This document shows positions 1-62,307 of a stretch of 62,307 bases of DNA, piece by piece. Source of the DNA: Planctomyces sp. SH-PL62 (GTDB lineage Bacteria; Planctomycetota; Planctomycetia; Planctomycetales; Planctomycetaceae); assembly GCA_945905295.1 (NCBI GenBank), contig CAMDPX010000008.1:1-62307 (forward strand), written 5' to 3'. A program made the position numbers and the translations under genes. Under the pieces are notes generated by a model. That model was given only the letters and a program-made list of their open reading frames with translations. It was not told where the DNA came from and searched no databases. Position 1 is the stretch's first letter; every line of letters begins with the position of its first letter.

Positions 1-63
1 GATCACAAGCTGAAGCTCTCCCCGTTCCTCGTCCGTCAATCGAACTACATATTTCTTGTGCAT
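1..63 (-). CDS. IS630-type transposase, N-terminal fragment (runs off window)
   Basis: Only the first 21 codons are present, read leftwards from an ATG at 63. The peptide begins MHKKYVVRLTDEERGEL, which is the usual opening of IS630/Tc1-type transposases in planctomycetes (family recognised from memory). A strong ribosome binding site, AAGGAGGTGG, sits a few bases upstream at about 69-78 and decides the start; such a site is unusual in this window. The catalytic DDE part lies outside. The reading frame is continuous with the truncated kinase gene upstream, so this start lies inside a longer chimeric open frame. Confidence 0.7.
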   Translation of the reverse strand, partial: MHKKYVVRLTDEERGELQLVI

Positions 64-130
64 AGACCACCTCCTTGTGGTACACGCAGAGTCGTCGAAT
101 TCTCGATAAACTCCAACCCGAAGTTTTAGT
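64..130 (-). mobile_element. Presumed terminal region of the IS630-like element
   Basis: Between the last kinase-like residues (about 130-135) and the transposase ATG lie about 65 bases that match neither protein. They hold the Shine-Dalgarno site and should contain the element's terminal inverted repeat. IS630 elements insert at TA; a TA within CTAAAACTTCGG (minus strand, near 128-131) is a candidate junction. The exact end cannot be fixed because the other terminus is outside the window. Confidence 0.45.
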
Positions 131-4461
<4,331 letters not shown>

Positions 4462-4690
4462 GTTGTGTTCCAGGGACTGCCGCAGCCTGAAAGCTCGCAC
4501 GTGCCGCTGGCATCAGGATCTCTGCCAACGGCTGGCGACCGCGGTGGAGCATGATAATCACGACGGTTGCAACTTTCGCCAGCGGCGACGCGTTGACCGG
4601 CGAGTTTTTTGCAATCCCGAAACAAGTGATTTTTTCAAACTCAGCGGTGTGTCGCGGGGCAGGCATGGGATCGCGGAGACCAAAGGCGAC

Positions 4691-4811
4691 GAGTCACTCC
4701 GAGGCTGTGAAAGAATTGGTAGCTGAACTCGCCAGAGTTCAGTTTTCTCGGCGAATTCTGAAGTCTGGCGACTTCAGCTACCCAAAACTTCACAGCCTCT
4801 CCGTGACTCGA
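4691..4811. repeat. Composite nested palindrome in a 373-bp intergenic gap
   Basis: Outer arms (about 21 bp, with a GAGGCTGTGAA core at 4701-4711 and TTCACAGCCTC at 4789-4799) enclose a separate inner palindrome of the GTAGC family (4719-4781), itself made of two hairpins with CTCGCCAGAG-like tips. A further short palindrome (ACTCGACTTCGAGT) follows at about 4805-4818 and recurs near 21887. The gap 4462-4834 separates the mutase and kinase genes and holds no other recognisable feature. Confidence 0.8.
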
Positions 4812-4834
4812 CTTCGAGTCACAGAGTGACTCGT

Positions 4835-6265
4835 CTACTCTGTCAGCAACTGCGAAAGCGGCGAGTCATTGCGGCTGAGGCAGCGCAGCAGTTGGGCCAG
4901 CGTGAGAATCGCATCGGTCGCCGGCACGCTCTCGCGCAGCCAGACGCGACCGGTCGCTCCCCCGCCGCAGATTGCCGCGTCGGAGCGCATCGCCTGCCAC
5001 AGGTCCGATTGCGTCCAGCCTCCCAGCCAGCAGCGTCGATTCCGTGCGGCGATGCGAGGTTGCAACCGCTCGCGAGCCGCGTTGTCGATCACGATCGCTC
5101 CGCCAGGTTGTTCGGCCCCCAAGACTTCCGCCAGCAAGCTCAGGAGATCGTCCGGAGCGAGTAAGGCCCCGATCTCATCCAACACGGCGACGTTGGCTCC
5201 GTCATCGTCAATCAGAAAACCAAAATCGGCCGACCGCGCAAGGACCGCGTTTCGCAACCGCCCCACGTCTGAGTCGTCCACATTCAACAAGTCGCGACAG
5301 CGCTGCGGGATCTCGACCCAATCCAGAGTCACCGGCAGCTTCGCGAACAGCGAATCGAGCGTCTCACGCACAAATCGCACGGAACAGGCGATGGCGACTC
5401 GCAACGGACGCAGCGCGTGGAAGTGTTGCCACAATCCCGCCAAATACGGCACGGACGCGGGAAACACTCGCTGCATTCCCCCTTGCCGCAACGGCCGAGC
5501 GGCTCCTTGCTCACAGCGATCGTGAATGTCGTCCAAGGTGATCGTGCGCGGTGCGCGGCCGTCATCGTGGGGCACGTTTTCAACGTGCCCGTTTCGTTCT
5601 GGCACGTTGAAAACGTGCCCCACTTCGCTGTTCGCAGCGCGACGCCCCGCCGCCGAGATCGGCCGGCCCTGTTTGCCAACAAAATCCAGCCCGGTCCACG
5701 ACGGCTCGCAACCATGCCCGGAGATCAGCACCCCTCCCGCCGCCTGAAGATGCGCAACCGCGAATCGAAAACAAGGGGCCGAGGTTTGACTGATATCGAC
5801 CACTTGGCAGCTCATACGCCGCAACGCCGCCGCGACTCCCGTGACAATGTCGGGAGACGACGGCCGCTCATCAAAGCCGACCACCACCACCGGCCCGCTG
5901 CGGCGAATCGGACGTTTTGAATTCGCGTCACGCAGGTCGCTGCGCCCCGTCAACGGCAGCGACTCCCACAACAGACTCGCAAACGCAGCCGCCAGTTCGC
6001 CAGCCTTTTGCCGAGTCAGGTCATTCAGATACACGCCGCGCACGCCCTCCAGCGTGAATAACGAACGCTCCGACAAACTCGGTCGAGCAGAGTCATCTTC
6101 CGCGAATTGCGGTTGTGGAAGCTGCCCAGTCTCCTGCCGATGCGAGCATTCGCGGCACTTCGGATAAAACGCCGCCAACCGCGACAGATGCACCGCACGC
6201 GAGATCGCATGCGACTCACCGGGGCAGACGTATTGCGGTTCAAGCGTGGGCAGGAGCGAAAGCAT
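4835..6265 (-). CDS. Degenerate phosphohexomutase (phosphomannomutase/phosphoglucomutase-like)
   Basis: 476 residues with an alpha-D-phosphohexomutase skeleton: GVRGVYLNDLT near 74-84 matches the family's opening, VVVGFDERPSSP near 127-138 the sugar-phosphate region, and GGVLISG..CEPSWTGL near 177-193 the active-site loop. The loop normally reads TASHNP with a phospho-serine; here His184 is at that place in an ungapped alignment. The metal loop DGDxDR reads DDDGAN (353-358). Both changes suggest it does not catalyse phosphoryl transfer. The first 70 residues include a Cys pair (CREC) that could be part of a small zinc site. Residues 216-233 are encoded by an inserted palindromic repeat. It starts at ATG 6265 and diverges from holA across a repeat-rich gap. 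Confidence 0.75.
   Translation of the reverse strand: MLSLLPTLEPQYVCPGESHAISRAVHLSRLAAFYPKCRECSHRQETGQLPQPQFAEDDSARPSLSERSLFTLEGVRGVYLNDLTRQKAGELAAAFASLLWESLPLTGRSDLRDANSKRPIRRSGPVVVVGFDERPSSPDIVTGVAAALRRMSCQVVDISQTSAPCFRFAVAHLQAAGGVLISGHGCEPSWTGLDFVGKQGRPISAAGRRAANSEVGHVFNVPERNGHVENVPHDDGRAPRTITLDDIHDRCEQGAARPLRQGGMQRVFPASVPYLAGLWQHFHALRPLRVAIACSVRFVRETLDSLFAKLPVTLDWVEIPQRCRDLLNVDDSDVGRLRNAVLARSADFGFLIDDDGANVAVLDEIGALLAPDDLLSLLAEVLGAEQPGGAIVIDNAARERLQPRIAARNRRCWLGGWTQSDLWQAMRSDAAICGGGATGRVWLRESVPATDAILTLAQLLRCLSRNDSPLSQLLTE
5567..5623. repeat. GHV-type palindromic repeat inside the mutase gene
   Basis: A 57-bp near-perfect palindrome with arms starting GTGGGGCACGTTTTCAACG and ending in the complement. 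Its length is a multiple of three and it is read in frame, giving the peptide GHVFNVP-ERN-GHVENVPH. The same element occurs at 30857, 38954, 39892 and 48811. Confidence 0.9.
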
Positions 6266-6267
6266 TT

Positions 6268-6432
6268 GGGGCGAGGGGCGAGGGGCGAGGGGCGAGGGGC
6301 GAGTCCGAAGAGCGGCATTTGAGATTTCAAAACCAACTCCTCACACTTCCGACCGTAGGCCACTTGGGCGAAGTCGGTCAAGAACGATTGCGTTGCTCTT
6401 CCCTCGCCCCTCATCCCTCGCCCCTCATCACT
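6268..6432. repeat. GGGGCGA tandem repeat and its inverted counterpart
   Basis: About five copies of a 7-bp unit (GGGGCGA) at 6268-6303 face two interrupted copies of the complement (CCCTCGCCCCTCAT) at 6401-6432. The pair brackets the intergenic space between the divergent mutase and holA genes and ends only a few bases before the holA ATG, so it lies where both promoters should be. Confidence 0.8.
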
Positions 6433-6433
6433 C

Positions 6434-7441
6434 ATGCACGCGACCGCATTTTTGAAAGCTCCGCAAAGCAGCTCGCCCGGCGTAATCGTGGTGCTGTCCG
6501 GTGACGAGCGATCGTTAAAGCTCGACGCGCTGGCCGCATTGATTCCGCTGGTTTGCGGCGACGGTTCAGACGACTCCGCGGCCACGAAGTTCAAAGGCGA
6601 AGAGACCGATTGGAAAAGCGTCCGCGATGAACTCCTCACCGTGTCGATGTTTGGCGACCGCCGGCTCGTGCTGATCGAAGACGCCGATGACTTCGTTTCG
6701 GAGAACCGTTCGGCATTGGAAAAATATCTCGAAAAGCCCGCCAAGAAGTCGCTGCTGCTGTTGGCTGTCGGCTCGTTCCCCAAGACCACGAAGTTGTTCA
6801 AAGCCGTCGACAGGGTCGGCCTGCTGATTGAATGCACCGAACTGAAAGGGGCCGACCTCACTCGCTGGATTCAAGCGACCGTCAAAGAACGATTCGGCAA
6901 GCAGATCACTCGCGACGCCGCGATGCTGCTGCCGGAGTTGGCGGGGACGCATCTCGGCCTGCTCGATCAAGAGATCGAAAAGGTCGCGGCCTATGCCGCC
7001 GAACGACCGCAGATCGACAGCGAGGATGTCCGCAAAGTCGTCGGTGGCTGGAAGGCCGAGACGACGTGGGTCATGCTCGATGCCCTTCGCGACGGCAATC
7101 TCGGTTTCGCGCTGACCAACTTGGACAAACTGCTGACGTCCGGTGAGCCGCCGCTCAAACTGCTGGGAGGCATCGCTTACACCTTTCGCAAGCTGGCGCT
7201 GGCGACCGAACTCTCTCGACAAGGATTGCCGCTGCCGGCCGCGCTCAAGCAAGCCGGCGTCTTCCCGAAAGATACCGCCGCCGCCGAAAGCTATCTGCGA
7301 CGCATCGGTCGTCCGAACGCCGAACACATTTCCCGCTGGCTGCTCGAAACGGACCTCAACCTCAAAGGCGGCTTACGCACCTCCGAACGATTGCTGCTGG
7401 AACAACTCTTCCTCAACCTCAGCGGCAAGCTGGCGAGTTAA
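6434..7441 (+). CDS. holA: DNA polymerase III subunit delta
   Basis: 335 residues, the normal size for the clamp-loader delta subunit, which opens the beta sliding clamp during replication. The N-terminus VIVVLSGDERSLKLDAL resembles the family's opening (degenerate nucleotide-binding fold without Walker A). The middle has the usual LLLLAVGSFPKTTKLFKAV and Q-E-I-E-K helix (LGLLDQEIEKVAAYA near 176-190), and the C-terminal collar has LLGGIAYTFRKLALATEL. ATG 6434 directly follows the GGGGCGA repeat. It stands alone, with a repeat-bearing gap before the CPBP gene. Confidence 0.9.
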   Translation: MHATAFLKAPQSSSPGVIVVLSGDERSLKLDALAALIPLVCGDGSDDSAATKFKGEETDWKSVRDELLTVSMFGDRRLVLIEDADDFVSENRSALEKYLEKPAKKSLLLLAVGSFPKTTKLFKAVDRVGLLIECTELKGADLTRWIQATVKERFGKQITRDAAMLLPELAGTHLGLLDQEIEKVAAYAAERPQIDSEDVRKVVGGWKAETTWVMLDALRDGNLGFALTNLDKLLTSGEPPLKLLGGIAYTFRKLALATELSRQGLPLPAALKQAGVFPKDTAAAESYLRRIGRPNAEHISRWLLETDLNLKGGLRTSERLLLEQLFLNLSGKLAS

Positions 7442-7466
7442 AGGTCGCGATGCCACAAATGAAACA

Positions 7467-7538
7467 GGCGAGCGGGGCGGCGTCAGCCCCCCGGTGCAGT
7501 GACGAACACACCGGAGGCTGACGCCGCCCCGCTCGCCA
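7467..7538. repeat. GCGAGCGGGGCGGC palindromic repeat
   Basis: Inverted repeat with arms GGCGAGCGGGGCGGCGTCAG and complement, with an inner CCGGTG/CACCGG pair. It begins 26 bp after the holA stop and could act as a hairpin between the two genes. Related copies are at 19827-19899 and 62260-62307, with a half copy at 30224-30240. Confidence 0.85.
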
Positions 7539-7609
7539 AGAGGATTTCAGACTTCTCCGTCGCCCCGACCGCGCGAGTAGCCCAGCACAATCACATCCGG
7601 AAACATTTC

Positions 7610-8332
7610 ATGCCTGCCTCGCCACCGCCTCGCCGAGACATCGCGGCCATCGTCTTTGCTCTGACGTTTCCATCGTTAGTGACATGGGTCTATTTCATTC
7701 TGTTGGCGGAGTCAGCGGCGGGACTGCAACTCACTGCTAAGTCGATTGGCATGGTGATTCAAATTGGTTTCCCGCTGTTCTGGTTTGTCTGTGTGCAGAA
7801 GCAGCGATTGAGTTGGTCGCGGCCCAAACGGGATGGCCTGCTCATCGGCGGATTGCTCGGCCTCGCCATCGTGGCCGTGATGTTCGGAGCGTATCACCTC
7901 TGGCTAAAACCGAGCGGCGTGTTCGATGTCGCCGCCCCGTCGATTATCGAGAAGGTCAAAGGCCTGGGCATCGACTCGACCGCGAAGTTCGCCGCGTTGT
8001 CGGCGTTCTATGCGGTGCTGCACTCGCTGTTGGAGGAGTATTACTGGCGCTGGTTCGTCTTCGCCCAACTTCGCCGCGTGGCGGCGCTCGGCCCGGCGAT
8101 CGCGATTTCCGCCCTTGGCTTCATGGCTCACCATGTGATCGTGCTGTCGGTCTTTTTCGGTTGGGGTTCGTTCCTGAGTCTGTTCTTCTCGTTGGGCGTG
8201 GCGGTCGGCGGAGTCGCTTGGGCGTGGCTCTATCACCGAAGTTGTTCCCTCTTCGGCCCGTGGCTCAGCCACGCGCTGGTGGATGGGGGAATTTTCTTGG
8301 TCGGATTCGAGATCGTGAAATCCGCGTGGTGA
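7610..8332 (+). CDS. CPBP family intramembrane metalloprotease
   Basis: 240 residues with six to eight hydrophobic segments. CPBP (Abi/Rce1-like) signatures are present: the paired glutamates and arginine of motif 1 in LLEEYYWRWFVF, the motif 2 His in LGFMAHHVIVL and the late His-x3-Asp in LSHALVDGG. The family cleaves membrane-embedded or prenylated substrates; the substrate here is unknown. The open frame extends upstream to 7499, but that part is read from the palindromic repeat, so ATG 7610 (MPASPPPRRD) is preferred. Confidence 0.85.
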   Translation: MPASPPPRRDIAAIVFALTFPSLVTWVYFILLAESAAGLQLTAKSIGMVIQIGFPLFWFVCVQKQRLSWSRPKRDGLLIGGLLGLAIVAVMFGAYHLWLKPSGVFDVAAPSIIEKVKGLGIDSTAKFAALSAFYAVLHSLLEEYYWRWFVFAQLRRVAALGPAIAISALGFMAHHVIVLSVFFGWGSFLSLFFSLGVAVGGVAWAWLYHRSCSLFGPWLSHALVDGGIFLVGFEIVKSAW

Positions 8333-8596
8333 ACGTGGCGGCGCGGATGGAAGCGTTGGAGTCGATCTGAAAATCACGACCGAAGGAACCATCAAGCAGA
8401 TTTCAACAAGTTCAGCCATTCGCGACAAACACAGTCAGTGACAAACACCGACATTCTCGACGCGGAGCGTCGAGCCACAATGGCCGATCGTCGGCGAAGA
8501 AATCCTCGACACCCGCGACTTGATCCCCTTGGGAACGCTTCAAGCGGAACTCGCCTCGCAGCAGAGCATCGAGTATCTCCGGTAACGAATGGTGTC
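8333..8596. other. Gap with a short orphan coding-like remnant
   Basis: No complete gene. At about 8490-8585 on the plus strand a short open stretch ending in TAA reads EEILDTRDLIPLGTLQAEL and looks like the 3' tail of a lost gene, but I do not recognise the family. It fits the debris-like character of the following 1.3 kb. Confidence 0.3.
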
Positions 8597-9240
8597 CTAC
8601 TTCAGAAACGCTTCCAGTTTCGTGCGTTCGTCATCCGTCAGCGGTTTCCAGTCGATGGCGACGGACGGCAGAGCCGCACGCAAAGACTCGATATCCGCCG
8701 CCGGGATGTCGATGCGGCGGAGTTCGAGCTTCTTGAACCGCGGCAATTCCTTCAGACGCTGTAGAGCAGCGAGCGACACCCGAGCCTCATCCAGCGTCAG
8801 CGATTCCAGCGTCTTGAGCTTCGCCAGCACGTCAAAGGTCGCGTCACCCAAGCTGACCGAGTTCGAGCCGCCGTCGTATCGCCGCAGACGTTGCCCCAGC
8901 CACAGCGATTTGAGTTCCGGCAGCTTCGTGAGCGACTCGTTCCCGGCAGACGTTTGATAGGTATGCCAAGTTCGGAAGTCGCGCAGTTGTTTGATCTCGG
9001 CGACGGCGGCCATCCCTTTGTTGTCGAACGGCGTGCCAGCAATCGTCAGTCGTTCCAACTTGGGCAGAGCTTTCAATGCCGCGAACCCCGATCCATCAAA
9101 ACTCTTCATCCCAAACGACGGATGAAAGAACGAGAGCGATCGCAGATTGGTCAACGCGGTGAGCTTGGCCAAGCCAGCATCGCTGACTTGGATTCCGTCA
9201 GTGCCCAACTCTTCGAGTTTGGTCAGGCCGGAGAACGCCG
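8597..9240 (-). pseudogene. Leucine-rich-repeat protein, 5' end lost
   Basis: The frame encodes at least seven irregular leucine-rich repeats (for example LAKLTALTNLRSLSFF, ALKALPKLERLTIAG, LTKLPELKSLWLG, VLAKLKTLESLTLD), then a short C-terminal tail ending in KLEAFLK. This is the type common in planctomycete exported LRR proteins. The frame stays open upstream to about 9245 but has no signal peptide or plausible start; homology stops where a transposase remnant on the other strand begins. The gene therefore appears beheaded. An internal ATG at 9208 exists but would start in the middle of a repeat. Confidence 0.65.
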
Positions 9241-9893
9241 TTGACTCACGCGAACGTGCGCGTGCTCGCGGTGGACCCCGACACGGCTTGGAAACGTGAA
9301 GACATGGCTCGTGCTTACGAAGAGCTGGCTCAGCGGTTCGGCGCTCCTCGCGCCGTGTTGGTGGATGGGGCCTCAGAATTACGCGACGGTGCGGAAACCC
9401 TGAAATCTCAGCGTGCCGACACGATCGTACTGGGGGACTTCAAACACAAAGAGGCCAACGTGCTGAAGTCGGTGATCGGTGATCGGTGGTCGGTGGTCGG
9501 TGGCGACGAGCGGTTTGCCGAGTTCCAAACGCAGGTCGGTCAGACACGCTCGGCGATCCAACAGACCGAGTTGGCGCATCTGGTTCCGCCCGGCAAGCGG
9601 CGAAAGCCCGGTTCATGAATCTGGCCTCGACGCTGCACTGGGCCGCGATGGTGCTGTGGCTGACCTACGAAGAATGCATGTTGATGTACTTCACGCTGAA
9701 CCATCACCCCAGCTCGGTCAGCCTGATCGAGGCGACGTCGATCCACGACGACAACTCGCTGAACTACATCCGAGCCAGCGTGGACCTCGCCAAGAAGTGC
9801 CGTCTGCTCGCCTATAAACTCTTCGGAATGCAAAAGCCATTGCCCGACATCGGCCCGCGTAACGTGACTGAACTGACCTGCGAACAACTCTGA
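9241..9893 (+). pseudogene. Transposase remnant joined to an unidentified C-terminal fragment
   Basis: The first part (from about 9255) reads VRVLAVDPDTAWKREDMA, then RAVLVDGASELRDGAE and TRSAIQQTELAHLVPP. I recall this as the middle of a planctomycete transposase, but the family name is uncertain. The frame ends in TGA at 9618, while the expected continuation (ARFMNLASTLHWAAMVLW) is in the next frame, so there is a frameshift near 9595. A GATCGGTG/GTCGGTG tandem (9471-9502) is inserted in the coding part. From about 9658 to the TGA at 9891 the sequence reads like a different protein tail of unknown origin. Confidence 0.5.
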
Positions 9894-9934
9894 CGTTGCC
9901 GGGGCTCGAAACGCGATCCGATGGAACACTCTGC

Positions 9935-10699
9935 TCAAGACAACTTCTTGATCACCAACAGCAGCAGTCCCAGCAGCGCGAAAGCGATTGCGATTTGAGT
10001 GGTCGGTAAACCGGACAGACCTTGTTCATCGAGCAAGCGCAAGCTCGGAGCCGACGCGCCGACAAACACCCAGATCAAGTTCACCGGCAAAATGCCGAGC
10101 TGACTCACCCACCAAAACGTGCGTGTGCGAATCGGCGTCAGCCCCATCACCGCGTTGAGGACAAAGAACGGGATCACCGGCACCAGACGCAGCGTGAATA
10201 AGTAAAACGCGCCATCCCGTTCCAGCGATTCGATGACTCGCGTCAGCCGCTCTCCGAACCGATGCCGCACGGCGTCGCGCAACAAATACCGTGAAAGCCA
10301 AAACGCCAAGGTGGCACCGGCCGTCGACGCAAAGCTGACCAGCAACAGCGCGCGCCAAAACGGAAAGTACCATCCGCAAAACAGCGTCAACGCCGTGGAG
10401 AGCGGCAGCGACAAGGCGGTCACTGCCACGAAAACGGCAAACACACAGGCAAAGACCAGTACGGGCCGTTCGGTGTTTAGTTTCCGCAGCGAGTCCTCGT
10501 ACTGCACGAGGTTGGCCAGACTCAACTCGTTCCGATAGACGGTGGCAATGACGGCGATGGCCACCACCAACAGGATGGCCACGATCAAGCGCCAACGATC
10601 CGCTCGAAAGTCCGAACGCTCCGAGGTGGCGTGCGTGGATGTCAGTGGCTGAAGAATCAACAGATTCGCTCCGTCCTGGAGTTCGTATTCCTTGAGCAC
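9935..10699 (-). CDS. TVP38/TMEM64 family membrane protein
   Basis: 254 residues. A short cytosolic N-terminus leads into a first membrane segment (WRLIVAILLVVAIAVIATVY near 36-55), followed by the SNARE-associated/VTT fold: ALSLPLSTALTLFCGWYFPF, the conserved FASTAGATLAFWLSRYLLRD, and FTLRLVPVIPFFVLNAVMG with the family's R-x-VP-P-F-N pattern. It ends in two more hydrophobic helices and KK. VTT proteins are linked to lipid scrambling or membrane homeostasis; the role here is unknown. It lies downstream of the cNMP/patatin gene on the same strand, across a palindromic element. Confidence 0.85.
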   Translation of the reverse strand: MLKEYELQDGANLLILQPLTSTHATSERSDFRADRWRLIVAILLVVAIAVIATVYRNELSLANLVQYEDSLRKLNTERPVLVFACVFAVFVAVTALSLPLSTALTLFCGWYFPFWRALLLVSFASTAGATLAFWLSRYLLRDAVRHRFGERLTRVIESLERDGAFYLFTLRLVPVIPFFVLNAVMGLTPIRTRTFWWVSQLGILPVNLIWVFVGASAPSLRLLDEQGLSGLPTTQIAIAFALLGLLLLVIKKLS

Positions 10700-10723
10700 T
10701 TGCCCTCAAAGAAGCAATGTCAG

Positions 10724-10821
10724 CCCCACCGAGCTTGCCTCGGTGGTTCAAGGCTTTTGCACTACGAACCTCTTCACTCGTAGTGCAAAGGCCCGCTTCC
10801 ACCGAGACAAGCTCGGTGGGG
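10724..10821. repeat. Nested palindrome CCCCACCGAGCTTGCC type
   Basis: Outer arms 10724-10746 and 10799-10821 (CCCCACCGAGCTTG and complement) enclose a second pair, TTTTGCACTACGA near 10755-10767 and TCGTAGTGCAAAG at 10778-10790. It fills most of the gap between the patatin and TVP38 genes and could fold as a two-tier hairpin in the transcript. Confidence 0.85.
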
Positions 10822-10837
10822 TGATTGTTTTTGAGGA

Positions 10838-13153
10838 CTAACCCTTGGCCCACCATTCGGCCAGCCGTACTTTGCTGTGCTCGTAGCCGATCCGGGCGGC
10901 TTCGTCCACCTTCTTGAAGTCGGCGACGAAAATGTCGTCGACCGGCGGTTGCAGGTAAATGTCCGCCAGCCGGCTCTCGATCAGTTTGTGCCGGCCATAC
11001 ACGCTCCCCAACTCGGCGGCGCGCTGCATGATTGAGATGATATTTGGCAGTTCGACTTTCGGGCCCAGACGCGTCAGCTTCTTCCACAATAGCCACCATC
11101 CCGACGGACTCTGAAGTTCGGTGACTTCCACTTTCAGGTCATGCGGCGGAACGACGTCAACCGCGATGACTTTCGATGTTCCCATCCGTTCTCGCATGAC
11201 GTCCATCGGCAGGTTGTCCAGCAGGCAGCCGTCAAACAGCAAGCAACCGTCGCGGATCATGGGCGCGGTCAAGCCGGGCAACGTGCCGCTGGCACGCACC
11301 GCCCACCACAGCGCATCGGTGTCGAACACTTCGATGTTGGCTTTCGTCAGATTGCTCGCGACGCAGAAGTACGGAACCCACAGGTCTTCGATGCGCACGT
11401 CGCCGAACCAGCCCTGCAAACGTTGATCGAAGCGACGGCCGCGGGCAAAGGAAACCATCGGCGGAGTCAGATCGAACAACACCCCTTTTAACTGTGACTT
11501 AATCGTTTTTATCGTGTCGTCAAACAGTGCCGGGTCGAACGCGTAGGCGGCCGACACCAGGCTCCCCATGCTGACGCCGCCGATCATGTCGATGGGGATA
11601 TTCAGTTCGTGCATGGCGTGAATGCAGCCCACATGGGCAAACCCACGCGCTCCGCCGCCGCTCAGGGCCAAGCCGACTTCTCGCCCCGACACATACCGCG
11701 CGATGCGTTGATAATCGCTGTCGCTGCTGCGTCGCAAATGAAAGTGCCGCGCGCCGGTCTGGCGATCCGCGCCAACGGCCTCCAACTGGAGGGCCTTCAG
11801 CCAGCGACTGGTGTTCGACGGCCGGACCGTCTCATCGGGGTGCAGGAGCATCAACGCGCGGCGGCGACGCGTCTGATGGAGCGACTCTTGGTGTTGAATC
11901 TCGCTCGCGACGGCCGTGCCCGGTGAGGCATGTTCGGGCTGGGCGACATAGATGATCTCGTCCGTACTGCGAATGCAGCGCTTCGTCCAATTCGTCACGG
12001 TCGGATCGGCCTGAAAGAGGATGACCTTGTAGCGCTGCTCTTGCTGACTGAGCCAGGACCGCAGACGCAGATCATTCGGTTCGCTGCCACCCGCCTGAGC
12101 AATCCCAGGGACGCTCATGAGTCCTTCCACCTCACGACTGGTCAGCAGCAAACAGGGCTCCATGCCAGCCCCACTGCTGGAGTGCATTTCGCAAAGCGCC
12201 GCAAACAAACGTTGCGCGAATTCATCCATCGGGGCACCGTCGCTGGCCGGGGCCACCAGGATGTTCGTGCTCAAGTTGGTCGACTTAGTCCCGCGATTGA
12301 GGTGTTGCAGACGCCGGATCAACAACTGCATGAGATGCCGCATGAGTTCCGGATAGCGAATGGCGAATTCGTCGTATTCCTCTTTCGAGAATTGCACCAG
12401 TTCCGAATCCCGCGACGCGATAATCGTGGCCGAACGTGGATCGCCCGTGCAGACTCCCATTTCCCCGACCGATTCCCCCTGCGAGACCTCCGCCACCTGA
12501 CGTGACTTTCCGAAGGCATCTTGAATGACCACCTGCAAGCGTCCGCTGACCACGATGTAGAAGCTGTCGGACAAATCGCCCTGCTTGCAAAGCACCTGGC
12601 CGCGCGGCAGACACAGCCACGTCATTTTCGATTCCAGATCGCGCAGCATCGCTTTATCGAGTTCCCCGAACAGCTTCGGTAACACGCTCACCATTTGGTC
12701 GCGAAACAACCGCGGCATGATGGTCTTCGAGAGTTCCTCGACGATCCTGTCGTCCTGCGCGAGCAGCCGGTCGAACGCCGGCTTCGGAAATTTGACGAGA
12801 CTGCTGGGCAGCGACGCTGTGATCGTCGCTGACCGCACCCCCCCCGTGAGGATCTGCATTTCACCAATCGTCGAAGGGGGAGCAATCCGCGCGAGGACCA
12901 GCCGATCATTGGTCGCATCGCCGTCCAGATTCTCTTGCATCTTTGTGACTTCGAGCCATCCTTCGGCAACAACGTACAGGGCATCGACAGCGTCCCCTTC
13001 GCGAAATAGATCCTCGCCGTCCGCCAGAGACACCCACTCCAGTTGGTCCTTGATTCCATTCAATTGTGTCCGGTCCACGTCACGAAATAGCGATGTCTCG
13101 GCGAGTAGCCGAACCAACTCATCCGGCGACCGGGCATTCAATGACGATTCCAT
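10838..13153 (-). CDS. Patatin-like phospholipase with two cyclic-nucleotide-binding domains
   Basis: About 771 residues. Two cNMP-binding-type domains come first (roughly 15-135 and 150-275), each with a GEMxxxxGxxRSATI-type phosphate-binding cassette (IGEMQILTGGVRSATI; VGEMGVCTGDPRSATI). A linker region follows (about 300-480). The patatin domain has the oxyanion loop GGGARGFAHVG near 498, nucleophile motif GGVSMGS near 526 and catalytic Asp in DGCLLDNLP near 638. The layout resembles the NTE/RssA-type lipid hydrolases in which ligand-binding domains gate a Ser-Asp esterase. ATG 13153 is preferred over TTG 13159 and lies downstream of GGGAG. Divergent from the acyl cassette at 13235. Confidence 0.9.
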   Translation of the reverse strand: MESSLNARSPDELVRLLAETSLFRDVDRTQLNGIKDQLEWVSLADGEDLFREGDAVDALYVVAEGWLEVTKMQENLDGDATNDRLVLARIAPPSTIGEMQILTGGVRSATITASLPSSLVKFPKPAFDRLLAQDDRIVEELSKTIMPRLFRDQMVSVLPKLFGELDKAMLRDLESKMTWLCLPRGQVLCKQGDLSDSFYIVVSGRLQVVIQDAFGKSRQVAEVSQGESVGEMGVCTGDPRSATIIASRDSELVQFSKEEYDEFAIRYPELMRHLMQLLIRRLQHLNRGTKSTNLSTNILVAPASDGAPMDEFAQRLFAALCEMHSSSGAGMEPCLLLTSREVEGLMSVPGIAQAGGSEPNDLRLRSWLSQQEQRYKVILFQADPTVTNWTKRCIRSTDEIIYVAQPEHASPGTAVASEIQHQESLHQTRRRRALMLLHPDETVRPSNTSRWLKALQLEAVGADRQTGARHFHLRRSSDSDYQRIARYVSGREVGLALSGGGARGFAHVGCIHAMHELNIPIDMIGGVSMGSLVSAAYAFDPALFDDTIKTIKSQLKGVLFDLTPPMVSFARGRRFDQRLQGWFGDVRIEDLWVPYFCVASNLTKANIEVFDTDALWWAVRASGTLPGLTAPMIRDGCLLFDGCLLDNLPMDVMRERMGTSKVIAVDVVPPHDLKVEVTELQSPSGWWLLWKKLTRLGPKVELPNIISIMQRAAELGSVYGRHKLIESRLADIYLQPPVDDIFVADFKKVDEAARIGYEHSKVRLAEWWAKG

Positions 13154-13234
13154 TAGCAATTAACTCCCAGCGATTTAGACCGGGGTCGGTCTCTACAATC
13201 CCCCGCCATTCCATTCGATCATGAGAACGCGACC

Positions 13235-14335
13235 ATGACAACCATCACCACCGAAGCTTGGGTCTTGCCCTCCACGGTACGGCAGCCGGGTCGCGGAACC
13301 TTGATCCGCGAGGAATTCCGTTTCGGAGAGATCACCGCGCAGGAAGTGTTGGCGACGCCGATTTATGGCTGCCTGGAAGGGAACATGCTCCACGCGATCG
13401 AACGCGATCCGATCGACATTTGCGCGTTGCGCGGCGAGGACGCGGTCGTCCTGGGGAATGCCGGCGTCGTGCGTGTCGAACGGATCGGCGGGGAGGTGGA
13501 CCTCGTCCGTGAAGGGGATCTGTGCCTCGTCTTCGGCAACGCGGTGTGGGACGAGCACGGATACCCCATCAAGATCATGGCCTACGATGCACCCGGCACG
13601 ATGGGCGTCCTGGCGCGGACCATGAAACTCAACCAGCGGCAATTGATACCGATTCCGGCCGGCAGCCCCTACACGTTGCCGCAATGGGCGGCCTTTTCGC
13701 TGCGCTATATTTCCGCTTGGGCGAACTGGCGAGTCGCGTATGCCTGCTGGCAATCGCAAATGCTCGGCGTGCCGCCGGAGGAAACAATCGTGTGCGCCTG
13801 GGGGGGCGGCGTGAGCTTCGCGCAGCTCACGTTGGCTCGCCAACTCGGTTGCCCGGCAATCATGATTTGCTCAAACACAGATCGTTTCGAACTGCTGAGA
13901 CAAGCGGGCATCGAGGCGATTAATCGGAGTCAATTTGACGCGGAGGGATTCGAACAAGGGGTGCTCGACGCGATTGCGGAACGGACGGGCGGACGAGGCG
14001 TCTCGATTTTCGTCGACAACATCGGCGGCCCCGTGCATCGAATCACTCTCAAGGCCCTCGCTCGGCAAGGGGTCGTCGCCACTTGTGGTTGGAAGGCGGG
14101 AATGCGGACCATGGTCGCCCGGGCCATCGAATGCTTGCAGCGACACATTCATGTCCACACGCATTACGCACGCTACTCCGAAGGACTCGACGCAGTACGA
14201 TTCGCCGTCGAACAGGACTGGATGCCGCCGCACGACGATCGCGTCTGGAGCTGGGAGGAAATTCCGACCCTGATCGATGAGTATGCACGCGGCAACGTCG
14301 CGAGTTACTTTCCGATCTTTGCAGTCAACGCCTGA
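13235..14335 (+). CDS. MDR-family zinc-type dehydrogenase/enoyl reductase
   Basis: 366 residues of the medium-chain dehydrogenase/reductase superfamily. The N-terminal GroES-like part has EVLATPIYGCLEGNMLHAIE. The Rossmann part starts at AWGGGVSFAQLTLARQLG (GGG in place of GxGxxG), followed by the acid ICSNTDRFELL and GVSIFVDNIGGPVHR. It is related to crotonyl-CoA reductase/alcohol dehydrogenase-like proteins; the substrate is unknown. The structural-zinc cysteines are not evident. It is the first gene of a four-gene run and the KAS III-like gene follows after 22 bp, so a role on an ACP- or CoA-bound acyl chain is inferred. No clear Shine-Dalgarno sequence. Confidence 0.75.
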   Translation: MTTITTEAWVLPSTVRQPGRGTLIREEFRFGEITAQEVLATPIYGCLEGNMLHAIERDPIDICALRGEDAVVLGNAGVVRVERIGGEVDLVREGDLCLVFGNAVWDEHGYPIKIMAYDAPGTMGVLARTMKLNQRQLIPIPAGSPYTLPQWAAFSLRYISAWANWRVAYACWQSQMLGVPPEETIVCAWGGGVSFAQLTLARQLGCPAIMICSNTDRFELLRQAGIEAINRSQFDAEGFEQGVLDAIAERTGGRGVSIFVDNIGGPVHRITLKALARQGVVATCGWKAGMRTMVARAIECLQRHIHVHTHYARYSEGLDAVRFAVEQDWMPPHDDRVWSWEEIPTLIDEYARGNVASYFPIFAVNA

Positions 14336-14357
14336 CGTTACGGTCCAACGAACTACA

Positions 14358-15308
14358 ATGAGCAACAGCACGTCCCCCCCACGCATGCAGTCAATCGGCA
14401 TCTACATGCCGACGCGTCGCGAATCGAATTGGGAGAAGGCAGAACAATTGGGATTCGCTCGCGACTTTCTCGAACACAAACTCGGCGTCGTCCAGCGGTC
14501 GATCAAGGAACCGGACGAATCGAACTCGGACCTTTGCGTCCTCGCGTTCGACGATCTGCGGCAGAGAACAAACCTGCCCCTTGATCAGATTCAGCTCTTG
14601 GTCGTGGTGACTCAGCACCCGGAGTTCAAAGTCCCGCACGCCGCCGCGGTCGTTCATAACCGGCTGGGATTGGCGAAGCACTGCATGACGTTCGATGTCT
14701 CACACGGCTGCGCCGGCTTTACGCACGGAGTGACGATCGTCACCGGTGTGATGGAGACCGCTCGGCTGGATCATGCCGTGTTGATTACGTGCGATCCGTA
14801 CTCGGACAAGGTCGATCCGCAAAACAAAGACACCGCCCTGCTCTTCGGCGACGCGGCGACCGCGACGTACTTCACACGCACCGGCCCGGGCTACGAACTG
14901 GTCGACTCAAACTTCGGCACGCTGCCGGACAGTTATCGTTGCCTGTTGTTTCGCGACTGCCTGGAGATGGACGGCGGCGCGGTCTTCAAACACGCGGTTC
15001 AAGAAGTTCCGCCGAGCCTCGGCGAATTGCTGCAAAGAAACGGCCTCGCGGCGGGGGACGTCGATCTGTTTTTGCTGCACCAAGGCTCGAAGTATCTGGT
15101 CGAATACGTCGCCCGTAAAATGCGTGTCCCCGCCGAGAAGGCTCCGTTTGAAGCGGCCGACTATGGCAACACCGTTTCGTCGTCGATCCCGCTGATGCTA
15201 CAAAAGCACGTCGATGCGGGAGTCCTGGATCGCATCGCGCTCAGTGGATTCGGCGTCGGATTCACCTGGGGAAATAACCTTCTGCAACGAACAAGGCCCG
15301 GCACATGA
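14358..15308 (+). CDS. 3-oxoacyl-ACP synthase III-like (KAS III/FabH-type thiolase fold)
   Basis: 316 residues with the full Cys-His-Asn triad of KAS III enzymes: Cys118 in DVSHGCAGF, His241 in FLLHQGSKY and Asn271 in DYGNTVSSSIP. The C-terminal GFGVGFTWGNN is the expected glycine-rich loop. KAS III enzymes condense an acyl-CoA with an ACP-bound malonyl unit or catalyse related acyl transfers. The start is ATG 14358; an in-frame upstream start at 14277 lies inside the preceding gene. Its last codons overlap the ACP gene by 4 bp, indicating translational coupling. Because it sits with its own ACP, a dedicated product rather than housekeeping fatty-acid synthesis is inferred. Confidence 0.9.
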   Translation: MSNSTSPPRMQSIGIYMPTRRESNWEKAEQLGFARDFLEHKLGVVQRSIKEPDESNSDLCVLAFDDLRQRTNLPLDQIQLLVVVTQHPEFKVPHAAAVVHNRLGLAKHCMTFDVSHGCAGFTHGVTIVTGVMETARLDHAVLITCDPYSDKVDPQNKDTALLFGDAATATYFTRTGPGYELVDSNFGTLPDSYRCLLFRDCLEMDGGAVFKHAVQEVPPSLGELLQRNGLAAGDVDLFLLHQGSKYLVEYVARKMRVPAEKAPFEAADYGNTVSSSIPLMLQKHVDAGVLDRIALSGFGVGFTWGNNLLQRTRPGT

Positions 15309-15538
15309 CCACGACCAACGACATCATTCAGCTCATGAAGGCCACCGGCATCGCGCGCGGCAAAGCCGATACGCTCGCGGCCGATCAATCACTCGATCAG
15401 CAAGGACTCGACTCGTACGACCGCATGTCGCTGCTCACGGAATTGGAAGAGAAATACAACGTCGAATTACCGAACGACGTGGCACGCCAGTTGAAGACGC
15501 TCAACGACATCGTGGCCCACCTCAACGAACCTCGCTGA
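15305..15538 (+). CDS. Acyl carrier protein
   Basis: 77 residues, typical for a stand-alone ACP. The phosphopantetheine site is Ser37 in QQGLDSYDRMSL; the common motif is DSL, so DSY is a modest variation. Helix 2 and acidic surface residues (LLTELEEKYNVELP) follow. It overlaps the upstream KAS III-like gene by 4 bp (ATGA) and should carry that enzyme's acyl intermediates. Confidence 0.9.
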   Translation: MTTTNDIIQLMKATGIARGKADTLAADQSLDQQGLDSYDRMSLLTELEEKYNVELPNDVARQLKTLNDIVAHLNEPR

Positions 15539-15568
15539 TTCTCACCACCGCCAGTTAAGGAATCGCAC

Positions 15569-16003
15569 ATGCCCACCAATCCATTTGTCGGCGCCTGGAA
15601 ACTTCTGAGCTCGGAAATGCGGACGTCCACAGGCGAGGTGCTGTACCCGCTGGGACCGGATTGCGCCGGGAGCATCTTGTTCGATTCGACTGGTGTTCTG
15701 TCCGCGCAACTGATGCGTCCCGACCGCCCAAAGTTTTCCAGCGGCGACATCGTTCGAGGCACCGACGACGAGATCAAGGCAGCGTATCAGGGCTATGTCT
15801 CGTTCTGGGCGAAGTACAAGTTCGACGAAGCGAAGCGAGAACTGACCTACGTCATCGACGGCAGCCTGTTTCCCAACTGGGTCGGTCACACCAACCTGCG
15901 CTTCTACGAATTTGAAGGAAACCGGCTCACCTTCCGCACGCCACCATTTCTGATGGCCGGCACAGAGCTCGTCGGCGTGCTGATTTGGGAACGGGTCGGC
16001 TAG
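15569..16003 (+). CDS. Lipocalin-like domain protein
   Basis: 144 residues without signal peptide. NPFVGAWKLLSSEMRTSTGEVLYPLG is the typical opening of the lipocalin-like (Lipocalin_5) family, followed by GSILFDSTGVLSAQLMRPDRP and beta strands to LVGVLIWERV. The family forms a small beta barrel, often encoded beside polyketide or fatty-acid enzymes, and some members act as cyclases or ligand binders. Placed 30 bp after the ACP on the same strand, it is probably the last gene of the cassette. Confidence 0.75.
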   Translation: MPTNPFVGAWKLLSSEMRTSTGEVLYPLGPDCAGSILFDSTGVLSAQLMRPDRPKFSSGDIVRGTDDEIKAAYQGYVSFWAKYKFDEAKRELTYVIDGSLFPNWVGHTNLRFYEFEGNRLTFRTPPFLMAGTELVGVLIWERVG

Positions 16004-16133
16004 TGCCACAGATCTGAATTAACCTTCCACCAGAACCATCGCTGGCTGCCTGCCGATCAAAACGTGAAGTTGAGATCGATGATCCCCACGGATGGCATGG
16101 CGAGACCACGGATAAAACAGTGCTTCTCGTTTT

Positions 16134-17084
16134 TCATCTGTTGGTGATCTTCAAGGGATGAGCGGCCATGAACTCGTTCAATTCCGCCGCATTGAAGACG
16201 CCGGTGGTCGCGCCCGTCGAGCGAACGCAACTCGCCCCCATGGCGCTGCCGAGCCGCACGCTGTCGAGCGTACTCGCGCCGCGCAGTAAACCCAGAATGT
16301 AACCCGACACGAACGCATCGCCGCTGCCGGTCCCATCGACAAATGGGACACGATGAGCCTCCGCCTGAAAGCGGCCTTCGTCTGAGAGGATCACGCAGCC
16401 GTCTCCGCCGCGCGTGATGATCGCCGTGCGGACTCCGGCCGAGCGGAATGCTTCGGCCTGTCGCCAGGGATCGGTCTCGCCGGTGAGCAGCACACTCTCG
16501 TCTGCATTGGGCATGAACACATCCGTCAGCGCGAGCACCGGCCGCAGCCGTGGCCAATAGTCGCCGGGACCGGGGACGACGACATCCAACAGCGTGGGGA
16601 TGCCCGCGTCGCGTGCCGCTTGAAACAGCGGCAGGATGCTGGACACCGGCGGATTTTCCGCCAGCAGATAACCGCCAAGGAACAGCACGCGACAATCGCG
16701 GACCATCTCTGGAGTGACTTGGCTCGCGTCGAAATCGGCGTTGGCTCCGAGCACATGAATGAATCGCCGGTCCTCCCCCTGCACGTTGACGATCAGCGAC
16801 TGAGAGGTCTGACTGGTCGCCGATTCGCACAGCAGGCAGCAATCGACGCCGGCTGCTTCCAACGATTCGCGCACATGCCGGCCGAAGACATCTTTGCCGA
16901 CCAACCCCACGACTCCGACGTTCACGCCGAGTTTCGACAAATCGGTCGAGACGTTCGCCGCGTTGCCGCCGATCGCCAGCTCAAACCGTGGCGATAAGAC
17001 CAACTCCCCCGCTCGCGGCAGGTGCGAGATCGGCAAGCAAAGATGGTCGGAGACAATGATGCCGAAGCACAGGACGTCGAGCAT
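16134..17084 (-). CDS. PfkB family carbohydrate kinase
   Basis: 316 residues of the ribokinase/PfkB fold. Signature 1 appears in AIGGNAANVSTDLSKLG near 36-52, signature 2 in VPFVDGTGSGDAFVSGYI near 245-262, where the Asp of DGTGSGDAF is the catalytic base. The lid strand and GxxG loop are present. It should phosphorylate a sugar or nucleoside with ATP; the substrate cannot be told. It ends beside the cassette in convergent orientation and is preceded on the same strand by the thioredoxin-like lipoprotein gene. Confidence 0.88.
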   Translation of the reverse strand: MLDVLCFGIIVSDHLCLPISHLPRAGELVLSPRFELAIGGNAANVSTDLSKLGVNVGVVGLVGKDVFGRHVRESLEAAGVDCCLLCESATSQTSQSLIVNVQGEDRRFIHVLGANADFDASQVTPEMVRDCRVLFLGGYLLAENPPVSSILPLFQAARDAGIPTLLDVVVPGPGDYWPRLRPVLALTDVFMPNADESVLLTGETDPWRQAEAFRSAGVRTAIITRGGDGCVILSDEGRFQAEAHRVPFVDGTGSGDAFVSGYILGLLRGASTLDSVRLGSAMGASCVRSTGATTGVFNAAELNEFMAAHPLKITNR

Positions 17085-17162
17085 GGAGACTGCTTGATTG
17101 CCAAGTGAGAAGTGTGATAACGGCTTTCGGCTCTTGGCATACGGCCGAAAGCTGTCGGCGGT

Positions 17163-17789
17163 TTACTTTGCGAGCAGACCTTCGACGAACGGCACGATGT
17201 CCTTGGCGTAGGTGAAGTCTTCGCCGGTCTTCGCGTTGTCGTTGTCGAAGCGCTTCGCGATTTTGCCGTCCGTGCCAAAGACATACACCGCCGGAATCGA
17301 AGCCAATTCGATCTTCTCGAACAGCACGTCCGATTCGACATTGAGCAGCACATTGGCGAAAGCCGCATCTTGCTTCGTCAGGAATTCGAGGACGCGAGCG
17401 TGATAGGTTTCCGGCGGCTTGCTCTTGATGCCGGCGTAGTCGCAGCTTGCTGACATGCAGACGAACTTGCCGCCTTGCTGCTTGTGCAATTTGACCAGAT
17501 GCGGGAACTCGACCATGCACGGTTCGCAGGAGGTGGACCACAGATCGAGGACCACGACCTTGCCTTTGTGCTGGGCGACGAGCGCCAGCGTTTCATCCCA
17601 GTTCTTGATGTCGAGCGTCACCGCCGGCGCTATTTCAATTGCGGTTGTCGCCGCCGCAATCTCCGCAGGTGTCGGTCCTGCTGGGACTGTGCCCGCAGAC
17701 GGAGGACTCGGCGGTAGAGGCGAACTGACTCCACAGCCCAGCGAGGTCAACAATCCGGCCAGCAGAACTGTAAAACAGAATCGAGTCAT
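17163..17789 (-). CDS. Thioredoxin-like (TlpA/ResA-type) lipoprotein
   Basis: 208 residues. The N-terminus carries a lipoprotein signal with lipobox LTSLGC, so Cys19 should be lipidated, followed by a Pro/Ala-rich linker. The thioredoxin fold begins with KVVVLDLWSTSCEPCMVEFPHL; the redox pair is CEPC near residues 88-91, and the cis-Pro lies in LASIPAVYVFG. It probably acts outside the cytoplasmic membrane as a reductant or assembly factor for cytochromes; a MauG-like cytochrome gene sits just upstream on the same strand. Confidence 0.85.
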   Translation of the reverse strand: MTRFCFTVLLAGLLTSLGCGVSSPLPPSPPSAGTVPAGPTPAEIAAATTAIEIAPAVTLDIKNWDETLALVAQHKGKVVVLDLWSTSCEPCMVEFPHLVKLHKQQGGKFVCMSASCDYAGIKSKPPETYHARVLEFLTKQDAAFANVLLNVESDVLFEKIELASIPAVYVFGTDGKIAKRFDNDNAKTGEDFTYAKDIVPFVEGLLAK

Positions 17790-17797
17790 GGTGGTCC

Positions 17798-17873
17798 TTC
17801 GGAAAACGATCGGTGAACAGTCAGAACACGGGCGATTCGGAAAACGATCGGTGAACAGTCAGAACACGGGCGA
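17798..17873. repeat. Perfect 38-bp tandem duplication
   Basis: Two adjacent identical 38-bp units (17798-17835 and 17836-17873), each starting TTCGGAAAACGATCGG and ending ACACGGGCGA, lie just upstream of the thioredoxin-like gene's ATG (17789), where its promoter would be expected. Confidence 0.9.
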
Positions 17874-17934
17874 TGCGGATCGGACACCTTTCCGTGTGAA
17901 TCCGTGGCTTCGGTGTTTCGTTGTGGAGGCGGCC

Positions 17935-19803
17935 TCAGCGGTCAACCTTTTTGAGGCCGGCGGCGATCGCGGCCGGTTGAGGGTCTTCGTAGGGCAGAGC
18001 ATTCAGAAACTCAACGAGATCGTCGATCTGGTTCCGGGTGAGATGACTTGTCTTCGCGTGCTTGTCGCCAGCGTTGTTGGTCGTCAGCAAGTCACGCAGC
18101 GTTTTGGCGGAGCCGTCGTGCAGGTACGGCGCGGAGCGATAAACGCCGAGCAGCGTCGGTGTGTCGTATTTTCGTGGCATCTTTTCGGACGGGTCCGAGC
18201 GACCGGTGCCGATGTCATGCAGAGTCGGTTTTGTCGCCGGATTCGAGTCCGTGTAGTACGGGCCTGAGTGGCACGTCGCGCAAGCAGTCTCCTTCGAGAG
18301 AAAGATTTCTCGGCCGCGCTTCGCAGCGTCGCTGAGACCGTTCTTGGCGTGCGGGCTGAGCGGCACGGAGTGCGAGTTCGTGTATGCGGCGAGCGCGTCG
18401 AGATCGCGTGAGCGACCCTTGTTCGGCGGGCCGAGCGATTCGGCGACCGGGCCGGCGATCAGTCCCCTGCCCTGCATCAGCAAGCCGCGAATCGTGTGCT
18501 CGAAGTCTTGCGTCTCGTCGCGGTCGGCGGACCAGTGTTGCGGGTGCGTCCATGCCAGGCCGACGAGCGGCGGCGTGTTGCGGAGCCCTTCCGGGTTCTG
18601 CCACGTGCGACCGTCGGGGTCGCTGTCGGGATGACAGCTTGAGCACGCAATCCAGCGCCGCGAGGCCATTGGCATCAGCGCGGAGTAGAACAATCGCTTG
18701 CCGCGCAGGATTTCGTCGCTCAGTGGATTCTCGGTGACGCGCACGAGGCCGACGCGGCTGAGCGTCTTTGCGTCGTAGGCCACGACCTCAAAATCGAGTG
18801 CGTTGTAGAGCCAGAACCATTTGCCATCGTGCGAGTACTTCACCGCTCGCGGGTTGTGGCCGATGTTCATGTGCTGGATCGGAGTCAGCTCGCGGTAGTT
18901 GTCATCGAGCACATTCATCACAAACAAATCGTCCGTCGCGCCGAAGACCACGACCGACTGATCGCCATCGGGATGAATCGCAATCTCCCACGGGCTGGCC
19001 GTCACGAGGTTGCCGATAAACGAGTCCATCGGGATGCGTTTGCGTTTGAGATTCTCCGCGGTCTGATTGGTGGCGGTGGGCCAGTCGACCACGCTGACAT
19101 ACGGAAAGATCGAGCCTTCGCCATGTGCCGCCGAGGTCTTCGAGCGTTGATGCGGCACATACACCTTTGGCCGAGTCGGATGCACGACGACCTGCCGCGC
19201 GAGATTGTCGGTCGCGGAAGCCGGCACAGCAGCGAACTCCTTGCCGGAAGAGAGTTCAAGGAACCGCACAGTCGCGGTGTAGTACTCGGTCACGACCGCG
19301 GTTCGCTCATCCGCCGACAGTGCGAGTCCGCGCGGAAACGATCCAGCGTTGAGCGTTCGCACAATCTTTCGCAAGCTCGCGTCGATCTCCACAAGCTGGC
19401 CGGGATACTCCAGCGTCACCCACACGCGCGAACCGTCGCGTGTCGAGACGACACCATAGGGTTCGTCGAACACGTCACAGCGACCAAGCACGTCCCCTTT
19501 GTCGGCATCGACGAAAACCACTTGATCGTCGGCATAGATCGCGACGGCGAGCTGGTGGGTCTGCCCCAGAAACGTCACCCCTTCCGGTTTGTGTCCCACG
19601 GGGATTTCGCGCAGCTTCGCGAACGTCTGCGGATCCACGATCGTGACCGTGCCGCTGTCTCGGTTCGAGCACGCGAGCAACTTTCCGTCGGAGGAAATGT
19701 CGAGCAGGCTGTTGGAAGAACCCGCCCAGACCGGCAAGCTGCCCGTCAGCGTCAACAGGACAACTGCAGTGATCTCGAAAACTCGGCGGGGATTCCGAAA
19801 CAT
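17935..19803 (-). CDS. Beta-propeller protein with a C-terminal di-heme MauG/cytochrome c peroxidase-like domain
   Basis: 622 residues. A signal peptide (about 1-27, ending VWAGS) leads to YVTN-type propeller repeats (SNRDSGTVTIVDPQTF; PRGLALSADERTAVV; PRAVKYSHDGKWFWLY) up to about residue 360. Two c-type heme sites follow: CSSCH near 388 and CATCH near 509, with MauG-like context (NTPPLVGLAWTHPQ; KYDTPTLLGVYRSAPYLHDG). Exported di-heme enzymes of this group act as peroxidases or oxidise other proteins. Fusion of a propeller to this module is common in planctomycetes. A GCGAGCGGGGCGGC palindrome lies just upstream. Confidence 0.88.
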   Translation of the reverse strand: MFRNPRRVFEITAVVLLTLTGSLPVWAGSSNSLLDISSDGKLLACSNRDSGTVTIVDPQTFAKLREIPVGHKPEGVTFLGQTHQLAVAIYADDQVVFVDADKGDVLGRCDVFDEPYGVVSTRDGSRVWVTLEYPGQLVEIDASLRKIVRTLNAGSFPRGLALSADERTAVVTEYYTATVRFLELSSGKEFAAVPASATDNLARQVVVHPTRPKVYVPHQRSKTSAAHGEGSIFPYVSVVDWPTATNQTAENLKRKRIPMDSFIGNLVTASPWEIAIHPDGDQSVVVFGATDDLFVMNVLDDNYRELTPIQHMNIGHNPRAVKYSHDGKWFWLYNALDFEVVAYDAKTLSRVGLVRVTENPLSDEILRGKRLFYSALMPMASRRWIACSSCHPDSDPDGRTWQNPEGLRNTPPLVGLAWTHPQHWSADRDETQDFEHTIRGLLMQGRGLIAGPVAESLGPPNKGRSRDLDALAAYTNSHSVPLSPHAKNGLSDAAKRGREIFLSKETACATCHSGPYYTDSNPATKPTLHDIGTGRSDPSEKMPRKYDTPTLLGVYRSAPYLHDGSAKTLRDLLTTNNAGDKHAKTSHLTRNQIDDLVEFLNALPYEDPQPAAIAAGLKKVDR

Positions 19804-19826
19804 GTCGACTCTCCATGAATAAGACA

Positions 19827-19899
19827 GGCGAGCGGGGCGGCGTCAGCCCCCCGGTTGTTCGGTGAATGCACCGGGGGACTGACGCCACCCCGCTCGCCA
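19827..19899. repeat. GCGAGCGGGGCGGC palindromic repeat, second copy
   Basis: Same arms and inner CCGGTG pair as 7467-7538. It lies between the start of the propeller/peroxidase gene and the stop of the cNMP-kinase gene, both on the minus strand. Confidence 0.85.
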
Positions 19900-19911
19900 G
19901 CATGTCTGATG

Positions 19912-21834
19912 TCACAACATGCGAGTGACTTCCAAGGGCGCGGCCCAGGCCGCGTACTTGGCGAGATCGCAGACGCGCTTTGATCGCCGGCGTTGCAGGC
20001 AGCCGGTGAGCAGTTCGCAAATGTCGGGAGCGAAATCCGGACGCTGAGTCACGAAGTCGGGAACTCGCCAGCGATCGTGCAGGATGCGCAACTTGGTGAC
20101 GTCGTGTTCGACGAACAGCGAATCGCCCGTCAGCATCTTGTAGGCCATGCAGCCCAGAGCAAAATAATCGGCGACCTCGGTGACCTCGCGGCCTTTGAGC
20201 TGTTCGGGAGCCATGTAGCGGGGGGTGCCGACAATATGCGTATCCGTCTCCAACTCGGCCCCCGCATGCCGATCGCGCAGCGGCTTGGCGAGCCCGAAGT
20301 CCATCAGCTTCAACATGCCATCGAAGTTGAGCATCACGTTGACCGGCTTGATGTCGCGATGCACGACCTTGCGTTGGTGCGCATACAGCACGGCTGAAGC
20401 CACCTGCCCGAACGCCTTGCGAAAATCATCCTGACCGAGCGGACCATTCAGCCGTACCAGACGCTCCAGGGTGATGCCGTCGCAGAACTCCATCACGATG
20501 AAGAACGAATGAAACGATTGGAATCGGCCGAACATGCGGACGATGTTGGGACTCTCGAACGATTCAATGATGTCCGCTTCGCGTTGGAACCAGGCCAGCG
20601 ACGCCTTGTCGTAGACCAGTCGATGGCTGAGCATTTTCAGCGCGACGCGCTGCTCGGTTTCTTGGTGTGTCCCTTCGTAGACGATCGCCATGCCGCCGCG
20701 GCCCAAGCGACGCACGATGCGATATTGACCGAGCGTCTTGCCCGCCAGGACGTCGCGACGCTGTCCGCCCAAACGCTGAGCCAGCAGCTTCGTCAGCACC
20801 TGGCTGATTTCGGGATGGGTGAGAGCGGCCTCGTGAAAGGCTTCGGCCGACAGCAATTTCGCGGTGACATGATCGTGAGCGATCAGACTGGCGCTGCGCG
20901 GCTCCTCGGTCAGCAAGGCCATCTCGCCCAGGATGTCGCCGGGGCCGCTGCGGTCAATCTCGTGAGCGACACCGTGCTCGTCGGTGACGATGATCCCCAC
21001 CGTCCCTTTACGGATTAGAAACAGGCACGTTCCCGGATCGCCTTGTCGCGTGAGATATTCCGTGCTGGAGAAGGTCCGCTCCTGCATGTGCGATTCAATT
21101 TCATCCACCATTTCGATTGGCAGAGTATTGAAGGGAAAGCACTCATGCAGTTGGCACTGCTCGCTGATCGGCTTCTTCTCGACGGGAGCTGGCCGGCGGA
21201 TTCCGATTCGGGACAGCGTGGCTTCAGCCGCTGACACACTTTCGGGGAGCGGCCGGTCGACCACGCTCGCTTCGACCGCGGTCTCCTGCGCCTCGGATTT
21301 CTCCGAGGCATACGTGCCGTCGGGGAGATAGTCGTCGAGGTTCTGCTCGTATTGATTGCCAGAGGTGCCCGGCCCGTCGTAGTCGCCGTACAGCTTTCTC
21401 AGCAGATCGTTCCGCAGGAGCGGGAACCGAGAAACGAACTCAGACACCGTCTGCGTGTTCTCTTGCAAGCAGTATTCGCGGGACAGCAGTTTGACCATCA
21501 ATTGCCGGTCGACGGCGATCTCTGGGCAGATGCGGAGGTATTCCTCCAAAGTGCGATTGATCCCGCTCGACCAGCCGCGAGCCTGGTCAATCAAAAGCAA
21601 CCGCGCCCGCTGGGAAGAGGTGATCTCGGGGTGTTTCCGCAAAAACTCGGCCAAATCGGGAGGCTCATCTCCGGCGCTCCACCTCGACGAGTATTCGTTT
21701 GCCAACGAAAACTCGGATTCGTCCGGAGAGACTACTCCATTGGGAGGAAAATCGTTCGGCATCACACCCGCGACCTCAGGAGTCGGAAAACCAGCCAGCA
21801 ACTCGGTCGGGATTATCTGGCAGAGCCACGTCAT
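19912..21834 (-). CDS. Ser/Thr protein kinase with a cyclic-nucleotide-binding domain
   Basis: About 640 residues. An N-terminal region of roughly 200 residues resembles those preceding planctomycete kinases (DLAEFLRKHPE; EEYLRICPEI). A cNMP-binding-type domain spans about 231-350 with ILGEMALLTEEPRSASL. The kinase domain begins at RLGRGGMAIVYEG near 375 and has VHRDIKPVNVML near 496, MDFGLAKPL and GTPRYMAPEQ. The usual DVWSLG is DYFALG. Ligand binding could gate the kinase, an unusual arrangement in bacteria. The ATG at 21834 is preferred over a TTG two codons earlier. It follows the giant kinase gene on the same strand after an 87-bp gap. Confidence 0.88.
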   Translation of the reverse strand: MTWLCQIIPTELLAGFPTPEVAGVMPNDFPPNGVVSPDESEFSLANEYSSRWSAGDEPPDLAEFLRKHPEITSSQRARLLLIDQARGWSSGINRTLEEYLRICPEIAVDRQLMVKLLSREYCLQENTQTVSEFVSRFPLLRNDLLRKLYGDYDGPGTSGNQYEQNLDDYLPDGTYASEKSEAQETAVEASVVDRPLPESVSAAEATLSRIGIRRPAPVEKKPISEQCQLHECFPFNTLPIEMVDEIESHMQERTFSSTEYLTRQGDPGTCLFLIRKGTVGIIVTDEHGVAHEIDRSGPGDILGEMALLTEEPRSASLIAHDHVTAKLLSAEAFHEAALTHPEISQVLTKLLAQRLGGQRRDVLAGKTLGQYRIVRRLGRGGMAIVYEGTHQETEQRVALKMLSHRLVYDKASLAWFQREADIIESFESPNIVRMFGRFQSFHSFFIVMEFCDGITLERLVRLNGPLGQDDFRKAFGQVASAVLYAHQRKVVHRDIKPVNVMLNFDGMLKLMDFGLAKPLRDRHAGAELETDTHIVGTPRYMAPEQLKGREVTEVADYFALGCMAYKMLTGDSLFVEHDVTKLRILHDRWRVPDFVTQRPDFAPDICELLTGCLQRRRSKRVCDLAKYAAWAAPLEVTRML

Positions 21835-21921
21835 CTTCAAGCGGGAGCGATCACTTCTGTGAACAAAGTAGACGGGTCACTCAACGACTCGACTTCGAGT
21901 CACGGAAAGACCGGTCGACTT

Positions 21922-24900
21922 TCATTTGCCGTTCGCCTCTTCAAGCCCCGCGAGGAGTGCCTTGGCCGCTTTCACGTCGGGCATGTCGAAGCCTTCCGTA
22001 AACCAGTTGTAGAGCGGTTCCAAATGCTGGCGGACCTCTGCGAGCTGACCTCGCTTCTGCCAGACTTTGCAGAGATGCAGCATGGTCCGCAGTTCGTACA
22101 TCCTCGCCCCTTGCCGAATGGCGACCGCGAGCGCTTCGCGGTACGCCACCTCGGCTTGGTCCAGGTCGCCCCGATCGAAGGCAAAGTCGCCGCGCCAGCG
22201 GAGCAGTTCGGCGTGCATGAGGTACTCGCCGCCGCTTTGATCGGCGAAGGCTTGGTCGAGCTGCTTGACTGCCGCGTCACGTTGTCCAGTTTGCCACAGC
22301 GCGTCGGCGAGATGGCCTCGGTACTTCGGAAACAAAATGAACGAGCCGGTGGCTTCCAACTGCGTGAGAGCCTGGCGCAACGCCTCGATGGCTTCGTCGA
22401 AGCGACCGAGATGTTTCAGGCCGACACCCTTGCAGCCGATCCCGAGCGCCACCCAGAACGCAAACCCTTGTTCGTCCGCGATGCGGCGGCAGCGTTCGCC
22501 GTATTCGATCGCCTTGTCACCGAGCCCGGCGAATTCGTAGGTTTGCCCCACCTTCCATTCGGTCATCTGTAGCGTAAAGACGTGCTTGAGGTCGGCCGCT
22601 AAATCAAGAGCCTCTTGCAGCCGAGCGAAGGCTTGATCGGCATAGCCCAACTGCCAGAGCGACATGCCCAGATACGCCAAGTTGAGCGGCCCGCTGTTTT
22701 GCTGCGTAATCTTCGCGAATTCGATGCTGGCTTCGCGGTGATGGTGCTGCGAGCCGATCTCCGCATGGATGCACGCCGTCGGGAAGTCTCCCGCGTAAAA
22801 CGACGTGCAGTTCTGAGCCCAATGCGCTTCGGCCAGCATCCCCGGCCCTTGAGCGGCCTCAGCCAGAGCGATGACTTCGGGACAGCGCTGGTAGCAGTCC
22901 GCAAATCGGCCACGGATGAAGAGCCATTCCCAGTTCGCGCACAGCACCGGAAACAGCGGAGCCCCGTCGCCCAGATTCCGGCAAATCTCGATGCACCGAT
23001 TCTGCACCGGTTCGACTTCCGGAGCCGCATAGCCTTGCAGCGCCATCAGCACGCCACTGATCGGCAGCTTTAAGCCCAGCTCCAGCATGTCGCGCTGCGG
23101 TGACGGAGGCAGCGTCATCGTCAGGGCCAGACCACGCTCGAAGTGCCGAATCGCTTCGACGTTCGCCGACTGCTCCTGCGACTTCTGTCCGGCCTTCAGC
23201 CAGTATTGAATCGCCTTGTCGGTCACCCCGGCCTCGGTGAAGTGATGCGCCAGCAGAGCCGGTTGCGAGTTGACGACGTCTGCGAATTGTGTCTCCAAAA
23301 CTTCGCCGATGCGTTGATGACACGCCTGACGCTTCTTGGTGAGCATCGACCGATAGGCCGCATCTTGCAGCAGCGCATGTTTGAAGATGTAGCTCGCCTC
23401 GGCGGCTTGTCCTTTGTGAAAGAGGATCTCCGCTTTGACCAGCTTGTCGAGTTCGTGTTGCAGATCGGCTGCGGGCAGCGTGCAGGATGCGGCCAGCAGT
23501 TCGAAGCTGAACTCGCGGCCGATGGTTGCAGCAAGCTGAATGACTTCGCGGTCGGCGGCCATGCGATCGAGCCGAGCCAGCAGCAGATCGTGCAATGTCG
23601 CCGGGATGACATTCAGCAGCGACGCGGCATCGGCTCCGGCATCCGCGCGATCCAAAATGCCCGACTCGACGATGACGACGGTGAATTCCTCGATGAACAG
23701 CGGAATGCCGTCCGTGCGGTCGATGACTTGTTGCAGGATCGCTTCCGGGATGTCGCGGCGCTGCGTGCGCTTCCGCATCATCTCGCCGATCTGCCGCTTG
23801 GTCAGACGGCTCAGCGCGATTTGAGTCTGATGCGGCTTACTCTTCCAGGGCGTCTCGAACTCCGGGCGGAATGTCAGCAGACTCAGCACGCGGCCGCTCT
23901 CAAACGCCGAGACGTACTTTTCGAGCAATTCCAACGTCGACGGATCGAGCCAGTGCAAGTCTTCGACAATGAAAAGCACCGCGCTGACGGCGACCAACTT
24001 CTTCAGCCACTTCAGCAGCAACTCTTCGGTCCGTTCCTTGAGCTTCTGCGGCGACAACGCCGGCACCGGGAAACGAGCATCCGTCGGCACGCTCAGCAGC
24101 CCACAAAACAATGCGACGTTCTCGGCCGATTCAAGTTTCAATTCGCGCAGATACCGCACCACAGTTTCGAGCCGTACTTCGGCGGACTGACTTTCAAAGT
24201 CCAGCAACCGCGAGAAGAACTCCACAATCGGGAAGAAGCTCGTCCCTTGATGATACTGCGAGCAGCGGAGTTCGATGACGGCAGCTCCTTCTGAGTCCTC
24301 TCGAATGACGTGCTCGCGCAGCTCGCGGATCAGCCGCGACTTGCCCAGCCCCGCGTCGCCGATCAACAGCACGATCTGGCCAAGTTCGTCCAGCGCCTGT
24401 TCCCAACGATCTTTGAGGATCGTCAATTCCGTGTCGCGGCCAACCAACGGTGTCAGGTTGCCCGGATCGACCAGATCGACTCGATTCCGCGAAGCCGCTT
24501 CCTTGGTGACTTTGAACAGCTCGGCCGGCTGAGACATGCCGCGCACGCGCTGCGGCCCCAGCGACTCGCACTCGAAGTACAACGCCACTCGCTGATGCGC
24601 CGCCGCGCTGAGGACGATTGATCCCGGTTCGGTGATCGTGTTCAGTTTCACGGCCATGTTGCGCGCGTCGCCGACCAGCGAAATCCCCGCGACTTTCCCA
24701 TCGCCGACTACTTCGGCCACCGCTTCCCCCGAGTGAATCGTGACCCACGCTTGATTCGCGGAGGGTAGGTTCGCGTTCCGCTGACTGTAGCCCGACCCCT
24801 TGTGGGAGGGTTGATTGCCTCCCTTTGCCGAACCATCCAGACCACAAGGGCCTGGGCGACACTCGTTCGCGGCGAAGTCGCGCATGACCTGCAACGCCAC

Positions 24901-26496
24901 ACGCACGGCCCGCTGCGCGGCATCCTCAAACGCTTGCGGAAAGCCAAAGCAGGTGATGACTTCTTGGCCCGAACCGAGCACGGTGGCACCGCCTAACTTG
25001 GCGGCTTGCTCGCTGATGAGCGACGCAAAGGACTGAGCTTGCTCGTGCAGTTGTTCCGAATGCGAGGTCGCCGAAGTGTCCGAGAGGGAACTGTCCTCGG
25101 CTTCGTAATTGAAGATGGCGACCGTGACCTGCCGCAATTCGGCATCGCGCCGCGACCGACTCGATGAGGCCGAGTCACTGTGATGCCCTGAATCGGAGCC
25201 AAAACTCGATGATTTGGAATCGGGGTCGGGGCGAAAACTCATCGTCGGCGACAGGTCGCCGGCCCGGCCCAGAAATCGCGACAAATCTTCGGCAAAGTCT
25301 GCGGCTGAGGCATGCCGCTCCGACGGCGCTTTCGCGATCGCCTTCAGACAAATCGCGTCGATCTCGGCGGGGAGTTCGCGACGCAAACTCGATGGCGGAG
25401 TCGCCGGACGCGACACAATTTGTCCAAAGATCGAAGCGGCAGATCCTTCAAACGGCCGCTGCCCCGTGACCATCACATACAAGATCACACCCAACGCATA
25501 CACGTCGGTCGCTGGTCCGATCTCGTGATGCCGCGCCTCGACTTGTTCGGGAGCCATGTACGCTGGGCTGCCGAAGATCGCGCCGGTTTGAGTCAGCTCG
25601 ACTTCGCCGGCGATCTGCCGCCGAGCCAAACCAAAATCCATGATGATCGGCTCGAGATCGCTGGTCAGCATGATGTTGGCCGGCTTGAGATCGCGATGGA
25701 CGATGCCGGCCTCATGAGCTTTCTGTACCGCCAGCGCGACCTTCTTCAACAGCGCCGCTGCTTGCAACAGGCCCAGCCCGCCCGCCTCTTTCAGCTTTTT
25801 GGAGAGCGGCTGCCCGTCGATGAAAGCCATCGTCAAAAAGTACCACTGCTCGAAACGTCCGACATCGTAGACCGGACACAGGTTCGCGTGTTGCACCGTC
25901 GCCATCGCACGCGCCTCGCGATAGAAGCGCTGAACGGCCTCGGCATCATCGTCGTCACGAAAGAACGGAATCTTCAGCGCGACCTTGCGATCCAATTGCC
26001 CATCGTGCGCGAGATACACCGCCCCCATGCCGCCCCGGCCCAGTTCCCGCTCGATCCGGTAGCGGCCGAACTGCTCAGGCAACGCCTCGGGTTTACCGGC
26101 GCTCGGCTGCTCCGCCGTTTTCGAGCGTTCGTGCTTGCCCCCCACCTGCCGCGTCTGGCCTTCGCGAGCCGTCTCGACCTTCGGTGCAGAACCGGGGACG
26201 CTTCCCAGCAATGCGGATTGCTCAACCAGCTTCGAGATCATTTCTGAGTATTTGGGAAATCGAGCAACGTACTCGGCGGACGAGACGGAGTCCCCCGCGG
26301 CGCGCCGAAAGCTGAACTCCACGAGCAACAACTCCGGCAGCAGCGCGGATTGCAATTCTTCCGGAACAAACGGCAAGAAGTCTTCGATCCGTGGTTGCCG
26401 ACCACCATCTAGCGACGACTTGAACGCATCCTTGGCGAAGTCGAGACGGTGTTGATCGAGCGAATTCAAAGACTCGTTCCGCAAAGGCGATGTCAT
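21922..26496 (-). CDS. Giant Ser/Thr kinase / cyclase-like / AAA ATPase / TPR regulator
   Basis: About 1524 residues, the intact paralogue of the gene at 131-4461. Kinase: GRGGMG near 155, VHRDLKPANIML near 267, MDFGLARR near 285, GSPAYMAPEQ next. A class III cyclase-like domain spans about 449-660, but its metal sites read IFNYEAED (Asn for Asp) and GSGQEVITCFG (no GDG), so cyclase activity is doubtful. An AAA/STAND ATPase has GDAGLGKSRLI near 715 and FIVEDLHWLD as Walker B; the last 400-450 residues are TPR-like. This layout is typical of large kinase-ATPase regulators. Start at ATG 26496 (MTSPLRNE), shared with the paralogue; upstream starts at 26508 and 26535 are possible. A palindromic repeat at 24790-24857 encodes an extra loop in the cyclase-like domain. 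Confidence 0.9.
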   Translation of the reverse strand: MTSPLRNESLNSLDQHRLDFAKDAFKSSLDGGRQPRIEDFLPFVPEELQSALLPELLLVEFSFRRAAGDSVSSAEYVARFPKYSEMISKLVEQSALLGSVPGSAPKVETAREGQTRQVGGKHERSKTAEQPSAGKPEALPEQFGRYRIERELGRGGMGAVYLAHDGQLDRKVALKIPFFRDDDDAEAVQRFYREARAMATVQHANLCPVYDVGRFEQWYFLTMAFIDGQPLSKKLKEAGGLGLLQAAALLKKVALAVQKAHEAGIVHRDLKPANIMLTSDLEPIIMDFGLARRQIAGEVELTQTGAIFGSPAYMAPEQVEARHHEIGPATDVYALGVILYVMVTGQRPFEGSAASIFGQIVSRPATPPSSLRRELPAEIDAICLKAIAKAPSERHASAADFAEDLSRFLGRAGDLSPTMSFRPDPDSKSSSFGSDSGHHSDSASSSRSRRDAELRQVTVAIFNYEAEDSSLSDTSATSHSEQLHEQAQSFASLISEQAAKLGGATVLGSGQEVITCFGFPQAFEDAAQRAVRVALQVMRDFAANECRPGPCGLDGSAKGGNQPSHKGSGYSQRNANLPSANQAWVTIHSGEAVAEVVGDGKVAGISLVGDARNMAVKLNTITEPGSIVLSAAAHQRVALYFECESLGPQRVRGMSQPAELFKVTKEAASRNRVDLVDPGNLTPLVGRDTELTILKDRWEQALDELGQIVLLIGDAGLGKSRLIRELREHVIREDSEGAAVIELRCSQYHQGTSFFPIVEFFSRLLDFESQSAEVRLETVVRYLRELKLESAENVALFCGLLSVPTDARFPVPALSPQKLKERTEELLLKWLKKLVAVSAVLFIVEDLHWLDPSTLELLEKYVSAFESGRVLSLLTFRPEFETPWKSKPHQTQIALSRLTKRQIGEMMRKRTQRRDIPEAILQQVIDRTDGIPLFIEEFTVVIVESGILDRADAGADAASLLNVIPATLHDLLLARLDRMAADREVIQLAATIGREFSFELLAASCTLPAADLQHELDKLVKAEILFHKGQAAEASYIFKHALLQDAAYRSMLTKKRQACHQRIGEVLETQFADVVNSQPALLAHHFTEAGVTDKAIQYWLKAGQKSQEQSANVEAIRHFERGLALTMTLPPSPQRDMLELGLKLPISGVLMALQGYAAPEVEPVQNRCIEICRNLGDGAPLFPVLCANWEWLFIRGRFADCYQRCPEVIALAEAAQGPGMLAEAHWAQNCTSFYAGDFPTACIHAEIGSQHHHREASIEFAKITQQNSGPLNLAYLGMSLWQLGYADQAFARLQEALDLAADLKHVFTLQMTEWKVGQTYEFAGLGDKAIEYGERCRRIADEQGFAFWVALGIGCKGVGLKHLGRFDEAIEALRQALTQLEATGSFILFPKYRGHLADALWQTGQRDAAVKQLDQAFADQSGGEYLMHAELLRWRGDFAFDRGDLDQAEVAYREALAVAIRQGARMYELRTMLHLCKVWQKRGQLAEVRQHLEPLYNWFTEGFDMPDVKAAKALLAGLEEANGK
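24790..24857. repeat. Palindromic insertion inside the giant kinase gene
   Basis: Imperfect 16-bp arms (24790-24805 and 24842-24857, CCACAAGGGCCTGGGC and near-complement) with an inner GGGAGG/CCTCCC pair. It is read in frame as roughly 26 extra residues (around CGLDGSAKGGNQPSHKG), absent from the aligned site of the paralogue, where the flanking residues RD(L/F)A and NQAWV are directly joined by a shorter linker. Confidence 0.8.
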
Positions 26497-26715
26497 CGCG
26501 ACTTCCATCGACGATCGTGACTTGAAGGGTTGCACGAAACCCAGTCATAACGCGGACGATAGTAATCACGAAGTCTCCAGATTTCGCCTGTGACACCCCC
26601 TCGTCAGGGATTCGATCAGAGAAAAAGTCTTCTCCCGCTCGGAAGTGCAACAGGCTGAATACGAGACGCCGAAATCCTCAATTCGGGTTCGGCACACCAC
26701 CGGACGACGCGGACT

Positions 26716-28503
26716 TCAGATGTTGATGCTCTGAGGGATGCCGCTGGGAGTGAGCGTCTCGTAGGGCCGGCGTGTCAGATTGCGCTCGTTAATCTTCTGT
26801 CCGATGTTCGCCAGCCGCTTCTGAAATTGTTGCAGCGGTGCCGCCACTCGCTGGTCGTGAAACTGGTGCCGGCCATACTGACCGAGTTCCGTGTAATGCA
26901 CCGTTCCCAAGAGATATCCCAAATCCATTTGCAGTTCGGCCATGTCGAGCGTCGGCAGCATCGCGAGAAAATCGGCTTCGGTTGCACCGGTCTTCATGGT
27001 GGGAGCCGGACGGTATCCGGCCAACGGCATGTTCGGGGTGTAGCTCATGCAGTCGTACTGCGGAAAGTTGACCGCCGCGTGCTGCACGCTGCATGTGTAA
27101 ATCACGAAGGTCACGACCTCAATGAATTCTTCGATCCGCTGGATCGCACCGTCGTTGGGCAGGCCCTTGATCCGCCCGCCGTTGTCGGCCGCCAGCTCGC
27201 GAGTCCAGGCTTGCAGTTCGGTGTCGCGCTGAATCTCCGCGTCGTTCGGGTAGTACAACCGCAGATACGCGCTGACCCATTCGTGAATCGCGTCCCAATA
27301 CAGCAGCGCATCGTCGCGATACGGGTAGTTGGGAAAGGCTTCGCGATCGTCAACGCCGCGTTGTGCGAACGTCAGCGGCAGCAGATCGTTCATCACGCGA
27401 GTGCTTTGGACTCCGTTCACAGTCACTTGTCGCGAGGTGTTGATCGTCCCCCCCATTAACTTATCAACCCCACCTTTGTCGGCGATCAGATGCTTCCAGG
27501 CGGCGCTGTTGATGGCCAACGTCCCTTCAAAGTGCGGCCACAGGAGCAGAGCCAGGGGATGACTATCGTGAAATTGCCGGTACGACGAGATGACGAACGC
27601 CTCCATCGTCAGATGCGTGCGGCCCAGATGCGTGGACGCCTCGTGAATGTTGCCATCGGCGGTCTCGACGATCGTCTTGGCAATCAGCCAGTTGTAGCCG
27701 TCGTTGGGCGTGAAGATCGGATTGTCCGCCGCCGGCTTCTGCTTGCATTGAATCGCGACCGGCAACAGTTCTTTCTTGGCACCCGTGATCACGAACAACG
27801 CCAAGGGCGCGTAAAGGTATTTTTGACCGTTCGGGTACGTGCCGAGTTCGGCCCCGTCCAACAGCGCATAGTCGGCCAGATACAGCCGGCCTTCCGCAAG
27901 CGCCGCGTTCAAGGAATCCTTGGGGGCGGCGATCCGAAACATCTCGTTCGTGACCTTCATCCGTTCGTCGAGAGTTTTCAATCGCTTGAGCATCACCGGA
28001 TTCGGACCGGCAATGCGCATCGCGGCGAAGGCTCGATCGTCCGTGAAGTCCTTGGCGATCGGCGGCAGGCCGAACGCCCGAAACAGATCGGCGTACTCTT
28101 GCAGCGACTTCGCCGAAGTCGCCGGCGCACCGAACCGGCCATCGAAGTGCAGCGCTTCTGAGATGTGATGCGTCACCGTGATAATGGACGCTTCACCGAT
28201 ATTGAGCAGTTCGCGAATGAGCTTGTGCTTTTCGACATGTTTCTGAGCGGTGTGCGTCCCCAATTCCAATTCCGCGCGATTCTCCAGCGCATCGATCACT
28301 CGCTTTCCGACGATCTTCATCCACTCGAACCCGAACTGATCGGTGATCGGGAGATGCTTCAAGACCGCTAGCGGCGACACATGCGAGTAATCGTACTTGT
28401 ACTTTCGCTGATCCCAGAGAATGCGAACTTTCCGCAAGAGACGTCCCAGCATGGGTGCTTGCTGAGGCAAGCAAGGGGCGGGCTGAGGCAGAAAGGCAGT
28501 CAT
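26716..28503 (-). CDS. Lipoxygenase
   Basis: 595 residues. All five iron ligands expected from plant/animal lipoxygenases can be placed: the paired histidines in THLGRTHLTMEAF (H-x4-H, near 293), the third His and the Asn in VQHAAVNFPQYD near 474, and the carboxyl of the C-terminal Ile in PQSINI. HPLALLLWPHFEGTLAIN is also typical. The enzyme should add dioxygen to polyunsaturated fatty acids. There is no PLAT domain and no signal peptide, so it is a minimal catalytic core. The start is ATG 28503, preceded at 5 bp by AGGAGG, one of the few strong Shine-Dalgarno sites here. Bacterial lipoxygenases are uncommon. Confidence 0.92.
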   Translation of the reverse strand: MTAFLPQPAPCLPQQAPMLGRLLRKVRILWDQRKYKYDYSHVSPLAVLKHLPITDQFGFEWMKIVGKRVIDALENRAELELGTHTAQKHVEKHKLIRELLNIGEASIITVTHHISEALHFDGRFGAPATSAKSLQEYADLFRAFGLPPIAKDFTDDRAFAAMRIAGPNPVMLKRLKTLDERMKVTNEMFRIAAPKDSLNAALAEGRLYLADYALLDGAELGTYPNGQKYLYAPLALFVITGAKKELLPVAIQCKQKPAADNPIFTPNDGYNWLIAKTIVETADGNIHEASTHLGRTHLTMEAFVISSYRQFHDSHPLALLLWPHFEGTLAINSAAWKHLIADKGGVDKLMGGTINTSRQVTVNGVQSTRVMNDLLPLTFAQRGVDDREAFPNYPYRDDALLYWDAIHEWVSAYLRLYYPNDAEIQRDTELQAWTRELAADNGGRIKGLPNDGAIQRIEEFIEVVTFVIYTCSVQHAAVNFPQYDCMSYTPNMPLAGYRPAPTMKTGATEADFLAMLPTLDMAELQMDLGYLLGTVHYTELGQYGRHQFHDQRVAAPLQQFQKRLANIGQKINERNLTRRPYETLTPSGIPQSINI

Positions 28504-28719
28504 AATTCCTCCTGGTCCGGGCAAGTGTGAGGTGTGGATTCGTCGAAGGACGGCAGTACAACAACAGTCGACAGACTAACGATGGGAATTTCCAGGTTCA
28601 GGCGTCGCGGCTGGTTCTTCTGAGTTTTTCTGAGAGATTTTCTTCGCCGCCGGTGAGTCTGGGAGAGGGCGTGTCGAGCGTGTCGCGGTGGCGGAATCCA
28701 TTGGTCGCGATCCCAGGAC

Positions 28720-29367
28720 TCACGACCTCGATCTCTGAAGGCGATTCCGCGCGGCTTCCCAAACGATGGGCAACACCGAAACCAGCACGATGCCGATCAC
28801 AACTCGCGAGAAGTTTTCCTTCACCCACGGAATGTTCCCGACCAGAAATCCCGCGGTCGTACAGGTCAGCACCCACGCGCAGCCGCCGACGACGTTGTAG
28901 ACGCCGAATTGGCGATAGCTCATCCGGCCGATCCCCGCCACGAACGGCGCGAATGTCCGCACGATCGGCACGAAACGCGCCATCACGATCGTCTTGTTGC
29001 CATACCGCTCGAAGAACGCGTGCGTCTGATCGAGATGCTCTTTCCGAATCCAGGGGAGCCGTTGCGTGGCCAGGAACCGCTCGCCGAACTTCGCTCCGAT
29101 CAGATAATTCACGGCATCGCCAAGGATCGCCGCGACGATCAGCGAGACGAAGAGCACGACCAGCAACAGCTCACCTTTGGCGGCCAGTGCTCCGGCCGCG
29201 AACAGCAGCGAATCGCCGGGCAGAAACGGCGTCACGACCAAACCGGTCTCGCAAAAGACGATCGCGAACAAGACCACGTACGTCCAAGGCCCCGCCCAAT
29301 CCAGCATCTCACTGAGATGCCGGTCAAATCGCAGCAAGAACTCCAGCAACTGTTTGATCAATTCCAT
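28720..29367 (-). CDS. DedA family membrane protein
   Basis: 215 residues from ATG 29367 (MELIKQLLEF); the frame extends to 29493 but without support. The DedA/VTT fold is clear: FCETGLVVTPFLPGDSLLFAAGAL, the acidic-glycine DAVNYLIGAKFGER, and MARFVPIVRTFAPFVAGIGRM with the conserved arginines. DedA proteins are implicated in lipid-carrier flipping and envelope homeostasis. With the protein at 9935 it is the second VTT protein of the window. It is divergent from the acyltransferase gene at 29518. Confidence 0.88.
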   Translation of the reverse strand: MELIKQLLEFLLRFDRHLSEMLDWAGPWTYVVLFAIVFCETGLVVTPFLPGDSLLFAAGALAAKGELLLVVLFVSLIVAAILGDAVNYLIGAKFGERFLATQRLPWIRKEHLDQTHAFFERYGNKTIVMARFVPIVRTFAPFVAGIGRMSYRQFGVYNVVGGCAWVLTCTTAGFLVGNIPWVKENFSRVVIGIVLVSVLPIVWEAARNRLQRSRS

Positions 29368-29517
29368 CGGGCTTCCAAACTTCGAGGGGGGCGATCGCGC
29401 GGCTAATTCCTGCGAAGCGCCCAACGGCACTTTGCCGTCGAAACCCGTCTTGATGATTTGACGCCTTGCTGCGAATGTCCGCGAGGAGACCATGAATCAG
29501 ACGAATGGATCACGACG

Positions 29518-30207
29518 ATGCGATTGCGCGGCAAAGCGGTAAACTGGCTGATCGGGGCGTTCGCCGTGTTGGTGTTTCGCTGTTTGTTCCTGACATTGCG
29601 GCTGAGATTTCACACGGCCAAAAACACCAACCCCTATGCAATTGAGGGCGAGGACCGATTCATCTACTGCGTCTGGCACGATCAATTGCTGATACCGATT
29701 TTCGGCGGCAAGCATCGGCACACGGCGGCGCTGGTCAGCCAGAACCAGGATGGCTCGTTCGTCGTGGCCGGGTTGCGCAGCGCGGGAATCGTGCCGATTC
29801 GTGGTTCGAGCAACCGTGGTGGGACACTTGCCATGCGGCAACTCATTCGCGAGGCGGAAGGGAAGCACGTCGTGATGACTCCCGATGGACCGCGCGGGCC
29901 GCGGCGGCAACTCTCGGCCGGTGTTGTGTTTCTCGCCGCGCATTCGGGACGAGCAATCGTCCCTACCGCGTTCACCTGCGAACGAGGCTGGCGATTTGGA
30001 GTCGGCTGGACCGACCTCCTCGTCCCGAAGCCGTTCTCCAAAGTCCATCTGCTAACTGGCGAACCAATTCACATTGCCCCCGACACCGCGGATCTGCGAG
30101 CCGATGTCGCTCGTGTGCAAGCCGCGATGCTGGTGATGAACACACGCGGAAACCAATTGGCGGGACTCGCGGCAGATCCGGTGTCGCCCGCAGAGATCGC
30201 GGCATAA
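29518..30207 (+). CDS. DUF374-type lysophospholipid/lipid A acyltransferase family protein
   Basis: 229 residues. A hydrophobic N-terminal anchor (LIGAFAVLVFRCLFLTL) is followed by the acyltransferase His-Asp motif in YCVWHDQLLIPIF and by MTPDGPRGPRRQLSAGVVFLA, the hallmark of DUF374 proteins, then GRAIVPTAF. The family transfers acyl chains to lipid or lipid A precursors at the inner membrane. ATG 29518 is chosen because it precedes the basic residues and membrane anchor directly; the frame is open to 29458. Confidence 0.85.
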   Translation: MRLRGKAVNWLIGAFAVLVFRCLFLTLRLRFHTAKNTNPYAIEGEDRFIYCVWHDQLLIPIFGGKHRHTAALVSQNQDGSFVVAGLRSAGIVPIRGSSNRGGTLAMRQLIREAEGKHVVMTPDGPRGPRRQLSAGVVFLAAHSGRAIVPTAFTCERGWRFGVGWTDLLVPKPFSKVHLLTGEPIHIAPDTADLRADVARVQAAMLVMNTRGNQLAGLAADPVSPAEIAA

Positions 30208-30221
30208 TCGCCGTTCGGCAT

Positions 30222-31592
30222 TCAGGCGAGCGGGGCGGCATCCATCGCTTGATGTCTGGGTTCCACCAACCGCAGCGAGGCCAGCCAGCCCAGTGCGATT
30301 GCGCCGCTGACTCCGATGAAGACGCGCTCAAAGCCCCCCGGCCAGTCCACCAGCCAACCCACCAGCGGCGCGAAGATAAACGGAACCGCCAAGCAGGCGT
30401 GCAACGTCGCCACATACAACGGATGCTGAGCCGGTTCGGTCAGCTCCAAAGCGTAGTTGGTCAGCGTCTTGATCGTCACCGGCGTCAGCCCCAGGAAGAA
30501 GAACGTGATCCAGAAATGTTGTGGTCCCCAACCTTCAACGCCGCTGGTGAATAGCAACGCGAGCAACGGCACGCACGCCGTACCGAACACTTGCCACTGC
30601 AACGACAGCCGATTTCCAAATCGATCCGCCAGCTTCCCGGACACCCAGCTAAACAACCCCACGGCCGCGTTCTGAGCAATCACCCAGAGCATTAGCTGAT
30701 AGCCGATCTGATCGGGTGGGACATGCTGTTGTCCCAAAGTCTGAAAGTGCGGGAACAGCAACTGAATCGCAATGAACAGCATCGCCACGATCGCCAGCCG
30801 TCGAAAGTCGCGATTGTCCCGCACCAGACGATACGAAGCGCCGAGACCGCCGTCCGCGTGGGGCATGTTTTCAACGTGCCCGTCGGCGGAATCTCGATCT
30901 GGCACGAGCACGTTGGAAACGTGCCCCACGTCGGGCGGTTCCTTTACGAAGAAGCAGGTCGCTCCCGCCACCAGAAAACCCAAGCCCGAGAATCCGAAGA
31001 TGTAGCCGAAACCGCGATCCGGCAGACTCAACCAGTATTGCAACAGGAACCACGCGCCGATGATCGACGTGATCGAACCGCCGATACCAGAGAGACCCAG
31101 CAGTTCGCCGCGCCGGTCCGCTCGAATCAGTTTGCCTTGCAGCGTGCCGAAGACTTGCTGGTTCAATCCGTTCGACGCAAAGAAGATTAAATACAACAGC
31201 AAGAACGCCGGCGGCAGCCAGGCTTGGTGTTTGTTGTCAGTCAGCATCCACAGCGCCGCGACGGCCAACATCGAAAACCCTAACCCGGACGACGTTCCCA
31301 GCAGACTCCACTTCTTCACACGAGCCGCTCGCAAACGCCGCGCAAAGAAGATCGGCGGCAAGCTCTGCCCAAACCGATTGAGCACCGGCAAGCACCCGCG
31401 CAGCCATCCGGGGCTCGCGATGCTGTCCAAGAACGCCGGGATGATCACGCTCTCGGTTTTGAAGATCCACGCGAACCGCAGCAGCACGGAATACGCCGAC
31501 AGCGCCAGCAGATTGTGCGGCTCTAGCTGCAGCACCTGCGTCTCGCGGTCGCCGTCGAGAACAGCATCCGTTGCCGAGTTGTCGCGATCCAT
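30222..31592 (-). CDS. Major facilitator superfamily transporter
   Basis: 456 residues with about twelve hydrophobic segments in two halves, such as AFLLLYLIFFASNGLNQQVFG and WITFFFLGLTPVTIKTLTNYAL. Residue pattern suggests MFS; the substrate is unknown. Two peculiarities come from repeats. In the central loop a GHV palindrome (30857-30930) encodes DVGHVSNVLVPDRDSADGHVENMPH. The last residues MDAAPLA and the stop are read from a half copy of the GCGAGCGGGGCGGC repeat (30224-30240). Convergent with the acyltransferase gene, 14 bp apart. Confidence 0.82.
   Translation of the reverse strand: MDRDNSATDAVLDGDRETQVLQLEPHNLLALSAYSVLLRFAWIFKTESVIIPAFLDSIASPGWLRGCLPVLNRFGQSLPPIFFARRLRAARVKKWSLLGTSSGLGFSMLAVAALWMLTDNKHQAWLPPAFLLLYLIFFASNGLNQQVFGTLQGKLIRADRRGELLGLSGIGGSITSIIGAWFLLQYWLSLPDRGFGYIFGFSGLGFLVAGATCFFVKEPPDVGHVSNVLVPDRDSADGHVENMPHADGGLGASYRLVRDNRDFRRLAIVAMLFIAIQLLFPHFQTLGQQHVPPDQIGYQLMLWVIAQNAAVGLFSWVSGKLADRFGNRLSLQWQVFGTACVPLLALLFTSGVEGWGPQHFWITFFFLGLTPVTIKTLTNYALELTEPAQHPLYVATLHACLAVPFIFAPLVGWLVDWPGGFERVFIGVSGAIALGWLASLRLVEPRHQAMDAAPLA
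30857..30930. repeat. GHV-type palindromic repeat inside the MFS gene
   Basis: Arms CGTGGGGCATGTTTTCAACG and complement around a 20-bp spacer, read in frame within the cytoplasmic loop between the two halves of the transporter, where an insertion would be tolerated. Confidence 0.88.
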
Positions 31593-31743
31593 GCGAACTC
31601 ACCATGAGAATCTAAAGAGAAGCCGCCAACACCGAACCGCAACGAGGTCCGTCCTTGGCATCGTCCCTGACCATCGGCGAATTGCCAAGGCGAGTCTGAA
31701 TTTCAAACACCCTCGGCATCGTTCACCCGCGACGGCGCTCGCG

Positions 31744-32025
31744 CAGGAAGAAGAATGGTTCGGCGGGCGACCGACGACTCCCGACAGCGTTCCGATCATC
31801 GACCGCAGCCCAACGATGGAAAGCGTGCTGATTGCCGCCGGACACAACATGCTCGGCGTTTCGATGGCCCCGCCCACCGGCAAATTGGTCGCCGAGCAAC
31901 TCAACGGAGCCGTACCGCACTTGGACGCTGGCCGATATACGTTGGCACGATTCACGGCTCGCACCGAACCGCCTGGTGCAAATCACCCCCTTGGGCTTGC
32001 CCCAGTGGCCAGCGAGGTGTGGTGA
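31744..32025 (+). pseudogene. 3' fragment of a DadA-like FAD-dependent D-amino-acid dehydrogenase
   Basis: About 90 codons matching the C-terminal end of glycine/D-amino-acid oxidases of the DAO fold: EEEWFGGRPTTPDSVPIIDRSP, then VLIAAGHNMLGVSMAPPTGKLVAEQL and YTLARF. The N-terminal FAD-binding half (GxGxxG) is absent; upstream of 31744 the frame encodes nothing recognisable. A CCTTGGCA/TGCCAAGG inverted pair lies at about 31653-31692. A hydratase gene follows directly, so the fragment may be the remains of a former catabolic operon. Confidence 0.7.
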
Positions 32026-32072
32026 TTTCAAAAGGCTGTCCACGCCCGATTCTCGAAAGGAATGAACCACTC

Positions 32073-32858
32073 ATGAACCAAGTCCAATCACAGCTTGCTG
32101 CCGAGTTGCTCTGGAATGCCTGGATCGAAGAGCGACGAATCGACTCGATCCCCGAAGCGTTTCGCCCCGCAGCCAGAGCCGACGGTTATCAGATTCAACG
32201 CCAACTGGCCGACCACTCCGGCCAAGCCACCGTCGGCTGGAAGATCGCCGCCACCAGCACGGCCGGACAGAAGCATCTGCAAGTCGATGGCCCGCTGGCC
32301 GGTCGTCTGTTGGCGAACCGAGTTCACCCCGACGGCACGCCGATTGTGCTCGGTAACAACGGCATGCGCGTCGCCGAAGCGGAGTTCGCTTTTCGACTCG
32401 GCCACGACCTGCCGCCGAGGCCGCAGCCCTACGAACTCGCCGAGGTCATGGCCGCGATCGACACGCTGCATCCCGCCATTGAGATTCCCGACTCACGCTA
32501 CAGCGACTTCTGCATCGTCGGCTCACCACAACTCATCGCCGACAATGCGTGTGCTCATGATTTCGTGCTGGGAAATCCGACCACGGCCGATTGGCGTTCG
32601 ATCGACTTGCCTTCGCACGCCGTGCGTTTGGAGTTGAACGGCACGCTCGCTCGCGAGGGTGTCGGAGCCAACGTGCTGGGCGATCCGCGACACGCCATGA
32701 CCTGGATCGCCAACGAACTCCGCACCCACAACATCGGACTCCGCGCGGGCGACATCATCACTACCGGCACAAGCGTGGTCCCCATCCCAATCCAACAAGG
32801 CAGCCACATCCTCGCCGACTTCGGCTGCTTCGGAACCGTGACGACCGAGTTGGTATGA
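32073..32858 (+). CDS. 2-keto-4-pentenoate hydratase / 4-oxalocrotonate decarboxylase family protein
   Basis: 261 residues of the FAH-related hydratase family (MhpD/DmpE/DmpH). Visible signatures: VGWKIAATSTAGQKHLQVDGPLAGRLL near the N-terminus, the metal ligands in VAEAEFAFRLGHDLP (E-x-E), PAIEIPDSRYSDF, and the C-terminal GDIITTGTSVVPIPIQQG. These enzymes hydrate or decarboxylate keto-dienoates from meta-cleavage pathways. It starts at ATG 32073 with AAAGGA about 11 bp upstream; the frame stays open into the upstream DadA fragment region in another phase. Confidence 0.85.
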   Translation: MNQVQSQLAAELLWNAWIEERRIDSIPEAFRPAARADGYQIQRQLADHSGQATVGWKIAATSTAGQKHLQVDGPLAGRLLANRVHPDGTPIVLGNNGMRVAEAEFAFRLGHDLPPRPQPYELAEVMAAIDTLHPAIEIPDSRYSDFCIVGSPQLIADNACAHDFVLGNPTTADWRSIDLPSHAVRLELNGTLAREGVGANVLGDPRHAMTWIANELRTHNIGLRAGDIITTGTSVVPIPIQQGSHILADFGCFGTVTTELV

Positions 32859-32940
32859 ATGAAACTCTGGTCCGAGGCAGCGCTCATCTTCTGACGGCGG
32901 ATCATCCACAACGGCAGTTCGTAAGAAAGTCTTGTGGCGA

Positions 32941-35900
32941 TCACTCCAAATACAAGAACGAGTTGCTGGCGAGCAGCATCTGACAAAAATCTGCCAGCCC
33001 CCACTCAGCAGCTTGTTCCCCGGTGTATTGAGCCCGCTGTCCCGCGAGGAACTCGGCAGAGATCTGCTGCTCGGCGACGGTCGGTGCGCGAGCGACGGCG
33101 AGCAACCACGCTCGCTGAATGAGGGCGGCATCGGTCCCATCCGTCTCGGTCCGCAGCCGCTTGGCGAATGCTTCCGCCGTCACGACCGCGAAATCGGAAT
33201 TGAGCAGGGACAGCGATTGCAGTGGCACGGTGGACGAGGGCCGCGTCGTGCAGACGGTCGCGATGGCCGGAGCGTCGAAGACCTTGAGCATGCTCAGCGT
33301 TTGCGAACGACGTTGTTGCAGATAGACCGAGCGGCGGCGTGCTCCGGCGTCTTGCGGATTGACGACGACCTCGCCGACGGCAGTCTGTCGCGTGGCGACG
33401 TACGGGCCGAACGGCGTGGCGTCGAGTTGCCCCGAGATCGCCAGCATCGCATCGCGAATCAACTCCGCCTGAAGTCGGCGCACTGGGAACCGCCAGTAGA
33501 GCCGGTTGTCTGGATCCGCCTCGATCGCTTCACGACGCGGGGACGAGGACTGGCGATAGGTCGTCGAGAGCAGGATCTGACGATGCACCGATTTCTGGTT
33601 CCATCCCGATTGAATGAAGCTCGCGGCGAGTTCATTGATCAGCTCGGGGTGCGTCGGGGGTGAGCCGCTTTGCCCGAGGTTGTCGGTCGTCGCCACAAGT
33701 CCGCGGCCGAAGTATTCGCTCCAGATACGATTCACATGCACTCGCGCGACGAGCGCGGCCGGACGTCCCTCCGAACGGAGCAACCAGTTTGCGAATCCGA
33801 GCCGACGGCCAGTCGTCGTCGCGTCTCTCGGCAAGGCTTGTGGCTGATACTCATGCCCCGCGTCGGTCAGCATCGCCAGCGCTCCCGGCTCAACGCTCGG
33901 TCCACGCAGGTGGTACAGGCCGCGTGTCAGCAGCGGGACGGTCGGCGGCTTCGTCGTCTTGTCCGTCACCCACGCGATCGCTCGGCCCGGCTCTTTCGTT
34001 CGCTGAGCCTCCAGCTTCTGCCGCTGTTCGTCAGACGTCTTCCGATGCGCTTCGACTTCCTTTCGCAACGCGGCCACATCGACTGACGTGGTCGGTGTCG
34101 CGAGGCTCCGTTCGATGCGGACGTTGTCCACCACGTAGCCACGATTCGAACTGTAGAAGAACGCAAACCCGCCGTTGGGAAGATCGGCCGCAGTGACATC
34201 GTGTGACTTCCCTTCCTGCAACCCATCGACGACGTGCTCCAAGCGATATTTGTCGTTGCCGAGATTCGTCACGCGCACGCCGTAGTTGCGTCCGGGGACA
34301 TAGCCTTGAAGGCCGATGAGACCGTTCGGCTTGCTGTCGCTGCCGGGATAGTCGGGATAAAGCTGAGTGGAGGTCATCGGGTTGCCGTCCACCAGGATGT
34401 TCCCGCCGGCAGTTGTTCCCGAGTCATCGAAGTCGTGAGCCGCGATCGTGTAACCGATCCGCTCGGCCGAGTTCGCGCCGACTTTGTTGTCGACCAAGTC
34501 GAACGTGGCCTGCACCCAGTCGCCGGTCTTCTCCGGAGTCCAGTCGATCGCCAATGCCGTTGAGAGCCAGGCTTCGGCCGGCCCCACGATCACTCGCAAC
34601 GCACCGTCCACCACTTGAGCGGCGTTCGGAGTCGCGCTCGTCAGCGAGACCGTCCCGCCCGGCTTGTCATCTCCCGGAGCCGTGTTGCTCCAGCGCGTCC
34701 GCCAGCCGTCGTCCTCGAATTTGTCTTCAAACAACAACTCCGAAGGCTCGCGATGCTTTGCCAGCCAGTCATTCAACTCGGTGCGAATCCGAGCCAGCTC
34801 GTTCTTGATCCGTTGCTCGTTCTGTTCCCACGTCTCTTTCTCACCCGGGAGGTAGGCATACGCGATGCGATCTTTCGGGTTCATCCAGTCCTGCGGATTG
34901 AAGGCGGGAAAGAGGACCGCTTGCAGTCCGTAGTATTCGTGCTGAGTGATCGGCTCGAACTTGTGGTCATGACACCTCGCGCAGTGCGCCGTCAGCCCCA
35001 GCAACGACGAGGCGGTCACCTGCACTGCCGCTTCGAGTGCCGCTCGGCGGTCGATCTCGAACGCCTCCGGTTCCTGCACACCGATGTCAGTCCCGTCCTG
35101 CCCGTTGCGCAGGAAGTGCGTCGCGATCAGCAGTTCGATGGCCTCGGAGGTCGTCGCTGTCCCCGGACGAAACGCCGCGATCTCATCCCCCGCAAGTTGC
35201 TCGCGGAGGAACCGATCGAACGACTTGTCGACATTGAGCGACTGAATGACGTAGTCGCGATAGCGGTAGGCGAGCGGCCGATCGGTGTCGGCACTGAAGT
35301 AGCCGTTGGAGTCGGCATAGCCAGCGGCGTCGAGCCAATGCTTGCCCCACCGCTCACCGAAGCCCGGCGATGCGAGATAACGATCGACCATCCGCTCATA
35401 AGCACCCGGCGCGGCATCGGTCAGAAATTTCTCGACCTCTGCTGGCGTCGGCGGCAGCCCGGTCACATCGAGACTCACACGCCGCACGAGCACCCGTTGA
35501 CCCGCGTCCGGTCCCAGCGAAAGTCTTTTCCGCTCTAATCGCGCCTGCACGAATCGATCGACCGCATTCCGCACGCGAGTTGTGTCACGCACCGTGGGCT
35601 CAGCCGGTCGCACCAACGGCATGAACGCCCAATGCAACGCGCCATTCGCCTCCAGCCCGGTGGCTCCCTCCAGAATCCACGTCCGCAACACGCCCTTCTC
35701 GGCTTCACTCAATGCGCCTGTCGGCGGCATCTCTCCCGCCGCGACTCGCTGCCACAACAAGCTCCGATCCAGCTTTCCTCCAACCACCACTGCCCCGGTC
35801 TCGCCCCCGCGTGAGAGACCGGACGGCGAACTCAGATCCAACCCGGCTTTCGGCTTGTTGGGGCCGTGACACTTCACGCACTGCGCTTTGAACAGCGCTT

Positions 35901-36000
35901 GCACCACCGGCGAAACCTCCGCCGCATCCGCCGCCCAAAATCCAGGAACCTCGACCAACACGCCGAGCACTAGCCACGCAACGGCCACCAGCCATGACAT
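32941..36000 (-). CDS. PSD1 and planctomycete cytochrome c domain protein (PSCyt1/DUF1549/DUF1553)
   Basis: About 1019 residues, exported. The signal peptide is MSWLVAVAWLVLGVL to about residue 27. PSCyt1 has a c-type heme site in KAQCVKCHGPNKPKAG; the DUF1549 part has GERWGKHWLDAAGYADSNGYF and a second CxxCH in LTAHCARCHDHKFEP. A concanavalin-like insert (about 430-640, starting LLFEDKFEDDGWRTRW) separates it from DUF1553 near the end (MLKVFDAPAIATVCTTRPSSTVPLQSL). ATG 36000 has GAAGGA 5 bp upstream; ATG 36024 would precede the signal peptide with charged residues. These proteins are a planctomycete hallmark; the redox function is unknown. Confidence 0.9.
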   Translation of the reverse strand: MSWLVAVAWLVLGVLVEVPGFWAADAAEVSPVVQALFKAQCVKCHGPNKPKAGLDLSSPSGLSRGGETGAVVVGGKLDRSLLWQRVAAGEMPPTGALSEAEKGVLRTWILEGATGLEANGALHWAFMPLVRPAEPTVRDTTRVRNAVDRFVQARLERKRLSLGPDAGQRVLVRRVSLDVTGLPPTPAEVEKFLTDAAPGAYERMVDRYLASPGFGERWGKHWLDAAGYADSNGYFSADTDRPLAYRYRDYVIQSLNVDKSFDRFLREQLAGDEIAAFRPGTATTSEAIELLIATHFLRNGQDGTDIGVQEPEAFEIDRRAALEAAVQVTASSLLGLTAHCARCHDHKFEPITQHEYYGLQAVLFPAFNPQDWMNPKDRIAYAYLPGEKETWEQNEQRIKNELARIRTELNDWLAKHREPSELLFEDKFEDDGWRTRWSNTAPGDDKPGGTVSLTSATPNAAQVVDGALRVIVGPAEAWLSTALAIDWTPEKTGDWVQATFDLVDNKVGANSAERIGYTIAAHDFDDSGTTAGGNILVDGNPMTSTQLYPDYPGSDSKPNGLIGLQGYVPGRNYGVRVTNLGNDKYRLEHVVDGLQEGKSHDVTAADLPNGGFAFFYSSNRGYVVDNVRIERSLATPTTSVDVAALRKEVEAHRKTSDEQRQKLEAQRTKEPGRAIAWVTDKTTKPPTVPLLTRGLYHLRGPSVEPGALAMLTDAGHEYQPQALPRDATTTGRRLGFANWLLRSEGRPAALVARVHVNRIWSEYFGRGLVATTDNLGQSGSPPTHPELINELAASFIQSGWNQKSVHRQILLSTTYRQSSSPRREAIEADPDNRLYWRFPVRRLQAELIRDAMLAISGQLDATPFGPYVATRQTAVGEVVVNPQDAGARRRSVYLQQRRSQTLSMLKVFDAPAIATVCTTRPSSTVPLQSLSLLNSDFAVVTAEAFAKRLRTETDGTDAALIQRAWLLAVARAPTVAEQQISAEFLAGQRAQYTGEQAAEWGLADFCQMLLASNSFLYLE

Positions 36001-36351
36001 CTTTCCTTCGGATCGACATGACATCCGGAATCTCCCCTCACAAGAACTCCACCCACCATCGCCACCGGCTTGATCACCGACTCGTCATCACGGAAACGCG
36101 TTGAGCCGTTGTGTCGCGTTTTATCTGGTTGGCTCAGTTCCTGAAAACTTCGCAGACACAGATTCTGTGACTCAACGCGGCGACATCGAAACCAGAGATC
36201 ATTGAGTGGCGTGTCGTGACTTGAGACCATTGCGCAACCAGCCACGACTCGATTTGAATGAGGCGATGTCATCGAGTTTCTGGCGTGGCAGTGGATGGAA
36301 TGGTTGACTTGGCCTGGATTCGCTCTCTTTCAAAAGACGAAGGAACATTCG

Positions 36352-37251
36352 ATGAAGTCGGTTTTGAAACTCAGTTGGATGGGATTGGTCGTTGTTCTGG
36401 GCTTGAGCTTCGGCCTCGCGATGGGACAGGAGAAGATCGAACCCAAGCGGATCGGGCTGTGGGGTGGTCGGGCCTCGCTCGGTGAGGGGCAGGTTCAGGA
36501 GACCGAGGTTTGGATCACGGTCCATCGTCCGGCGAAGGCCAACGGAACCGCGGTCGTGATCTGTCCCGGTGGCGGATACGGCGGTCTCGTCACCGGGGCC
36601 GAGGGGCATGGCATTGCGAAATGGCTCAATGGTCACGGCATCACCGGTGTGGTGCTCGAATACCGACTCCCTGCGGGACGCCATCAAGTTCCGTTGCTCG
36701 ACGCTCAACGTGCGATCCGCACCGTGCGAGCGAATGCCAAGGACTGGGAGATTGATCCGGCGCGCATCGGCATCATCGGGTTTTCGGCCGGAGGTCATTT
36801 GGCCTCAACCGCCGCGACGCATTTCGACGACGGCGACTCGAAGGGGACCGATCCCGTTGATCGAGTCAGTTGTCGGCCGGACTTTGCCATCCTGGTCTAT
36901 CCCGTCATCACGATGGATGCGACGACGCATCAAGGATCGAGGAACAATCTTCTGGGGAAAGATCCCTCACCGAAGCTGATCGAACTCTACTCCAACGAGA
37001 AGCAGGTGACCGCGAAGACCCCGCCGACGTTCCTCGCACACGCCAAGGACGACAAGGCGGTCGTCTCCGCCAACAGTCAGATGTTCTACGACGCGCTGCA
37101 GAGGCACAAAGTGCCGAGCAAGTACCTCGAACTCCCCTCCGGAGGCCACGGCCTCAACGGTTACCAAGGCCCGATGTGGGATGCCTGGCAAGAGCAGTCC
37201 CTCGCGTGGCTCATCGAGCTGAAGCGACTTCCCCCCGCAACCACGAAGTGA
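36352..37251 (+). CDS. Exported alpha/beta hydrolase (esterase/BD-FAE-like)
   Basis: 299 residues. A signal peptide (LSWMGLVVVLGLSFGLAMGQ) precedes an alpha/beta hydrolase domain: oxyanion-type ICPGGGYGGLV, nucleophile motif IIGFSAGGHLAS, acid in LAHAKDDKAV and His in LPSGGHGL. The pattern fits the acetyl-xylan or feruloyl esterase-like group (acetylesterases). The substrate is probably an acylated carbohydrate. ATG 36352 has AAGGA 7 bp upstream; a start at 36295 would bury the signal peptide. Confidence 0.85.
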   Translation: MKSVLKLSWMGLVVVLGLSFGLAMGQEKIEPKRIGLWGGRASLGEGQVQETEVWITVHRPAKANGTAVVICPGGGYGGLVTGAEGHGIAKWLNGHGITGVVLEYRLPAGRHQVPLLDAQRAIRTVRANAKDWEIDPARIGIIGFSAGGHLASTAATHFDDGDSKGTDPVDRVSCRPDFAILVYPVITMDATTHQGSRNNLLGKDPSPKLIELYSNEKQVTAKTPPTFLAHAKDDKAVVSANSQMFYDALQRHKVPSKYLELPSGGHGLNGYQGPMWDAWQEQSLAWLIELKRLPPATTK

Positions 37252-37324
37252 TGACCAGAGAGCATCCCAGCCGAAAGCTGTCCGACGCATGATTAATGAC
37301 GTTGGAGGTTGTTTGTGGCAGTAC

Positions 37325-37349
37325 AAATGAATTTTGAAGACCTGACCCC
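37325..37349. repeat. Half copy of the GGGTCAGGTCTTCAAA repeat
   Basis: AAATGAATTTTGAAGACCTGACCCC differs at about one position from the arm at 40884-40910. It ends 12 bp before the TrmH-family ATG, in the probable leader. Confidence 0.75.
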
Positions 37350-37361
37350 GGATCGCCACTG

Positions 37362-38273
37362 ATGCCCCTCCTCCCGATTCAGTCTCTCGATGATCCACGG
37401 CTGACCGTCTTTCGCGATGTCAAAGCCACACGCCATTCACGCTGGGCGAGATACTTCATCGCGGAGGGAGCGCGGCTGGTCAAACGCTTGCTGCGCAGTG
37501 ATTACGTCGTCGAATCGTTGGTGCTCACCGAAGGTCGCGTCGAGGAATTCACCCCCTGGCTGCGACCGGACGTGCCGACCTTCGTGATGCCGCAGACGCT
37601 GGCCGCGGAATTGGTCGGCTACAACTTCCACTGTGGGGCGATGGCCTGTGCGCTGCGCCGGCCGAGTCCCAGCCTCGACGAGATCATGGCTCGCGGCGGC
37701 GAACGGATGACGTTCGTCGTCTGCCCCGACGTCAACGATCCCGAAAACATCGGCACCTTGATTCGACTCGGTGCCGCGTTCGGCATCGACGCGATGCTGC
37801 TGGGGCCGGCGTGTACCGATCCGTTCTCGCGGCGCGTGCTGCGAGTCTCGATGGGCAACGCACTCACTCTGCCCATCGTGTGCAGTCGCGACTTGAACAC
37901 CGACCTGCAACGCTTGAAGTCCGAATGGCAAGTGCAACTCGCGGCAACGGTCGTTGAACACCGCGATCCGACGGACGAAGACTTTGTCGCTTGGACGCCC
38001 CCGTCCGAGCGTTCGGACGAGGGCGTCCAAACTACAGAGGTTGCGGAACCGCTCGGTCTCGCGAGCCGGCCGGCGCGGCTGGCGTTGTTGTTTGGCAACG
38101 AAGCGAAGGGACTCGGTTCCGAATGGCTGGAGCTTTGCGACCGGCGGCTGACGATCCCCATGCGAGCGGCCGACTCGCTGAACGTCGCGATCGCGGCGGG
38201 GATTTTTCTGTATCACTTCACGACTTCGACCCCCGATGCGCCGCCAGCGGCGCAGAGTGTTTCAACTTCTTAG
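37362..38273 (+). CDS. TrmH/SpoU family RNA 2'-O-methyltransferase
   Basis: 303 residues. An N-terminal substrate-binding part (FIAEGARLVKRLLRSDY) precedes the SPOUT methyltransferase domain with its three motifs: motif 1 VCPDVNDPENIGTLIRLGAAF, motif 2 LALLFGNEAKGLG, motif 3 LTIPMRAADSLNVAIAAGIFLY. It methylates a ribose 2'-OH in tRNA or rRNA using S-adenosylmethionine. A 40-bp perfect-hairpin repeat at 37991-38030 encodes an extra WTPPSERSDEGVQT between motifs 1 and 2, where family members vary in length. Confidence 0.88.
   Translation: MPLLPIQSLDDPRLTVFRDVKATRHSRWARYFIAEGARLVKRLLRSDYVVESLVLTEGRVEEFTPWLRPDVPTFVMPQTLAAELVGYNFHCGAMACALRRPSPSLDEIMARGGERMTFVVCPDVNDPENIGTLIRLGAAFGIDAMLLGPACTDPFSRRVLRVSMGNALTLPIVCSRDLNTDLQRLKSEWQVQLAATVVEHRDPTDEDFVAWTPPSERSDEGVQTTEVAEPLGLASRPARLALLFGNEAKGLGSEWLELCDRRLTIPMRAADSLNVAIAAGIFLYHFTTSTPDAPPAAQSVSTS
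37991..38030. repeat. TTGGACGCCC palindrome inside the TrmH gene
   Basis: Two 20-bp arms directly abutting (18 of 20 positions complementary), starting TTGGACGCCCCCGTCCGAGC. Read in frame in the methyltransferase gene. Confidence 0.85.
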
Positions 38274-38755
38274 CGCGATGCGGTGAGCGGAGTTCGTGTT
38301 CCTCCGAAATGTTCGGAGTTTCAAACGCGAATCCGCAGCGAAATGTCATTCCAGCTTAGCGCGTCGTCGCGGCGGTGCCTCACTTGCCTTCATGATTGCC
38401 CGCGAATTATTGCTTTCGGACGGAGGCCGAACCAACCGCGCGAACTCCTTGCCAACCCGAGAATCCGTGACGTTTGTGTCGAGCCGTTTCCATTCGGCGA
38501 CTTGGACTCGACGAGTGTGGCGGTTGGGCAACGAATCGTTCCGGCACGAACTCTGCAATCTGTCGGCGATGTGATTCGCTTCGCAGACGGGTGGTGTTCC
38601 AAAACATTTCGAGACCTTCGATCGCAAGCCGATCGACAGTTCGCGAAACCTCTCTCTCCGGTTTTGGCCCCCCACTGTCTGCGGCGAAATGGAATCGAGC
38701 GCTGGCGCAACTAGATTGTCCCCCGTTGTGCGTCTCCCCGTGTGAGAGCGGTGGA
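38274..38755. other. 482-bp gap with no recognisable gene
   Basis: Open frames on both strands are short, Arg/Ser-rich and lack homology-like patterns. No tRNA or tandem repeat was seen. It may hold the promoter of the candidate RNA that follows. Confidence 0.5.
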
Positions 38756-38912
38756 GAGGTCGTCGCCAGGCTCGCGGAGTGCCCAAGCGGTTGCGAACGG
38801 CACTCCTCTTTCGAATGTTGGAAGCTGCGCTGGCGTTCCTTAGGTGAGACTGAGAGACCTCAACCAGCAAATACGAACCCCGCGGTGCGTGAGACACACT
38901 GCGGGGTTTTTT
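38756..38912 (+). ncRNA. Candidate structured small RNA ending in an intrinsic terminator
   Basis: Nested complementary segments can be paired by eye: GAGGTC (38756-38761) with GACCTC (38856-38861), CGCCAG (38764-38769) with CTGGCG (38830-38835), and GGAGTGCC (38776-38783) with GGCACTCC (38799-38806). A terminator follows at 38876-38912. No protein-coding frame covers the region. It does not match the conserved cores of SRP RNA, RNase P RNA or tmRNA that I know. The 5' end is unknown. Confidence 0.35.
38876..38912 (+). terminator. Rho-independent terminator
   Basis: Stem AACCCCGC (38876-38883) and GCGGGGTT (38901-38908), a 17-base loop with a further GTG/CAC pairing, and a run of six T (38907-38912). 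It is the clearest intrinsic terminator in the window and points to a plus-strand transcript upstream. Confidence 0.8.
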
Positions 38913-38932
38913 CGTTGACGTCGCTCGACTCT

Positions 38933-39033
38933 CCGAGGCTGTGAATAAATGACGTGGGGCACGTTTTCAACGTGCCCAATCAGCCTATTCTCGAGCACGT
39001 TGAAAACGTGCTCCACGAAAACTTCACAGCCCC
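38933..39033. repeat. GHV palindrome framed by GAGGCTGTGAA arms
   Basis: The core 38954-39016 is a GHV-type palindrome (GTGGGGCACGTTTTCAACG). It is flanked by GAGGCTGTGAA at about 38935-38945 and TTCACAGCCCCTC at 39024-39036, the same outer arms that enclose a different core at 4691-4811. Non-coding. Confidence 0.82.
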
Positions 39034-39080
39034 TCCGAGTCGCGAATTCCGCTGGAATGCACCCGACTCGGAGAGTCGGG

Positions 39081-39854
39081 CTACGACTGGCGAAGTTGCC
39101 ACGCCGCGCTGACCGCCAGAGCGGCCGTTTCGATGCGAAGAATGTGTGAGCCGAGCCGAACCGAGATCGCTCCGGTGGCGATTGCCGCGGAGTGCTCGTC
39201 CGCAGTGAAGCCACCCTCCGGCCCGATCAGCGCAATCGTTGTTTGCAGGTCATCGCCGAACGACGCGAACAGTTGGCCAAGACTTTGTTCGGCACGCGGA
39301 TCGGCCAGGAAAAGAACTCGCGTCGGCAACGTTGCTGAGAAGTCGCGAAGGACATCATTCAGCGCCGTCAGTGGATCGAGGCGCGGCAGACGTGAGCGGC
39401 CAGACTGCTTGCACGCGGCGATGGCAGCTTGCAGGAGCTTGTCCATCTTCCCCTCTCCCGGTTCGACGACACTGCGAGTCGTGCGCAGCGGGATGATTCG
39501 CGTCACTCCAAGTTCGGTCGCTTTCTCGACGAGCCAACGGGCGCGGTCACCTTTTGGAAGCGCAGTGGCGAGGATGAGTTCATCCCGCTCGGCCGGCGTC
39601 GTCCAGCAATCGAGGATCTGTAATTCCGCGGAGCGTTTGCGGTGGTTGATCAATTCCGCGACCGCTTCGTCTCCCTGTCCGTTGAACAATCCGATGTGGT
39701 CGCCGACTTTCGCCCGCAGGACGTGCAACAGGTGATGCGCTTCGGAGCCATCCAATTCGACTGTGGCTTGCTCGACAGTGGCAAGCTGTAACGGTTGCGA
39801 AAGGAAGAAGCGTTCGACCGGCGATTCTGGCCGTGCAGATTGTGGGCGGGTCAT
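39081..39854 (-). CDS. rsmE: 16S rRNA m3U1498 methyltransferase
   Basis: 257 residues. N-terminal PUA-like part (FFLSQPLQLATVEQATVEL, then GSEAHHLLHVLRAKVGD) and a SPOUT domain: ALPKGDRARWLVEKATELGVTRIIPLRTTRSV, ACKQSGRSRLP, and the knot motif ALIGPEGGFTADEH followed by VRLGSHILRIETAALA. All are standard for RsmE, which methylates U1498 of 16S rRNA. ATG 39854 (MTRPQS) is chosen; a start at 39908 would be read from the GHV repeat. Confidence 0.93.
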   Translation of the reverse strand: MTRPQSARPESPVERFFLSQPLQLATVEQATVELDGSEAHHLLHVLRAKVGDHIGLFNGQGDEAVAELINHRKRSAELQILDCWTTPAERDELILATALPKGDRARWLVEKATELGVTRIIPLRTTRSVVEPGEGKMDKLLQAAIAACKQSGRSRLPRLDPLTALNDVLRDFSATLPTRVLFLADPRAEQSLGQLFASFGDDLQTTIALIGPEGGFTADEHSAAIATGAISVRLGSHILRIETAALAVSAAWQLRQS

Positions 39855-39891
39855 GGGATACCGGAACCTCTGCCGAATACGGACTTGGGAA

Positions 39892-39953
39892 GTGGGGCAC
39901 GTTTTCAACGTGCCCTCTCAAGCAGTGACGGGCACGTTGAAAACGTGCCCCAC
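39892..39953. repeat. GHV-type palindromic repeat between rsmE and the ATPase gene
   Basis: A 62-bp palindrome with arms GTGGGGCACGTTTTCAACG and complement, lying between divergent starts (rsmE at 39854, ATPase at 39968). It is the best-preserved copy. Confidence 0.9.
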
Positions 39954-39967
39954 GAGGGAGCACGTCA

Positions 39968-40831
39968 ATGCACGGACTGTATTGGGGACGGAATGACCTC
40001 GCGTTGCAAGGCCCGCTCGGACAGGGCGGGTTGATCGTGACTCCACCGCACGAAGAGGCGTTGGCTCGATTGGAATACCAGGTCGAGCATCGTCGCCGCT
40101 TTGGGCTCATGCTTGGGCCGGCCGGCACTGGGAAATCACTCGTCTTGCACGCCGCGGCTCGCGAGGCCAAACGGCTCGGCCGCGAAGTCGCGATAATTGA
40201 TCTGTTTGGGATCGACTCGCATGACCTGCTTTGGCAATTGGCGATCGCGTTGCGTTTGGGGCCGACCGAGCGGTGGTCGCACGCGGCACTGTGGCGAACG
40301 GTCTGCGATCACTGGCACGCGCTGCACTCGGCCCGGTTGCCGAGCGTGTTGTTGTTCGATCACTTGGAACGAGCCGAAACGGATTGTCTCAGCCTGATCG
40401 AGCGGTTGCTGCATCTCGACGTCACGAACGACGGTGGTCTGACGATCCTGGCGGCGGCTCGTGAGGGGCTGGATGAGTGCTCGTTCGGAGAACTTTCCGA
40501 GCAATCGGAGTTGCGAATCGAGTTGCCCTGTTTAAGCCAGCGCGAATCGGAGTTCTTCGTTCGGGAGTTGCTCGAAAACTCTGGTGGTCATCGCGAGATC
40601 CTCCGCCGAGACGCACTGGTCACGTTGTTCGACCTGAGTGGCGGAGTGCCGCGCGAGATTGTCCGCTTATGTCGACTGGCCTTGGCGGCTGCCGAGCGTG
40701 ACGACCTTGATCGAATTGATTCGACGACGTTGCTGGACGTGGCGGGCGAACTGCCGCGAGCGGTGCATCGTCGCGAACGATCCGGGGTCAGGTCTTCAAA
40801 TTTCATTTTTGGCAGCGCGATCCACCCCTGA
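39968..40831 (+). CDS. ExeA/TniB-like AAA ATPase
   Basis: 287 residues. PPHEEALARLEYQVEHRRRF precedes Walker A GPAGTGKS (50-57); Walker B is in SVLLFDHLERAE, and LTILAAAREGLDE and LSQRESEFFVRELL fit sensor and lid regions. The layout matches the ExeA/TniB-type AAA+ proteins, which act with secretion or transposition partners; none is adjacent. The last residues RSGVRSSNFIFGSAIHP and the stop are read from a GGGTCAGGTCTTC repeat, so the natural C-terminus has been replaced or lengthened. Confidence 0.75.
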   Translation: MHGLYWGRNDLALQGPLGQGGLIVTPPHEEALARLEYQVEHRRRFGLMLGPAGTGKSLVLHAAAREAKRLGREVAIIDLFGIDSHDLLWQLAIALRLGPTERWSHAALWRTVCDHWHALHSARLPSVLLFDHLERAETDCLSLIERLLHLDVTNDGGLTILAAAREGLDECSFGELSEQSELRIELPCLSQRESEFFVRELLENSGGHREILRRDALVTLFDLSGGVPREIVRLCRLALAAAERDDLDRIDSTTLLDVAGELPRAVHRRERSGVRSSNFIFGSAIHP

Positions 40832-40910
40832 CTCCAATCCCACGTCGCCATTCCAGTCCACGCCGAGCGTCATTCGCGAGGCCAAAAATGAAATTTGAAG
40901 ACCTGACCCC
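40784..40910. repeat. Perfect 30-bp inverted repeat pair (GGGTCAGGTCTTC type)
   Basis: Arms 40784-40813 and 40881-40910 are exact complements over 30 bp (GGGGTCAGGTCTTCAAATTT at the start), separated by 67 bp. A related half copy is at 37325. The left arm overlaps the 3' end of the ATPase gene. Repeats of this kind are associated with REP/RAYT systems elsewhere; no RAYT transposase is in the window. Confidence 0.9.
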
Positions 40911-40929
40911 TGCGCTTCCGGCTCGGTGA

Positions 40930-42201
40930 CTACGTCATCAACCGCTCGATCGGCTTGCCGGAGCTGAACTTCATCGGTCGGCCGATGGGCGTCAGAACCT
41001 CTTTGTCGAACTCGACTCCAAGTTGCCGCAGGATTGTTGCGAAGAGATCGGGCACTTCGATCGGATCGTGCGGCATCGCGGTGGACTTATTCGCGTCTTG
41101 TTCCGTTTGAGGTTCGGTGTCAGTTTCTCCGATCACCACGCCGGATCGCAGTCCGCCGCCGCCGACGAGGCACGAGAAGCCTCGTGGCCAATGATCTCGG
41201 CCCTCAAGTCGGTTGATCTTCGGCGTGCGACCAAACTCGCCGATGCACAGCACCACCGTTGATGCCAGTAAGTCTCGCTGTTTGAGGTCATGAATCAGTG
41301 CGGCCAGTGCGGGATCGAGTTGTTTCGCTTGCGTCTCATGTCCCGTGAAGTTGTTGGCGTGCGTGTCCCAGCCCATCAGTGTGACCTCGACCGCACGAAC
41401 ACCCGTTTCGACGAGCCGTCGAGCTGCCAAACAGCCGTGTCCAAACTGCGTGTCGCCGTAGGCGTCGCGAATCGCTTGCGGCTCTTGATCAATCTCGAAA
41501 GCTTTGAGCTGCTCGGAGGTCATCATCCGCAACGCCCGCTCGACCGTCAGTTGGTGCAGTGTGTTCTCGACTTGCACGCGCCGTCCGGCTTGGAAGGATT
41601 TCGAGACGACATCCAGCGCCTTGAGTCGTTGCTGCTGTCGATCATCACCAACGCGCGCCTTCAAATTGCGGATGCCGTTGCTCGGATCATAGATCTTGAA
41701 GGCATCGAACATCTCGCCGAGGAATCCGCCACGTGCCGGATACTGCCCGCCGAGCAACGAAATGTGTGACGGGATTTCAACTCGATCGTTCGGCAGCTCG
41801 TGACTTGCGATTGCTCCCAGTGACGGATGAATCAGCGTCGGGTCGGGGCGATATCCCGTCTTCAGCAGGTAGCTCCCACGCTCGTGATCCCCTTCTTTCG
41901 AGACCAGCGAACGAATGACGTTGAGTTCGTGAATTTGTTCGGCGACGCGCGGGTACAGATCGGCGATTTCGAGGCCGGGCAGCTTGGTCTTGATCGACTT
42001 CGTCGGCCCGCCGATCAGCGTCCCCGGATGCGGATCCCAGGTCTCCAATTGGCTCGCGCCACCGCCGAGCCAGATGACGATCAGCGATTTCTGGCGTTCG
42101 TCTCCGCGACGCTCGGCCGCTCGCAGGTCGAGACCGGGAAGGGCGACGGAAAGACCAGAGGCGAACGCGGCTTTCAGGAGATCACGACGAGAGAGATTCA
42201 T
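40930..42201 (-). CDS. DUF1501 protein with Tat signal
   Basis: 423 residues. The N-terminus MNLSRRDLLKAAFASGLSVAL has the twin-arginine motif, so it is exported folded. The body is DUF1501 (sulfatase-like/alkaline-phosphatase superfold): VIWLGGGASQLETWDPHPG, EGDHERGSYLLKTGYRPDPT, VTLMGWDTHANNF, CIGEFGRTPKIN and DHWPRGFSCLVGGGG. DUF1501 genes are nearly always paired with DUF1549/DUF1553 cytochrome-type genes in planctomycetes, as here (88 bp downstream of one). The biochemical role is unknown. Confidence 0.9.
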   Translation of the reverse strand: MNLSRRDLLKAAFASGLSVALPGLDLRAAERRGDERQKSLIVIWLGGGASQLETWDPHPGTLIGGPTKSIKTKLPGLEIADLYPRVAEQIHELNVIRSLVSKEGDHERGSYLLKTGYRPDPTLIHPSLGAIASHELPNDRVEIPSHISLLGGQYPARGGFLGEMFDAFKIYDPSNGIRNLKARVGDDRQQQRLKALDVVSKSFQAGRRVQVENTLHQLTVERALRMMTSEQLKAFEIDQEPQAIRDAYGDTQFGHGCLAARRLVETGVRAVEVTLMGWDTHANNFTGHETQAKQLDPALAALIHDLKQRDLLASTVVLCIGEFGRTPKINRLEGRDHWPRGFSCLVGGGGLRSGVVIGETDTEPQTEQDANKSTAMPHDPIEVPDLFATILRQLGVEFDKEVLTPIGRPMKFSSGKPIERLMT

Positions 42202-42219
42202 GGCAGCCTCTTTGGCACC

Positions 42220-42282
42220 GTAGCCGCACTCGCCAGAGTGCGGGAGAAGGTCTGACGCCCGCGTTCTGGCGAACGCGGCTAC
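42220..42282. repeat. GTAGCC-type double hairpin
   Basis: GTAGCCGCACTCGCCAGAGTGC followed by GCGTTCTGGCGAACGCGGCTAC: two hairpins within longer GTAGC/GCTAC ends. It lies between the DUF1549 and DUF1501 genes, in their probable shared transcript. The same family occurs at 4719, 49995 and 61776. Confidence 0.82.
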
Positions 42283-42289
42283 GTTCGGA

Positions 42290-43957
42290 TCAGTGGTTCC
42301 ACGCGAATTCGGGGGAGTTGAACAAGGTCCAATACAAATCTTCGACCGCTTGGCCTCGTCGATTGGGACGAACTTGTTTCAGCAGCGGCAGGAAGTAGTT
42401 GGATTCTTCAGCGGCCGGGCGGCGGGTCAGGCAGACGAGATAGCACAGTTCCACAAACGTCTCGTCGTTGGGAGCCATTTGCGAAATGCGGCCGCTGGCG
42501 GTGAACGGTTTCGCGTCGATGGTCTCGCTGACCAAGTTGCCGTTCATGCGGAGCAACGCTTGCGGGATCGTGCCGGCTCGGTCTTCCAGTTCATTCTCGC
42601 CGAGGTCGCCGTACTCTTTGACGAAATCATTCGACCGAGTCAGCTTGATGAATCGCGAGATCAAGTGCGAGTTCTGATCGATCGTCGTCAGCGACGAGGC
42701 TTGCAGCAACGAGCCGATAATTTGCTCCGGCCGCAGCCGAGTCAGCGGGAAGATCGCGAAGTGCTCTTTCATCCGGTCGAGCCGTTGCGAGTCTTCGACC
42801 TCCGATTTCGATTCGAGCAAGAACGGCTTCGAGGCGAGGATGACTTCGATCAATCGTCGCAGGTCATAGCCATGCTCGCGGAAGTCGGCTCCCAGCAGAT
42901 CGAGCAGATCTTGTTCGCCGGCTTTCAGGCTCTTGGGATGTTTGGCTCCCTCGACATTCGGTCCGGCGATCGTTTCTCCCGGCGGATCGGGCAGGTCATC
43001 GACTGGCTCGATCCACGACCGGCCGAAGAGCAGTCCCCAAACTCGGTTCACGATTGCCCGTTCGAGGCGGCGATTCTCGGGGTGTGTGACCCACGCGGCC
43101 AGACGTTCGCGGCGAGTCCCTTTGGCCGGCTCCCATTCGTCGCCGAACGGAACCGCTGGCTCGACCACTTTCTTTTCCAGAGTGTTGCGGTCTTCGACCT
43201 CGAACTTCAAATCGCCATCCTCACGCACTCCGACCGGGCTGAGTTTGAGTTGCCCGAAGTGTGCGGCGAGGCCGGCGAACTCGTTTTGCTTCCAATGATC
43301 GAACGGGTGATCGTGGCACTGAGCACAGTCGATGCGCTGGCCGAGAAACGCACGCACCGCTCGGCCGGCGAGTTTGTTCTTGTCGAAACCCTCGCCGTCG
43401 TCGTAGCCGGCCATCACGAAATTGACTTCCGGCTCATCGGTCCACAGGCCGTTGCCGGCGATCATCTCACGGACCACTTCCGGATACGGGCGATTCGCTT
43501 CAAGCTGCCCGCTGAGCCAATTCAAGAACCGGTCGCGGCGATAGACGATGAACTGTCCTCCCTCAACGCCGACGAATCCGCGAGCCAATCGCTCGGCGAA
43601 ATACTCGGTGTAGCGTCGGTCGTGCAGGAACCGCGCGGTCCAACGCTGCAAACGATCCGGTCCGCTGTCTTGTTCGAACGCTCGAATCTCTTCCAGCGAC
43701 GGGACCGTCCCCATCAACGCGAGCGTAATACGCCGCAGCACGGTCAGTTCGTCCGCCATCGGCACCGGCTGGAGATCTTCGCTGGCCCAACGCTTCGCAA
43801 AGAACGAGTTCACCTTCTGAACGGACTCGTCGAGATTCGCGGTCGGTCGAGCGGACTCTTCAGTCGCGATCCCTTTGAGCGGCTGATTGGTGACGAAACT
43901 CACCAGCCAAATAACGGCCAGCAACACACCACCAGGCAGCAATAATTTCCATCGCAT
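42290..43957 (-). CDS. DUF1549/DUF1553-type planctomycete protein
   Basis: 555 residues. One N-terminal membrane anchor or signal (LLLPGGVLLAVIWLVSFV) leads to DUF1549: DELTVLRRITLALMGTVPSLEE, DRRYTEYFAERLARGFVG, and a CxxCH site in RIDCAQCHDHPFDHW. DUF1553 follows with LERAIVNRVWGLLFGRSWIEPVDDLPDPP and PEQIIGSLLQASS. It is shorter than the PSD1 protein at 32941 and has no PSCyt1 domain. ATG 43957 is chosen, since residues from an upstream start at 44020 would be read from a repeat. First gene of a pair with DUF1501. Confidence 0.88.
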   Translation of the reverse strand: MRWKLLLPGGVLLAVIWLVSFVTNQPLKGIATEESARPTANLDESVQKVNSFFAKRWASEDLQPVPMADELTVLRRITLALMGTVPSLEEIRAFEQDSGPDRLQRWTARFLHDRRYTEYFAERLARGFVGVEGGQFIVYRRDRFLNWLSGQLEANRPYPEVVREMIAGNGLWTDEPEVNFVMAGYDDGEGFDKNKLAGRAVRAFLGQRIDCAQCHDHPFDHWKQNEFAGLAAHFGQLKLSPVGVREDGDLKFEVEDRNTLEKKVVEPAVPFGDEWEPAKGTRRERLAAWVTHPENRRLERAIVNRVWGLLFGRSWIEPVDDLPDPPGETIAGPNVEGAKHPKSLKAGEQDLLDLLGADFREHGYDLRRLIEVILASKPFLLESKSEVEDSQRLDRMKEHFAIFPLTRLRPEQIIGSLLQASSLTTIDQNSHLISRFIKLTRSNDFVKEYGDLGENELEDRAGTIPQALLRMNGNLVSETIDAKPFTASGRISQMAPNDETFVELCYLVCLTRRPAAEESNYFLPLLKQVRPNRRGQAVEDLYWTLFNSPEFAWNH

Positions 43958-43968
43958 GGGAGACTCTC

Positions 43969-44076
43969 GTAGGTCAGGCTTTCCAGCCTGACCCGAACGG
44001 TCCAATTCGCGTCCACTCATTCGGGTCAGCCTGGAAAGGCCGACCTACTTCGGGTCAGCCTGGAAAGGCTGACCTA
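43969..44076. repeat. GGTCAGGCTTTCCAGCCTGACC repeat cluster
   Basis: One arm at 43969-43997 (GTAGGTCAGGCTTTCCAGCC) faces two tandem inverted copies at 44029-44048 and 44049-44076 (CGGGTCAGCCTGGAAAGG). It lies immediately upstream of the DUF1549 gene, in the promoter or leader region. Confidence 0.85.
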
Positions 44077-44157
44077 TGCTCATACCACTCGACGCCCTGC
44101 GGCGTTTCAGGGATCATCGCGAAACCACAGCGAGGCCGTCGAGGTATGTCGGCAATT

Positions 44158-44205
44158 GTAGGTTGGGACTCTGTCCCGACCGGTCGGGATGGAATCCCAA
44201 CCTAC
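44158..44205. repeat. GTAGGTTGGGA palindrome
   Basis: Arms GTAGGTTGGGACTCTGTCCC and near-complement GGGATGGAATCCCAACCTAC. The ATG at 44189, the first possible start of the following gene, lies within the right arm. Confidence 0.85.
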
Positions 44206-45595
44206 TTTGGATGCAGCCGTGACCAGTCCAGGACCGACCAAACCGAGCATTCGACCGCCGCTACCATCGGAGCGTCGAGCCCCGACTCCACCGGCGAACG
44301 ACGACTTGCCAACACTCGTCGCCGATGAACCAACCACACAGCCCGTGGCACTCAAACCGCTCCCTGGATGGGCCGCACAGCCTCCAGAGTTGGCGGTCCT
44401 CGAAGTCGATCAGCCTGCCAGCGAGTTCGCTTCAGAATCTGCACTGCCGGTCCTCGAAGAAGAACTCATCGCCGACCGTTTGCCGCCGTTCCCCGTGCCG
44501 TGGCGGCATCCGATTCTGTGCCTGTTGTGGATCGCACGCACGCTGTTCGGTCTCGCGAGCCTGACGTTGCTACTGGCGATTGCGGCCGCCGTACCGCTCG
44601 TCAACTTTTGGGTTCTGGGCTATCTGCTGGACGTCGAAGGCCGAGTCGCTCGCAGCGGCAAAATCCGAGCCTCGTTTCCGTTGCTGGGACTGGCTCCCCG
44701 ATTCGGTTCGATCGTGCTGGGCATTTGGCTGTGCATACTGCCTCTAAGATTGTTGGCCGGCGCGGCCACGGACGCGGCATTGATTGATCCGAATGGCGCG
44801 GTCGCGGCGCGTTGGGCCGGCGGGCTGTTTGTCGCGAAGTGGTTGATGGCCGCGCATCTCTGTTTGGCGTTGGCTCGCGGCGGAGCGTTGTCGTGCTTCT
44901 TCCGGCCGATCAAAAACGTGCGCTGGCTGCTGGCTCGTTGGCGCGACCACGACTATTGGCTTCGAGCCTCGACGGCAATCGGTCAATTCTTCTCCGGACT
45001 GAACGCGCAGTCGTACTACTCGGCCGGTTGGCGAGGCTATCTGGGGACGGCGGCGTGGCTGGTTCTGCCCTCCGCGCTGTATGGCTCGCTGCACAATCCC
45101 GATAAGCCCGCGCAGGTGCTCGTCATGCTGACTGGCGGCGTTGGCTTGTGGCTGACGCTGATGTGGGCCCCACTGCTGCAAGCTCGGTTCGCGGCGGAGA
45201 ACCGTGTGCTGGCGTTTGGTGAACTCGGCCAAGCTCGCGAGCTGTTCCGCCGCGCGCCATTCGCGTGGTTGTTTGCCATTGTGCTGACCTACTTGCTGGC
45301 GTTGCCGATGTACTTGTTCAAAGCCGTGTCGCCGCCGCAAGACGCGATGTGGTTCGTCACGATCATCTTCGTGGTCTCGATCTTCCCGACGAAGGTCGCG
45401 CTCGGCTGGGCGTATGGCCGCTCGATGCGCCGGCCAGTGCGTGCGTGGTGGCCGTGGCGATGGTTGTGCAAGATCGTGCTGGGCGTGCTGGTGGGGATCT
45501 ACGTTTTCATCTTGTTCTTCACGCCGGCTATCAGCGAACACGGTCGCCGCGTGCTGTTCGAGCATCACACGCTGCTGCTGCCCGTGCCGTTTTGA
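44189..45595 (+). CDS. Multi-pass membrane protein of unknown function
   Basis: 468 residues (458 if GTG 44219 is the start). A Pro/Glu-rich cytoplasmic region of about 110 residues is followed by six or more hydrophobic segments: LIADRLPPFPVPWRHPILCLLW, FGLASLTLLLAIAAAVPLVNFWVLGYLLD, SIVLGIWLCILPLRLLAGA, AFAWLFAIVLTYLLALPMYL-like and IVLGVLVGIYVFILFF. The VLGYLLDVEGRVARSGK stretch resembles DUF4013-type proteins common in planctomycetes. Function unknown. The ATG at 44189 is part of a palindromic repeat, so the repeat may have created or replaced the start. Confidence 0.65.
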   Translation: MESQPTLDAAVTSPGPTKPSIRPPLPSERRAPTPPANDDLPTLVADEPTTQPVALKPLPGWAAQPPELAVLEVDQPASEFASESALPVLEEELIADRLPPFPVPWRHPILCLLWIARTLFGLASLTLLLAIAAAVPLVNFWVLGYLLDVEGRVARSGKIRASFPLLGLAPRFGSIVLGIWLCILPLRLLAGAATDAALIDPNGAVAARWAGGLFVAKWLMAAHLCLALARGGALSCFFRPIKNVRWLLARWRDHDYWLRASTAIGQFFSGLNAQSYYSAGWRGYLGTAAWLVLPSALYGSLHNPDKPAQVLVMLTGGVGLWLTLMWAPLLQARFAAENRVLAFGELGQARELFRRAPFAWLFAIVLTYLLALPMYLFKAVSPPQDAMWFVTIIFVVSIFPTKVALGWAYGRSMRRPVRAWWPWRWLCKIVLGVLVGIYVFILFFTPAISEHGRRVLFEHHTLLLPVPF

Positions 45596-45620
45596 GGGGC
45601 GATCCAAGACGCCGCGATTC

Positions 45621-45700
45621 GGGAGGGCGAGGCTCCCGCCGAGCCGCGGGAGGAAGTTGACATCATTCTCGCACCGGCTCGGCGGGAGCCTCGCCCTCCC
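45621..45700. repeat. Perfect 25-bp inverted repeat (GGGAGGGCGAGGCTCCC type)
   Basis: Arms 45621-45645 and 45676-45700 are exact complements (GGGAGGGCGAGGCTCCCGCC at the left). The right arm lies inside the 3' end of the molybdopterin oxidoreductase gene and encodes its tail EGEAPAEPVRE; the convergent membrane-protein gene ends just before the left arm. Confidence 0.92.
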
Positions 45701-47942
45701 TTTCGACCTCCACCAAGTTATCGAAGAACGTCGCTCCACCGCCGAGATCGGTCAGTCGAGTTGGCGTGGTCGAGTTGCAATTTCGATTGCCGAGGCTGTG
45801 CTTGTTCCACCAGATGCTCGGCGCGACGACGACTCCGGGCCGGACGTTGTCACCGACGAGCGCTCGCGCGATGAACGAGCCGCGGTCGTTGAAGATGTTG
45901 ACGAGGTCTCCGTGCTGAACGCCGCGAACGGTCGCATCGGCGGCGCTGATCTCCAATTGCGGTTCGACCGCCGAACGGCGTAGTGAATCGACTTCGACAA
46001 ACGTCGAATTCAAGAAGTGCGGCGACGGCGGAGACAACAGTTGCAGCGGAAATCGCTTGGCCAGTTCAGGAGCGGAGGCCGGAGACTCGGCCGGAGGGAT
46101 GAACGTCGGCAGCGGATCGAATCCGAGTTGGGCAAGCCGCGCGCAGCGCAGTTCACACTTGCCGCTGGGGGTCGGGAAACCACCGTTGGCGAACGGTGCG
46201 TCGTAGTGCAGGCGGCTCGCCTGCATGTCACTGGTCGCTGAGTCATGTGCAGGCGAGCCGCCTGCACCACGAGCGTTGAGCTTGATCGCCCCCTCATTCT
46301 TCAGTCGTTCCAGCGTAAACCCGCGCATCGCGGCCGGCACGTTTTCGAGAGGCCCTGTCTCCCACAGCAACTCGCGAGCGAGTTGTTCGTCGGTCACGTC
46401 AAACAACTCCGGCTCGAAGCCAAGCCGCTGCGCGAGGCCGCGAAAGACCTCCGTGTTGCAACGCGCTTCGCCAAGCGGTGCGATCGCCGGGACGTTGACC
46501 TGCACGAATTGATGACCGTACGAGCCATGCAGATCGAAGTGCTCAAGCTGCGTCGTCGCCGGCAAGACGATGTCGGCGTAATCGACGGTGTCGGTCGGGA
46601 ACTGATCGTGGACGACGGTAAAGAGATCCTCGCGTCGCAGGCCGGCGAGCACTCGCTGCTGATCCGGCGCGATCGCGGCGGGGTTGCTGTTGTAGACATA
46701 CAACGCCTGCACCGGTGGGCCGGGCAACTCGCCGTGCAGAGCCTCGGCCAGTTGCGTCATGTTGACCGTGCGCGTTCCGGACGGAATCAGATCGGGTCGC
46801 TGCACGGCCGCCAGATTGAACGCGAATGTGGCGCTCGTCGAAAGCAGAATCCCACCGGCGGGATGTCGCCAAGCTCCGATGACGGCCGGCAGGCAAGCAA
46901 TCGTTCGCACCGCCATGCCGCCCCCCGCGTGACGCTGCAAGCCGTAGTTGATGCGGATGACGCTCGCAGGAGGGGTGGCACGCCCTGAGTCATCGAAGGG
47001 CGTGGTTGCCGAGCATGCCCTTCGCAAAGCCTCAGGGCGTGCCACCCACTTTCCGGCCGTTGCGTACTCGAGTGCCAGTCGCTCGATGTCCGCGATGTCG
47101 AGGCCGGTGATCTCAGCGACTTGCTGCGGGCTGTAATCGGACAACGTTCGCGTTCGCAGTTCATCGCCACCGAGGCAGAAGTCTCGCAGGTACGCTTCAT
47201 CGGCGAGGCCGTCTCGGAAAATGACGTGCATCAGTCCGAGAGCCAACGCCGCATCAGTCCCCGGCCGTGGCGCGAGATGCCAGTCGCTGCGAGCAGCCGT
47301 AACCGAACGATACGGGTCGATGGTCACGATCTTCGCACCGTGCCGCTTGCGAGCCTCGACCATTCGCACCCAGAGGTGCATGTTGGTGACCGCCGTGTTT
47401 GAGCCCCAATTGATGATGTATTGCGACTGGCTGAACGCTTCGGGATCGGTCCCTTGCTTGCTGCCGATCGTCATCGTGTAGCCGATACCGCCGGCGGTCG
47501 CGCAAATCGTGCGGTCCAGCAGCGAGGCTCCCAGCCGATGAAAGAAGCGACGGTCGAGTCCCTCGCTTTGAATCTTCCCCATCGTGCCGCAATAGCTGTA
47601 GGGCAGGATCGCCTGGGGGCCGTGTGGTCCGTCAGCGATCACTCGGAAGCGTGAGGCGATCTCGTCCAACGCGGCGTCCCACGAGATCCGCTCAAACTGG
47701 CCGGAACCTTTCGGACCGACTCGCCGCAGCGGGAACTGCAATCGGTCGCGGTGATAAACGCGTTCGGTGTATCGCGAGACCTTGTGACACAAGAAGCCGC
47801 GCGTGAAGGGATGCTCGCGGTCGCCGCGCACCGCGACGGCTTGGTCGCCGTCCAACGTGACGAGCATCCCGCAGGCATCCGGGCAATCGTGCGGACAGAC
47901 GGCACGAACGGTGATCGGCGTCCGGGAGAGAGCGAGCGATGT
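45663..47942 (-). CDS. Molybdopterin oxidoreductase (formate dehydrogenase/DMSO reductase family)
   Basis: About 759 residues. The N-terminus binds a [4Fe-4S] cluster: CPHDCPDACGM with a fourth Cys in RGFLCHK. The molybdopterin regions follow: ERISWDAALDEIASRF, SYCGTMGKIQSEGLDRRFFHRLGAS, YIINWGSNTAVTNMH, IVTIDPYRSVTAARSDWHLAPRPGTD, and a C-terminal PSPHFLNSTF with NIFNDRGSF. No Tat signal is visible, so it is probably cytoplasmic. The substrate is uncertain. Start at ATG 47942 (MTSLALS) or 47957. Three different palindromic repeats are embedded in frame: 46973-47047 (WVARPEALRRACSATTPFDDSGRATPP), 46206-46267 (ARGAGGSPAHDSATSDMQASRLH) and the C-terminal tail. Confidence 0.85.
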   Translation of the reverse strand, partial: TSLALSRTPITVRAVCPHDCPDACGMLVTLDGDQAVAVRGDREHPFTRGFLCHKVSRYTERVYHRDRLQFPLRRVGPKGSGQFERISWDAALDEIASRFRVIADGPHGPQAILPYSYCGTMGKIQSEGLDRRFFHRLGASLLDRTICATAGGIGYTMTIGSKQGTDPEAFSQSQYIINWGSNTAVTNMHLWVRMVEARKRHGAKIVTIDPYRSVTAARSDWHLAPRPGTDAALALGLMHVIFRDGLADEAYLRDFCLGGDELRTRTLSDYSPQQVAEITGLDIADIERLALEYATAGKWVARPEALRRACSATTPFDDSGRATPPASVIRINYGLQRHAGGGMAVRTIACLPAVIGAWRHPAGGILLSTSATFAFNLAAVQRPDLIPSGTRTVNMTQLAEALHGELPGPPVQALYVYNSNPAAIAPDQQRVLAGLRREDLFTVVHDQFPTDTVDYADIVLPATTQLEHFDLHGSYGHQFVQVNVPAIAPLGEARCNTEVFRGLAQRLGFEPELFDVTDEQLARELLWETGPLENVPAAMRGFTLERLKNEGAIKLNARGAGGSPAHDSATSDMQASRLHYDAPFANGGFPTPSGKCELRCARLAQLGFDPLPTFIPPAESPASAPELAKRFPLQLLSPPSPHFLNSTFVEVDSLRRSAVEPQLEISAADATVRGVQHGDLVNIFNDRGSFIARALVGDNVRPGVVVAPSIWWNKHSLGNRNCNSTTPTRLTDLGGGATFFDNLVEVEREGEAPAEPVRE
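46206..46267. repeat. GTGCAGGCGGCTCGCCTGCA palindrome inside the oxidoreductase gene
   Basis: Arms GTGCAGGCGGCTCGCCTGCA and complement at 46248-46267, with a 20-odd base spacer; read in frame as an Ala/Gly/Ser-rich loop in the C-terminal part. Confidence 0.9.
46973..47047. repeat. GGGTGGCACGCCCTGAG palindrome inside the oxidoreductase gene
   Basis: Arms GGGTGGCACGCCCTGAG and complement CTCAGGGCGTGCCACCC with an inner GAAGGGC/GCCCTTC pair; in frame and a different family from the element at 46206. Confidence 0.9.
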
Positions 47943-48034
47943 CATTGGGATTTCCATCTCGAAACCAGTTTGTGATGTTGGATCGCCGGAGCGTCTGGTA
48001 GATTGCCGACGCCACGAACTCGGAGTCCAGAATC

Positions 48035-48805
48035 ATGTCGCTGCTGACGACCAAAACCGCATCGGAAGGTGTGACATATCCTAGCTCGGATGGAAAGCCC
48101 ATGGCGGAGACCGACTGGCACCTGCACTGGATGTTTCGATTGATTCATTTGCTGCGACGCCGGTACGCCGGAACGCAAACGTATGTGTCGGGCAACTTGC
48201 TGCTGTATTACGTCGAGGGGAATCCGAAAAAGCGGGTCGCCCCCGATGTGTTTGTCGTGAAGGGGGTCGAACCACACGATCGCCGCGTCTACAAGCTGTG
48301 GGAAGAAGAGGCGGTCCCCAACGTGGTGATCGAAGTCTCTTCAAAGAGCACGACTCATGAAGATCTGTGGGAGAAGCCGCGCGTCTACGACCAAATGGGG
48401 GTGCGTGAGTATTTCCTGTTCGATCCATTGGCCGAGTATCTGGAGCCGGCCTTGGCAGGCTTTCGCCGGATTGCGAGTGACGAACCGGATGCGGGGCTTG
48501 TCCGCATGGAGTTGGATGACCAACAAACGCTCGTCAGTGAAGAATTGGGACTGCTGCTGAGGCTGGAGGGGCGTGACTTGGTCTTGATCGACCAGCAGAC
48601 CGGCGACCGGCTCAAGACGGCCGAGGAGTGTGAAGCCGAAGAGCGTGCGGCTCGTGAACTGGCCGTTGACCGGGCATTGGCAGCCGATGATCGGGCATTG
48701 GCGGCCGATGACCGCGCTACGGCGGCGGAATTGGCGCTTCAGCGTGAAAGAGAACTTCGCCGACAACTCGAAGCGGAACTGGCGAAGCTGCGTGGCAGCG
48801 AATGA
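48035..48805 (+). CDS. Uma2 family (DUF820) endonuclease-like protein
   Basis: 256 residues. The PD-(D/E)xK-type core is visible: RVAPDVFVVKG with the Asp, then PNVVIEVSSKSTTHED (E-x-S-S-K) and KPRVYDQMGVREYFLFDP. Uma2 proteins are numerous in cyanobacteria and planctomycetes; their biological target is unknown. After the core the C-terminus (about 195-256) is charged and predicted coiled coil, with an internal duplication DRALAADDRALAADDRATAAE. It starts 77 bp from the divergent oxidoreductase gene. Confidence 0.85.
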   Translation: MSLLTTKTASEGVTYPSSDGKPMAETDWHLHWMFRLIHLLRRRYAGTQTYVSGNLLLYYVEGNPKKRVAPDVFVVKGVEPHDRRVYKLWEEEAVPNVVIEVSSKSTTHEDLWEKPRVYDQMGVREYFLFDPLAEYLEPALAGFRRIASDEPDAGLVRMELDDQQTLVSEELGLLLRLEGRDLVLIDQQTGDRLKTAEECEAEERAARELAVDRALAADDRALAADDRATAAELALQRERELRRQLEAELAKLRGSE

Positions 48806-48810
48806 ATGGC

Positions 48811-48873
48811 GTCGGGCACGTTTTCAGCCTGCCCGTTCCGCTTGTTTTCGAGCACGTTGAAAACGTGCTCCAC
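48811..48873. repeat. Degenerate GHV-type palindromic repeat
   Basis: GTCGGGCACGTTTTCAGCC with an AACGTGCTCCAC right arm. It has several mismatches to the other copies and sits 6 bp after the Uma2 stop codon. Confidence 0.82.
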
Positions 48874-48921
48874 GAATGCTTCACCGCCTCTTCATGACGC
48901 AGCAGCGGGCAATCGAGGCGA

Positions 48922-49926
48922 TTAGCGGCGGACGCGATTCGTCAGCGGCGCGCTGAAGCCCGATGCTTCGATCTTCACGACGTCGCCGTCGGCGTATTTC
49001 CAATCGCGTGTCGAATAGCTCAACTTGCTGGTCCCGAAGAAATGCAGATGCACGTCGCCGGGCAGACGATGCTGCGGGTACTTGAAGTGATGGTCTTCCA
49101 GATTCGCCAGCGAGTGGCTCATGTGCTTCTCGCCGCTTAAGAGCGGTTCGCTGTCGTAGATCGTCTGCTTGCCACGAGTCACCGTGCAGCGCAGCGAGAC
49201 CTCTTGGAAATCCCAATCGGTGTTGAGTTCGGGCCCAACCGCGCAGGTTCGCAACTTCGATGGGGCGAGGTAGAGGTAATTGATCTTCTCGGTCGCGTGA
49301 TCCGACCACTCATTGCCGAGCGAGAAGCCCAACCGTGTCGCCACGCCGAGTTTGTTGACGACGTAGCAGCCGACGATCTCCGGTTCCTCACCTCCATCGA
49401 GCGCGAACTCGGGGATGTCGAGCGGTTCGCGCGGGCCGCGCAGGATTGTGCCGTTCCCTTTGTAGAACCACTCGGGAGCGACGCCGCGCTGGCCGGGTGC
49501 CGGTTTGCCTCCGGCGAGGCCCATTTCAAACATCTTCGCCGAGTCTGTCTTCGGAGCGGCTGCGGCATCCGGCGTGACGTGCATTTCGTCGCGCGACTTC
49601 ATGCTGCCCAGATGGGTTAAGCCGGTGCCGGCGACGAGTGTGTGATACGGATCGGGATGATCGAGCGGCGGCAACAGGAACGGTTTGTCGCCGTGCGGTT
49701 CGGCGGCGAGCACGAATTTATAGTCGAACCGGCGCGACGTCTCTTTGGCTCGCGGCGCGAGCAAATCTGACAACGAGGTGCCGCGCTCGTCGGCGAGTTG
49801 AAAGGCTTCGTAAGTTGAACGGAGCGTCGGCGTGCCGTCGACCTCAGTGACATCAAGGATCTTATCGCCGTTGATGACGCCGAGTCGGCGGCCGCGATCG
49901 GAGGTTTGAAGTTGGACGATGCGCAT
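48922..49926 (-). CDS. AraD1/GguC-like FAH-superfamily protein
   Basis: 334 residues. The pattern matches the AraD1 (GguC) family of the fumarylacetoacetate-hydrolase superfold: MRIVQLQTSDRGRRLGVINGD, FLLPPLDHPDPYHTLVAGTGLTHLGS, APEWFYKGNGTILRGPREPLD, ALDGGEEPEIVGCYVV, and LGNEWSDHATEKINYLYLAPSKLRTCAVGPEL. The E-x-E and D metal positions appear to be kept. Members act in sugar-acid catabolism (arabinonate or xylonate-type pathways). Neighbouring genes give no pathway context. Confidence 0.8.
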   Translation of the reverse strand: MRIVQLQTSDRGRRLGVINGDKILDVTEVDGTPTLRSTYEAFQLADERGTSLSDLLAPRAKETSRRFDYKFVLAAEPHGDKPFLLPPLDHPDPYHTLVAGTGLTHLGSMKSRDEMHVTPDAAAAPKTDSAKMFEMGLAGGKPAPGQRGVAPEWFYKGNGTILRGPREPLDIPEFALDGGEEPEIVGCYVVNKLGVATRLGFSLGNEWSDHATEKINYLYLAPSKLRTCAVGPELNTDWDFQEVSLRCTVTRGKQTIYDSEPLLSGEKHMSHSLANLEDHHFKYPQHRLPGDVHLHFFGTSKLSYSTRDWKYADGDVVKIEASGFSAPLTNRVRR

Positions 49927-49994
49927 GAGGGTGTCGTCGTTTGTGAAAGCAATAAAAACGGTATAACGGCTGTCGGCGAACGGCCGGACACGAC

Positions 49995-50058
49995 GTAGCC
50001 ACGTTCGCCAGAACGTGGGGTTTCACGGACGGTCCCACGTTCTGGCGAACGTGGCTAC
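49995..50058. repeat. GTAGCC-type double hairpin overlapping a stop codon
   Basis: GTAGCCACGTTCGCCAGAACG with the complement CGTTCTGGCGAACGTGGCTAC. The last bases (TAG on the minus strand, 50055-50057) are the stop codon of the DUF1080 gene. Confidence 0.88.
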
Positions 50059-50813
50059 GGCTTCTTGCCGATCAGCGGAGCGACGGCCTCGCGGACCCAG
50101 ATGTTGCGGAAGCGGGTGGCGTTGCCGTGAAACTGAATGTGGAGCGGCAGCTTGTCGGCGTGCTTGGAGTACTTCGGCGGTTCGGTGTAGCTGGTCGCCC
50201 CTTGCAACTCAAAGTGGTTGTGAACGGCGACTCCGTTGTGCAAGACGGTGACGTAGCCGGGCTTCTCGACTTGGCCGTCTTCGGCGAAGCGCGGAGCGGT
50301 GAAGAGAATATCGTAGGTCTGCCACTCGCCCGGCTTGCGGCAGGCATTCACGGTTGGCGGTTGCTGCTTGTAGATCGCTCCGCACTGGCCGTCGAAGTAG
50401 GTCTCGTTGTCGAACGAGTCGAGGATTTGGACTTCGTACTGGCCCATCAAATACAGACCGCTGTTGCCTCGACCTTGGCCGCTCCCTTCGACTTTCGAGG
50501 GGGTCGCGAATTCGAGATGGATCTGGCAATCGCCGAACACCTGCTTGCTGGTGATGCCTCCCTTGGCGGTCGTGGCGGCTCCGTCTTCGATTGGCCATTG
50601 ATCGCCACCTTCCCAGGCCGAGAGATCTTTGCCGTCGAACAGCACGATCGCATCCGACGGCACCGGCGCGGGAGCGGTCGGTGCGGGACCGACGTCGATG
50701 ATGGCCGGCTTCGGCCAAACGATGCCGCTTTTGTATTCGTCCACGAACGCGGCGGTCGCAATCGCAGTCACCATGAGCATCACCACAACTCCCAACAGTC
50801 TCATGAGTCGCAT
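50055..50813 (-). CDS. DUF1080 (3-keto-disaccharide hydrolase-type) exported protein
   Basis: About 252 residues. A signal peptide or anchor (MRLLGVVVMLMVTAIATAAF) precedes a concanavalin-like DUF1080 domain: IVLFDGKDLSAWEGGDQW, FGDCQIHLEFATPS, RGNSGLYLMGQYEVQILDSFDN, CGAIYKQQPP, GEWQTYDILFTAPRF and HIQFHGNATRFRNIWVRE. DUF1080 proteins bind or cleave keto-sugars. The stop codon comes from an adjacent palindromic repeat. ATG 50813 has AAGGG 10-12 bp upstream; 50822 is also possible. It starts 16 bp after the rluA-type gene, so the two are likely cotranscribed. Confidence 0.88.
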   Translation of the reverse strand: MRLMRLLGVVVMLMVTAIATAAFVDEYKSGIVWPKPAIIDVGPAPTAPAPVPSDAIVLFDGKDLSAWEGGDQWPIEDGAATTAKGGITSKQVFGDCQIHLEFATPSKVEGSGQGRGNSGLYLMGQYEVQILDSFDNETYFDGQCGAIYKQQPPTVNACRKPGEWQTYDILFTAPRFAEDGQVEKPGYVTVLHNGVAVHNHFELQGATSYTEPPKYSKHADKLPLHIQFHGNATRFRNIWVREAVAPLIGKKP

Positions 50814-50829
50814 TTGTCCCATCCCTTCG

Positions 50830-51504
50830 TTATTCAATTTCAGCCATTGGCCAATCGTCCGGCAGTGGAGCCGTGACTGTCAGCGGATCGTAGCGGACGG
50901 GATGTTGGAAGGTCAGCGAATGCGCGTGCAGCGCAATGCGTTGATTCTCTGAAAACGGAGTGCGCGTCGAGCCGTACTGAATGTCGCCGAGGACCGGCCA
51001 GCCACGGCTAGCGAACTGCACGCGGATCTGGTGCATCCGGCCGGTGTGCGGTTCGATCTCGACCAGCGATTCGTTCCCGCGAGTGGCCAGCACTCGGTAG
51101 GACAGTCGGCAGCCGCGCGCTCCCGGCGTGACAGCGGTGACGACTTCGGCTCGCGATTGTTCGGGGAGCTTCAGAATCCAGTCGGTCAGCTCGGCAACCG
51201 GCGGATCGGGAATCCCTTCGACGACGGCCCAATAGATTTTGCGAACGCCGCGCTGCTCGAATTGCTCGGCCATGCGCGCGGCGGCCTTCGAGTTCCGCGT
51301 GAAGACGATCACGCCAGAAACACCTCGGTCGAGCCGATGCGGGATGCCGAGATACACGTTGCCCGGCTTGTCGAGGCGTTCCTTGAGCCACGCTTTGACC
51401 TCGGCCTCCAACGACGGCACTCCGGGCGGAGCTTGAGTCAGCAATCCCGCCGGCTTGTTGATCGCCAGGATCGGGCCATCTTCGAGGAGTACGGACCACG
51501 ACAT
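50830..51504 (-). CDS. RluA family pseudouridine synthase
   Basis: 224 residues. The catalytic motif GIPHRLDRGVSGVIVFTR holds the Asp of HRLDR; the second hallmark is PHTGRMHQIRVQFASRGWPVLGDIQYG, and RIALHAHSLTFQHP closes the fold. It isomerises a uridine in rRNA or tRNA; the target cannot be told. There is no S4 domain. It lacks the extended N-terminus of RluC/D. ATG 51504 (MSWSVLLEDG) chosen over 51528. Confidence 0.9.
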   Translation of the reverse strand: MSWSVLLEDGPILAINKPAGLLTQAPPGVPSLEAEVKAWLKERLDKPGNVYLGIPHRLDRGVSGVIVFTRNSKAAARMAEQFEQRGVRKIYWAVVEGIPDPPVAELTDWILKLPEQSRAEVVTAVTPGARGCRLSYRVLATRGNESLVEIEPHTGRMHQIRVQFASRGWPVLGDIQYGSTRTPFSENQRIALHAHSLTFQHPVRYDPLTVTAPLPDDWPMAEIE

Positions 51505-51613
51505 GATTGGACTAACGGCAAAGAACACGGAAGACGCGGATGTCGCGGAGAAACGCGGATCTGACTGTGCAAATCCGCGTCCTCCGTGTCATCCGCGTGC
51601 GAGTCAGCTCACG

Positions 51614-53077
51614 TTAAGAGACTCGCAATCGACGGGCAATTTCATCGACGACGCCCGTCACCGGCAGGCGGATTTGTTCCAGCGAATCGCGGTCGCGGAG
51701 CGTCACCGTGCCAGCGGTCATCGTGTCTCCATCGACGGTGATGCACCACGGTGTGCCGATCTCGTCCTGGCGGCGATAGCGTTTGCCGATCGCTCCTTGC
51801 TGAGCGTAGACGGCAGCGATGCCAGCGGACTTGAGCTCGCGATAAATCTCCAAGCCCTTCTCCGGCATCCCTTCTTTCTTGATCAGCGGGAAGACCGCGA
51901 CTTTGACCGGCGAGAGCTTCGGATGCAGTTTCAAATAGACGCGCGACTGCATCTCTCCCTTGTCGTCCGGTTGCTGGTCCTCGTGATAGGCTTCGCAGAG
52001 GAACGCGAGCGTCGCGCGATCGGCACCGGCGGCGGGCTCGATGACGTGCGGCAGAAACTTCTCGCGGGACTGGTCGTCGAAGTAATTCATGTCCTTGCCG
52101 GAGCCTTTGTATTTCGGCGAACCGTCTTCCAACTTTTCCAGTTCGAGACCGTTCGGACCTTTGCAGAGCTTGCCCTCCATGTGCGAGCGGAGGTCGAAGT
52201 CGCCGCGATGCGCGATCCCTTCGAGCTCGCCGTACTCGCCGGGGCCGAGGAACGGGAAGGCATATTCGACGTCGGCCGTGCCGACCGAGTAATGCGACAA
52301 CTCATCCTGCGCGTGATCGCGGAGGATCAAATTGTCGCTGGCAATGCCGAGCCTCTGATACCACGCGAAGCGGCGATTGCGCCAGTACTCGTACCACTGC
52401 CGCGACTCGGCCGGGTGGCAGAAGAATTCCATTTCCATCTGCTCGAACTCGCGCGAGCGGAACGTGAAGTTGCGCGGCGTGATCTCGTTGCGAAAACTCT
52501 TGCCGATTTGAGCGATGCCGAACGGGACGCGAACCGACATGCTGTCCACGACGTTCTTGAAATTCACGAACATCCCCTGAGCGGTCTCTGGACGCAGGAA
52601 GGCGGCATCGTCTTCGCCCCCCATCGCTCCCAGCGTCGTCTTGAACATCAGGTTGAAGTCGCGCGGTTCGGTGAGCTTGCAGGCGTCGTGCTCGCCGGGA
52701 CATTTGCTCGGCTTCTGAGGACACTGGCTGGACTTGAGGTGATCCGCGCGGAAGCGCCCCTTGCAGGTGTGGCAATCGACTTTCTTGTCGCAGAACAGAT
52801 CGAAGTGCCCGGAGACTTTCCAAACCTGCGGGTGCATGATGATCGACGTTTCGATGCCGGTCATTTGGAATTCGCGCGGGGCACCGTTGAGCACCGAGAA
52901 CTCATCGTGATTGGTGATCATGTCGTTCCACCACGCAGCGCGGACATTGCGTTTCAGTTCGACACCCAGCGGGCCGTAATCCCAGAAGCCGTTGATCCCG
53001 CCGTAGATTTCCGACGATTGAAACAGGAACCCCCGGCGTTTGCAGAGCGAAACAATTTGATCCATCGACTTGGGCAT
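51614..53077 (-). CDS. glyQS: Glycine--tRNA ligase (dimeric type)
   Basis: 487 residues. Class II GlyRS of the alpha2 type: ICEIYGG-like opening SSEIYGGINGFWDYGPLGVELKRN, motif 2 GIAQIGKSFRNEITPRNFTFRSREFEQMEMEFF, LRPETAQGMFVNF, motif 3 VIEPAAGADRATLAFL, and the anticodon-binding domain (KVAVFPLIKKEGM). A cysteine-rich insert (CHTCKGRFRADH, then CPQKPSKCPGEHDAC) probably binds zinc. It charges tRNA-Gly in the cytoplasm. ATG 53077 (MPKSMDQ) starts the conserved part; upstream extension is read from an ATTTTCGATT repeat. Confidence 0.95.
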   Translation of the reverse strand: MPKSMDQIVSLCKRRGFLFQSSEIYGGINGFWDYGPLGVELKRNVRAAWWNDMITNHDEFSVLNGAPREFQMTGIETSIIMHPQVWKVSGHFDLFCDKKVDCHTCKGRFRADHLKSSQCPQKPSKCPGEHDACKLTEPRDFNLMFKTTLGAMGGEDDAAFLRPETAQGMFVNFKNVVDSMSVRVPFGIAQIGKSFRNEITPRNFTFRSREFEQMEMEFFCHPAESRQWYEYWRNRRFAWYQRLGIASDNLILRDHAQDELSHYSVGTADVEYAFPFLGPGEYGELEGIAHRGDFDLRSHMEGKLCKGPNGLELEKLEDGSPKYKGSGKDMNYFDDQSREKFLPHVIEPAAGADRATLAFLCEAYHEDQQPDDKGEMQSRVYLKLHPKLSPVKVAVFPLIKKEGMPEKGLEIYRELKSAGIAAVYAQQGAIGKRYRRQDEIGTPWCITVDGDTMTAGTVTLRDRDSLEQIRLPVTGVVDEIARRLRVS

Positions 53078-53173
53078 GTTGAGATTTTCGATTCGAGATT
53101 TTTGATTTTCGATTGAGAGACACAGCGAACGAGGCGTGATTGGACGTGCCGCGATGTTTCCTTGCAAGGCCGG

Positions 53174-54043
53174 TTATTCGCGCGGGGCCATCAGGATTTG
53201 TTTCGGCTCGGCGGGGACATCGTTCGCTGGCCGCAACTGCCGAGTGGCTGCATCGAATTCCGGAACGATGCGAAACAAATCCCAGCGAGCGGCCCGCTCG
53301 ATGTCTGCTTCGAGACCCAGCGCGATCAGATTCCGCCCACCATGACTTTCTCGCAGTGCGCCGACAACCTCACGCAGCGGTTGGCAGCGACAGGTAAACA
53401 AGTCCATGACCAGCCTCAGTTCGTCCCCCTCCCACTTCGGCCAATTGCGAGCGGCCCAGACGCTGGTCGCGATTGCTCCGGCGCACAGAGCATCGTCGGT
53501 CGAGATCATGCCATCCGTGCCAGCGCAGACGAGATGAATCGGCCGCGAGTCGTTCGCCAGCAGCGCGATGACCGCATGCAGATTGCTGAAGCAGCCGATC
53601 AACGTGCGTGCGGCGAGCCGGCATTTCAACAGAGCCTGCGTGCCGTTGGTCGTCGTGAAGAGAACCGTTTTGCCGCCCACGACTCCGGGGGCATACTTCA
53701 TTGGTGAGTTATCGAGATCGAAGCCGGGGATGAGCGATCCACCACGCTCGCCCCCCAACAGGATGTTCGACTTCGCGCGGACGTCGGCAGGGACTTCGCT
53801 GTTTGCGGACGGCAACGAATACCCCGTGATCGCCGCCGCGGCCGCATGAGCGTCGGCGACGGTGGCCGTGGGAATCACGCAGGCCGCGCCGCTGGCGAGG
53901 GCCTGGGTCATCGTCGTGCTGGCTCGCAGGACGTCGAGCACGACGGCCACGCCGCCGCGAAGTTGCTCTTCGGACACGAGGCTCGGAAGCAAATGGACTT
54001 GGAGGGGGGCGGTCAGCGTGGCTGGGGATTTCGAGTTCGGCAT
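53174..54043 (-). CDS. comB: 2-phosphosulfolactate phosphatase (ComB-type)
   Basis: 289 residues. Signatures of the ComB family: VVLDVLRASTTMTQALASGA near the N-terminus, LLGGERGGSLIPGFDLDNSPMKY, TTTNGTQALLKC and CAGTDGMISTDDALCAG. In coenzyme M biosynthesis ComB removes phosphate from phosphosulfolactate; in bacteria lacking that pathway its substrate is unclear. No other coenzyme M or sulfolactate genes are nearby. ATG 54043 (MPNSKSP) precedes the conserved core; the frame extends to 54193. Confidence 0.88.
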   Translation of the reverse strand: MPNSKSPATLTAPLQVHLLPSLVSEEQLRGGVAVVLDVLRASTTMTQALASGAACVIPTATVADAHAAAAAITGYSLPSANSEVPADVRAKSNILLGGERGGSLIPGFDLDNSPMKYAPGVVGGKTVLFTTTNGTQALLKCRLAARTLIGCFSNLHAVIALLANDSRPIHLVCAGTDGMISTDDALCAGAIATSVWAARNWPKWEGDELRLVMDLFTCRCQPLREVVGALRESHGGRNLIALGLEADIERAARWDLFRIVPEFDAATRQLRPANDVPAEPKQILMAPRE

Positions 54044-54176
54044 GAGAACTCGAAATCTGAGAGTTGAGATTTTGAACCGCAAGGGCTGCGAGGCCGAGAA
54101 ATGTGCCCTTTGGCAGCATGGCATGATTCCGTTCGGTGAGGGGGCCGCGTAAATTGCCGCCAGAGGAGGCCGAAAG

Positions 54177-57107
54177 ATGGCAGGACATCGCAAACGACAT
54201 CAAACGCTGGCAACAACCCTGGGGCTGGTTCTGTTGTGGCTGTATTTCGGTCAGGCCGCTTTGACGTCGGCGCAGAATGCAACCACGAAAGGCACGCCAA
54301 AGACCACCAAGGAACCGGCAAAGAAGGCCGACGCTCCGGCCGATGCGCCACCGGCGGACACCAAAGATCAGGAGCAGCCAGAGCCGCCGAAAACCGAAAA
54401 GACGGAGCAGTCGGCGGAGGCTCCGCTCCTCAAGAAGGACCAGATGTGGAGGAATCTGCCGTCGAAAGCAGACCTGCTGACAAAACCGCCGTTTGATTGG
54501 GTGGTCCTCAAGAAAGACGACACCGTGCTGGTCGTCAAACCGGTGCAGCCTCGGCCCAAGACGCTGGAACAAATGGCCGACAAGCGCAAACAGCTTTCGC
54601 AATTCCCGAAGCCGACTCGCATGGCCGGAGAAAGCCAGGACGCGTTCACCGAACGGTCAAAAGCCTCCGTCATTGAAGCGGCAAAAATGCTCAAGAAGTT
54701 GGAGAGCATCGAAGTGGAGTTGCCGGACACCACGAAAGTCTCCGAGGAACAAGACGACGCCTCATACAACCTCAACATCGTCCGCGACGTCAGCGAGGTC
54801 ATTCACTTCGAGGACATCGCGCTGAAGCGTGTCGACCTGTTGCTCGACCAGGGAGAATTGGAAGACGCCTACGAATTGCTGCTGATGTTGGATCGCCGCG
54901 CACCCGGTTGGCTCAGCGCCAGCGAGCGGCTGAATCGGTTCTTGCTGCTTGACGCGCAGGGCAAGCTGTCACGCGGCGAAGCCGAACCGGCGTTCGTACT
55001 GCTCGAACAAATGAACGGCCGAATCAAGGAGGCGATCAATTCCAAAGATCCGCAAGTGCGCTATCCCACCATGGGACTCGACCGTGAGAAGTGTTCGGCC
55101 GAATTAGGCAAGGTGATCGACACGCTGATCGAGCCGGCGGTTCAAGCTCGCGATTTTCGGCAGGCACGATTTCATCTCTCGCGGCTCATCAAACTCGAAG
55201 CGGAACATCCCAACGCGGTGAAGTGGCGCGAGCGGCTCGTGGCCGAGACCGGTCGCTTGCTCGGCGAGGCCGCTCAGGCGACTGCTGCCAATCGATTCGA
55301 TCAAGCCGCCGCGCTTGCCGACGAGGCGGCGCTGGTTTGGCCGGCGACCCCCAGCTTGAAGAATGCACATCGGCCCGTCAGCCAGCGCTGGCAAATCCTG
55401 AAGGTCGGCATGGTTGGTCCCGTCAAACCGGTCACGAGTTTTCCGTTCGCGACCGAGGCGACTCGCCGTCGTGACGGCCTGACTCGGCTGCCGTTCTTCG
55501 AGCCGTCGCGCATCGACGGCGGGGCGCGGTATCGCTCGCGGTTCCTCGAAAGCTGGGAGCCAACAGACCTTGGCCGGCAAGCGGTGTTCACGCTGCGGTC
55601 GAGTCGCTCGTCGTGGGAAACGTCACCGATCATCACCGCGTCTGGAGCGGTCACGGCCTTGCTCGAACGACTCGACCCGAACTCGCGGCACTACGACGAA
55701 AGGCTCGCCAGTTTCATCGACGGCATCGCCGTGCGCGGGCCGTTCGAGTTCTCGGTGAAGTTCTCGCGCATTCCGGTGCGGACGGAAGCGCTCTTCGCAA
55801 TGCCGCTCGGCACGAACGACCAGACCAGCGCGGAATTGGACCAGCGCTACCGCGTGCAAGCGATGTCGGAGAAGTCGGTCTCGCTGCAGCGTATGGTTCT
55901 CGAACCAGAACGTGTCTTGCAGCGTCACGTCGCCGAAATCACGGAAACCAGTTACCCGTCGTACGAGAAGGCGGTGCAAGGCTTGCTGCGGGGCGAGATC
56001 TCGATGCTGCCGAGTGTCCCGGTCTGGCAGCTCGATCAACTGGAAAAGAATGGCAACTTCTTCGTCCGCAAGTACGCGGTGCCGCAAACGCATTTCGTGC
56101 AATTCAACCCGCAGAGCAAACCGCTCCGCAGCGCGGAACTGCGGCGAGCTTTGCTGTATAGCCTCGACCGATCGCAAGTCCTGCGCGATGTGATCTTGCG
56201 CGACATCACCGTGCGCACGCTGCGTGAAGCGCTCCCGAAAGCCAATGTCCCCGTCGCCAAGCTGATTCCCGATAGCGGCCTGACGTATGACGAGCCCAAG
56301 GCGGAACTGGTCTGGAGCGGCTTGTCGATGACCGATCAAGAATCGCGAAAGTTCACCGCGCTGAGTCCCGATCCTGAATACCGCAAAGCGCTGCAACTGC
56401 TGTTCAGACGGAGTCAGCCGAGTCGCGGCCGCGTGGTCACCGCTCCGTGGGCGACCAACTTATCGGCCTACAACAGCGTCATCACGCCGCGTGAGTCAGA
56501 CCTGTCACTCGCCTTCGGTCTGGCGGCCGCTGCCAAGAAAAGCCTCGGAACCGAGATGCGGCCGTTGCGCATGATCTGCGAGCCGGAACCGTTGATCGAA
56601 GCGGCGGCCAAACGCTTGATCGAAGAATGGAAGCGCATCGACATCACCGTCGAATTGGTCTCCAACTCCGCACCGGCCGAGGTCGCACGCCCGCAAGCGG
56701 TGGACCGGCTCCCCGTCGCATCGGGCCAAGACGCCGTCACGGCGTCCGCCGAGCCGCAAGCTTGGGACTTGGTCTATCGCACCGCCCGCTCGACCGAGCC
56801 CATGATGGATCTCTGGCCGCTTCTCTCGCTCGACACCGTCGCGCGAGTGCAGTCGATCCGCTACCTGCCCGACTGGCTGCGGCAAGGCTTGATCGACCTC
56901 GACCGCACCGCCGACTGGGCCACCACGGTCGGGTCGCTTCAGGAATTGCATCGCCAACTGGCCGAGACCGCGCAATTCATCCCGCTGTGGGAAATCGACG
57001 ACGCGCTCATCTTCCGCAAGACCGTCCGCGGTATTCCCGATGCTCCGCTGCATCCGTATCACGATGTCGAGTTGTGGATTTCAGAGCCTTGGTACGCGAT
57101 TGATTAA
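54177..57107 (+). CDS. Exported protein with an ABC-type peptide/nickel solute-binding domain
   Basis: 976 residues. A signal peptide (TLGLVLLWLYFGQAALTSAQ) is followed by a Lys/Pro/Glu-rich linker, a helical TPR-like region (about 200-410, ending near AALVWPATPSLKNAHR) and an SBP_bac_5-like part: VGMVGPVKPVTSFPF, then VTALLERLDPNSRHYDERLASFIDGIAVRG, FNPQSKPLRSAELRRALLYSLDRSQVLRDV and DVELWISEPWY. Permease and ATPase genes are not adjacent, and the substrate is unknown. AGGAGG lies 7 bp before the ATG. The next gene begins 14 bp after the stop, so they are probably one operon. Confidence 0.82.
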   Translation: MAGHRKRHQTLATTLGLVLLWLYFGQAALTSAQNATTKGTPKTTKEPAKKADAPADAPPADTKDQEQPEPPKTEKTEQSAEAPLLKKDQMWRNLPSKADLLTKPPFDWVVLKKDDTVLVVKPVQPRPKTLEQMADKRKQLSQFPKPTRMAGESQDAFTERSKASVIEAAKMLKKLESIEVELPDTTKVSEEQDDASYNLNIVRDVSEVIHFEDIALKRVDLLLDQGELEDAYELLLMLDRRAPGWLSASERLNRFLLLDAQGKLSRGEAEPAFVLLEQMNGRIKEAINSKDPQVRYPTMGLDREKCSAELGKVIDTLIEPAVQARDFRQARFHLSRLIKLEAEHPNAVKWRERLVAETGRLLGEAAQATAANRFDQAAALADEAALVWPATPSLKNAHRPVSQRWQILKVGMVGPVKPVTSFPFATEATRRRDGLTRLPFFEPSRIDGGARYRSRFLESWEPTDLGRQAVFTLRSSRSSWETSPIITASGAVTALLERLDPNSRHYDERLASFIDGIAVRGPFEFSVKFSRIPVRTEALFAMPLGTNDQTSAELDQRYRVQAMSEKSVSLQRMVLEPERVLQRHVAEITETSYPSYEKAVQGLLRGEISMLPSVPVWQLDQLEKNGNFFVRKYAVPQTHFVQFNPQSKPLRSAELRRALLYSLDRSQVLRDVILRDITVRTLREALPKANVPVAKLIPDSGLTYDEPKAELVWSGLSMTDQESRKFTALSPDPEYRKALQLLFRRSQPSRGRVVTAPWATNLSAYNSVITPRESDLSLAFGLAAAAKKSLGTEMRPLRMICEPEPLIEAAAKRLIEEWKRIDITVELVSNSAPAEVARPQAVDRLPVASGQDAVTASAEPQAWDLVYRTARSTEPMMDLWPLLSLDTVARVQSIRYLPDWLRQGLIDLDRTADWATTVGSLQELHRQLAETAQFIPLWEIDDALIFRKTVRGIPDAPLHPYHDVELWISEPWYAID

Positions 57108-57113
57108 AAGGAG

Positions 57114-57233
57114 ATTGAAAATTGAAAATTGAAAATTGGAAAATGAAAAGTGCGGAGCAGGCGACGATGCCCAGAGGTGGTCGTTGTGGTAGCTCAATTT
57201 CCAATTTCCAATTTCCATTTTTCAATTTTCAAT
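57114..57233. repeat. ATTGAAA repeat and its inverted counterpart
   Basis: Tandem ATTGAAA-type units at about 57114-57150 face CAATTTCCAATTTCC-type units at 57195-57233. The right-hand units are translated as part of the next protein's signal peptide (ISNFQFPFFNFQ). Confidence 0.8.
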
Positions 57234-58963
57234 GCGTCCTTTTCTTAATCTCCGTTTTTGCAGCACCAATCCTCGCGCAAGACGCTCCCGCCACGCCAGC
57301 CGCCACGACTCCGGCGAAAGCGGATGCCAAGCCGCCGAAGCCACCCGAACCGCCGCCGCCGATTCCCATGGAATTGCAGCCGTATCGCGTGCGCGTCAGT
57401 GTCGCCTTCGACGAGCATCCTTCACTGACCACTCGCGTGCGGCAGGAAGTGTTGGACGACTTGACGGTCTGGATCGAACGGACCTACGGCCAGATGTGGG
57501 ACGCCACGGTCGAAGAGAATCACTGGCTCGCGCCGGAGAATGATGAAGGCTTGTCGCGGCTGACTTGGCCGCAGGTCGGAACACAACTGGCGGACAAGGA
57601 ACTCGACAAAGCGTTCGTGATATGCGTGTCGGGACAGGGCGGACTGCTGCGGTTGTGTGGCCGTGAATGGGATCGGATGACTCAGCAGCTCAGCGTGCGG
57701 CACGAGCGACTCGTCGGCGACCGCCGGGCGCTGACCAACGAATTGGGTGTCTTGATTCGGGACTTGTTTCGCCCGCTCCTGCTGATCGAGAGCGTGGAAG
57801 CGGGCAAAGGCCGGGTGCGTGTTCGCGCCGGTGAGTTCCCGCCGGCAGATCCGAGTGTCGAACAATTGGCGAACGGCAATTTCTTCCAGCCGGTGCTGCG
57901 GTACTACAACAAAGACCGCGAAGTCACGCAGGTCCAAATGGTCCCGTGGTCGTATCTGCTGATGGAATCGAGCGACCGCGCTCACGGCGGATGCTCGATT
58001 CACACCGGTCTGCGTCTGCCGCTGGGCAAAAACAGCAAACGCATGGAAAGCTGGGCCATCGGCGTGCGACCGTCGTTCGCCGAGACACGCATCCGGCTGA
58101 CACCGCACAACAATCCCACCAAGCCGCTGATTGGCTACCAAGTCAACATCTACGAGCGGGTCATGGTCCCCGCTCCGCAAGCCCCTCCCGCCGAAGAGAA
58201 GCCCGCCAGCGATCAAAAGCCCGCGCCCGGTGCGAAGGCTGCGGCCGACAAGGGTGACGACTCGACTGCGGAAGGGGACGAACCGAAGAAGCCGGCTGGC
58301 CCACAGTTCGTCGCGCAGTTCAACAAAGTGCGGGAGCTAATTACCGATCGGCGCGGCCGCGTCACCGTGCCGCTGAACCCGGAGCGGCCATTGATTTGGT
58401 TGTACGTTTCCAGCGGCGGCAACTTGCTGGGACGTTTCCCGTTCATCCCCGGAGTAACCTCCACGACGACTGCCGAACTTCCCGACGATTCGTTGCGGTT
58501 GCAAATCGAAAGCCGCCTGGAGCTGCTCCGAGCCGAGCTGATCGACACGGTTGCGCGGCGAGCATTATTGATCGTCCGCGTGAAAGGGGCTGCCAAGGCG
58601 AGCGACTGGCCACGCTTTACCGAAACGCTCGCCGAATTTGATCGCCAACCGAATTCTAAATATTTTCAGACACTGCTCGACGCGACCAAAGCGGCGATGC
58701 TCAAAAAAATGCAGCCCAAGAAGGACAAGTCTCTGGAAAAGAAACTCGACAAGCTCTGCACCGAATCGGCGGAGCTGGTCGCACGCTACCTCAGCGACGA
58801 AAAGATCAAACAGCAACGCGAGGAATTAGTGGAACTCAAGAAGTCTGCCGACGAGGCCGCTAACGACGGCCGCCAACAAGTCCCCGCCGCCCGCAGAGCG
58901 ACTCCCGCGCCGGCCCCTGCTCCCAATCCCGCGCCGGCGAATGCCAATCCGGGCACCTTTTGA
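57122..58963 (+). CDS. Exported protein of unknown function, partner of the solute-binding-like protein
   Basis: 613 residues from TTG 57122, which has AAGGAG 8 bp upstream; ATG at 57143 or 57167 are alternatives. The hydrophobic stretch FNFQCVLFLISVFAAPILAQ is a signal peptide, partly encoded by the ATTGAAA/TTTCAAT repeat. The mature part starts Pro/Ala-rich and contains VRVSVAFDEHPSLTTRVRQEVLDDLTVWIERTYG, FVICVSGQGGLLRLCGREWD and TDRRGRVTVPLNPERPLIWLYV. The C-terminal 150 residues are Lys-rich, coiled and end in a Pro/Ala tail. I do not recognise the family. Its position 14 bp after the solute-binding-like gene suggests joint function. Confidence 0.7.
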   Translation: MKIENWKMKSAEQATMPRGGRCGSSISNFQFPFFNFQCVLFLISVFAAPILAQDAPATPAATTPAKADAKPPKPPEPPPPIPMELQPYRVRVSVAFDEHPSLTTRVRQEVLDDLTVWIERTYGQMWDATVEENHWLAPENDEGLSRLTWPQVGTQLADKELDKAFVICVSGQGGLLRLCGREWDRMTQQLSVRHERLVGDRRALTNELGVLIRDLFRPLLLIESVEAGKGRVRVRAGEFPPADPSVEQLANGNFFQPVLRYYNKDREVTQVQMVPWSYLLMESSDRAHGGCSIHTGLRLPLGKNSKRMESWAIGVRPSFAETRIRLTPHNNPTKPLIGYQVNIYERVMVPAPQAPPAEEKPASDQKPAPGAKAAADKGDDSTAEGDEPKKPAGPQFVAQFNKVRELITDRRGRVTVPLNPERPLIWLYVSSGGNLLGRFPFIPGVTSTTTAELPDDSLRLQIESRLELLRAELIDTVARRALLIVRVKGAAKASDWPRFTETLAEFDRQPNSKYFQTLLDATKAAMLKKMQPKKDKSLEKKLDKLCTESAELVARYLSDEKIKQQREELVELKKSADEAANDGRQQVPAARRATPAPAPAPNPAPANANPGTF

Positions 58964-59002
58964 GATCACCGGGACCGCCACGCCTCTCGGAATCCGTTGA
59001 GC

Positions 59003-59080
59003 TGTTTAACCCCAACGCCAGCGGCGTGGGCGAAAGAGCCAAACGACTCCCGCGCACGCCGCTGGCGTTGCGGTTAAACA
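59003..59080. repeat. TGTTTAACC palindrome upstream of truD
   Basis: Arms 59003-59028 (TGTTTAACCCCAACGCCAGC) and 59055-59080 (complement), about 26 bp with few mismatches. It fills the gap before truD and could serve as a hairpin after the preceding gene. Confidence 0.85.
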
Positions 59081-59138
59081 TCTCAATCTTCACCGCGAGC
59101 CGTTTCAGGGTCGCAGTTCCCCACTCACGAGACGCCTG

Positions 59139-60320
59139 ATGAAACTCAAATGCTTGCCGGAGGATTTTCGAGTCACCGAATTGACCGATCGAGTGACCGA
59201 TGGCCGAGGCCCGTTCGCGCTGTATCGGCTGACGAAGAAATCGCTCGGCACACCGGAAGCCATCGACGCGATTCTGAAACGTTGGAATCTGGCTCGGCAA
59301 CAAGTCAGCTACGGCGGCCTGAAAGACCGGCATGCCGTCACCGAGCAATTCATCACGATCAAGAACGGCCCCCGCAACGATCAGATGCAGACGAATCTCG
59401 AACTGACTTACGTCGGCCAAACCGACCGGCCTTTCGACTCGGCAGACAATCTTGGGAATCGCTTTGAGATCGTGATGCGTTCGCTGAGCGATGACGAAGT
59501 GATGCGAGCCACTCAAGCGATCGGTGACGTCACGATCAATGGCGTTCCCAATTATTACGACGATCAGCGTTTTGGTTCGCTGGGACAGTCGGGCGAGTTC
59601 ATCGCCGTGCCGTGGTGCCGAGGCGATTACGAGCGGGCGTTATGGCTGGCACTCGCGGACCCCAACGAACATGACCGGCCGAACGACCGCGACGAAAAAC
59701 AATTGCTCCGCGACCGCTGGGGCGACTGGCTGGGCCTGAAAACCGACATGCCACGCGGCAGCCGGCGGAGCATCGTCACGTACTTGGTCGATCATCCGAC
59801 GGACTATCGCCGCGCACTGGCGTTGATGCGACTCGATCTGCGCGGCTTGTGGCTCTCGGCGTTTCAAAGCGCGGTATGGAATCGGCTGCTGGCTGAATCG
59901 CTGCGCGACCTCTGCCGCCCGGAACAGCTCTGCGAGGTTGAGTTCGGCGAACGCCCCGCGCCGTTCTTTCATTCGCTCGACGAATCGCAACGCTGGGATC
60001 TCGGCAGCCTCGAACTGCCGCTCCCCTCCGGCCGGCTCAAGCTCGAAAGCGGCCCGCTGTTCGATCGCCTCCAGCGAGTGTTGACCGAGTTCGGCCTCGA
60101 ACCGCGCACGATGCGCGTGAAATACCCACGCGATGTCTTCTTCTCAAAAGGTCAACGAGCAGCGGTCTACTTGCCCGGAAACCTGCAACATCAGTCGGAC
60201 CGCGATGAGGTCTATGAAGGTCGCCGTAAACTGAGCTTGTCTTTCGAACTTCCACGAGGTTCGTATGCGACGATCCTCATCAAGCGCCTGACCGAGGCGA
60301 ACTCACACGCACAGACCTGA
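59139..60320 (+). CDS. truD: tRNA pseudouridine(13) synthase TruD
   Basis: 393 residues. Characteristic TruD motifs: PEDFRVTELTD at the N-terminus, VSYGGLKDRHAVTEQFITI with the catalytic Asp, NYYDDQRFGSLGQS, and RLDLRGLWLSAFQSAVWNRLLAESL in the TRUD insertion domain; LSLSFELPRGSYATILIKRL ends the fold. It isomerises U13 of tRNA-Glu in E. coli. ATG 59139 (MKLKCLPEDF) has no clear Shine-Dalgarno. Confidence 0.93.
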   Translation: MKLKCLPEDFRVTELTDRVTDGRGPFALYRLTKKSLGTPEAIDAILKRWNLARQQVSYGGLKDRHAVTEQFITIKNGPRNDQMQTNLELTYVGQTDRPFDSADNLGNRFEIVMRSLSDDEVMRATQAIGDVTINGVPNYYDDQRFGSLGQSGEFIAVPWCRGDYERALWLALADPNEHDRPNDRDEKQLLRDRWGDWLGLKTDMPRGSRRSIVTYLVDHPTDYRRALALMRLDLRGLWLSAFQSAVWNRLLAESLRDLCRPEQLCEVEFGERPAPFFHSLDESQRWDLGSLELPLPSGRLKLESGPLFDRLQRVLTEFGLEPRTMRVKYPRDVFFSKGQRAAVYLPGNLQHQSDRDEVYEGRRKLSLSFELPRGSYATILIKRLTEANSHAQT

Positions 60321-60578
60321 TACGGATCGCAGAAAATCGCCGCGCGGCTAATTTTCGGAATGCGGATGACGTGTCACGCTCGCAAATTTGACTGTGAAAC
60401 TTTTCCGCGCAGTCCGCTCAGCGGGGCTTTGCTCCGACTCTAACGGCAACTCTCCGCACATCGCTGAGTTCGCATCATTCTGCGAATGCTGCCGCTCCGA
60501 TCCTAAGTTGACGTGCCGCCCGGCATGTTTGACCAAAGCAGATTGTCCGCCCACTGGCCGGCTCAGGGGACTTGCGTG

Positions 60579-61745
60579 ATGAATTCAACGCCGCTTTCGG
60601 CGACGGCTCCCGCGATCGTGGAGGACCGTTCTGTGACATCCAGCATCTCGGTTGTGCGTTTGATGCCGCTCGCGGCACTCGCTTTGTTGTCGGGCTTGGG
60701 AGCGACCGCCTGGATCGCTCGTGCCGGAGAAGTCAGCCTGATCGGATACCTCCGCGCCGAACAATCGGTGGTTTATTCGCCGCACGCCGGACGAGTGGCT
60801 GCCGTGCAGGCTCGGCCCGGCGAGACGGTGAAGCCGAAGCAGTCTCTGATGCAATTGTCCGACGCGACGCTGGATCACGAGATCGCGGTAAAGGTTCGCG
60901 AAGTCGCCTCGTTGCAAGCCGTGCTCGATCAATGCCGAGCACAGGCCGAAGTCCAGTTGAGCCTCGAACGGAAGAGCGTCGATGAGGGACTGCTCCGCAC
61001 GCGGTTGGAATCGGCGAAATATCTCCGCGACCACTTTGCCGCCAACTTCGAGCAAGTCACTTGGCGAAACATCGGCAAAGAATCACACACAGGCCGCTGG
61101 CTGGCCGCGTCTCCCGACTTTCTCAATCAGCCGGAACGACTGTTTGATACCGTGGTCAACAACCCCGTCGCGATCCCGGAAGAGATGCGTCTGAGTGCGA
61201 TCATGCGACAGGAATTGGCACGCAACTCGGCTGAGGTCAACAAGGCTCAATCCGAACTCTGCGACCATCACATCACGGAACTGCAAAAGCTGCGGCAGAA
61301 TCTACCGGACATGATTCGCAAAGCGGCGGGGGTCGATGTGGCCGAAGCGAAGCTGGCGGAAGCGACCGAGCAACTCGAGACGCTCAATCAACAGAAAGCG
61401 TCGCTCGCAGTGATGTCGCCGGGCCACGGTGTCGTCGGTGCCTATTCCAAGCAGGTGGCTGATCCGATCTCGGCCGGTGAAGCGCTGGTCACAATTCATG
61501 ATCGCGAGCGGCCGTTCGTCGACGTCGATGTCCCGTCTCGTCAGATTAGCAAACTGCAAGTCGGCCAAACGATTCGTCTCGATTTCGCGGGTGAGGATCA
61601 CAAAGGCCGTGTCGAGAGCATTTCGCCACAAGCTCATCGTCGCGATATCGACACTGACTCGTGGGTCGCCGTTCGCATTCGTCCGGCTGGCAAGCTGTGG
61701 CCGAATCTCGCGATCAACTCCGCCGTCGCCGTGCGGGTGAAGTAG
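60579..61745 (+). CDS. HlyD-like membrane-fusion (biotin/lipoyl-hybrid) protein
   Basis: 388 residues. One N-terminal membrane anchor (LMPLAALALLSGLGATAWIA) leads to a barrel-sandwich hybrid (GYLRAEQSVVYSPHAGRVAAVQARPGETVKPKQSLMQL), a long coiled-coil hairpin (about 110-270), the second half of the hybrid (AVMSPGHGVVGAYSKQVADPISAGEALVTI) and a beta barrel (RPFVDVDVPSRQISKLQVGQTIRLDF). It is probably a periplasmic adaptor of an efflux or secretion system; the transporter is not seen in the window. ATG 60579 has CAGGGGA about 8 bp upstream. Confidence 0.85.
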   Translation: MNSTPLSATAPAIVEDRSVTSSISVVRLMPLAALALLSGLGATAWIARAGEVSLIGYLRAEQSVVYSPHAGRVAAVQARPGETVKPKQSLMQLSDATLDHEIAVKVREVASLQAVLDQCRAQAEVQLSLERKSVDEGLLRTRLESAKYLRDHFAANFEQVTWRNIGKESHTGRWLAASPDFLNQPERLFDTVVNNPVAIPEEMRLSAIMRQELARNSAEVNKAQSELCDHHITELQKLRQNLPDMIRKAAGVDVAEAKLAEATEQLETLNQQKASLAVMSPGHGVVGAYSKQVADPISAGEALVTIHDRERPFVDVDVPSRQISKLQVGQTIRLDFAGEDHKGRVESISPQAHRRDIDTDSWVAVRIRPAGKLWPNLAINSAVAVRVK

Positions 61746-61775
61746 TCGAACTTACGAACGGGGCTGCATTAGAAC

Positions 61776-61824
61776 GTAGCCGAACTCGTGAGAGTTCGGA
61801 CCGAAGTCTCACGACTTCGGCTAC
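61776..61824. repeat. GTAGCC-type double hairpin
   Basis: GTAGCCGAACTCGTGAGAGTTC followed by CGAAGTCTCACGACTTCGGCTAC; two short hairpins within GTAGCC/GGCTAC ends. It lies between the HlyD-like gene and the convergent small gene. Confidence 0.85.
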
Positions 61825-61847
61825 GGAAATGATCGCGATCCCGTTGT

Positions 61848-62243
61848 CTACGCACGCTCGACCGTCACGATGTCATCAATCGAAATCGCTTCGGATAACT
61901 CGTGACGTCCGCTGTCCGTCGATGTCTCGCACAAGAGACGCAGTTTGCCGTGCTGGCTTTCGCGGTTGTCGGGATATCCGACAATCAGTCTTCCATCGCG
62001 AGTCGTTACACGCAGCAGATGCGTCTCTTCGATTCCCGGCAACCCGTCATGTACGAGCGCCGGAAAGCGACTCCACGCCCAAGCCCAGAGCGTTCCCTGC
62101 GGATCAACTTGCCCCGCGATGTCCGGCCAGTCCTGCTCGGCCCGGAACAATTCTTTCCACGAAGCGGCGAGACACCACGGCTTGAGGATGTCCGCAATCC
62201 ATTGCTGTCGAGAAGCAACAAGTTCGGCGAATGTTGGAGGCAT
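61848..62243 (-). CDS. Small conserved-looking protein of unknown function
   Basis: 131 residues from ATG 62243 (MPPTFAELVASRQQW). Soluble, Trp-rich in the middle (LWAWAWSRFPALVHDGLPG), then ETHLLRVTTRDGRLIVGYPDN and ISIDDIVTVER; no recognised domain. The composition and codon pattern look coding. The frame extends to 62291, but the extra residues (MHRGLTPPRSPRC) are read from the GCGAGCGGGGCGGC repeat, so the shorter form is preferred. Confidence 0.6.
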   Translation of the reverse strand: MPPTFAELVASRQQWIADILKPWCLAASWKELFRAEQDWPDIAGQVDPQGTLWAWAWSRFPALVHDGLPGIEETHLLRVTTRDGRLIVGYPDNRESQHGKLRLLCETSTDSGRHELSEAISIDDIVTVERA

Positions 62244-62259
62244 CTGTTTATCGCAGCGA

Positions 62260-62307
62260 GGCGAGCGGGGCGGCGTCAGCCCCCGGTGCATTCACCGCAG
62301 GACCGGG
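62260..62307. repeat. GCGAGCGGGGCGGC repeat, cut by the window end
   Basis: GGCGAGCGGGGCGGCGTCAG followed by a CCCCGGTGCATTCACC portion; the first arm and loop match the copies at 7467 and 19827. The right arm is outside. Confidence 0.8.

Follow-up and report, generated by a model that had tools for sequence, protein, structure and literature searches.

How does a phosphohexomutase-like gene come to carry, in its middle, a near-perfect palindrome of 57 bp that is read through without breaking the frame, and what kind of element is it? The gene lies within 62,307 nucleotides of contig CAMDPX010000008.1 of Planctomyces sp. SH-PL62, the whole stretch of DNA that was analysed (hereafter the window). 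The features of the locus are:

4835–6265, minus strand: host gene, phosphohexomutase-like (Pfam PGM_PMM_I), with the insert as residues 215–233 of 476
5567–5589, plus strand: left REP unit, with GTGG foot, 8-bp stem and 3-nt loop
5590–5600, no strand: spacer of the REP pair, which together with adjoining bases codes for ERN in the minus-strand reading
5601–5623, minus strand: right REP unit, a perfect inverted complement of the left one

The element consists of GTGGGGCACGTTTTCAACGTGCC, an 11-nt spacer and GGCACGTTGAAAACGTGCCCCAC; its 23-nt arms are perfectly complementary, and 48 of the 57 positions are self-complementary. As single-stranded DNA the whole is predicted to fold into one long hairpin (-30.5 kcal/mol, z -9.1; 0 of 200 shuffles as good), and one half folded alone has the GTGG foot directly (0 nt gap) before the 8-bp stem with its 3-nt loop. 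The minus-strand ORF crosses the palindrome with no stop, reading VGHVFNVP-ERN-GHVENVPH. Arms, fold and open ORF together bear out the initial claim of the sequence-only reading, a near-perfect palindrome that leaves the frame of the mutase gene unbroken. One phase of the element (VGHV[FS]NVP...GHVENVPH) is open and mostly polar, a second (WGTFSTC...GTLKTCP) is likewise open, and in the third the canonical right unit yields a TGA stop. An AlphaFold prediction for the mutase, made with 11 sequences from the genus, reached a mean pLDDT of 39.3 and a pTM of 0.30, and no conclusion was drawn from it.

Four further copies had been reported in the window, and all of them are real, the coding one starting at 30858, one base from the 30857 first given:

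30222–31592, minus strand: host gene, major facilitator superfamily (MFS)
30858–30929, minus strand: REP pair of 72 nt in the MFS gene, in the same phase as the mutase copy (residues 222–245 of 456)
38954–39016, no strand: REP pair of the 63-nt class, non-coding, within a larger element with GAGGCTGTGAA / TTCACAGCC arms
39892–39953, no strand: REP pair of 62 nt, intergenic, with unlike frames on either side
48811–48873, no strand: REP pair of the 63-nt class, diverged and non-coding

The MFS insert lies between hydrophobic spans 194–217 and 261–287, and this copy is common to the relatives G002, G007, G009 and G010. The statement that the same element recurs elsewhere holds for the units, but the pairs at 38954 and 48811 belong to a 63-nt class with a conserved spacer, the majority of its members being embedded in a larger element with GAGGCTGTGAA arms, whereas the mutase copy belongs to a class with variable spacers. 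The outer arms GAGGCTGTGAA .. TTCACAGCC are alike at 4701–4799 and at about 38935–39033, around different inner pairs (GGTAGCTGAA..TTCAGCTACC at the former, a GTGGGG pair at the latter); this is one element with its core swapped within one genome. The window also holds an exact 38-nt tandem duplication (17798–17873) and, at about 1355–4031 and 23279–26063, several repeats of 26–300 nt at a spacing of about 22 kb and an identity of about 73–88%, which on their sequence suggest two paralogous genes.

The element copies are not chance matches. At up to 3 mismatches this draft genome (8.6 Mb, 476 contigs; G000 below) has 447 half-sites (226 + 221) against 0 in the reversed control, and 1,262,307 of its bases yielded 53, the reversed pattern yielding 0. 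The family is present in all 12 genus genomes, with 8 to 388 half-sites each at up to 2 mismatches; outside the genus it turned up in 1 of 13 further genomes of the taxonomic family and in 1 of 15 further ones of the class. Named records encoding the mutase at 68% or more are metagenome-assembled genomes labelled Planctomyces, Planctomycetota, Planctomycetia or Planctomycetaceae, and two bear the doubtful label Candidatus Kuenenia.

For the arrangement of the copies we took 121 stretches of G000 (2,422,259 bases: the window, 80 stretches by contig number and 40 mostly chosen for their copies). They contain 105 inverted pairs and 12 singles; a separate count of 193 halves showed no other close arrangement. 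Three of the pairs lie too close to a stretch end for classification. Flank motifs of a larger element accompany 27 pairs, of which 26 are 63 nt long with a conserved spacer; 9 of the 27 have coding sequence on one side, 17 on neither, and 1 is doubtful. The flank motif that defines this class is a loose one; L244_5680, an 81-nt pair read in frame, is probably misassigned to it. The other 75 pairs are short REPINs whose spacers are unrelated from copy to copy, which simple copying of a whole pair does not explain and which counts against the REPIN explanation. Compensating stem subtypes occur (CACG/CGTG, CAGG/CCTG, CAAG/CTTG).

The published rule for REPs requires GTAG or GTGG 0–2 nt 5' of a hairpin with a stem of 7–20 bp and a loop of 2–5 nt (PMC6006769), and the element, with GTGG, 0 nt, 8 bp and 3 nt, falls within it; its GTGG foot places it outside the CGTC class of REPs. 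High dispersed copy number (the 447 half-sites) and inverted doublets (the 105 pairs) are further features of REPs and REPINs. The likeness to GTAG/GTGG REPs and their transposase (RAYT, or TnpAREP) extends over foot, stem, doublets, copy number and a flanked RAYT in the genus (PMC3733652, PMC3116915, PMC6006769). The sequence-only reading had proposed an analogue of the Rickettsia palindromic elements (RPE). In kind this stands, as both are mobile palindromes read in frame in unrelated proteins whose orthologues lack them. The element differs from RPE in its GTGG foot, RAYT association and free-living host, and presumably in sequence; RPE-4 and RPE-6 are counted as CGTC REPs in PMC3733652. 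It is better filed as a GTGG REP doublet, or REPIN, with a RAYT in the genus. The coding palindromes of Nematomorpha mitochondria are likewise inverted repeats in protein-coding genes, but they are mitochondrial and longer, up to 284 bp (PMC6649704).

Among the 13 Y1_Tnp matches in G000, none has a GTGGGG pair in the flanks covered (up to 1.5 kb on each side), and the nearest trace is a single half-site with 5 mismatches beside L039. L041 and L042 are flanked on either side by CGTAGGTTGGGACTC pairs, and L037, L038 and L039 likewise by GGGGTCGGG pairs. A RAYT flanked by units of the same kind is found in G006, where a 248-aa ORF matches NF047646 at 81.1 bits (a narrow pass at a cut-off of 80), matches no Pfam family at E 0.001, and is flanked on both sides by GTGGGGCAGG units. 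A relative in G001 (61% identical, in two overlapping frames) is flanked on both sides by GTGGGGCACG units, the inverted unit first. No cognate RAYT was found in G000, where the best match to the G006 protein is just 32–33% identical; the G000 protein that has GTAG palindromes reaches 58.4 bits, short of the NF047646 cut-off. Other RAYT-like genes of the genus adjoin other palindromes, such as GTGGCGCACGCGGCTCGCGTGCG beside L271, the family seen at the L063 site in G007. At the C-terminus of the G006 RAYT (L270) the frame enters its own REP, ending ..ISVGQVFNLPGLFERMLGES, and the transposase itself seems, from this sequence, to be decorated by its own REP. In one REPtron a GTGG foot shifted the cut to CC (PMC8266576), and the stem of the present unit has CC at its 3' end. 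Published REPs likewise comprise several families, each with its own RAYT, and have in-frame intragenic copies, even in RAYT genes.

Is the mutase copy exceptional in being read in frame? Frames were called with a simple codon model trained on long ORFs, over 210 nt on each side. Coding copies in frame no more than chance would have spoken against the sequence-only reading, but in-gene copies are overwhelmingly open and in frame: 38 of the 75 short pairs have one coding frame on both sides and an open read-through. The remainder comprise 3 in the same frame with a stop, 11 on the same strand in another frame, 7 between opposite strands, 11 with coding sequence on one side and 5 on neither. Among the same-strand copies, 7 meet a stop on read-through, which points to gene junctions; the remaining 4, where read-through is open, could be either junctions or shifted frames. 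The unselected sample (81 stretches) has 26 short pairs, and 14 of them, including two from the window, are in frame within genes; 60% of random sites satisfied a nearly identical in-frame rule. The short class therefore departs from the description of REPs as mainly extragenic, a location that is usual rather than defining, since published REPs include intragenic ones (PMC3733652).

The left unit is read VGHV..NVP in 36 of the 38 in-frame copies, and two begin in the WGTFSTC/WSTISSC phase; if the two open phases are assumed equally likely, this bias has P = 2.7e-9. Having about half of its short pairs in genes (in the unselected sample) and nearly all of those in one phase sets the element apart from REPs as described in the papers cited. 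Lengths divisible by three are more frequent among in-frame copies (35 of 38 vs 13 of 37 others, P = 2e-7), but this partly follows from the definition of in frame and was kept out of the evidence. One 2445-codon ORF (L252:1805-9139, minus strand), which its motifs suggest to be polyketide-synthase-like, holds three GTGGGG pairs, and the rare WGTFSTC phase is used in one of these.

The host proteins are mutually unrelated. In a Pfam scan of ten host ORFs the insert lay outside the domain matches in seven and inside in three:

insert exactly between PSD5 (451–511) and PSD4 (539–666)
carbamoyltransferase, insert near 464–489, between the N (114–451) and C (531–721) domains
insert near 336, between two Lhr winged-helix domains
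insert near 410, after a thioredoxin-like domain
insert near 354, between PSCyt2 and PSD1
insert near 568, directly after DUF7133
insert near 421, before an ABC2 match
spermidine synthase, insert inside the domain, with the match split
gamma-glutamyltranspeptidase, insert inside the domain
GDSL lipase, insert inside the domain

A further copy lies in what its motifs suggest to be a protein kinase, between DFG and APE. The earlier idea that mobile palindromes generate new protein loops is supported in the sense of a lengthening of linkers and loops. In-frame REPs in tolerated loops, and REPs of planctomycetes, have been published before (PMC3733652, PMC6006769).

It had been suggested that the loop should be sought in mutase orthologues, and 9 of the 10 orthologues from other genus genomes lack these residues (G004, with a repeat-like match alone, was left out). 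In the tenth, from G007, a copy stands at this site that is decayed but has stayed open, with a spacer that looks alike. In the mutase tree G007 stands with the outgroups, apart from G000, G002 and G010 (support 90; G000 with G010, 81), which implies either a loss of the insert in G002 and G010 or two separate gains. The orthologues differ at this site by 60 nt, against an element of 57 nt; the extra bases are compatible with a 2–3 bp target-site repeat or with further element bases. The empty mutase sites give no support to the idea that the spacer is leftover host sequence, though at other loci it may be; two distant relatives have, at L183_15982, an unlike stretch of about the length of the element that close relatives carry there.

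Two explanations that involve no mobile insertion can be weighed here. The palindrome could be a conserved structural or regulatory feature of its gene, such as an mRNA hairpin or attenuator, as its strong predicted hairpin would allow, and intergenic copies could affect transcripts; yet the nine mutase orthologues without it, the hundreds of copies in unrelated genes, the restriction to one genus and a copy number that varies from 8 to 388 half-sites make this very improbable. Even less credible is that faulty assembly or over-called ORFs produce a spurious in-frame reading. The genome is a draft in 476 contigs and the coding calls come from our own simple codon model, but in-frame inserts recur in orthologues from other assemblies, which refutes the artefact for the loci compared; moreover, the mutase match in the named record L134 equals that of G007 in length, and Pfam matches flank the insert on both sides.

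Seventeen further coding loci were compared with up to six relatives each, giving 79 comparisons (L178_18688 gave no match). Among close relatives (G002, G010 and G007; n = 47) the site held the same family in 28 cases, another palindrome in 16 and none in 3, where "same family" allowed 5 mismatches per half and a few assignments are doubtful (e.g., L166_3805 in G010). One of the three, L183 in G002, is really the same family cut by a contig end, so that another palindrome is present in 16 of the 18 close comparisons without a GTGGGG pair. For distant relatives (G003, G009 and G011; n = 32) the counts were 11, 7 and 14, and 5 of the 11 same-family matches have no recognisable pair. Length differences were divisible by three in 78 of 79 comparisons, the exception being G007 at L185_18459 (104 nt); one TGA was flagged in the G007 match at L063. 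Some of the other occupants have GTAG or GTGG feet and some have none.

Individual loci illustrate the range. At L185_3888 all six relatives hold other palindromes; in its G007 orthologue (L231, a carbamoyltransferase linker) one pair, judged by eye, sits within the spacer of a second pair. Inserts with a decayed palindrome and a similar open peptide are kept genus-wide at L164_2662 (6 of 6 relatives) and L191_9490 (4 of 5). All that is left in the G009 orthologue of L154_9419 (L294, gamma-glutamyltranspeptidase) is one collapsed unit, AVGHVSNVPHAS, with feet on either end, resembling the double-foot REP that PMC6006769 attributes to a central deletion.

Unrelated palindromes at the same loop in sister species are a further departure from REPs as described in the papers cited. 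The shared sites might simply be hot spots, tolerant loops hit independently in each species with no replacement in place. Linkers are naturally tolerant targets, and the boundaries of unrelated palindromes at one loop are often a few to a dozen bases apart (L173_9231, L191_9490); we regard this as a serious candidate, somewhat short of an even chance. Against it, the 16 of 18 close comparisons with another palindrome contrast with some 40 strong pairs elsewhere in 143,628 bases of the relatives' loci (78 in all, about 38 of them focal), and 9 of 10 mutase orthologues have nothing at their site. Nor does independent insertion explain a change of subtype inside an otherwise alignable pair.

Such changes were seen when arms and spacers were compared separately. 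In 25 comparisons with a recognisable pair in both genomes, the scored stem position in the relative was CAGG in both halves in 11 and of the G000 type in both in 8, the remaining 6 being mixed or otherwise changed. Spacer length equalled that of G000 in 9 of the 11 CAGG-switched comparisons, where a relationship between the spacers is plain to see. In G002, G007 and G010 the identity to G000 was 0.86, 0.88 and 0.84 for the flanks, 0.92, 0.89 and 0.90 for the arms, and 0.71, 0.70 and 0.59 for the spacers. Taken together, the subtype and identity data indicate that stems at orthologous inserts switch subtype in step, one or both units at once. REP evolution through gene conversion was reportedly proposed in 1988. 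Arms that switch subtype in place, and spacers unrelated between copies, are not features of REPs as described in the papers cited. A tentative reading, to which we give appreciably less than an even chance, is that linkers and loops act as exchange sites, where unrelated REPINs swap in place, mostly in frame, and arms are homogenised per species, unit by unit. If so, several swapping families would have their own RAYT within the genus, and sister species would have proteins that differ in cassettes, about 20 to 57 residues long, which have been swapped again and again.

The same data bear on whether the peptide GHVxNVP..GHVENVPH is itself selected as a useful linker, recognition or solubility tag, which we think improbable. 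The single phase of 36 of the 38 copies would fit, as would the similar open peptides that outlast the palindrome at L164_2662 and L191_9490. However, the hosts are unrelated, nine of ten mutase orthologues do without the insert, relatives have quite different peptides at the same place, and spacers diverge faster than flanks (0.59–0.71 vs 0.84–0.88). The orientation of the TCC/TTC loop variant was tried as a sign of protein selection and rejected, the bias being equal in other transcribed-strand copies (20:3 in coding vs 9:1 in same-strand or one-side non-coding copies).

Other palindromes of this genome behave in related ways. Strong local inverted pairs number 383 in 1,262,307 bases, and a subset of 442,307 bases has 124 against 3 in Markov shuffles. 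Of 340 classified pairs, 60 are open and in frame in genes (a few of these being simple repeats), 31 are in frame with a stop, 58 lie on the same strand in another frame, 32 between opposite strands, 107 beside coding sequence on one side and 52 beside none. In-frame copies also recur for about eight further families, which each encode a peptide of their own, although the family bins overlap and the GCGCTAGC bin mixes families; as several use two phases, the one-phase rule is not general.

We consider it probable, on sequence evidence, that the element is a REPIN inserted in tolerant linkers, spread by a RAYT and filtered by frame and phase, with later turnover. Two inverted GTGG-tagged REP hairpins would be spread by a REP-associated tyrosine (Y1/HuH) transposase. 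A copy that enters a gene would survive where it meets a tolerant linker or loop, has a frame-keeping length and falls in a harmless phase, and purifying selection against stops and frameshifts would give the phase bias; the mutase copy may have survived in this way. After a loop has been opened, palindromes would keep turning over, with arms switching subtype and other families appearing in sister species, and old copies would decay into ordinary linker. Among the matches listed in a mostly non-subscription literature, the texts available describe neither unrelated palindromes succeeding each other at orthologous loops nor a one-phase bias or a REPIN class half in genes.

As judged from its DNA, this is a REPIN family with a putative RAYT in an uncultured planctomycete genus, widely read in frame in linkers and loops. 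One model of REPIN dynamics assumes that a REPIN destroys any gene it enters (PMC8049555); contrary to this assumption, the genus appears to keep many REPINs as in-frame peptides. For annotators, recurrent peptides in these proteins, among them GHVxNVP..GHVENVPH, GVGSLF..EKDSRPL and VGQAFQPD..VRLESLTY, are translated palindromes, not conserved motifs. Orthologous proteins offer insertions, changed occupants and decayed copies for comparison, which puts two questions within reach of testing: the way in which REPs move and become homogenised, and the way in which proteins acquire linkers.
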